From: Undaria pinnatifida
Lineage: Eukaryota > Sar > Phaeophyceae > Laminariales > Alariaceae
Direction: 5' to 3'
Assembly: GCA_012845835.1 (NCBI GenBank)
Contig: JABAKD010000030.1
Location: forward strand, 12,751,580-12,815,579
Length of the DNA: 64,000 nt
Shown here: positions 1 to 64,000 of the stretch, in pieces
How positions within the stretch are numbered: position 1 is the first letter of the stretch
How the letters are laid out: each line of letters opens with the position of its first letter
Translations under genes and position numbers: made by a program
The notes under the pieces: generated by a model
What the model was told of the DNA's origin: nothing
Database searches by the model: none
The model's input: only the letters and a program-made list of their open reading frames with translations

Positions 1-79
1 TGAGCCACCTGGTATCTACAGTACCCGATACCTGGTATATACCTGGTATATCGTACTCCGGAGTATTAGGTATGCCGGA

Positions 80-400
80 GTCTCCATAGCGTAGTAGGTA
101 GATGTCGTCCCTTCCAAAGCTAAAGGTCGTGGGTTCGAGTCTCACCGAGTGCTTGGTGCTCGTAGGGACTTGTTCTTGCGAAGATTTGACGAGCAGAAAG
201 CGCGAGAGAGTGAGTCAGCAAAATCCGATGAAAATCGACTATTATTAATAATGTCATTAAAAGCGGAAAAGTGGGAACGCCGAACCCTGTGGGCAATAAA
301 AATGACGGCAAGTACCGGGGAGGAGAAGGGAAGACACCTGTGACCACAGCTTGCCCAGAACGTCGCTGAGGGTACATGTTCCGTATTGAGCTGGAAAGTA
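80..400 (+). mobile_element. tRNA-derived SINE, family 1, copy 1
   Basis: A near-perfect RNA polymerase III A box (TAGCGTAGTAGG, 87-98) and B box (GGTTCGAGTCT, 132-142) lie 33 bases apart, as in a tRNA. The body that follows (AAGCGCGAGAG, then GATGAAAATCGA, then ACACCTGTGACCACAG) recurs at 48.7, 60.7 and 63.9 kb. A short TTATTAATAATG stretch interrupts this copy. It needs a partner LINE for movement. Confidence 0.7.
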
Positions 401-2090
401 AACGTTGTGATTGAAAAATAATATAAAATTATAGTGGCGAAGAGAATCTGCAATCTGATGTAATCTGACGTAGCAACACTAGAGATTAGACGGGACTACC
501 GTTAGTCTATTAGATCAGTTTGTTTTTTCGGTTCGCCTATCAATAGTTTGGCCGCCGTTTTGAGGTTCGACTTTTCCTTGTTGATATACAGCCAGCCCGC
601 GGCAGACTGCTTTGGACTTCCAGTCAGCAGGCGGCCGGCTGCTTTTGACCTCCAGCGAGCACGCCGCAGACTGATTGGAGCGTTATTGGAGCAATTGAAG
701 CATTTCGACTCGTGGTGTGTGCGTGCACCGGTTTCGCGGTGACTCGCTGCCAGGTGCAGGTGCCGAGCGGGAACGAACAGAGAGGCAGTTCCACGATGGC
801 TCGCGGTGCGGTGCTCGTATAGTGCGGTCGTGTAGCTGCACTGCTGCTATCATATGATGTTGTCATATGCTGCTGCTCCCGCTAAATATTTATCTATCTG
901 TTTGTGGGCGCTCCGGAAAAAGTAGTCTTATTTCGACAATGTTTTGCTTATTTATACGTACAAAAATATCATGCCACGGCGGTCTGCTCACTGGTCTGGA
1001 GTAGCACTGCTGTACTGGTATTAACGCGTTGTTAGTAGCTGCGGTACCTGATACCTTGGTACAGAGGTAAATCAAGTATGCGCCGGTATGGACCTGGCAC
1101 ATCGTAGACTGACTCCCGATTTCACTTTTATATGTGTCAGGTGGAGGCATGAATTGCGTCAGCTGTGATGTATGCGTGTACCACCTTGGGTTGTTTGTGT
1201 TTTTCCCTGTGGTATTCCTCAGCTCCAGAGTGACTGGAGCCTGTCCTGTGACCACGGACTTGATTATGCGAGTTAATGTGAGAACAACAACAACAACCCC
1301 AGCAGCAGCAGCAGCCGCAGTACCACGAGTAGTACTTGAGTTTGAGTCCGTGTTTATTGGTGTTTCGTTTTTTGTGCACATAGAAAAGTGAAGAAAACCC
1401 GACGACGTATTATTATATAAGCGAGTTATACAGGAAGAACGTTGCTTCTGCGTTGTGGGACCATGCTACTTGATATTAATATTGGTTTGTCATTACTTTT
1501 TCAGTGTGGCTAACGAGAGCGTAGAGCCTGCTCGTAATAATAGTGGACCAAGCACTTTTGGCTCTTGAAGCATGATATGATACGAAAACTACAACGAACC
1601 ACCATACAATATCACATATCACGCTCTCCGGAACTGCAAGGACCACGATCGTGCTACTGTTCAGGCATATCTATCAACACACCCAAACGAGGCTTACTTT
1701 TCCCGACACGCAATAACGACATAGCATTGTACCAAATCCGATTCTCCGCGTGTTTCTTCTTATGATCTGGTTTTTATCTTGGCGTCTGCTGTTGTTATCT
1801 TCCGAAGTACACGGCCAATTCAGATCGATCTATTATAGAATATGCATCAGCTCTCATCGCCCGAGCCGGGCTGCTCGTGTCATAGACAGTAGACTGATGT
1901 GTGCATGAGATCCAGCATTAACGCCAACACATGTTGAATTTCCTTAGTTCTCGAATTTATTCCAGGAATTTCGAAGATTTTTGTTCGACATTTCTGTTCC
2001 CCCAGCTCCCTCCTCCAATTGTCTTCCTTTCGCAGTTCCCCCGCTCCTTGCTACTGTCGCCGCCTCCGCCGCTGAAGCGCGCAGCTGATG
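400..2090. other. No gene seen
   Basis: Unassigned sequence with a short AAC and AGC triplet stretch at 1,283-1,320. Overlapping frames on both strands at 0.9-1.4 kb come from this low-complexity DNA. Confidence 0.5.
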
Positions 2091-2289
2091 CTGCTTCTGC
2101 CTTACTCGGCACCCGATTTTTTCAACCAGTGCACCACCAACCGCAACCCCAACCCTTGAACATGACAGGTCGGGGACAGCAGACCTCACCCCTGCCTTAG
2201 CGGCGAAAACGGACAGCAAGCCCGGAAACGAAACGCTCCACACGACGATTGCATCGGTCAAAGACGCTGGGGAAACTAAAAGCTCCATC

Positions 2290-2520
2290 ATGGATTTATT
2301 CGACGCGCATCACCGCCGTGCCCCCCCCGCGGCCCCGACGCCGGGCGACACCCAAACGCCCAGACGCGGGATGATGGCTTCCCACGCGTGGGCATCTACG
2401 TCTAAGGTTACCACGCCGTACTCCACCAGGGGCAAGGGGGGTACCGGTAGTGGGTCTGGTGGGGCGGGGTCGGTGGGGGGTGCGGAGAGATACGGGTACT
2501 TGAGCTTCTCGGAAGTCCAG
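2290..2520 (+). CDS. Candidate first exon, Gly/Ser-rich protein start
   Basis: The ATG at 2290 has A at -3 and G at +4. The frame is open for 77 codons and stops exactly at a strong donor, CCAG before GTGAGG, in phase 0. The product is rich in Pro, Ala, Gly and Ser and ends YGYLSFSEVQ. The same frame is open back to about 2091 without another ATG, so it could also be an internal exon beginning near 2136 after a pyrimidine-rich stretch. It lies on the same strand as the PH-like gene and has matching phase, so it may be that gene's start, but about 10 kb separates them. No family is recognised. Confidence 0.4.
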
Positions 2521-2726
2521 GTGAGGGGTGCCCCTGGTTCTGTGTTGTCTTCGTGGGTGGATGTCGTGGAGGCGTGAGGCGTGGCGGTAGTGTGTGTGTG
2601 TGTGTGTGTTTTTTTTTTTTCCGGTCTGTTTGTTTGTGGTCTTCTTGAGGTGTGTGGTCTTTATATCTCCACCCATTTTCACCCCAGCACAACCAGTGTC
2701 CGTGCTGATGACTCATAAAGAGACGA

Positions 2727-3275
2727 GCTCTTGTGGTCACAAACTACGAGACAGAGAGAAACATTGCAAATACAGCAAGGCGGTTTGGCCGTGCAATGCC
2801 AACCGCATTGAGTGTGTTCTTGAGTGTTTTCGTTTTTTTGTTCGGGCTGATTTGGTAAAGCAGTAGGTTAGTTTGTTTGTGTTTTTGTGTTGTTTCGTTT
2901 TGTGTTTTGACTTGTGGTCATAAACACCGAGACAGAGATAAGCATTGCAAATACAGCGGCGGTTTGCGAATACAGCAAGGCGGTTCGGTCGTGCAATGCC
3001 AACCGCATTGAGTGTTCTTAGGTGTTTTCGGTTTTCTGTTCGGGCTGATTTGGTAAAGCAGTAGGTTAGTTTGTTTCGTTTTGTGTTTTGTCTTGTGGCC
3101 ACAAACTACGAGACAGAGAGAAACATTGCAAATACAGCAAGGCGGGTTTTTGGCCGTGCAATGACAACGGCATTGAGTGTGTTCTTGAGTGTTTTCGGTT
3201 TTCTGTTTGGGCTGATCTGGTAAAGCAGTAGGTTAGTTTGTGTTTTTGTGTTGTTTCGTTTTGTGTTTTGTCTCG
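2727..3275 (+). repeat. 180-base tandem repeat, three copies
   Basis: Units begin at about 2,732, 2,910 and 3,091 with CTTGTGGTCACAAACTACGA or a variant. Each contains AACATTGCAAATACAGCAAG, GGCCGTGCAATGCCAACCGC, GGGCTGATTTGGTAAAGCAG and a GTTTTGTGTTTTG end. Single relatives lie at about 51,800-51,900 and 57,070-57,180. It sits in the presumed first intron of the plus-strand gene. Confidence 0.75.
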
Positions 3276-3860
3276 TCTCGTTTTCTTTTGTTTTTATGTT
3301 ATTAATATGTTTGAATTGGCTTGGTTTGGGTTTTGTTTTTGTGAGCGTGCATGGTAGCATGGGCGGGTGGGGTGGCGTATCGATGTGGTACGTATTATAA
3401 GCAGTAAGAGTAGCAAGAGTAGCAGAGCTCGAAAAACGAAAAAATGTGCGTTTGTTATATTAATGTTGTATTAACGTATTTCAGTTGCCCTTTGCCGTTT
3501 CTGTTCGACAGCAGCTGGTTACGTTTTACCCGTCCGTCGATTATTATGTCGTTATGCGAGGTATTATGTTACGGTGTGCAGTGAATCTGCCTCCGCTTTT
3601 GCCTTGAGATTTCCCCTCCCTCCTGCTGTGTGCAGACTAACACATGAAACAGAAGGCAGTGTTTGTGTTACATCACCTTCCGGCAATTTTGTCGGCGGAC
3701 CGTCGATTGCGTTATTTGCTCCGATGTGGCTTTAGCTAACAAAAAACCACAAGTAATCATGGGCTGATGATTTGTCAACCGTTCCAAGCTGCGACTCCTA
3801 TCAATACATACGAGTATGATGTACCCTGTTGTGCGATGTTTCCGGTATACTGTACTCCTA

Positions 3861-3890
3861 TTGTATGTATGTATGTATGTATGTATGAAT
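3861..3890. repeat. Short TATG/TGTA tetranucleotide run
   Basis: About six TGTA units. The surrounding 3.3-4.3 kb shows no gene that I can support. Confidence 0.7.
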
Positions 3891-4599
3891 ATGATGCAAT
3901 TAATACCACAGATGGGGAGTCACCGCGCACGGCGCCGCGTTCTCAAATGGTGACATACAGGTTTTACCAGACCCTTGGATTTTTTTGTAATCAAGTAATG
4001 AACATGCGCGTACGAGCTGGTTCCAGCGATAGCAGTAAGTTTCCATATTTGGCCCATAGAACAATGAATACGCTGAATTAGTCGACACTTTACTCATCCA
4101 ACTGAAAGCATCAACAAGGGGAACGCATGGGTGAAGCTCAGTTTGGCGTGCGAGCCGTGGTTCGCGAGATATGACAATTGTTGATCTTACTTGGGGAGGC
4201 GTTGTTTCATAGGGATGTGTAAGTGATTTTGGATTTAGGCCATCACTCCAGCACTACCAGAATACATCGAGTCATTGGACACTAAACGTGTGATATGATC
4301 GCGTCGACAGAAAAACGACCGTGTGACACTTGGTTTGTTCTGCGAGTCGCGAGGGACGGCCGTATCAAACGCCTTTCAAAGTACTTGAACAATGTGTGGG
4401 GCTCTTTGGAAACCTACAGGGAGCCGTTTACTTTCACGGCAATCATTCTTATTCTTGCACCTTGGTTTTTGAGAGTTGAAAAGCGAAATTTGGCAAGGTT
4501 GTTCTTCATAACAAAACAGACCGAATCCTTCGTGGGCTTCTTTGAAAAATAAAATATATACACGATATATATCCCCCTTATATCCCCCCCCCCCCCTCC

Positions 4600-5014
4600 C
4601 GCCCCCCTTTTGATCAAAATCAGGCCCCCACGTCCTTAGAAACTCCGCCCTCCCCTCACGGGTTATTCGACTTACAGTATTCACTTGATGAACTGATGCA
4701 TTCCTTCCACAGCTGTCAGATTTCGTCCCCCTCAGAAACGGGTTTTATAGTTTCCGCGCACAGACTGCCTAACATCACCCTGTTGACCCTGGTAGCTACA
4801 CTGTAGTTGCAAGGGGAGTCGCCGACCTATATCCTCAATGAGGACACACAACCCGTAATACGCGCGATCGGAGTATCACACACAGCTTGCAAAGATGAGT
4901 TTCGACAAAATATTCGATCTCACAGCTGGAATGTAATTTAATTTTTATAATATATTATAAAAAATGAAAATACACTCCAGCTGTGAGATCGAAGATTTCG
5001 TCGAAAATCATCTT
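4600..5014. repeat. Dispersed hairpin-ended repeat, family C
   Basis: A 4.6-4.95 kb body (TTTCCGCGCACAGAC, CTGTTGACCCTGG, GGGGAGTCGCCGACC, GCGCGATCGGAGTATCAC) ends in GAGTTTCGACAAAATATTCG followed by ATCTCACAGCTGGA. The same terminus appears inverted at 4,970-5,014 across a 34-base AT-rich spacer. At least eight other copies are spread over the window. It may be a small non-autonomous DNA transposon. No transposase was seen. Confidence 0.6.
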
Positions 5015-6654
5015 TACGTTTCGTCAGGGAGCGTCGAAGTCCCAGAAAAAAACAGGAAGATGGGCAAAATGTATCTGGAGAAGGGGGGAAAAAAACTTCA
5101 AAATATCCATCAAGGAGTCGTTTCGCCTAGCTCTCGGCCATGAACACGTCCCCCTCTACGGGCTCCAGCAGATTCCTAGTGTCATGATGCACAACCCTGG
5201 CAAATTTCGTTGTCTCAACTCTCAAAAACCAAGGTGCATAGTCTAAGCTTGAAGCCGAAAAGTTTCGATTGTTGCTGGAACCAGCTCGTAGGTACCAGGT
5301 ATTGATTAGTATCGAAAATGTCAGTTGACGGTCTAGAGTTGACCCGTCAAGGCGTCTTTGGACTTATCATACTAGTGTTAGTGTGTGCAGTTGAGTTCCT
5401 TGGCGGCTGCCCTTGACGGCTGTCAGTCAAGGGGCAATAGTGCCGTCAACACACATCTTTGATGAGTGCATACTGGTACGAAGTACCTGGTATATTTTGA
5501 AAAGCATAGTAGCGTGTTGGGATCGAAGAACAGCAACGAAAACTCTGCCAGGTGCGATCTTGGGGGTCCAAACTTGTCAACTTTCTACTGATAGAACATA
5601 GAACAGCAGCAGCAGTGGGAGCACAAAGCAGTACAGTTTGAAGCACGTTTATGATTTTCGTATCATAGGCGTGCTGCTTACGTACCGGAGAGGTCCGTTC
5701 GTTGTACAAGGAGCTCGAATGCACCCTCTATGTGCCTCAACAGCCTGGGCTGTTTCCTGTGATCGATGCCATAATCGTCACCTTTTTTTCAACGCTTTTT
5801 CCCCTTGCATCTCTCCTTGCAGGCCCAATGGGTTACATACTGAGCAGACTCCAAAGAGAAGTGGCAGAATCGACCTTTTGTCGTCCGTTTTGTGAGAGAA
5901 CGCAGCAGCACGAGTGGTACCAGTACCAGTAGTTTGTGACCGCAGAGCTCGAATCTCTCTAGAAATGAGAATCGGCACGGACCCTTGATGTGCTTTATGT
6001 CAATGGGTAAAAAAACTGTTTTTATGCGTGGGGCATCTCCTTGCCTTGTAACTCCGGCACGCCCACTTCCTCTCCACTCCGCGCTGCTTGGTATGGCCAA
6101 TGCTGCTGGCATCGCTGTACTCGTCAGGGTATATGCTTGCTCTGCCCAACCCCCTGAAGTCTATACATAGGAGTGCACCGCACACGGGTTCAGCGTTCAG
6201 CTACGTACTGCGAACAGAATCCCTGGTGTAGTTTTGTCAATAGTGTCTTGTTCCCAGAACGTGGCATTTTTCACGAAATACGAATACAAACTGGGTGCGA
6301 GTCGTACAAGTAGTAAATACCTGGTGGTGTATCAATGGTACCATGATGAGTCTAATCGTACGTCTCGGATACCTGTCGAGTTCCAGCAGTGTGTGTTGTC
6401 TTGTGGGACTTGAGAGACCAAATAATAATATTTTGCGACAAGTTCCACGAAAAATACCAACCAAGTACAGAATACCACGAAAAATACTGGGCTATTATAG
6501 CGTCAACCGCAGTTTTAAACGCTTTCTGCTGGGTCAGGGAAGAGTTAGGGAAGATTCTAGGAAAGATTGTTTGAATGCCGGACCCGAGTGCGAGAACTTG
6601 TACGACAAGCAGCAAGGTTCAAACCGCAAATTTCACTTGTTTTATCGCAACAAC

Positions 6655-6890
6655 AATGGTATTGACTATTAATAGTAGTATTTAATAGTAGTATTGACTA
6701 TCAATAGTAGTATTGAATAGTTTTATTGACTGTTGATATTAATAGTAGTAATGACTATTGATAATAGTATTGAATAGTAGTATTGACTATTAGTGGTAGT
6801 AATATTGTGGTCCCCGCAGAAGGCGGTAATATTAATGGTATTAGTAGCAGCAATAGTAATAATAATAGTAACATTCAATAGTAATAGTAA
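6655..6890. repeat. Degenerate TATTGACTATTAATAGTAG array
   Basis: Variants of TATTGACTAT, TTAATAGTAG and ATTGAATAG repeat across about 235 bases without a fixed period. No gene is seen in 5.0-7.0 kb. Confidence 0.6.
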
Positions 6891-7264
6891 TAGGAAGACA
6901 CTCAAAATCCCCCGGTACGATTGTTGCCCGCAATGCGTACGGCAGCAGCAGTGCCCGCCTTATTCGTAGCTGGCCCCTCGAGAAAAACCACCTTAGTCCA
7001 AATCAACACGGCAGTAACCCGCTACCCGCCCTGTTAGCGCCTTACCATATACCATGTACGGCGCGTGCCCCCTTTGCGGCGGTCAAAGGGAAAAGTCTTC
7101 AAGTCTCGTACACAGCACGGCCTTGTTTGCAGAGACCGCTACCGGTGTATGATATGGTACACGGCAGTATACAACTACATACTCCGTATAATATACGTAC
7201 GAGGTATGAATATACTCCGGAGTAATCGTTTGTGCATGATTGCCGAAAGTGTGTGATGTAGATA

Positions 7265-8960
7265 TTAGTACCTGGTATTCATTAGTATTTTACCTGGTAT
7301 AGTACAGCAGTAAGTATACCAGGTGCCAGGTATATTGGTCTAAGTATAGCTGCACTGACAGGTGACGGCCGTCGTGTCGGAGTGTCCGAGTCGCGCGCTC
7401 GGGTGGGTAAACTAACTGTACCCGGTAAGCTGCACGTAATTATTCCAGAGTTTGTCCATCCGGCCTTTCATTTTACTGATATCAAGCTGGTATCATACTT
7501 TCTCTGGGAACATGTGCTGGGCACGGGCGGTACGAACCTTTAGGATCGCGAGCGTTCGAAAAACTTTGTCGGATGATGTGATGGGATGATTCTCCTTGCT
7601 GTGTGGTCTTCATACTGCTGTACCGCGTACTACCTGGTACCTGGTACGTACTGGTATTTCTTCTTCGAATACATGCTCGAATCGTAACCGGCATTCCCGT
7701 TGGTCTGTAATCCACTACTACTACTACTACTACTACTACTGCTGTGTCGGTGGTGAGAAATCTAAACCTCGTCTGATCAGATAGATCATCCCGCTTACAC
7801 ATTTCTATTGGTACTGCCGTACCTGGTACTTGGAATAGTTGTTTTTTCGAGTATACGAAGATTCGGTCGTATTATAAATATACCGTAGCGTGAAGACACT
7901 CGCCGTTGCCAGGAGGAGGAGGACGGGGGGGGAGGGTGCCTGCTATGTGACCCTAGATCCGAGATACGAAACGGCGGAAGCTGGAGGCAGTAGTGCTAAG
8001 GGGATAAGATCATACCTGGTTCGTATATTATAAAAAATGAAAATACACTCCAGCTATTAGATTAAATGAAAGCAAAATAAAAAAAGTACAAGCGAGTATT
8101 GTACCAGATATGTATCATAAATATATATATATAAAATCATTTGAACGGCGTCAGCTGTGAGTTCGACATATTTGGGGTCGATACCCATCTTTGCAAGCTG
8201 CGTTATACACCGGTCTTTTGTACGTGTACTTGTAGGCGACGCGTGTTATGTCCGTGTGATGTCCGAGTCGCATGCTCGGGTGGGGTAAAGTGTACAGTGT
8301 AAACTGCACGTTTTTATTGCAGAGTTTGTCGATTCGACTAAGCAAAGTACTGGTGCATGTGTTGGGCAAGGGCGGTACATGCGTTTAGGATCGAGACCGT
8401 TCAAAAAATGTTTGGGATTCTCTGATCAGATTATCTTTCTTGTTTTTCTAGTATTAATAATAGTACTGCCGTTCCGTGTTATATTATGTAGCCGTACCAG
8501 GTACCTGGTACTCGTACTGGTGTTTTTCTTTGGAATACCTCGTACATGGCTCGCATCGCATCGTATCGTGTTGTTGTCGGGTGCTTGTCACGAACTTGTC
8601 ACGAACTTGACCAAAAGACCCACCTCCTCGATCTTTATTTTGTTTGGTCGTTGCGATGAGGGTACAAGGAGGTCAGACAGTTAAGACATTAGATTGCAGT
8701 ACTGCATGTCATGATGTTGAATGTGTCATGTTGTGTCATGTTCGCAGTTGTTCGCAGCTGTTCGCAGTCGTACTCGCAGTATCATCATCCCTGGAACTAT
8801 ATACCAGGTACTTTTTTACTATTAATAGGTATGTAGTCTAGACTATGCATCGGAGTTTTTCTTGTTCCGTTCGAGACTTCCAACTCGTGGTCGCTCACTC
8901 TGTTCTGTGACAAGACGCTTCGAGGAGGGCGCTGACTATTCAAACTAATACCTGGTACTG
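7265..8960. repeat. Cluster of TACCTGGTA palindromic motifs
   Basis: At least eight copies of TACCTGGTA or TACCAGGTA lie here, including the compound GTACCAGGTACCTGGTAC at about 8,494 and a doubled copy at 7,631-7,646. A CTA triplet run lies at 7,712-7,740. No gene is supported. Confidence 0.6.
8030..8235 (+). repeat. Family C fragments
   Basis: It holds ATACACTCCAGCT at 8,042-8,054 and, from about 8,150, CAGCTGTGAGTTCGA followed by GGTCGATACCCATCTTTGCA and AGCTGCGTTATAC. These are the shared terminus in two partial pieces. Confidence 0.5.
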
Positions 8961-9751
8961 TTTACCTGCTGCTATGCACAGCGGTAGTACTTCCACGTAC
9001 TGCTGCTCCAGCTCCAGGCTCTTGGTCGTACTTTGCTCGTACTACTATACGAACTGTTTTGATGCGTCGAGTGAGAAATACCTTGTCGTACTGACTGTGC
9101 TTTTTCACACTGCTTTTGATCAATTTTGATGCATCGAACGAGAATCAGGGTTGTGCAGGGTAGTATCATAGTGCTGTACGGTAGGCGTTTCACGCCGAAC
9201 CGGACGTTATTGTCCCGCAGCATTATTGGTCCTATTTTCTACACGTGCACGAATAAAAGGGGAGACCGCCGTTTAACCCCTTCGGAGCCCCCGAACCCCT
9301 CCCTATACTAAATCCAAGTAATTTTGTCCCCAAAAACGGGTTTCCAGTTGTAAAGGGGTTGACTGTAATTAACTGCTATTTGATAGCATGCCAGTATGAA
9401 GGCGGCACTAACTACCAGGTTTAAAAAAGTCCAGTACTCATAGCATACAACCCCAGGTTTATTTCACCTTTGCACTCTCGAGCTGCAAAATAAATTGTCC
9501 CACAATCATTTGAAGTGGTTTTATGCGCAAAATAAAAATGTGGATGCAGTCGGAAATGGTTTGTATTATCAGTATTGTATCAGTATTGTATTGAGAGGCA
9601 ATCAGGCAATCAGGCAATTAAACACACTGCGGGTGGTGTATCATGCGTATCATGCATATCATGCATGCCATCTGACTTACGCCACTGACCACTGCATTGG
9701 CCGTCGCCCTCTTTCCGGCCAGACCTCGAGACTTACCCTTGCTTCGACCAT

Positions 9752-9800
9752 CCGCCGCCGCCGCCCCCACCGCCACCACCGCCACCACCACGATCAACAT
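9752..9800. repeat. CCGCCA-type short repeat
   Basis: A run of CCG, CCA and CCGCCA units. 8.9-10.2 kb shows no supported gene. Confidence 0.6.
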
Positions 9801-10233
9801 CTTGCTATCATACAGCATATCTGTAGTTTACAACGTACATATCATAGCATAGCCGTTAGGATCCCGTGTCTTTTGTCTTGTCATCCATGGGACCACCTTG
9901 CGGATCTTTTGTATCTTGGAACCGCTCTTTTTTTTTGGCGTTTGTTTTTGTTTTTGTCTCCGCCCCACCCCCTATCGGCGGGCGGCGGGGCGAGTTTTTT
10001 GTTTATCCTCGTCACTCTTCGCAGCCTACACGACAAGCGCACTGCACCTGTTCAGTGTTTTGTGACCTTTCCGCACACGAGCCTCGCAAGGGGGTGGGTA
10101 GGGTACGCGTGCGGCTTATCTTGAAAGTAGTCGAGACGTGCATGAAGTCGGTGATCCCCTTTCTGCCCGAAGCCCGCGTTCGCTTCGCGTTAGGGGTCGG
10201 TTTTTGATAATTTTTCATCCGCCGTCTCTGCAG

Positions 10234-10311
10234 CATGGAGCTCGTATGTGCATTCTTTCTTGGCTAATCTTGTTCCGGCCCCTCGCATGTGTATCAACAC
10301 GAACGGCTCTC
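10234..10311 (+). CDS. Candidate internal exon, weak
   Basis: A strong acceptor (pyrimidine-rich, ending CTCTGCAG) and a strong donor (CTC before GTGAGT) bound 78 bases. In one frame it reads SSYVHSFLANLVPAPRMC, entering and leaving in phase 1. Possible partners with compatible phases are 10028 to about 10093 upstream and 10819-10925 downstream, which would link 2520 to 12646 in frame. Neither neighbour has a recognisable product. This is splice-site reading only. Confidence 0.22.
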
Positions 10312-11235
10312 GTGAGTTATATACCGGGCCCTATATACCGGTAGCCCTTTTAGCACAGCACTACCGTTATGGGACGCAACTCTTGGCATTTGACTATGGT
10401 TGCTGTGGGGAGCTGGAAAGCGGCTGACTCCTTTAGAGCTCCACCCACTTTCCGAGGGTCGATTTCATTGGAGTGAGTGTGAAGGGTGGCGTTGTTAAGT
10501 GGTGAAAATGGAGGTTGGGAAAATGTTGAACGTTAGCTCATGCCTTTTGAACATTTGTGACAAGTTGTGTCGAGACCTCCACCCGTTCACCCGGCCCTCC
10601 CAGTTGTCGATATGCTGTGCTGTGAACCCGTTTGGGACTCCTAGGCGGCCACCCAAACCGCGACGAGTGCGATGGCAGGAAGCGATTATTTATTGAAAGT
10701 AAATGGGAAGTTAATGGTGTGCAGCGGTACAAGTATCAATCAGCATGCTGCGAGCGTGTGGACATACAGCTCAGACCCTTGCTCTTATGGGTCGGGCTTC
10801 CCCTCTATATCCCGTCAGGTTGGGCTGAAGTTTGTGGCCGATGCTGCTGTGCTGTGATTTTGGATGCTGCCGGTGGTAGTGCAGTATATCTGTCGACTGT
10901 GCATGCAGTGCAGTGTATTGCCTTGGTGCGCAGTGCCGTCCGGGGGGGGTGTCTCAATACTCGATTCCCACGTGACGGTGGCAGGAGTAAGCGGAGACCA
11001 ACATGCAGGCACGGTACGATAGTTTCGATACCAAGAAACTCCATGCATAGCAAAGCAAAGCCGAAACAAGCCAAGCTACGCCAAGCAAAGCGCAACTGCG
11101 TAAGACGGGGGGAACGAAATGCCTATTTCGCTTGCGCGGTAACTTGCGCGGTAACTCTTGTCGTACCGCACGGCGCATCAAGTCCCTCCTGTGCCGTACC
11201 AGTATGAATGAATGACTACCGTGGGTACCGCCCGT

Positions 11236-11720
11236 GCTGACCAGTGTCCCAGATCCGTGTCCCACCACTTCTTTTCCATCCCGCCGCGTTGGTCGCCGCT
11301 CTCGGAAAGTAAAGTCCAACGCGCTCGTCGTCTTGGAAGGGGGGGGACCGACCGCCTGCTCCTACTCCTCCTCCTCATTGTCCTACTCCTTTTCCTGCCC
11401 ACCCGGGTGCAGCGCACCGTTGTTCCGGCAAATCGGACCATTGGTATCCCAGCCCTTATTTTCCATGCCGCCGTCACGTTGTTGCTCTCGCCAACACAAG
11501 AGCTTGCCGCATAGTGCATGCCGTCATGGTGCTCTCGCCAGCTCAAGAGCCTGACTCGCCTGCTGACTCGGAAGGCGGAGGACCCATCGGCTGCTCCTCC
11601 TCCTTCTCCTTGCACACCGCACCGCACCGGCGTTTCGACCAATGGTTGGGATCCTAGCGATTATATTGTATGCCGTCATCGTGGTGCTCTCGTCAGCACA
11701 AGGACCTCACGCGCTCAATG
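11236..11720. repeat. Degenerate repeats with GTGCTCTCGCCAGC motif
   Basis: ATGCCGTCATGGTGCTCTCG-like stretches recur near 11,467, 11,518 and 11,669, with CTCCTCCTC tracts between. Long reading frames here are by-products of the repeats. Confidence 0.45.
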
Positions 11721-12125
11721 GCTCCGCAGAGGGTCATTGTCGAGCCTTGCATACTTTATGTCGGTATTTTTGTTCGTCGGAGGGCACTAGCCATTGAGCT
11801 GTTTGAGTTAGTCCTTCCAACGAACAGAGCGATCGCCTGCTGCTCGTCGTCCTCCTCCTCCTCCTTCGGCCCGGACTCGTCTTGCGGGCGTTTTAATAGA
11901 ACATACCTGGTTCGGGGTATGGCGGTTTTTCAGGTTACGCGGTAGATACTGCTAGTGGGGTGGTGACGGCGGGAAGAGTTGGTTACTGTTTTCCCGTCGG
12001 TGCAGCTGTTCGCATGTAGCAGCGGCGGCAATGCGCGGGGGTATAATGTTTTGGCTTTTTTCGTTATTCCTTATTTTTGCCCAGCGACACCCTGCACACC
12101 CCGTGTCCGTACTGATTTTCCTACC

Positions 12126-12232
12126 TAGTAATGCTGCTACTACTGCTATTACTATTACTACTACTACTACTATTACTACTACTACTACTACTGCTATTAC
12201 TACTGCTACTAGTACTAGTACTACTACTCGCG
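12126..12232. repeat. ACT triplet microsatellite
   Basis: About 100 bases of ACT units with occasional GCT and ATT interruptions. Confidence 0.85.
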
Positions 12233-12394
12233 TAATACTGTACGTGCATAATCTGTTTATATAGCTCCGAACATTGACAGTCTTTTAGTATACTCAAACA
12301 GTATACTCAAACGTTACCCACTATGATAAACGCCAGATTATCTCCTACTTGGCGATTTAACTATTTCACCGCATCCACAACCGACCCCGCCCCC

Positions 12395-12630
12395 CGCGCC
12401 CCGGCCTTCTTCCGCGCGCGTCATGCGCACACCCACACCGCGGTTTGTAATGGCAGCATCAGTATTGTATTGATATGGTACTGCCTGTTGCTATTAGGTG
12501 GATGGGATGAAGAAGGATCTTCGATTTCGCGTCTTCTAGGCACTGACAACCGCCCCCTCCCCCCCCCTTCCTCCGCCCTCCCGCACGTACTGCGCACGCG
12601 TCCACACCGCGGTTTGTATCGGCATGGTAT
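12395..12630. repeat. Approximate tandem duplication before the PH-gene exon
   Basis: CACACCGCGGTTTGTA occurs at 12,433 and 12,603, each preceded by CCGCCCCC/CCCCGCGCC-type DNA and GCGCACGC-like sequence. The spacing is about 170 bases. Confidence 0.5.
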
Positions 12631-12645
12631 TCGCGGTGCTATCAG

Positions 12646-12819
12646 CTGGACGAAGAGGAGGAGAGCGAAGTTAAGGCTGAGGCAGCCTCGTGCAGCATTT
12701 TCGCGTCTGCGCCCGCTGGGCTCCCGCGGACAAGCAGCGCGCGCTTTAGCCGGGAGATGCTGCAGCGCAGGCTGAAAAAGAGGGCGCGTGCGTGGAGAGT
12801 GTTTTTGGCGGTCATGCAG
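12646..12819 (+). CDS. PH-like protein exon: acidic and basic linker
   Basis: Acceptor GCTATCAG, donor ATGCAG before GTGGGT, 58 codons with no stop. Its end FLAVMQ joins directly to EHGLRVRKYH of the next exon in phase 0, which gives a plausible first strand for the PH-like fold. Other frames of the segment look less coding-like. Confidence 0.55.
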
Positions 12820-15800
12820 GTGGGTCAATATTAGGGGGGGCGCGTGCTTGCGAGCAACGGGGTGTATTTGTTGGGGTTTTGTTTAGTTGGCCCTCGTGGC
12901 CTGGCAATAATGCGGTGCCAATTATTTGTTGACCGTATTTGTTCACGTGTTGGTTTGAGGCGAAGAGCTGTACGTGGAAGAGCATACACATATGTTTTCT
13001 TTTTTTCTTTCATGTTTTGGAGGGTTTTGGAATCGTTTTTTTTTTTTTTTTTTTTCAAGGTTTTTGGCCTATTTACTTGGTAGTTTTTTTTTTTTTTCGC
13101 CGATAATGGCGGCAACATTACCGTTTTTGCCTTTGGAGGGTCGCGGGAGAGAGGTTCTACGTGGCGGCCGGCGGTCATGGAGCTTTAGCTTCGTGTTGGT
13201 GTGTAGTAGCCACCTACGGCCCTAGAGTTGAACGAACGGCGTATTATACGGTTTTGAAGGCCACGGAGGCGTTTTTGTCGAGTAAACACACGACAGGCAG
13301 TATAATGGTTTAACCTTTCCGAGACTAAAATTACTCAAAGAGCATTGGCCACACGAAGCATGTACGAAGGAAGCAAGCAAGTAGAGCGGGGCCGCTAGGG
13401 TAGGGGGGCGCTGGTGGTGATGCGTGACCACAACGCAAGGAGTTTCACTACACGAGCGTAGCGTGAACTATCTGCTGCAGCTGCACGCTACTAAACCCTT
13501 TGAGACTTGAGAGGGAAAAATTGACGATTACGCATCAGCCGCTGCTAGTTGGAGATGATGGTAACATGGTGTCCGAACGACAAGAATGCCAAAGCCTTTC
13601 TCGCACGGGAAGGACGCGGCGTGATCCTGCTATTGATAGTACTGCTGCGCGCCCACGCTACTACTAGCAACTGAGTGGTACGAGGGAGTCTCTGCGTGGT
13701 ATGAAATGCCCAATAGTATTAGTAGTAAACGTAGTACTCCGCCACGGGGAAACGTTACTGCTACAGTATTAATATACCACCATTGCTACGACTCCAGCAG
13801 CTTACTGCTATTTGTTATCATAACTCACGTGCTGTGGACATCCCACAGTCCCCAGTGCGCAGGTCGTACGCAACCTGGCCAAACAGAAATTAGCCTGTGG
13901 GGTTGGGGTTTCCACGCCGTGCGGGGCGTTATCGACCCGAAGGATCACCGTTTTCGTTCTCGGGTTGTTGGAGTTGTACATGTCTGGAACTATTGCGGGG
14001 GTAGGACCCTATTCCCGCCGGGGGCATCGGGACCTCGGTTTTGCCCCGGGGGGCAACGTCCGCCGCTCGTCTGGCTTCACTAACCCCAACCTATCAGCAA
14101 TCAGCAATCAGCCTGTATGGTTGGGGTTTCCACACCGTGCGGGCGGGTATCAAACCGGTGGATCAGCGCTTTCATCCCAGGGGTGTTGGGTTTGTAGATA
14201 TATGGAAGGACTTTTGATCCGGGGAGGGGGAATCATCCTTCGCGGGTGCGGCGGGACATCAACGTTGTCCCGAGGGGCAACTCTCGCCGCGCGCTGGCTC
14301 CATGAGCCCGATCAGCGATCAGCGATTAGCAATCAGCCAATGGGGGTGGGGTTTCCAATCGTACGGGGCGACATCGACCCGGGGGATCGTCCTACAACGT
14401 CCCCTGGGTATTGCAGTTGTAGATGTATTGAAAAAAATCTGATCTGGGGATGAGACTTGGGACGCTCGATCAGCAATCAGCCGATGGGGGGTAAGGTTTG
14501 CACACCACACCGTGCGGGGCGGTATTGACCCGGGCAAAGACCGTTTTCGTCCCCGGTGTGTTGCAATTTCAACTCTGTCGAAGGGTTTCTTTTCCGGGGA
14601 TGGGAACTTATCGTCCCCAGGTGAGGCGGGCTCTCGACGTTGTCCCGATGGGCATATCTCGCTGCGCGCTGGCTCCATGGGCCCCAGCCGATCAGCAGCC
14701 CGCCCCGGCCGTGTAGGCGGAGGCTTCCCGGTCTCGTGCGGTGGTCGACTGGGCGGTGGCGGATTTCAATGCGGTCAACACATGCCACGAGAAGGCCGTG
14801 ATGACCGCATTAAAATCTGCCGCCGAGCGGTCGACCGCCGCGCGAGACCGAGAAGCCTCCGCCTGCACGGCCGGGGCGGGCTGCCGCAAGGCGGCAGAGA
14901 AGGCGAGGGGAAGCCAAACAAGACCATATTGGGGTGGCGAGGGCGGGACGTGACCCACTCGCCGGGCTCGGCGGCGCAGAATCAAGGTGCGCGACGAAGC
15001 TGATTTCGTGGGCGAAGCTGACGCTGAATCAGACCCAAGAGTTTACAGGTGACCCGTAGCTACCAATGGGGCGCGCATAGCTTTCGTCGGCTGCTACCTG
15101 TTCCGCTTTTTCAGCCGCGTCTGTGGCATCTGTCTCGCCCTGCAGGGCACGGGCTGTCATTTCATGAACCCATATGCTGCAAGGTGGGGCTACACTATTG
15201 GGTGCACCAGCAACTCCCCTAGCCCCACTACTCTTTTCCTTTGCCCGGTACGATCGACCGTTCCGCACCGCTACGGCCACGATGGCCCCGCCAGGCACTG
15301 CGGCCGTGGTTACCACGCTCGCCGACGGATCTAGGCCTACCGCCCTCATCCGGCACGAGACGAACCCAACCGCGAGAGCGATAAGCTCAGGTCCGCTATT
15401 TCAGATCCAAGAGGCGGACAACCCATACCACCCAGCGCACTCACCACGTCGCCCGGCATCGCTGCAGAAGGTGCAGTCGTGGCGGCGGCCGGGTCGCATG
15501 CCGGGCCCTTTCCCTCCTCCGAGGGGGAGACCACAGGAGAGCGCGAGGCCTGGCCCCCACCCGTGTCGCCCCTTCCGGGCGGAGAGGTCGGGCGAGCGAA
15601 GGGCGATTTGGCCGCTGCAAGTTCCCGATACGACATGCGGCGACGACGCACAGGGAAATCCAAGAAGCATTTGGTGGGCAATTTCGTCGAGGCGGGGGGG
15701 TAGGGATAGCTTGGGGAGACGGTACTTCTAACTTCTAGCAGCAACGACGCGCTGGCTGCTGGCTCCATGAGCTCCTGCCGATGGGGGTGGGGTTTACACA

Positions 15801-16959
15801 CCGTGCGGGGCGGTATAGACCCTTGGTATCATTATTTTCGTCCCAGGGGTGGAGTAGCAGATGCATGGGGGGATTTCTGATCCGGGAGTGAGACTCTATC
15901 CTCCCGGGGTGCCGTTCGCTCCATGAGCCCAAGTTAATCAGCGATCAGCCCATGGGGTAGGGGTTTGTGTGGGGCGGTGTCGACCCGAGGGATTGCCGTT
16001 TTTGTCCCCGGTTGGTGGTAGTTTTGGATATATGGAGGGATTTATGAACCGGCAATGGGACCCTGTCCTCCCCGGGTGCAGTAGAATCTCCATGCCCCTG
16101 TGGCTAGAATATTCCTGGTCAGCACCAATCTTCCAGAAAAGAGCCAGCGGCCTCTGGCAGGCATTTAATAGGCCAATCAGCGGCCCGAATCGCTATTCAA
16201 AATTGTAGGCCGGCGTAATTCAAAGTTGTAAGCCGGCAACAAGGCTGGCTCGATGGCTGTTGGGACTGCATCGGGATTTTTGGCAATGCTGAACACGCGA
16301 CAGCCGCGACTCGGCGGGGCTTGAGACCTAGTGTTGTGCTTGTTTTGTCATTAAATCGTGGCGACCCAGAGAAGCTACCTGGTACCTCTTATCCTGAAGT
16401 ACTAATAGATCTAAGAACGCGCTGCTTGTCCTTTTGGCCTCGTTGTCCTTTGTCCGTTTGCAGGAGCACGGCTTGAGGGTAAGGAAGTATCACCGGCATG
16501 GCAAGGGGTGGGCGCACAGGGTGGTCAAGTATGACCCCACCCTCCCGGGCCTGCGATGGAAAACCAGCAAGTGGTGGGACTCGGGCGGCGGGCAGGTAGG
16601 GATCGCTTGTAGGAATGGTTGTTGGATGGTTGTTGTTGTTGTTGTTGTCGTTGATGTTGTTGTTGTTGCTGCTGTTGCTGTTGCTGCCGTTGTCGTGGCC
16701 GTTGTTTGTTGTTGTTTTTTTTGTGTTTGCTTGCTTACGAAACTCTTCCCCGCGCTGCCCCACACACTCCCAGATCCCTCTGGGCGACGTCCTAGACGTC
16801 GAAAGACGCGGAAAGGTCGTGTGGATCAAGTGCTTACACCTCGGAACGGTGGGATTTGAAGCATCACTCGAAACAGACGCCGTCATATTTTACCTCGCGA
16901 TCGACTCGCTGCTTGACAAACGGTGTGGAGTGGAGGACAGCGTCAAGATGGGCCTATAG
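12646..16959 (+). CDS. 3' end of a gene for a PH-like-domain protein, three exons
   Basis: Three exons join in phase 0: 12646-12819, 16464-16595 and 16774-16959. They give 163 residues and a TAG. All introns are GT-AG with pyrimidine-rich acceptors. The first part is acidic (LDEEEESEV), followed by a basic helical stretch (REMLQRRLKKRARAW). The rest resembles a PLC-type pleckstrin-homology domain: GLRVRKYHRHGKGWAHRVVK, then LPGLRWK with the conserved tryptophan, then IPLGDVLDV, and a final amphipathic helix AIDSLLDKR. Such domains usually bind phosphoinositides or proteins at membranes. That role is inferred from resemblance and not shown here. The upstream exons are not certain, so full length and domain order are unknown. 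The introns (3,644 and 178 bases) hold a tandem array and a TTG microsatellite. No AATAAA was seen soon after the stop. Confidence 0.62.
14698..14884. repeat. Long inverted repeat, 80-base arms
   Basis: Arms 14,698-14,779 and about 14,803-14,884 are near-perfect complements: GCCCGCCCCGGCCGT and GGCGGAGGCTTC on the left pair with GAAGCCTCCGCC and ACGGCCGGGGCGGGC on the right. The loop is about 23 bases. As RNA or single-stranded DNA it would form a very stable hairpin. It lies at one edge of the segment that interrupts the tandem array. Confidence 0.8.
15029..15801 (-). pseudogene. Possible decayed coding segment, Ala/Pro-rich, two overlapping frames
   Basis: Minus-strand frames 15801-15346 and 15349-15029 overlap at ATGA. 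The first includes DFPVRRRRMSYRELAAAKS and a Pro/Ala/Gly-rich linker. The second has EMTARALQGETDATDAAEKA. Composition resembles the disordered part of a retroelement gag-like protein, but no motif identifies it. GC-rich DNA opens frames by chance, so this may not be coding. Confidence 0.2.
16464..16595 (+). CDS. PH-like domain exon, N-terminal strands
   Basis: Acceptor TCCGTTTGCAG and donor GGGCAG before GTAGGG, 44 codons, phase 0 at both ends. It carries KYHRHGKGW, RVVKYDP and LRWK, the basic and tryptophan features typical of the first strands of PLC-type PH domains. Confidence 0.62.
16617..16725. repeat. TTG/TTGCTG microsatellite in last PH-gene intron
   Basis: A run of TTG with CTG interruptions fills most of the 178-base intron between the two PH-domain exons. 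Confidence 0.85.
16774..16959 (+). CDS. PH-like domain exon, C-terminal strands, helix and stop
   Basis: Acceptor CACTCCCAG, 61 codons and TAG at 16957-16959. It begins IPLGDVLDVERRGK and ends with a predicted helix (AIDSLLDKR) plus a short tail. An internal donor before the stop cannot be excluded, but the fold would be complete here. Confidence 0.6.
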   Translation: MPLGDVLDVERRGKVVWIKCLHLGTVGFEASLETDAVIFYLAIDSLLDKRCGVEDSVKMGL

Positions 16960-17054
16960 GGAACGCAAAACCATCGTGACGGGAAAACAGCGAACTGGAT
17001 TGAATTCAACCCCGCCAGGACGTGGGTTTCCTTGCACTCGGCACGCTTAGACAA

Positions 17055-17085
<31 letters not shown>

Positions 17086-17093
17086 GGGGGGGG
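17055..17093. repeat. Poly(G) run: 30 G, then A, then 8 G
   Basis: An unbroken run of 30 G at 17,055-17,084, one A, then 8 G. It begins 96 bases after the PH-gene stop, so it may lie in the 3' UTR or just beyond. Confidence 0.95.
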
Positions 17094-17784
17094 TTCTCTT
17101 GCCATCGCGCGCGCGGGCTGCTGTGATTGGCCTGCTGTTTGCGTCGCGGGCTGTAATTGTTTCTCAGATGGCGGCAGAAGTAAAGCTTATTTGCTGCTAG
17201 TAGACACGCGCAACAAATCTGTTTCATGTTGTTTATTCCGCCTGTTGGGTCGATGGTCTTTGGCCTTGGCGTGGCACATGGGAAATGGTCTTGGTGTGGC
17301 ACATCGGAGGGGGGATGGTGCTTGCGCCGGGGGTAAGCATTCCCTCGAATGAAAGACGAAGTGCTTGATTGGCCAATTCCGCCCGGAGACGGTGGGGGTT
17401 GGGCGGGGAGGCTGACTGTGCCTTGAAGCAGCCGACCAGGCCTTTTGGCCTATTGGCTTTGCTGAAGCGGTACTTGTTACTCGCTCGCTCGCTCGAGTGC
17501 TATGAAAAGTGACTACCACTAAAGGAGCTGCGCCCATTTTGCTAAAGCCACGCATGCTCGCTGGATGGCTTTGCTCGATTGCTGAGGAGTAACAAAAAGG
17601 TGCTCCCGTTTTTGCTGAGGTCGGTAAGAGATCGGTGGTCCCGTTGGCGAATAGCGTTGTATCCTGACAAAATTGAGCTACGCACAGCCGTAGCTGTTCC
17701 TCTTCGTAGCAGTCGTTAAGCGTGTCAGCAGCAATTAGGCTGGTGTCCGTTTGGAGTTGTGTGGCGTCATATCGAGGTCGCCGG

Positions 17785-17845
17785 GTGACATGACGTGGCG
17801 TGGCGTGATGTGATGTGGCGTGGCGTGGCGTGGCGTGGCGTGGCC
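17785..17845. repeat. GGCGT pentanucleotide repeat
   Basis: About eleven GTGGC/GTGAT-type units. No gene is supported from 17.1 to 18.2 kb. Confidence 0.8.
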
Positions 17846-18225
17846 TCCGTTGGTCTCACTCGGGTAGTGTAAGGGTAGGAGGCTCTGTCGGTACAGTGTC
17901 TTACGGGGTAATAGGTTTTATTTCTCGCTTTTGTTGGTGCAGTGTCTTATTGGGAAGTACGTTTTATTTCTTGGTTGCTCGGTGCCATGTCTTACGGGGA
18001 AGTATTTTTTTTTTGTTCGTTTTTTCTTATTCTTTGCTACGTCGATGGTCCGACGGGCGTGTTACTTAACGAGGGTGTCTTTGCTGTTCTATTGCCGTTT
18101 TATGGAGAGCGTGTTGGGACGAGAAGAGCCATTGCACAGCCTGCCGCTGCGGTGTACCTAGCTAGTGTACCGTCGACAAGGTCAAGACCCATGAATACGG
18201 GGGGGGGGGTAAGAAATGGTTTTGG

Positions 18226-18335
18226 GGAAGGGGGGGCTTAAACGCCCCGGGGGGGAGGGGCTTAACCAGCCCCAGTCGGGGAGCGGGCTTAACAAGCCCC
18301 GGTTTGCGAGGAGACTTCTCCAGTCCCGGTTGATT
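18226..18335. repeat. Minisatellite of small GGGGCTTAA hairpins
   Basis: Units of about 28 bases: GGGGGCTTAAACGCCCC, GGGGCTTAACCAGCCCC, CGGGCTTAACAAGCCCCGG and a decayed fourth, GAGACTTCTCCAGTCCCGG. Each is itself a short inverted repeat. Confidence 0.65.
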
Positions 18336-18496
18336 GTTTTCTTCCCGGTGTTTCTTCCCGATGTTTTGAAAAATAGCGCCGGTGGTTGATGAGCCTACGA
18401 TGGTTGCTTTCGACAGGGGGGGGTGGTGAAGGCGGTGACGTTTCGAAAGTGATTTCGCGGGCTTTTTGTCTCTCGATGCTTTGTATCTTTTTATTT

Positions 18497-18996
18497 NNNN
18501 NNNNNNNNNNNNNNNNNNNNNNNNNNNNNNNNNNNNNNNNNNNNNNNNNNNNNNNNNNNNNNNNNNNNNNNNNNNNNNNNNNNNNNNNNNNNNNNNNNNN
18601 NNNNNNNNNNNNNNNNNNNNNNNNNNNNNNNNNNNNNNNNNNNNNNNNNNNNNNNNNNNNNNNNNNNNNNNNNNNNNNNNNNNNNNNNNNNNNNNNNNNN
18701 NNNNNNNNNNNNNNNNNNNNNNNNNNNNNNNNNNNNNNNNNNNNNNNNNNNNNNNNNNNNNNNNNNNNNNNNNNNNNNNNNNNNNNNNNNNNNNNNNNNN
18801 NNNNNNNNNNNNNNNNNNNNNNNNNNNNNNNNNNNNNNNNNNNNNNNNNNNNNNNNNNNNNNNNNNNNNNNNNNNNNNNNNNNNNNNNNNNNNNNNNNNN
18901 NNNNNNNNNNNNNNNNNNNNNNNNNNNNNNNNNNNNNNNNNNNNNNNNNNNNNNNNNNNNNNNNNNNNNNNNNNNNNNNNNNNNNNNNNNNNNNNN
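18497..18996. other. Assembly gap, 500 N
   Basis: Exactly 500 unknown bases, a conventional placeholder length, so the true distance is unknown. Flanks are GC-rich and repeated on the left, with GTATGATGATA-type repeats on the right. Confidence 0.99.
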
Positions 18997-19189
18997 GGAG
19001 GGTATGATGATAGTATGATGGCATGGTGGAGGGTATGATAGCTAAAATCCACTATGAAATAGAGTAAAAAACGAAGTACAAGGTACTACAATGGTAAGTA
19101 CTACAATACCGTAGCATTGATCAAAAGAAACAAATTAATTCAAAGCTTACAGAAAGCATATTAGAGGCTGTCACAGACACCGGCCACAC

Positions 19190-19478
19190 CTTTTTTGCAG
19201 GCCTCTGTACTACTATTAAATAGGCAGGTGAACTCCACGCTTGGTCACTCACGTGCACCTGGTTTTAGATAACCTAATCTTGTATTAGTCCCACAAGCCA
19301 CGGTTAGAGCTAAACAGCTAAACACGTTGCTAGTCCGAGGAGCAAATGCATCATCCCGTTTTTTCTATACGCCCACATGCCTTCAAAGGCGTGTGAAGCC
19401 CTTCTATTTAGTGTCCGTATCCTAGATCTTACGCTTTGTTCAATTAGCCTCCCACGGCAATACCATCTAGCCACTCTC
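19190..19478 (+). repeat. Dispersed repeat family D, copy 1
   Basis: It contains TTGTATTAGTCCCACAAGCC, GTTGCTAGTCCGAGGAG, CACATGCCTTCAAAGGCGTG and GTATCCTAGATCTTACG. An inverted copy lies at about 24,160-24,412 and a direct copy at 46,390-46,600. It runs directly into the C-rich complex. Confidence 0.7.
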
Positions 19479-20449
19479 ACCCTTTCACTCCCACCCCCCC
19501 CACCCCACTCGGCCAACCACCCCCACCCGCATTCCCTTCCCCGTGCTTCCCCCCCGTCTCCTTCCCCCTTACGGCCATTGTCCCCTCAACGCCTACTACT
19601 CCTACCCCCCACACCCATTTCCTCTCCCCCACGTCCACCCACCTCCCGGCCCACTCCCCCCAACGCCTTCCCCCCTGCCCCCATACTTCTGCCTAGCCCC
19701 TCCGCCGTTGCCTGCCCCCCCCCTCCCCTTCCCACTCCCCCCTTCCACTCCCCCCCAACTCCCACGCTCCCCTCCCCCCCCGGCCGACTACACTCCAGCC
19801 GTCTACCCCCCACCACCCCCCCGCTCGCCCCAAACCTCACTTCTCCCCCCCCCCTCCGCTGCTCCCCCGCCTCAACTCCCCCCTCCCCTCCCCCAATTGC
19901 CCCCCGCGCCTCCGCCCCCGCCTCCCGCCCCGCATCCCCCGCCCCCCCGCCCCCCCCTTCCCCCGCACCGACTCTCCATTCCCGATCCCCCACTCCCCAC
20001 CCCCCCACTCCCCGTCCCCCCACAACACCCTCCCCTAACTCCTAGCCCCCTCCCCCACCTTAAAAAAAGTATATACATATAATAGTTGGCCTCGGTTGGC
20101 ACCGGCGCTGTAAAACATTATATGTATATTGGGGTTGGCGTTGGTTGGCAACGACGGTGTAAAACATGCCAATCACTGCGTGAGCTAGATAACCAGGGTA
20201 CCGTTTTTATTATTTATTACTCTTTATTTATTTTTGGCGGTCACCATGATGGTTGTCCAGTTAGATCATATTGTGCGGGGTGGAGAACCCTGACTCCGCA
20301 CAAGGGGAGTGATCGCATCATGTAGTGTGAATATGGCAAGGCACCCACGAAGCAGTTACATAGTAACACCCATTGCTGTCTCTGGAGTGGCCACAACCAG
20401 AAAACAAAATATAACTCATTGGCGCTGTCATCCATAAGCAAGAACGTAG

Positions 20450-20662
20450 GCACAAGGTGCCGAAGAAGTCCGTCCTACGAGCGGCTTTTGGAAGGATGCA
20501 GTTCACCCTTCATGCGACTCGCCGAACACCTCACGGCGCTTCGCGCTTGTTGCAAGCAATGTCTGCCTGGTTGGTGAAAACCCGACGTGCTCCGTCCCGG
20601 CATAGTAGGGATGCGAGGGTCTATAGTCATACGACTACGGCGATGCACAAATTGAGTACACG
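20450..20662 (+). repeat. Second sequence family of the C-rich complex, copy 1
   Basis: GACTCGCCGAACACCTCACG, CCGACGTGCTCCG-like sequence, CATAGTAGGGATGCGAGGGT and ATACGACTACGGCGATGCA, ending TTGAGTACACG and then C-rich DNA. It matches 24,690-24,870. The junction resembles that of the retroelement copies, so it may be the 3' end of a related element. Confidence 0.6.
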
Positions 20663-21449
20663 CCCGCCCCTCCCACGTACCGACCCGCCCCCCCCCACAA
20701 CTCCCCTCCCCCCGCGCCCCCCCCCGCCCACTGCCCCCGCACCCACTCCCCAGTTCCACCCCTTCACGCTCACCCCCACCCACTCCCCACCCCCTATTGC
20801 CGAACACCCCACTCCACTCCCCTCCCCCCCGCTCCGTCCCCCCCACCTCCCGCCCCCCTCCCCCCCCTCCCCCACTCCACCCCTTCACGCTCACCCCCAC
20901 CCACTCCCCACCCCCTACTCCCGAACACCCCACTCCACTCCCCTCCCCCCCGCTCCGCCCCCCCCACCTCTCGCCCCCCTCCCCCCCCTCCCCCACTCCC
21001 CTCTTCCTCCCCCGCCGACTCCCACCCCTCCAACTCTCCCCCCTCAACTCCCCCCCCCCACTCCCCCCCCCCACTCCCCCCCCCCCCACTCCCCCCCCAC
21101 TCCCCCCCATTCCCCCCTCTCCGCTACCCCCCTCTCAACCCCCCCCCCCGAACTCACCCCCCCGTCCACTCTCCCCGCCTTCCACTCCCCGCCCCCCACT
21201 GCCCCTCCCCCACTCCCACCCCCGTACTCCCCCCTCTCCCACTCCCCCCTCCCCAACTCCCCCCCCCCTACTCCCCCCTCCCCCACTTCCCCCCCCTGCT
21301 CCACTGCCCTCATCTCAACTCTCTCCCCCCCACTCACCCCCCCCCACTCCACTCCCCTACTCCCCCACTCACTCTTCCCCCTAAATCCCCCCCCCACTTC
21401 CCCCCCCGCTTCCCCCCCCCACTCCACCTCCCCCCCTCCAACTCCCCGC

Positions 21450-21617
21450 AGGACGGGGATAGGATAAGCAAACAGTATGTAGTATATGGAAGAAGCGTAA
21501 TGAGCGCCCAAATGTTGGAGGTGTCTGTATTAGGGGTAGGAACGATGCTCCGTGTCTCGAAAGGGATGCGTGGTCAATGGTCAAATGACTGAGAAGGTAA
21601 GCAATAAATGAGTACGC
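21450..21617 (+). mobile_element. Non-LTR retroelement 3' end, copy 1
   Basis: GACGGGGATAGGATAAGCAA, GAAGCGTAATGAGCGCCC, ACGATGCTCCGT and GGTCAATGGTCAAATGACT match the 22.75-22.92 kb copy closely. It ends AATGAGTACG and then C-rich DNA. It begins directly in C-rich DNA, so it is heavily 5'-truncated. Confidence 0.7.
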
Positions 21618-21894
21618 CCCCCCTCCCCCTCCCCCACCTCCCACACCCCCTCCCCACACCCCCCCCACACTCCCCCCGCCCCCACCCCCACCCCCACACT
21701 CCCCCCCCCCACTTCCACCCCCCGCCACTCCCCCCCCACCCACTCCCCCCCCACCCACTCCCCCCCCCCCCCACTCCCCTCCCCCACAGCCCCCCTCGAG
21801 TAACACAGTACTAAGAGCAGAACTAGGAATGTACCCACTTAATACAAATAGAGACGTGAGAAAGTTGAAATGGCAATATGAAGTACCAGGTAGA

Positions 21895-21902
21895 TGATGA
21901 TG

Positions 21903-21948
<46 letters not shown>
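21895..21948. repeat. GAT triplet microsatellite
   Basis: About sixteen GAT units, immediately after TACCAGGTA. Confidence 0.9.
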
Positions 21949-21949
<1 letters not shown>

Positions 21950-22007
21950 GTTAGATCATATGCCCGGAAAAAAGTTGCCAGCTTTTTTCTAATGTTATTC
22001 TGTTTAT

Positions 22008-22118
22008 CCTCTGGTGGATGGGGAAAAATGAATTTCAAGTTCACCACACTTCCACGTATTTTCATACACGTCGTGTGTCAATTTAACTCAATTGCATTGG
22101 CAATCCAGCGTTAGCTGG
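22008..22118 (+). repeat. Dispersed repeat family E, copy 1
   Basis: GGTGGATGGGGAAAAATGAA, CACACTTCCACGTATTTTCA, CGTGTGTCAATTTAACTCA and AATCCAGCGTTAGC match 45,525-45,665 in the same order. Confidence 0.6.
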
Positions 22119-22139
22119 CAAAAAGTTGCCAACCATGCA

Positions 22140-22924
22140 TAGCCGATAGGGCTGTATGGGAGAAAACAACAAAAGGACGAGCTCGAATAAGATGGGATAA
22201 CAGAGTCGAGAAAATATGGAAGGATTTAGGGGGAGACCAAGAAGAGGTACTGTCTATAGATAAGCTTGGCGGGTGCAAGACCGAAGTAATTGAAAGAACA
22301 GAAAAAAGGGGAAGGCTAGCGCTAAGAAAGAAGGTGAAAGAGGAAAAGCACTTAGGTAGGGATATACGGGGGGTTGAGGGAAAATATTGGAATGAAAACG
22401 TATTGGCACGGCCCAGTGGATTACGCGAAAAAGCTGAAACTGCGATTTCGTGTAGGGGACCTGGATCTACCAAAAAAAAAGAAAGAGATATAACAGTGTA
22501 ATCGGGGGGAGGAGGACTTGGCTACACATATATGCACGTGTGGTACAACATTAGACAGTAGGACTCACATAGTAGGAGAATGTGAAAGATACAACGAGGA
22601 ACGGAGATGCGTTAGAGGAGGAGATGAGGAAATTTGATATATGTGACATGGAAGAGTTTGGTAGACCAGAGAGTAGCGAGAAAACGATCGCTATCCTATT
22701 AATAGCCTATTAATAGGAGAGATAGATGGTGACCGCAGACGGCGAAACAGGACGACGGGGATAGGATAAGCAAACAATTTCTATATAGTATAAGAAAGAA
22801 GCGTAATGAGCGCCCGAATGTTGAAGGTGTCTGTGCTAGGAGTAGGAACGATGCTCCGTCTCGAAAGGGATGCGCGGTCAATGGTCAAATGACTAAGGCA
22901 ATAAGCAACAAATTAGTACGTCCC
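22140..22924 (+). mobile_element. Non-LTR retroelement fragment with zinc-knuckle-like end, copy 2
   Basis: This is the longest copy. Broken frames read LKLRFRVGDLDLPKKKK, then CTCGTTLDSRTHIVGECERY (a C-x-C...H-x4-C arrangement as found at the C-terminus of many LINE reverse transcriptases), then EEFGRPESSEKTIAIL and FLYSIRKKRNERPNVEGV. Stops and frame changes make it inactive. No reverse-transcriptase catalytic block is present. It ends TTAGTACG and then C-rich DNA. Confidence 0.68.
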
Positions 22925-24159
22925 CCACCCCCCCCCCCAACTCTCCCCACCTAACCCCCCCCGTCCCCCCCTCCGGCCCCACTCCCCCTGCTCCACTGCC
23001 CCCGTCTCAACTCTATGGCCATACGACTTCATACGGCGAAGCCCAAACTGAGTACACCGCCCCAGCCCCCCCACTCCCACCCCAACTCGCCCCACCTAAC
23101 CCCCCCCCTCCCCCACTGCCCTCCCCCACTCCCCGCACTCCACTGCCCCCCTCTCAACTTGAACCCCCCCACTCACCATGCATACCCTCCTGCCCCTCGC
23201 CATTCCCCACCCCCCTACTCCCCCCCATACTCTCCCCCCCACTCTCCCCCCCCCCACCCCCCCTCCCCCCTCCCCCCCACTCCCCCCCCCACTCCCTCCC
23301 CTCCCACTCCCTCCCCCTCACGCCCCCTCCCCCCCATCCGCCCCCCTCTCACTCCCCCCTCCCCACTCCTCCCTCCCCACTCCCCCCCCGTCAACTGCCC
23401 CCTCTCAACTACCCCCCCCTACTCCCCCCACTCTCTCCCCCCCATTCCCCCCTCACTCCCGCCCTCCATCCCCCCCCCAACTCCCCCTCCCACTCCCCCC
23501 CCTACTCCCCCCTCTCCACGCCCCCCCTCCACTCCCACCCCCAACAGCCCCTCCACTTCCCCCCCGACCACCCCCCACGCCCCCCCACTACCCCCCCCTC
23601 CCATTCCTCCCCTCCCCACTCCCCCCCCTCACGTTCCCTCCCCCCCCCCTACTCCCTCCCCTCCCCCACTCCCCCCGCCCCACGCCCCCCCCTCCACTCT
23701 CCCCCCCACTCCCCCCCCACGCCCCCCCCCTCCACTCTCCCCCCCAACATTCCCTCCACTCCCCCCCCCCCCCCCCCACGCCCCCCAACTTCCCCCCGCT
23801 CACTCCCCTCCCCCCACTCCCCCCTCCACTTCCCCCCCCCATTCCCCCCCCGCCACGCCCCCTCCCCTCACTCCTCCCCCTCCAACTCCCTCCCCCCCAC
23901 TCCCCACCCCCCAATCTTCCCTCCACTCTCCCTCCAAACTCTCCCCCTCCAAGTCCCTCCCCTCCACCCCCCCCCCCCCGACTCCGACTCCGCCCACCCC
24001 CTCCCACCCTCCCCACGCCCCCCCCACTGCCCCCCCCCGACTCACCCTCCCCCCCACTCACCTTCCCCCGCTCATCCCCCCTCAACTCTCCCCTCCCCCC
24101 ACTCCCTCTCCCCATCTCTCTCCCTCGTCACCCCCCCCTGTTGTACTATTGCCCTGGGA

Positions 24160-24412
24160 GAATAACAAGGCGTAAGATCTAGGATACGGAAACGATATAA
24201 AAGGGTTTCACATGCCTATGGAGGCATGTGCGTATGGGAAAAAATAAAAAGGTGATGATGCAGTTTCTCCTCGGACTAGCAACGCGTTTAGTTCTGTCCG
24301 TGGCTTGTGGGACTAATACAAGAGCTTATCTAATACAAGTGAGTGGCCAACGTGGAACCTGCCTGTTTAATATTAATAGAGGTACAGAGACCTGCAAGAG
24401 GATGGCCTGTGT
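24160..24412 (-). repeat. Family D, inverted copy 2
   Basis: It reads CGTAAGATCTAGGATACGG, CACATGCCTATGGAGGCATG, CTCCTCGGACTAGCAACGCG and GGCTTGTGGGACTAATACAA, the reverse complement of copy 1. With copy 1 it brackets about 4.7 kb of the C-rich complex. Confidence 0.7.
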
Positions 24413-24514
24413 CTGCAACAGCCCCTAATCTTATACTACCCCACCCCCGCCCCCGCCCCCCCACTCCCCCCCCCCGTATCCCCCTCAACCTACCCCCTCC
24501 CCACTCCCCCAAAT

Positions 24515-24665
24515 GAGCGAAAAGTTTTGATGTAATAAATGGAAGAACGTAGTGAGCGCCCAAATGTTGGAGCCATCTCAATAAGGAGTAAGAACGGTGC
24601 TCCGTCTCGAAAGGAAGATGCGTGGCCAACGGTCAAATGACGAAGGCAAACAACAAAGAGTACGC
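24515..24665 (+). mobile_element. Non-LTR retroelement 3' end, copy 3
   Basis: GAGCGCCCAAATGTTGGAG, AACGGTGCTCCGTCTCGAAA and CGGTCAAATGACGAAGGC match the other copies. It ends AGAGTACG and then CCTCCCCCC. The 5' side is truncated into C-rich DNA. Confidence 0.65.
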
Positions 24666-24689
24666 CTCCCCCCCCCCGACTCCCCGTCC

Positions 24690-24870
24690 CGACAAGTGGT
24701 TCTTAGTAGAATGCAGCTTACCCCCTAGGCGACTCGCCAAATACCTCACGGTGCTTCACGCTTGGTGCACGCGGTCTTTGCCTGGTCGGTGATGCCCGAC
24801 ATGCTCCGCCCCGGCATCGTTGTAGGGATGCAAGGGTCTATGGTCATACGACTACGGCTATGCATAAAAA
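24690..24870 (+). repeat. Second sequence family of the C-rich complex, copy 2
   Basis: GACTCGCCAAATACCTCACG, CCGACATGCTCCGCCCCGGC, TAGGGATGCAAGGGTCTATG and ATACGACTACGGCTATGCA follow copy 1 in order, ending TTAGTGCACC. Shorter ends lie at about 23,015-23,052 and 25,180-25,235. Confidence 0.6.
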
Positions 24871-25299
24871 TTAGTGCACCCCCTCCCCCTACCTCCTTTC
24901 CCTCCCCCTACTCTCACTCCTCCACGCCACCCCCGCACTCCCCCCCCCCCACGTCCGCCCACCCCCAGCCCCACTTCCTCCCCACGCCTTGCCCGCCCCG
25001 CCCTCCTCCTGCATCCTCCTCCTCCTTCCCCCCGCCCGCCCCGCCCCGCCCTTCAACTCACCCCCCCCCACTCATCCTCCCACCCACTCACCCCCCCGTC
25101 CACTCACCCTTCCCGCAACGCTCTCCCCCCACTCCCACCCCCCCTCACCCCCCTCCACCCCCCCGCCCAACTTCTCCATCCCGGTATGGCAGGGATGTAG
25201 GAGTCGATCGTCATACCACCACGGCCATGCGTGAAATGAGTACCCCACACACACACTTCCTCCACCCGACTCCCCCGTCCCCAACTCCCTCCTCCTCAA

Positions 25300-25675
25300 G
25301 TCAACGCAGACGAGAGTAGAACCCACATAGTGCGGGAATGTGAGCTAACTGTGTACAAGGAGGAACGGAATGTGTTAGAGGAATATATGAAAAAAATATG
25401 CGGATGTGACATGGAGAAGTTTGGTACATGAGATGGTAGCGAGAAAACGATCGCTATCCTATGAGATCTTAGACGGTAGCCACGGACGGTCAAACAAGGA
25501 GACGAGATTTGCAAAAAAAAATTATGTAATTTAAATATATTTGGTATGGAAGAAATGTGATGAGCACCCAAATGTTGGAGGTTTGTGTCTCTGTTACGAG
25601 TAGGGACGATGCTCCGTCTCGAAAGAGATGCGTGGTCATTAATGCTCGAGTCACCAAGGCAAGCAACTACTGAGT
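25300..25675 (+). mobile_element. Non-LTR retroelement fragment, copy 4
   Basis: The open part reads NADESRTHIVRECELTVYKE, then EERNVLEEYMKKICGCDMEK, then a stop, then GSEKTIAIL. The non-coding end CACCCAAATGTTGGAGG, GACGATGCTCCGTCTCGAAA matches copies 1-3. It ends TGAGTGTG and then C-rich DNA. Confidence 0.68.
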
Positions 25676-26459
25676 GTGCCCCCCCCCCCCATTCGCCCAC
25701 TCTCCACTCCCCCGCCCCAACTCCCCCCTCCGCCACTCCCACCCCCCACTCCACTCCCACCCTACCACTCCCACCCCGCCACTCCACCCCGCCATTCCCA
25801 CCCCGCCACTCCCACCCCGCCACTCCGACCCCGAACCCGCCACTTCTACCCCCACTCACCCCGTTCCACGCCCTCCTTCACCCATGTCCCTCGCCCACGT
25901 CCACCCGCCCCCCGCCCCACTCCCCCCTAACGCATCCCCACCCTCACCCCCATACCTCCCCCCCCCCCGCTCCCTCCCACCTCCACTCTCATCCCCTCCG
26001 ACTCTCCCTTCTACCTACTCCCCCCCCCCCCTTCACTCCCCCCCTGCCTCACTCCCCCCTCTTCCGCCCCCCCGCCCCCGCCCTCATTCCCTCTTCCCCC
26101 CCCGGCTGTACCCCCTCCTTCCCCTTCTCCCCCCACCCCCCCTCCCCCTCCCCCCTCCCCTCCCCAGCCACTCCCCTCCACTAAACCCTCCACTTAGTGA
26201 CCCCTCCCACCTCGCCCACTCCCACCCTCACTCACCCCCTTTCACTCTCCCCCCCGCCCCCGCCCCCCTTCCCTCCCGCTCCTCACCCTCATCCCCTCCC
26301 TCTACGCCTACTTCTTCCACCCAGGCCCACCCCCCCACCCCCCCAACATCTACTCACTCCCCCTCCAATCCCCGTCCATGCCTCTCCCCTACTCCCCCCT
26401 CCCCTTCCCCCCCAGCGCTTCTCCCAACACACACGTTGCCCCCTCGCATAGCGACAATT

Positions 26460-26655
26460 AACGCCGGTGCCCACATTGCGGAAGGTTCGGTCATTCCCTC
26501 ACAAAACACCAAGACACGCCGTCGCCCACTTTGCTGGAGGTCGTGCCACCTCCTCTCGTTGCACAAAGTCACGCCGGCACCTGCTTTGCGGTAGGTGAGA
26601 CCACCCCCCCGCATTCCACAAGGGACAGCCGGGTGGTCACCTACGTCGCGAAAGG
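26460..26655. repeat. 55-base degenerate tandem repeat
   Basis: ACGCCGGTGCCCACATTGCG, ACGCCGTCGCCCACTTTGCT, ACGCCGGCACCTGCTTTGCG and a fourth variant recur at about 55-base steps, each followed by GAAGGT/GTAGGT and a C-rich piece. Confidence 0.6.
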
Positions 26656-26958
26656 TGAAGGGACTACTAGGTACCTATAGGTTCTAGAAGTGTCGTTTGG
26701 ACCCGTTTGTTGCCTTTCGTTATGGCGTTTGTCGGTTTCATTGCTCTCGTTATTACCTGAAGGGACTACTAGGTACCTATAGGTTCTAGAAGTGTCGTTT
26801 GGGCCCGTTTGTTGCCTTTCGTTATGACGTTCGTCGGTTTCATTGCTCTCGTTATTACCGGTTAGGTATACAGGCTGGTTCAAGTAAAAAAACAAAAACT
26901 CTCTCCTCCACGAATACCGCTTGCAATATCTAGTCAAAGAGTGAATATCTGGTATCAT
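26641..26958 (-). CDS. Hypothetical 105-residue ORF with two 34-residue repeats
   Basis: It has an ATG at 26958 and a stop near 26641. A hydrophobic-aromatic start (REFLFFYLNQPVY) is followed by two tandem 34-residue units beginning GNNESNETD and ending YRYLVVPS. Between the units I see one Lys/Glu change and two silent changes. The repeat keeps frame because its period is 102 bases. There is no known family and no splice or promoter evidence. It could be chance. Confidence 0.2.
   Translation of the reverse strand: MIPDIHSLTRYCKRYSWRREFLFFYLNQPVYLTGNNESNETDERHNERQQTGPNDTSRTYRYLVVPSGNNESNETDKRHNERQQTGPNDTSRTYRYLVVPSPFAT
26656..26861. repeat. 102-base direct tandem duplication
   Basis: Units start at 26,656 and 26,758 (TGAAGGGACTACTAGGTACC) and differ at very few positions. 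The period is a multiple of three. Confidence 0.85.
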
Positions 26959-28570
26959 GTTAATGGTGACACCCGTGACTACTAGTAGTGGAAGAGGGTG
27001 ACATGGCCAACAATAAGTTTACCGGCCTCGGGCTGTCTCTATGAAAAAGAGCGAAACTCGTATCGACCAATGACAGGCCTTCAATTGTTTCAGTAATATT
27101 CAGGCTTTTTCCCAGCGGGGGAGAAAAAAACAATTGTGCGCGTTTTGCATGACCCGGTTGGATGTACTCCAAGGCATGTCTGAAGGTTTCAATAATATTC
27201 GACGTTCTAGGTTGTACCGCATTTTAATTTTTTGTTTTGCATGTTCCTGGGTAAAATATTAGTGTGGTTGGGGTGGTTGGAGAGCAATTTTCGCGCAAAG
27301 AATCGAAGATCTGACCTGCCTGTGTTCATATCAAGCATAAAAGCCCTCTCCCAAAAAACTGATGTGGAGAAAAATAAAACTGCTATGATACCGGATGAAA
27401 AATCCCATGGCCTAGGTACACAACAAAAATCGTGAAAAATAAATAGCCTATTTGTGGATACCATGTCCCCGAACCAACACGCCTAGGGAAAATGTCGAAA
27501 CCCCTTCAACCTTCCAGACATCGTTTCTGGAAGGATCGCTTGGGGAACACGGGAGATTGTCATGTCTAGAACACGCCACGGAGCCTTCCCCTCCACGTTC
27601 CGCTGACGGATCCTCCGCGGCGGATACACCGCCTAGCGGATTCTCCGCAGCGGGACTTTGGAAGGTCCCGCTGGATTGTTCCTTTTATCCGAGAGCTGAG
27701 GGAGCACCGACAACTGCTCGCCCACCGCTCTCACAACAACACAACAACAACTACTACTCCTTCTCCTTGCACTTCTGGGAGTGAGTCCATCTCAACCTGT
27801 CCTGTCTCTCCCTCTGTCAACGGCCTGCTGTATCAGCCCGTGTTGTCTCACACTCCGCCGTCGTAGTTCAACAGTGAGAACACTCTGCTCACGCAGAGAG
27901 AAGTGGGATCACGACCCACCGACGGTCTTGACTACGAATCTTATATTATTTTTTTTTTTCCCCCGACGATTTTGGGTCAAGGAACAAGTCATTCAGGAAC
28001 CATCATGTTTCAGACGAAAAGCGATACCTCGATCATTTCAAGGAAATAACGTGTCTTACTCATTTTTACGCACAAGAGTCCAAACGTCCACGCTCTCTTT
28101 GAGATATAGATCCTGAATGTTTGCACACGTGTTCTGCATGCCCGTCCCGAGGTCTGATCCACGGGGGGGAGGGGGTTATTTTGTTCTTTTTCTATTTTCT
28201 TCTTTTTCTTCGCCGAAAAATTTTGGTGTTCAAGTGGTCCAAATTTTCCGAACAATCTTAACTGACTAAAAATCAGGCGAAAAAAAAAAAAACTTCGAGT
28301 GTGAGGTCTTCGCAAGGGCACATAGAAGACGTGTGCAAAAATTTCACGGTCTGAATCGAAATAACGGCGTGGACATTCGCCGGGGAATATAATTGGGGTT
28401 TTTAACGTGAACCAGCCTGCATGTGTTTTCCAGTCCAACCAAGTAGTAAATTTGGTATATCGAAAACACCCTATTTCCTCATGTTGTACAATGTCTGCGC
28501 ACACCGCGGCTTGCCAGACAAAATATGAACGTCGGCACCTTGCCATTTCCGCTCTAAGGCAAAGGGATCC

Positions 28571-28682
28571 ACCAACCCACCCACCCACCCACCCACCCAC
28601 CCACCCACCCACCCACCCACCCACCCACCCACCCACCCACCTACCCACCCACCCACCCACCCATCCACCCACCCACCCATCC
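28571..28682. repeat. ACCC tetranucleotide microsatellite
   Basis: About 27 ACCC units with a few T substitutions. 26.9-28.6 kb otherwise shows no supported gene. Confidence 0.95.
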
Positions 28683-29084
28683 AATTGATGTGGTGGTGCA
28701 GCTATAGGTGTGTGTAGTGGTTTCGATGTTTAATGTGTGCTCTCTGCTGTTGGTAGTGCTGCTGAGCACCAGCATGCGGTTGATGTGGTGATGGGCTGCG
28801 CTGTTGTGTTTGTTGTCTTTGTTGGTTCGTGTCTTCCATTTTCTCGATGCTTTAAAAACAGTTTTCTTTGTGAGTGTCTTTTAGAGCGTTGGCTGGGAGT
28901 TTTGGTTTTCTCTGGGCTTTTTAGGAGTTTAGATTTTGTCTATTAATAAGCTATTACGAAGAGAGTATTCATTCGTATGTACAGTGCCCATTTTTTTCGA
29001 AAACTATTTTTGGACGAGAAAAGACGCGTTTCTTCGCCGAAATCGTTCGCGTACAGTACACACGCAACTGCATTAATAGTATAA

Positions 29085-29165
29085 TAGCATCGAAGTATCA
29101 CGCGCAGCTTGCAAAGCTGAGTTTTGGTCAAAACCTTTTTGGTCGATCTCACAGCTGATCATCAG
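29085..29165 (-). repeat. Family C terminus
   Basis: AGTATCACGCGCAGCTTGCA, then AAGCTGAGTTTTGGTC, and TCGATCTCACAGCTGA match the family terminus. Confidence 0.5.
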
Positions 29166-29839
29166 ATGAAGAAGTGTATTTTTTTCATTTTTTCAATAAT
29201 ATGTCAATCAAGCGCTCAGTGCTGGCCCCACGCGGTAGCCTGAGTGTCCCCGAGAAAATCGATGTCCATGTAGTACGTGTACGGCTCACGCTTTTGGTGA
29301 TGCCCGTTCTAACACGTCGACTCTTCGGAGGAATCGACCCATCCGGGACTTTCTTGTTTGCTGCAGTCTGTAAGAGTATTGGGCGGGGACACAGAGTGTC
29401 CCTTGCACGTCTGCCAATTGAGCAGATCCTCGGAGAGTACTCACTGTCTTAGCCTTAGGAGAGACGTAGCTTTATTAGGTTCCACCAAAGACCCGGAGGG
29501 CCTCTGGGAACGCAGGCACGCGCCTCCGTTCTATTTCCTGACTATCCCGAATAGAAAACGCCAACCATATCATACGAAACCCGGATAAATTATCTCAATT
29601 CAGATAATTACAGGCCTTTCGAGACCGTATCTTAACATTAGCCCACCCTGATGAACCGCATGTGCAGAAATATGGGAGATTCGGTGAAGCTCCGGTTCCA
29701 CGAACTAGACCATGAGTCGAAGATGCGACTCCTCAAAGCCCATTCCCATACCTCTAACGGCTTGGCCATGGAGCCAGAAACACGCGAAGACAAACAGGTG
29801 GAGGAAACTCAGACCCTACAACAAGGCTAACCAACAATC

Positions 29840-29950
29840 AGAACCCTGCCGCGTACCGCCGGTGTGGCGGGGGGGAGGGGGCAGAAAAGGCTCTAGAACC
29901 TGCCGCATACCGCCGGTGTCGTTGGGGGGGGCAGATAAGGCTCTACGGCA
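29840..29950. repeat. 55-base tandem duplication with poly(G)
   Basis: CCTGCCGCGTACCGCCGGTG and CCTGCCGCATACCGCCGGTG start two units, each ending in a G run and GCAGA(A/T)AAGGCTCTA. The surrounding 29.2-30.5 kb has coding-like but broken frames and I cannot assign a function. Confidence 0.65.
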
Positions 29951-30799
29951 AACCAACCACACAAAAAGGTGCTATGGCTCTCTTCTAGTGGCCAACAGTT
30001 CGATGTGTGGTCAAGCCAAGGGTTAGATGAATCATCGATGGGCATGACAGTTGGATGATGGCTCGATCCCGTCTGCCACGAAAGCGACTGGGACGGCACT
30101 CGGCCCTGACCTTGCGCTGTCAGAGCACGGCCCCTGTTTCGAGGCTGTATCTTGACAAGTCCCGATTGACATTCAATCAAACAGTTTCATTTTCTTTAAT
30201 TATGGAGGAAGTCGCTCCGTGGTTTATTCACGATATGGATTCCGACTTTCCCCAACACCTTTATACAGGTGAAAGCTAACATTTGTGGCCTGCGAGTGCT
30301 CCACCCGGAAATGACCACGGAGGCTCTCGGGATTAGCAAAAATAAAATGGCTTTTCGGCGACACGCACCTTTGATCATTCGGTATTAGCGCAAAAGCTTC
30401 CATCTGTAGGAGGACAGGGGTCTGGCGTTTTGGGTCCACGCTTTAGTTTGTGCATCCTCTCGTAGTATGTGACATGGGCGTTCGAAGAGCGTTAGGATCA
30501 AGTGTGCACCGCCCGACGCCTGATGCAGAACGCCGGATCTCACTCGTCGGTCTTCATTTGATCCATAAAGGTGTGTGAGTGTGCCTTTGCATTACGTCAA
30601 GAGCAGAGGAGAGATGACTTCGGAACAGTAGCGATCGACGTCCACCGCATGTTCCATCATGACTCGACAGCACTAACAACGCGATCATCAGGCCTGGGCT
30701 GGACCTCCGCTGGCCTGCCACATAATATACAGGGAGTACACACAAGAACTTGCGTTGGAACCCGGTAGACCTAAGTAGCCCACTCCAAAAGTTAACTCA

Positions 30800-31085
30800 C
30801 ACTATAAACTTATTGTTTCATGCATACTGAATTCCGCAGATAAATGTCTGGTTTTGTTCCCCTCAATGCGGGTCATACAGTTCCGTGCGCAGAACAAGGC
30901 TGGACGTCGTCTTAGTCCTGTTGACCCTGGCAATACTAGCAGGGGAGTCACCGACCTGTATGTATCCTTCACGAGGGTATACACACCCCGTGACAGGCGC
31001 GATCAAAGTATCACACGCAGCGTGCAAAGCTGAGTTTCGATCAAAAAAACATTTTTGGTCGATCTCACAGCTCAGAAGTGTACTT
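30800..31085 (-). repeat. Family C, long copy
   Basis: It shares TCAATGCGGGTCATACAG, the CCGTGCGCAGA segment, CTGTTGACCCTGGCAATAC, GGGGAGTCACCGACCTGTAT and then the terminal AGTATCACACGCAGCGTGCA and GATCTCACAGCTC with the 4.6 kb and 32.8 kb copies. Confidence 0.58.
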
Positions 31086-32764
31086 TTTCATGTTTTAAAT
31101 AGTAGTAAAATTCATAACCTCTTTTCATCACAAAGATCTTTTGCGCAAGGTATTGCTTTTTGAACCGGACGCGCGTTGATTGGGATTTCTCCGCAAAAGA
31201 CACAACCCCAAGTGAACCGGGGAACAACTATTTTGTACGCCACCAAAGCGTACATAGCGGAATCGGGAGTCGGTGTACCGCGAAGGTAAAGTTTTTTTGT
31301 TGGTATATGTTAGGCCTTTAGCTTATTCTATTTTCGCTATATATAGACTATACTGTAAACAGGCGTTGAAACAACCGGTGTTTACAATAACGTTTTATGG
31401 TTTTTAGTATTCAGTCAAGACGGCGGTCAGAGCTTTGAAGTTAGCTCACAGAGAACACCACTGAACCGAGGAATTGTACTTCGAATGCTTGGTTTTGTTG
31501 TTCTCTTTCTGGAGATCTTTGTGAATGTTTGACGGTGAAGGCGAGGTATCTCTGCGTCATATTGCTGTCCGCGGACAACATAGTCACGAGGGAAATAGCG
31601 CATTTACATGGTACCTGGTATAGCAATATGCAGTGATCGGCGTTGAAGCTCGTGCGCCACGTTGTAGGATGGGAAACAGTCGCAAACATAACGCGCATAT
31701 TATACCTAACTTGAGTAGATTGAAAACTCACCTTGTCTGGTTTTCATATTAAGGCCGCGGCTGTGACACCATCGTCTTTTCTTGCCTACAACCGAAAATC
31801 GCACGCAAAAGCAAGGGTGTGCGTGTAATGTAAGAAGAACGTGTATCCTCCGGGATACCCAGCACTAAACCTGGCTATTTATGGTCTTACTCGGGTAGGT
31901 ACCTGGGTGTCGTGTAAGAGTGCGTAGTTCCAAGTGTACCCCACACCTTCAGTTCAGACTAAACGCACCTTGCTATAAACACAAACATTTTCCACGCCCC
32001 CTCCAACGTTGTTACAGCCGACTGGACAGACGTCACACACGCCCGAGTCCTGGCCAAACACCTTGCATCTATATATAGCATACACGTAATACCTGATTCT
32101 CCGTGAGTATCATATTGTAGGACGACCATCTCACTTCCTCCGCCGCCGGCACCATACATTCATCCCCATGCCCAGATGGATAATTACTTGTTTGGGCGCA
32201 TAGGAAATGCCATTTGCATGACACCCCCGTGCTACTGCTGCTGCTGTTGCACAGCTGCTGCGAGAAAGAACGCACGCGCACCTACAGTACAATGAGCAGT
32301 GGACACAAGGACGATGCCCTGTGCGGCGGACGAAATAAATGTGCTTTGATTCCAACTGCCCTGGAGAGCTAGGGGGCGTGCCACAACGGCGATGGCGTTC
32401 GTCAAAGCGCATGCCTCTTAAGCCAATACGACAGGCAGATATGAGGGGAGTTTGTGGGGACGGGGCGAGGAGTAGAGCAGAGAAAGTAGTGCTCCAAGTT
32501 AGCCGTAAGATACTGCAGTGTAAGCCGCGCTTCTGGTCTTGTTGGGTGGCCGAAGAATCCTTCCAGCGCGGGGGCAGAGCGCAGACTGTGGATCTTGAGC
32601 AGGCTCTGTAGCATGCAGCTCTAACAACATGTCGGTAGCTCGCTGTCTAGGTCACTTGCATACAAACCCGGAGGATTCAGTAGAACACCACCAATGGTCC
32701 AGTTCGAAAGTTAACGCCCTACGCGTAGTTCGAAAGACCGCAACAACAATGCCCTGCTTTATTA

Positions 32765-32995
32765 CATCCTGACTTCAATACCTGTCTGCTTTTGTCCCCT
32801 TCAATGCGGGTTATTATGTAGTTTCCGCGCGCAGAGCGAGGGGGAACGTTCTAGTCCTGTTTACCGACTTGTATCCCTCACGAATGTGTACACATACCCC
32901 GCACCACGCACGATCAAAACATCACATAACACGGAGCTTGCAACTTTAGATGGGCTTGTATTACAACGTCTTCTATCTCAAGAGCTGACTAGTAT
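32765..32995 (-). repeat. Family C, diverged copy
   Basis: TTCAATGCGGGTTATTATG, GTTTCCGCGCGCAGAG, CCTGTTTACCGACTTGTATC and a decayed terminus (AACATCACAT, GGAGCTTGCAA, CTCAAGAGCTGA) follow the family order. Confidence 0.48.
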
Positions 32996-33194
32996 GTTTG
33001 ATTTTTCTAATTAATTGATACCGGTAGTACCAGGTATAAAAAAAGAAGACATACAAGAGCGTGTGTGTTCACCTGGGTCATCTCTGCTGTGGTAATGTGT
33101 GCGTTTGACATCACACATGTTTACTAGGTTTAGTAGCGCTAGAGCTGAAATGGTGGGCCGTCTTCTCCGGGCACGAGTCCTCCCCTAGCACGTC

Positions 33195-33385
33195 GAATCA
33201 TCTGTCGGGTCACTGGCACACTCCCTGAATAGGGCGGTACTTGCCTTATTCATTATTCAGGGGGGGTATATCGTCACCTCAACAGGGCGGTAACCGCCTT
33301 ATTAGCGTACTTCGAAGTATAAGGCGACCACTCGAGACAAGGCGGTCACATTCTTGGTACGGGGTTGGCTTATACGCCCCCCTGA
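33195..33385. repeat. GGCGGT/ACCGCC inverted motif cluster
   Basis: AGGGCGGTACTTGCCTTATT, AGGGCGGTAACCGCCTTATT and AAGGCGGTCACATTC recur. The middle one contains the perfect palindrome GGCGGTAACCGCC-like core. 31.1-33.2 kb and 33.4-34.1 kb show no supported gene. Confidence 0.45.
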
Positions 33386-34122
33386 TGCTGTAATATTATA
33401 ATAAGACATTCGCGGATCCCGGACTGCTTGCAATCATGTTTGGACCTTGCAATTACGCCATCATCAGTTGCGTGTGCACCCAAATAATGGAAACTTTTGG
33501 GTGTACAAATCTGCATACGGTAGTGGTACCTGTATAGCACCGGTATGTGCACTATTGAGGGAAATACCGGCACTATATAGCGGCAACCGGCACCACTCCG
33601 TATACTGACACTACCCGTTGTTCCCACCTGTGTCAAGGGATTTCACAGGCACTATAGCGGGCAATCGGTACTCGAGAGGGACCTCTTCCGTATTACAGTA
33701 AAAAGATACCCTGCATGCTGCTTGTCATCAAGTTCATACTGCGGGAAAAACCGCTCGACTCTTCAAAGACGTAAGGATTCGGCGAGCAAAGCTGTGGTCG
33801 GTACAACACATACATACACAACAGTACAACAATACGTCCGGTACTGCTATAATAACATAAGTATGCATATTCCATACACCATCCATCGATCATATTAACC
33901 AGGTATTCAAGTACCAGATAGCCTACCGGTACCGTGTAAGCTACGAGGAAATCAAAGGAAATAAATATACTGTACAGCAACCGTAAAAAAACGAACATAA
34001 AAATCGGGAAAATGATGTTAATTTTTACCGAGACGGACGCAGGCGTGCTGGTCAACACTGTCGCGCTTTTACTCGTCACGGGGATAAAAACAAACGCCTG
34101 TCTTGACACAGGAAGACGGCAA

Positions 34123-34366
34123 GCCGTCAAAAACGTCAAAATAGGAGACGGCGGTATGACCGCCTCGACTGACTGCCGCCTACACTTCAACTATATTCTG
34201 GCCAAAAGAGGCCTTGACGCGTCGAAAAAGACCGGTCTCCTATAAGCCACTGCCGTCAAATACGTCAAAACAGGAGACCGCGATATGACCGCCTTGACCA
34301 ACTGCCGCCTACACTTCAACTAGTATATTCTGGCCGAAAGAGGCTTTGACGCGTCCAAAAATATAA
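34123..34366. repeat. 129-base tandem duplication
   Basis: GCCGTCAAAAACGTCAAAAT at 34,123 and GCCGTCAAATACGTCAAAAC at 34,252 begin units that share CTGCCGCCTACACTTCAACT and GAGGC(C/T)TTGACGCGTC. 34.4-36.4 kb holds no supported gene. Confidence 0.75.
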
Positions 34367-35454
34367 GTTACCATGATATCCGGATATGCAAGGGCCGTTT
34401 GGATATTCATTTAAAAAAAGAAACGGTCTTATATATAGCGACAGCGCAGTAGTATCATATGTGCCGGCCAATAGACGTGTACTTGTCTAAACATATTTCA
34501 GGCTACTGTTTTTTAGCGCGACGCAAAATCAGCAAAAAAAAAGCACAGACAAAATCTACTGTAAACGTTAAACAAAAAACTTGATTGACTACACTAGAAA
34601 AACCCTTTCGTGATACCCACTTCTGCTGCGAAAGGGTAAATTGACCTCTGAATGAAGTAGTCAGGAAGTAGTCTGTTCCACCCCTAAAGGCACGTACTAG
34701 CGGATTATAAGCAGGAAACGAACACCCTCAGTCACGAAAACCCTTCATGCCAGGCATATCACTGGGAAAAAAACACATCTATTCGTATCCACTTCAAGTA
34801 TATATCTAAAACTTCGCACGAGTTTATACGATATAGGTACGCACGAGTCTTCTAATAAATCGATAAAGTAGGGTATATACTCGAGGGGTATCAAAACGCC
34901 TACCCCAGTATATGACAAAACAACTACAGGTTATTACAGTAGATGCACACCAGCTGTAATGGTGTACTTCTAGTAAAAGCGAAATCCGGGGGTTAAATCC
35001 TCACGTCCTTCCCTCCCATGTTTCTTGTTCAATGGATGTTACGGGAGGGTGTAGGTATGGTGCCCGGGTACCCCAGAGTATATAAACCCTACTAATAATA
35101 AACCTTTATACTACTACTGTAATAAAAACATCCTTCCTTGCACTGCTGTATAACTGCGGTCGCCGGAGAAGCGGGCGACACCGTCAACAACCGGCATGAG
35201 GATTTCTTCCATGAAAACGCCCTCTGTCATCGCGACACAAGAAGCCCTTTTAAGCCACGCGGAAGGCGCGGCAAAAAAAATATTCATACCATGCCAGAGA
35301 AATCCAAAAAGCCTTGCTGCGCCGTCAATTTTATGAATCGTGGTGTGTTGGAGACACCCACGGAGGGCAATCAGTCAATTGGACCAATCAATTAATTTGA
35401 CACAGCACGTGCATGGCACAACGCCAGACCCACCTTATTCCGCACAAAACACGA

Positions 35455-35580
35455 TCGCTAACTTTCCGGGGACTACCCCCCTCCCCCCCAACCCCAAGAT
35501 GGCTAACTTTCCGGGGACTACGCCCCCCCCCCCCCCCCTCCCCCTCCACCCCCCGGGGACGTCTCTCCCCCCCCTCCCCG
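35455..35580. repeat. C-rich duplication with CTTTCCGGGGACTAC
   Basis: GCTAACTTTCCGGGGACTAC occurs at about 35,458 and 35,503, each followed by a long C-rich run. A third partial GGGGACG follows. Confidence 0.65.
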
Positions 35581-36415
35581 TTCAATCCATAAAGTATGAC
35601 ATGCCACAACCGGTAGTCGCAACCGTGTCACGCGCGAGTCTCGCCTATAAATAGACCAAGCCAAAAATCTCGAAAACTAAGTCTTGCGCGCTTCGTTTCG
35701 CTTTGTAGCATACCGGGCCGGGTAATGACCTCACATCGACAGCAGTGGTCTCCGTTCCCCGGATACAAGAAACGAACATCCACGACAGATCCCTGGCGAA
35801 GCCAACGCCTGCGCATGCTGCCCACTCCTGCGCGCGGGCTCCCTTCGTGTCAAACGCCTCAGCCTAAAAAGTAGAATCGATGCCCGGGTCAGATCAAGGG
35901 TACTGTATCATACTGTACCACACTGTATCATACCCCCGTTTTTCACTATTAGTAGTGAGTTTTTTTACCATCATACCCGCACGAGTGTCTCTGCACCTCA
36001 CCGAAAAACAGACTTTATTTAGGCGATTTGTTTGCCACAACATAGCTAACCGTTCCGTTGCGCATTCATATCGCAAAATCAAGAAGCAAAAAAGCCGAAC
36101 ATAGCAAAATAACAGGGGCGGGGGGTGGGTCGCTCACGCAAGGGACCACTCGTGAACCACTTAAAATAAAGACCAAAGAGAGACCAAACAAAGACCAAAG
36201 AACGATCAAAGAAACACGCGCTCCCTGCCGTGGGTTTGGTCGCCAGCACTCTCTCAACACTCCCTCAGCACTCCCAACAAAAGCTGTGCCTGTCACAACA
36301 AAAACCCAGAGCATGCGCACCGCATCACCCCCCAAAAGCAAAGCAGGAGGGCATCCATGACGCTAACGTGCTACGTGTAGATGCCACGAAAGAAAGGACT
36401 CTTCGCTTACCGCCA

Positions 36416-36537
36416 TAGCCCATTTAGTCCATCACAAAACTAAACTCTGCATATGGCGCAACCCCTTCTCCCATATAGCCCATCTAATCCCATCACAACA
36501 CTAAACTCTGCATATGGCGCAACCCTTTCTCCCTCCC
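36416..36537. repeat. 60-base tandem duplication
   Basis: ATAGCCCATTTAGTCC and ATAGCCCATCTAATCCC begin units that share CTAAACTCTGCATATGGCGC and AACCC(C/T)TTCTCCC. Confidence 0.75.
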
Positions 36538-36979
36538 TCGCCATATCCACGCACACGCTGAGAAGCAAGCCGGGTGACCGGCAGTCCGAAGAGCCGGGTA
36601 CTACCTTCCACCACTCGTCTCTCCTGGGAAGGGTAAGGTGCTGGTGGGGCGAGCGCACGTCGGTCCAACCGACGTGCTGCCCGGTCCACCTACGCAGTTT
36701 GGGGCTTTCCTTGCCCTTTCGGGCTCTTGCGTGTGGCGCATCGTCCACCCGGACTAACTTCGGAGAGGTGAGGGGGGCTGGGAAAGAATCGCTGCAGCAA
36801 CCATTGCTGCTGTTCCTGCTGCCACACGGCGAGTTCCGCCCAGCTCCCCACTCTTGTCATCGCAGAGTGTTCCGTCGGATATACTTCCCAGTGAACACGT
36901 GCGTAGACAATATCATCCTTTCTAACCACACGGGAGGCGGGTCGCGATCCGTTTCTTATAGTTCTCTTATAATTCTAGC

Positions 36980-36985
36980 TTTATT
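36980..36985 (-). promoter_or_regulatory. Candidate polyadenylation signal of the transporter gene
   Basis: On the minus strand this reads AATAAA, 131 bases beyond the transporter stop codon. The spacing suits a short 3' UTR. It is a single hexamer match, and the organism's polyadenylation signal is not known. Confidence 0.35.
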
Positions 36986-37116
36986 GATCTCGTCGCACAA
37001 CCGTTTGACAACGACCAGTTGTTGCTTCCTACTGCAGTCGCTGCGGAACGAAAAAGTTCCACGACGACTTTTTTCGCAACGACCATTTGCTGCTGTCCTT
37101 CGAAAACGAAGCGGCT

Positions 37117-59648
<22,532 letters not shown>

Positions 59649-59649
59649 A

Positions 59650-60735
59650 ATATCACAGTGATCAGTTGCACCTGGCTCCCCTTGTGTTGCCAACTGGCGG
59701 CCAGGAGTCACGGACTGGCACAGCAGGGCAGAAGAGGAAGCAGACTCAGTGTGAAGCTGGAAAGATTCACGAGCGCGCGAGTGCAAATGGAGCACACGAG
59801 TATCGTCTGTGGATTGTGGGGCGGTGGGCCTGGACTGCGTATATTTTCTAGCGGCGGAACCGAAGAGCTGAGAATTGAGCCGCACCCAAAGCCCAAACAC
59901 CAACCACCATTCAACAACCTTCAAGAAGCAAATTATTTGTTATTCGTATGCCAGTATGCTGCTCGGTATCGTGGTATGCTTATGCTGGTACGCTGGTGAC
60001 TAATAATAATAAACATGCTCCTTTTGTAAAATACGTGTCAGTACCCACAATCTGCGAAAACGGGCGAAATGCGAGGCGAGCTCAAAGATGTGTCACGCCT
60101 TCAGGTGAGCCGCAGAGCCACGCAGCGAGGCCATGAGGTATCACTAACATCCGGAAAGGGTCACACGCGGCGATAGCCGGTGCCATGACCAAAAATCTTA
60201 TCACATACCTCAGTGGTACGTAAAACGAGACCAGCCAATGGCCAACGGATCAATCGTAAAGAAAAGTAAATATGGTCAATGGTCGAGAAAACGTTTTTTT
60301 TTCCCGAACCCCGGGCTTTTACGAAAGGAGGAAAGCCTTCAGTACATTGTGAAACGTCTCTCTCGAACAACGCATACGATGTGCTCGACCTAGGTGCCGT
60401 GCGTTGCCTCTCACGAGCGTTCTTCGCCAAATCCAGAGGTTTACCTACCAATGCTACAAGAGGAGTGCGATGGCCATCGGAGGAATTGAAGGTGTGTGGA
60501 CGAAATGATCGGTACCTCCCTCTCCATCCCTTTTTGTGTTCCGGAAGAGCAGGCAGTTCGTTTCATAGGCAGCAGCACCTGCAGCATCATCAGAATCAAC
60601 AGCAGCAGCAGCTGCAGCAGCATTACGTACCCTGTTGAGCTTAGTAGCACCTCACAAGAGAGACATCCCCTGCTGACTGCTGTTGTGGTGATTCCAAGCC
60701 GGGTGCAGGTGAGGGCTCAAGTACCTGTATAATAT
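59650..60735. other. Upstream region of the transporter gene
   Basis: The presumed promoter and 5' UTR lie here. No TATA box or core element stands out. A CAGCAG triplet run is at about 60,567-60,620. Minus-strand frames upstream of the ATG are open but lack ATG codons. Confidence 0.35.
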
Positions 60736-61046
60736 CCGGTCGCCCTGGTGGCGTATCAGGTTATCCTCGAGCCTGGTATAGGTCAGTTTCGTGAGGTCGA
60801 GCCTCACCGAGTGCATACTCGTACAAATTCCTTGGGGCTTTTTCTTGTGCACAATTTGACTTGCGGAAAACTCGAGAGCGTGAGTTAGCAACACTCGATG
60901 AAAAATCGACGAGCAGTGGGATTGCTGAACCCTATGCGCGATAAAAATTGAAGGCAAGGACCGGGGAGGAGAAGGGACGACACCTGTGACCACGGCTTGT
61001 CCAGAAGCTGGGTAAGTAGATGTGTGAAGAAAAAAAAAAAAAAAAA
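60735..61046 (+). mobile_element. SINE family 1, copy 3, with poly(A) tail
   Basis: This is the best preserved copy. It has an A-box-like TGGCGTATCAGG and a weak B-box-like GAGGTCGAGCCTC, then the shared body, and ends in a run of about 19 A (61,028-61,046), as expected for LINE-mobilised SINEs. Confidence 0.7.
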
Positions 61047-62069
61047 CTATCGGCCCTACCTTCATCGAAGCTGTTTCAGCAATCAGCTACCAGGGTGCTG
61101 CTGATTTTTCTTGTACCCCTCATAGCACTCGTACGTCGTAGAAGGTGCGCTCCGTCCCTCTGGCACGAGAGCCTCCACACATAACTACACACTTTGCTTA
61201 AGTACCAGGCATATACTCTCCGACCGATTTAAGAAGCTCTCTCTTAACTCCCCACGGAACACATGGCGATGCACAGCGTGGCGAACTCATCAATCAATGT
61301 CTCCATGTATTTCGAACGCTACCTCCATGCAAGGCTTCCATCTATCTGACGGGACATCACACTGGACCCTTCTCGTCATTTCGCGTCCCGGCTGATAATT
61401 TCCATTGGTAATTTGGTTTCAACCAATTCTTTCATACCGACTAATTACCTACGACGGAAGCCATTCCTCCTCTCACATCTAAAACTCTCGCTTAAAAAAA
61501 CCCGGAATCGGTACCAGTACACTGCTCTCTCTGCTGTTCAGTCACGTATTATACTGGTCGGAAATGTGGGCAAAAGTCGCAGTGTACGAGCACTGCAACG
61601 GACAGAAATAGACCCTCCCATTTCAATACTTGAACATTTCCCGACGTACTGCTATTGCCAGGACTCTGGTACCGGTATGCATGTCCTCGCGGACCCACGA
61701 ACAAAAATATACCAAAAATGAACGCCATCACCTGTAAAATAGCTGAGCATGACCCTCCCCCCCCCCCAACAGCCTCGACGGCGGACCCGCTGCAGCGTCG
61801 GCCAAGCACCCGTGGGGGGGTTCCATCGGGAGAAGCAAGGGCGGACGCCGTAGCAGCTGCAACTCCCATGGCGGCGGAGGGAGCTGCGAGCGACCCGACG
61901 GTCACTGTCGACCTGGAGGCGTCTGTACCCGGTGAGCATGGCAGTACCTGGTACATGCATCTCGTATTTTACCTACTGCTGCTGCTGTGCAGCAGAGTTG
62001 TTGCCAGTGAGACGTTTCTCTGCTACCAGATACAGCAGTGTGGCCGTACGAATAATACTCGTAATAAGA

Positions 62070-62350
62070 CGCTGATGTACAGGACCGTGGGCGCTAATTG
62101 TGTACTGCGTACGGCTGTAGAGATGGTCGTAAAACGCTGTACAGGGTATTTTCACAGAGTGGAGGACGTTAGACGCTACTGCTGCTGTACGGGTGTGGGT
62201 CGTATAGTACTCGTATTTAGATGCTGGTGTACAGGACCGTGGGTGCTAAATGTGCACTGATCGTTGCTGTACGGCTGTACAGAGGGTCGTAAAACGCTGT
62301 ACAGGGAATATATACAGGGTGGAGGGCGTTTTACAGAGTGGTCGATAAGA
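62070..62350. repeat. 152-base tandem duplication
   Basis: GTACAGGACCGTGGGCGCTA at 62,078 and GTACAGGACCGTGGGTGCTA at 62,230 start two units. Both continue with TACGGCTGTA, GGTCGTAAAACGCTGTACAG and GTGGAGG(A/G)CGTT. Confidence 0.72.
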
Positions 62351-63402
62351 GGTCTGCTTGTCGGCATGCATGCCTGCGTCCTCGTCTGCCTGTATGCCTG
62401 TCTGCCTACCTTTTTTGTCGATTTGAGGTAGTCGGGTCGGGTGCATCATGATGAGATGCGCAAGGTAGACCCAGCCAGAAACCACAACGCACTCCTCTCT
62501 GGCTGTCATATATGATCAGAGTGGCTTGTTTCCCAGAAGGATTTGCCGCAGGCAGCGTGTAACATCAAAGCATTGCTCTCTCTCTTAGTCAAGGTCCCAC
62601 GTCCCGCGAGACAAGCTAAACGCTCCTTCGCGAAGGCTGTCAGGAGTCGAGATGACCATCTCGGGAAAACTCTTGTTTTTGACGTTGAAGCTTTGTCCGC
62701 GCTCCCCAGCTTCGAGCCCCGAAGTATATACCAGATAGTCGGCATGGCTTGGACTCGGTTATGGTTGTAGTTGTGGGGTGGAGCGCCGGGTACTTCTCTG
62801 TTGGCGTTAGTAGAGCAACAATAACATGCCGTCAACAGCCAGTACCAAATTCAACATGATACTGGGTCGTTATGGTACTGGTTGTAGTATACCTGGTGTA
62901 ATACCCGGTATAACATTGTACATGCCAATACGACAGCCGAAAATGAGAACGGCGGCGAAAATTGGAAACGGTCAATTCCCTTCGGTCGAAGCAATCCCCA
63001 TTTTGTCATTTTCACCGCGTCATGCCTTGCTTCCTTTTCTTGTAATTTTGTTACTTGTACCACAGAGGTGTACGGGGCGTGAAAGTAGCAATCGCCACCT
63101 TTTCCTCTGTGGTTTTGTGTTTTTTGTGTCCTTTGTTTTGTTGTGTTTTTCATGTCTTCACATTACTAATAATGGTTGCTTTCGTCTGTTTCCGTTAAAT
63201 CCCAAAATGACGTTTTGCTTTTTGGGGCATACACGAATAAAATATGCGAAACATACGAATTTATTATTTACGGCAATACGTGCTTCGAGTACGAAATACG
63301 GAAGTTCGAAAAAATGAAAGTGCGATATTTCTCGTACTTCTTCGTATGTACGTGACTACCCAAATGCTCAGCGCCACGCGACACCCCAATGGTTTTTTTC
63401 AT

Positions 63403-63660
63403 TTTCGGCAAAACGTGCCAATCGTACCTGTTGTGAATTGCGGCACGTACGTACAGCGTCGATTTTGTGGTGCAAGGTGCCAAGAACAAGTACAGCAACT
63501 ACTGTACATGGATACCTTCTGACAGGTTTGGCAAAACGTGCCAATCGTACTTGAATCTGTTGCGAATTCCGGTACGTACGTATAACATCGTTTTTGTGGT
63601 GCGAGGTGCCAAAGATGAGTACCCGGTACATCAGAAATACGTACCCATGCTATGATACCT
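63403..63660. repeat. 123-base tandem duplication
   Basis: GGCAAAACGTGCCAATCGTA occurs at 63,407 and 63,530. Both units continue with GTTG(T/C)GAATT, ACGTACGTA, TTTTGTGGTGC(A/G)AGGTGCCA and end at ATACCTTCTGA. Confidence 0.78.
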
Positions 63661-63894
63661 TCTGAAAAGAAGCACAAACGGAGCGCGCTGATGCTCCTAC
63701 AATACTAAATGAAAGAAAAGGTCGTGTGCATGTCAATTCAGTAATTGCAATTTCAGTTGTACCTGGCCAGGTGTGCATTATTGCATTATTGACGTGGCCA
63801 GCTTTTATTTATCGTGTACCATTTTGATTAGTTTGACCATACTGGCAGACGGTTGATGGATCAATTTGATGGATCGACAACAACGCAGACGTCC

Positions 63895-64000
63895 TGCTTT
63901 TTTTTCACGCATCTACTTTCCAGCTTCCGGGCAAGCCATGCTCACAGGTGTCGTCCCTTCTCCCCCCCGGTCCTTGCCTTCAGTTTTTATCACGCATAGG
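63895..64000 (-). mobile_element. SINE family 1, copy 4, cut by the window end
   Basis: Read on the minus strand it matches the 3' half of copy 3: TATGCGTGATAAAAA, GAAGGCAAGGACCGG, GACACCTGTGAGCATGGCTT and GGAAGCTGGAAAGTAGATG, then an A-rich tail. The head lies outside the window. Confidence 0.65.

Follow-up and report, generated by a model that had tools for sequence, protein, structure and literature searches.

The window (the whole stretch of 64,000 nucleotides that was analysed) contains copies of two retroelement families, called F1 and F2 here, embedded in C-rich DNA. The recognised copies span 20,061–25,683, lie in plus orientation and pass through a GAGTAC(G/A) end into C-rich DNA. 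A profile search of both strands (E≤1e-3) gave nine rows between 20,331 and 25,675, and all nine are on the plus strand. One row is the F2 model on an F1 end, which leaves eight separate stretches. The preliminary description had listed four F1 and four F2 fragments, all plus, and each of these was recovered. The F1 copies have their 3′ ends at 21,613, 22,917, 24,657 and 25,675 in the profile search, and three F2 copies end at 20,660, 24,870 and 25,243. The fourth F2 piece, at approximately 23,014–23,057, is below the length for the profile search and is visible in an alignment (A2). A third repeat is present in both orientations (19,160–19,470, minus, and 24,140–24,440, plus; 75% over 316 columns), and the statement that everything points one way is thus limited to F1 and F2.

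The first F2 copy (20,061–20,660) is full length, non-coding and SINE-like, measures about 600 bp, and its 3′ end (...TTGAGTACA) leads into C-rich DNA. It had been recognised before, but its start is at about 20,061 and not at 20,450. An F1 3′ end (21,449–21,617), truncated at model position 819, runs through GAGTACG into a C-run. An F1 copy of about 1.1 kb (21,796–22,923) is truncated at model position 119, has a C-run immediately 5′ of it and ends in TTAGTACG before another C-run. This copy had been placed at 22,140; it is real, but begins near 21,796, with an interruption at about 21,886–22,089. Its coding sequence is decayed, and a C-terminal Cys-His knuckle was read by eye. A 3′ terminal fragment of F2 (23,014–23,057) ends in GAGTACACC. 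The F1 3′ end at 24,513–24,665 (truncated at 834) again joins a C-run through GAGTACG, and within the C-tract on its 3′ side lies a truncated F2 3′ part (24,689–24,880) that ends in TTAGTGCACC. A further F2 3′ terminal fragment (25,172–25,246; GAGTACCCC) and an F1 3′ part (25,309–25,680; truncated at 645, GAGTGTG into a C-run) complete the set. The F2 copies scored by the profile start at full length, 389 and 500 of a model of 572. Since the 5′ truncation points are unlike each other, the window copies are independent insertions. The F1 junctions read (T/G)AGTACG or TGAGTGTG (alignment A1) and the F2 junctions GAGTACAC, GTGCACC and similar (A2), in each case followed by C-rich DNA, as the preliminary description had noted. 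The last 65 nt or so are common to both families (for example 24,598–24,663, plus) and may be the end that the reverse transcriptase (RT) recognises.

The C-rich DNA of the window comprises 3,910 non-element letters, 69% of which are C, and is not plain poly-C. It is a degenerate minisatellite of C-runs and ACT, in which CCACTCC occurs 59 times and its mirror CCTCACC three times. Four segments exceed 500 bp; ACT recurs at a median distance of 31 in the first of them and of 15 in the other three. The segment at 20,661–21,448 carries a 121-bp tandem duplication (20,755–21,006), and the longest segment free of F1 and F2 is 23,058–24,139 (both read on the plus strand). The exact ACT-bearing unit (CCCCCCACTCCCCCCC) is found seven times in the window against once for its mirror, but at 189 places genome-wide against 224. 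A genome-wide C-rich satellite containing F1 and F2 was rejected on this count, and the idea that the array is a product of the element is not sustained. C-tracts are not confined to F1/F2 sites either: the genome has 165,335 runs of C≥10 (104,076 of A≥10), and GAGTAC followed by C10 occurs at 2,785 places, a figure for this pattern only, with direct GTACCCC junctions and other endings outside the count. C runs are thus common without a preceding GAGTAC, and the possibility that such tracts occur only with the element does not hold. When the flanks of C≥8 tracts were grouped, anchored groups took in 104 of 241 tracts upstream and 41 of 241 downstream; these loci were picked by F1, so the grouping is a biased test.

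A count over the 511 Mb genome of Undaria pinnatifida gave 2,025 places for the F1 end word, 995 on the forward strand and 1,030 on the reverse. C6 is reached within 8 nt in 795 of the 995 forward cases, and in the part of contig C1 that was listed the same holds for 21/25 forward and 25/31 reverse cases. The mirror of the end word is absent from both strands (0/0), and the mirror of GAGTAC plus C10 has 40 places against 2,785, so these junctions are not due to chance. Because the strand counts are even and C6 stands behind the end word, the orientation of F1/F2 is even on the chromosome and fixed only relative to the C strand. Copies in both orientations and unrelated flanks, which had been named beforehand as evidence against target-specific insertion, therefore exist with respect to the chromosome strand but not with respect to the C strand. 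The 40 scored copies are dispersed over many contigs, in flanks that are unrelated and contain C-runs; insertion into telomere repeats, as in SART/TRAS, was not found among them. Neighbouring F1/F2 copies within 1 kb share their orientation in 30 cases and oppose each other in five. At the 3′ junctions, C≥6 is present within 25 nt in 55 of 64, and the same length of G or T in none; A≥6 occurs in one of the 64, and a poly(A) tail is thus not seen. With three F2 ends removed, C≥6 is found in 53/61 and C≥4 in 61/61.

One F1 piece (L062) contains an RT domain (Pfam RVT_1, E=1.3e-7, 32 bits; cut-off 29.6). Its best PDB match is an R2 protein (3.5e-7), with LINE-1 ORF2 at 0.021. The remaining three F1 pieces, including the C-terminal one, matched no family in the Pfam scan. 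The matches to the F1 model have variable 5′ starts and 3′ ends that mostly lie at 975–983, which is the 5′ truncation of a LINE. The F1 copies examined are parts without the N-terminal region; none of them is full-length, and no endonuclease was seen in them. A search for PF03372 gave 82 matches among the 150 scored of 168 candidates. No APE domain near F1 turned up among the places compared: setting 29 of the 82 PF03372 places against 75 of the 151 places of the RT N-part gave no pair within 8 kb. Many of the other PF03372 places are long frames (1,000–1,290 aa), probably of another LINE. By eye, no restriction-like endonuclease motif was noticed in the C-terminal part of F1.

F2 is an element of about 550–600 bp, judged non-coding from its length and by eye. 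There are eight full-length copies (554–600 bp), and the F2 model has 39 matches in the examined loci, four of them F1 ends. The 3′ end of F2 is homologous to that of F1. The short, non-coding body, the LINE-like 3′ end and the 5′ truncations are those of a LINE-partnered SINE, and from its sequence F2 looks like the SINE of F1. An Rfam search of 19,000–26,500 for a pol III-type head (tRNA, 5S, 7SL) gave nothing at E≤1. A conserved RNA stem in the F1/F2 3′ end was also considered and rejected (RNAalifold: 13 pairs, one changed on both sides, covariation −0.07). Alignment A4 has 15 rows, L058 (wrong strand) and L045 (poor) having been left out of the 17 of A3.

The 5′ junctions bear on whether the C-tract preceded the element. 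Overall, C≥5 is present in 38 of 66 and G≥5 in three (C≥5 in 38/63 without three F2 ends; for F2 junctions C in 21/35, G in 1/35), and for 17 of the 66 another F1/F2 end is no more than 150 nt away. We call free the 49 copies whose upstream 150 nt contain no F1/F2 end, and scored 28 nt at each 5′ junction. Here C≥5 is found in 25/49 and G≥5 in 3/49, with a C background of 2.7% (binomial P≈2e-26) that was taken from 2,528 28-mers in the flanks of F1 loci and not from random genome places. Roughly half of the copies carry such a run, a share far in excess of the background, which indicates that the C-tract was present before insertion. The other 24 free copies have no C≥5 in the 28 nt; two of them are F2 ends caught by the F1 model, which gives 22/47. 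Even C4 is absent in 22/49, and target choice is thus a preference. Either the element is less demanding of its target than proposed here, or top-strand cuts often remove the tract. As a preference, the target sequence exceeds background at both junctions.

Clear target duplications are few, and most copies have none. In the unanchored search of 60 copies the excess at a score of at least 18 is modest (10 observed, 3.45 expected by permutation). Non-C matches beyond the run were counted in 32 copies. Those of at least 3 letters number six (1.03 expected) and those of at least 6 letters two (0.00 expected). L060 has a duplication of 16 nt, with C4 at the target and C11 at the 3′ junction. L049 has one of 16–18 nt, with C7 at the target and C23 then C7 at the 3′ junction. 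Of seven copies with readable duplications, five (L060, L049, L014, L022 and L026) have a 3′ C run that exceeds the 5′ run, thus suggesting C addition; in L010 and L070 it is shorter. Among 26 paired runs, the 3′ run is longer in 15, equal in three and shorter in eight. Because the longer run is not always the 3′ one, the case for an added tail comes from a few copies, and slippage once the element is in place could have lengthened runs as well.

We consider it probable that F1 is a non-LTR retrotransposon of the LINE type, that it uses oligo-C/oligo-G tracts as sites for target-primed reverse transcription (TPRT) and also carries a C tail, and that F2 is its SINE-like partner. The bottom strand would be nicked inside the G-run. 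The resulting G-ended 3′ hydroxyl would anneal to the C-tailed end of the element RNA and prime reverse transcription from the GAGTACG end. Cleavage of the top strand as far as about 16 nt downstream would leave a short duplication beginning in the C-run. Priming through G/C pairs would tie the orientation of the element to the C strand, and every insertion would leave a C tract usable by later copies, giving a head-to-tail pile-up. F2, presumably non-autonomous, would be mobilised by F1 through the same 3′ end of about 65 nt. We infer the nick position, the primer pairing, the C tail in the RNA and the mobilisation of F2. The preliminary description had offered a C-repeat target and an own C tail as alternatives; both together are supported, the target more firmly.

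A reading with a target and no tail, in which the 3′ C-run is leftover target, is unlikely. It agrees with C-runs enriched on both sides and with broadly overlapping 5′ and 3′ run lengths (the 3′ run is the shorter in 8/26, including L010 and L070), but not with L060 and L049, where C4 becomes C11 and C7 becomes C23 then C7. The reverse, a C tail with sequence-blind insertion and 5′ C-runs that come from nesting in earlier tails, we regard as quite unlikely. The longer 3′ runs of the five duplication copies, the 17 of 66 5′ junctions close to another F1/F2 end and the 24 of 49 free copies without C≥5 are in its favour; the C-runs in 25/49 copies free of any such end, against a background of 2.7% and G in 3/49, speak against it as far as nesting behind F1/F2 is concerned.

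Very unlikely, in our view, is insertion without an endonuclease, in which a LINE RNA whose 3′ sequence is C-rich primes at easily broken G/C tracts, with fragility in place of enzyme specificity behind the choice of target. C runs are abundant in the genome, no endonuclease was seen in F1 and no PF03372–RT pair lies within 8 kb (29/82 against 75/151 places). Known endonuclease-independent insertions are 3′-truncated, however, whereas the F1 3′ end is near-constant, and the exact short duplications of L060 and L049 match a staggered cut. We give almost no credence to an artefact of the array, with the window copies as segmental duplicates in a growing C-rich minisatellite. The minisatellite is genuine and has its 121-bp tandem copy, but every element copy has its own 5′ truncation point, which rules out segmental duplication of a single event, and the genome has 2,025 instances of the end word, with the 40 scored copies on many contigs in unrelated flanks.

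If TPRT at C/G tracts is indeed how F1 inserts, the pairing of tail and primer can switch to the other base pair, in a family of thousands of copies. F1 would then offer a direct test of whether pairing or the endonuclease alone sets target choice. F1 and F2 may bear on the richness of the kelp genome in C/G homopolymers, and elements of this type could be of interest where insertion tools for uncommon target sites are sought.

Discussion of LINE tails and targets mostly centres on A/T homopolymers, telomere repeats and RNA genes. Microsatellite-specific LINEs, reportedly described by Kojima and Fujiwara in 2004, resemble F1 in their simple-sequence target; we know of none with a C/G homopolymer target. 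A C/G-tract LINE was not found in the literature searched (target-specific, microsatellite and C/G-tract LINEs) and may exist in print. TRAS is a telomere-repeat LINE of Bombyx. In SART1 of Bombyx, accurate insertion depends on a long poly(A) tail and on the A in TTAGG (PMC7265360). SART1 and TRAS resemble F1 in simple-repeat insertion and in a homopolymer tail that takes part in priming, whereas F1 has a homopolymeric C target in varied flanks, genome-wide, and no telomere repeat. FoTeR elements of fungi are telomere-only, encode an RT and a restriction-like endonuclease, and have the target repeat next to their 3′ ends on the C-rich strand (TAACCC; PMC12857005). MoTeR and FoTeR share with F1 the single orientation, and FoTeR also the C-rich strand behind the 3′ end; F1 is dispersed whereas FoTeR is telomeric, and no such endonuclease motif was noticed by eye in the F1 C-terminus. 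The target of LINE-1 is TTTT/A. LINE-1 and Alu insert by TPRT with a polyA tail (PMC2881922). They resemble F1 and F2 in 5′ truncation, in a homopolymer tail and a tract complementary to it, in short duplications from within the tract and in a non-autonomous partner. For a full C/G mirror of this pair, in which a LINE nicking oligo-G, its C-tailed RNA and a riding SINE jointly spread C-tracts, we see an even chance. In F1 and F2, C/G stands in place of A/T, and F2 has some 65 nt of 3′ end in common with F1, beyond the tail alone that links Alu to LINE-1.

Both strands of the window were searched with profile models of F1, a LINE known by its 3′ part, and of F2, a SINE-like non-coding element. 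The search returned nine rows between 20,331 and 25,675, without exception on the plus strand. Seven are 3′ ends, one is an internal F1 piece, and one is a match of the F2 model on an F1 end. The first F2 copy reaches back to 20,061 once the 5′ part of F2 is counted, and an extra F2 fragment (23,014–23,057) is visible in the alignment. The 5′ truncation points differ from copy to copy. The C-rich DNA between the copies (3,910 letters, 69% C) is a degenerate minisatellite made of C-runs with ACT, spaced at a median of 15 in three of the four segments longer than 500 bp, and it holds a local 121-bp duplication. Its exact unit is not enriched in the assembly (511,146,479 bases, 68 contigs), with 189 occurrences against 224 for the mirror, the reversed-order sequence used as a control for chance. 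The array therefore looks local. The preliminary description had all retroelement ends running one way; this holds for F1 and F2 but not for a third repeat family of approximately 300 bp, which occurs in both orientations. Its copies, at 19,160–19,470 (minus) and 24,140–24,440 (plus), are 75% identical over 316 columns, and lie one at the edge of the array and one inside it. A 500-bp block of N near the left edge (18,497–18,996) may be an assembly gap or sequence that was withheld, and a 102-bp tandem duplication with 97% matches lies just past the array (26,656–26,859). Long microsatellites are present at 28,569–28,683 (CCAC), 41,386–41,635 (CTA) and 43,249–43,409 (AAC).

The 3′ kilobase of F1 codes for a decayed reverse transcriptase and C-terminal sequence. 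The piece at one locus (L062) matches Pfam RVT_1 at 1.3e-7, and its best solved relatives are the R2 protein (3.5e-7) and the LINE-1 protein (0.021). A Cys-His knuckle can be read by eye close to the F1 end. Judged from its coding sequence, F1 is a LINE. One F1 3′ end used as the query gave 3,034 first-look candidates genome-wide. Of these, 40 were scored; both chromosome strands are represented, and identity is 88–92% once the window's own copy is set aside. Among the matches listed, another abundant LINE with endonuclease-like and reverse transcriptase sequence was seen at L002, L003, L006 and many further places; its open frames of ~1,250–1,267 residues are intact in many copies, which suggests recent activity.

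Eight F2 copies are full-length (554–600 bp) and share a common 5′ end; the remaining matches are 5′-truncated at varied points. The last ~65 nt of F2 are homologous to the F1 end, and each model finds ends of the other family. RNA-fold covariation in the F1/F2 3′ end adds no support for this homology, and an Rfam search of F2 did not find a known RNA head. F2 looks like a SINE that would use the F1 machinery.

The F1 loci were picked by F1 matches, among the best-scoring copies, and each of the 40 was turned to the orientation of its first match before counting, which gave 60 plus-strand and 3 minus-strand model matches. These loci were combined with 12 further ones, and L009 and L059 were removed as duplicates. 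Within 25 nt of the 3′ junction, a run of at least six Cs was found at 55/64 junctions, compared with one for A and none for G or T. The F1 model had caught F2 ends at three of the 64 junctions; without them, at least six Cs follow at 53/61 and at least four at all 61. The first run of at least five Cs starts a median of 3 nt past the model end and has a median length of 9.5 and a maximum of 38 (n=62), but C-runs assemble poorly and exact lengths may be off. Across all the genomic sequence read, F2 ends are looser: at least four Cs in 29/33, at least six in 18/33 (six or more Gs in one), and at least five within 30 nt in 21/32 (five or more Gs in one). A genome-wide count of the exact word AGCAACAAATGAGTAC gave 995 forward and 1,030 reverse places, and none for its mirror. 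On the forward strand, 795/995 reach six Cs within 8 nt; the corresponding reverse-strand count of words that reach six Cs is inflated by multiple ends and was set aside. On one contig (C1), 21/25 forward and 25/31 reverse words among the matches listed run into six Cs. For GAGTAC plus ten Cs there are 2,785 places, and the mirror pattern has 40.

Runs of at least ten Cs (165,335) outnumber those of at least ten As (104,076) in the whole genome, a balance that is unusual to our knowledge. At 39,100–40,000 of the window, minus-strand repeat families end in CCAATTCATC or GAGTTGCCCC and then C-runs, with related pieces in groups of 3–6 at L005, L018, L042 and L055–L057. Some of them have matches past the C-run as well, so these may be C-laced repeats rather than more C-tailed elements.

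The 5′ junctions tell a tail apart from a target. At least five Cs lie within 28 nt of the 5′ boundary, a model or homology limit, in 38/66 copies, and at least five Gs in 3/66 (38/63 and 3/63 with F2 ends removed). Setting aside 17 copies with an F1/F2 end no more than 150 nt upstream left 49, with C in 25 and G in 3; in two of these the F1 model fell on F2 ends, and their boundary marks only a homology limit. In the background set, 2,528 28-mers taken from flanks of the same F1 loci rather than from random genome places, 2.7% have such a C-run and 4.5% such a G-run (binomial P ~2e-26 for C; Fisher C versus G, 1e-6). Four of the 39 F2 model matches are F1 ends; among the remaining 35, C precedes 21 and G one. 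With C-runs at the 5′ junctions of F1 and F2 alike, C-tracts were already in place when roughly half of the copies inserted, as expected from the target-specific insertion initially proposed. On the 5′ side of 22/49 free copies there is not even a run of four Cs.

The other option raised there, that the element carries its own C-rich tail, finds good support in a handful of copies; in most others it is a possibility. At L060, CCCCTCACGTCGGCCC stands on both flanks, with four Cs in the duplicated target and 11 at the 3′ junction; at L049, GCCCCCCCGGCTGGAC stands on both flanks, with 23 Cs between the element and its 3′ copy. Shorter matches at L014, L022 and L026 agree with this (5′ runs of 5, 7 and 10 versus 3′ runs of 12, 18 and 24, by eye), and L010 and L070 are opposite (11 and 13 versus 9 and 11, by eye). 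Matches anchored behind the C-run exceed expectation, with 6 observed versus 1.03 expected for at least three non-C letters and 2 versus 0.00 for at least six (n=32); an unanchored duplication search gave a modest excess (10 versus 3.45 at a score of at least 18, n=60). Across 26 pairs of runs, the 3′ run exceeds the 5′ run in 15, matches it in 3 and falls short of it in 8. Slippage after insertion may also account for the longer 3′ runs. At L043 (~7,000–8,350, minus), an F1 copy lies between similar, non-identical flank sequences, each before C-runs, which may be an older target duplication.

These features of F1 and F2 are consistent with target-primed reverse transcription at a G-run. The nick would be placed in the G-run, the G-ended primer would pair with the C tail, the cDNA would begin at GAGTACG, and the top strand would be cut up to ~16 nt downstream; we infer the nick position, the primer pairing and the origin of the tail. 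Such a mechanism would fix orientation to the C strand yet leave it even on the chromosome, would yield 5′ truncation and short duplications, and would let copies accumulate head to tail: within 1 kb, 30 of 35 F1/F2 neighbors have the same orientation and 5 the opposite one.

No LINE of C/G tracts was among the records listed by the literature searches, which had most subscription papers outside their reach. Going by its target, F1 falls outside the telomere LINEs. SART1 (PMC7265360) and FoTeR/MoTeR (PMC12857005) have directional insertion into a simple repeat in common with F1, and F1 and F2 would operate like L1 and Alu, with C in place of A (PMC2881922).
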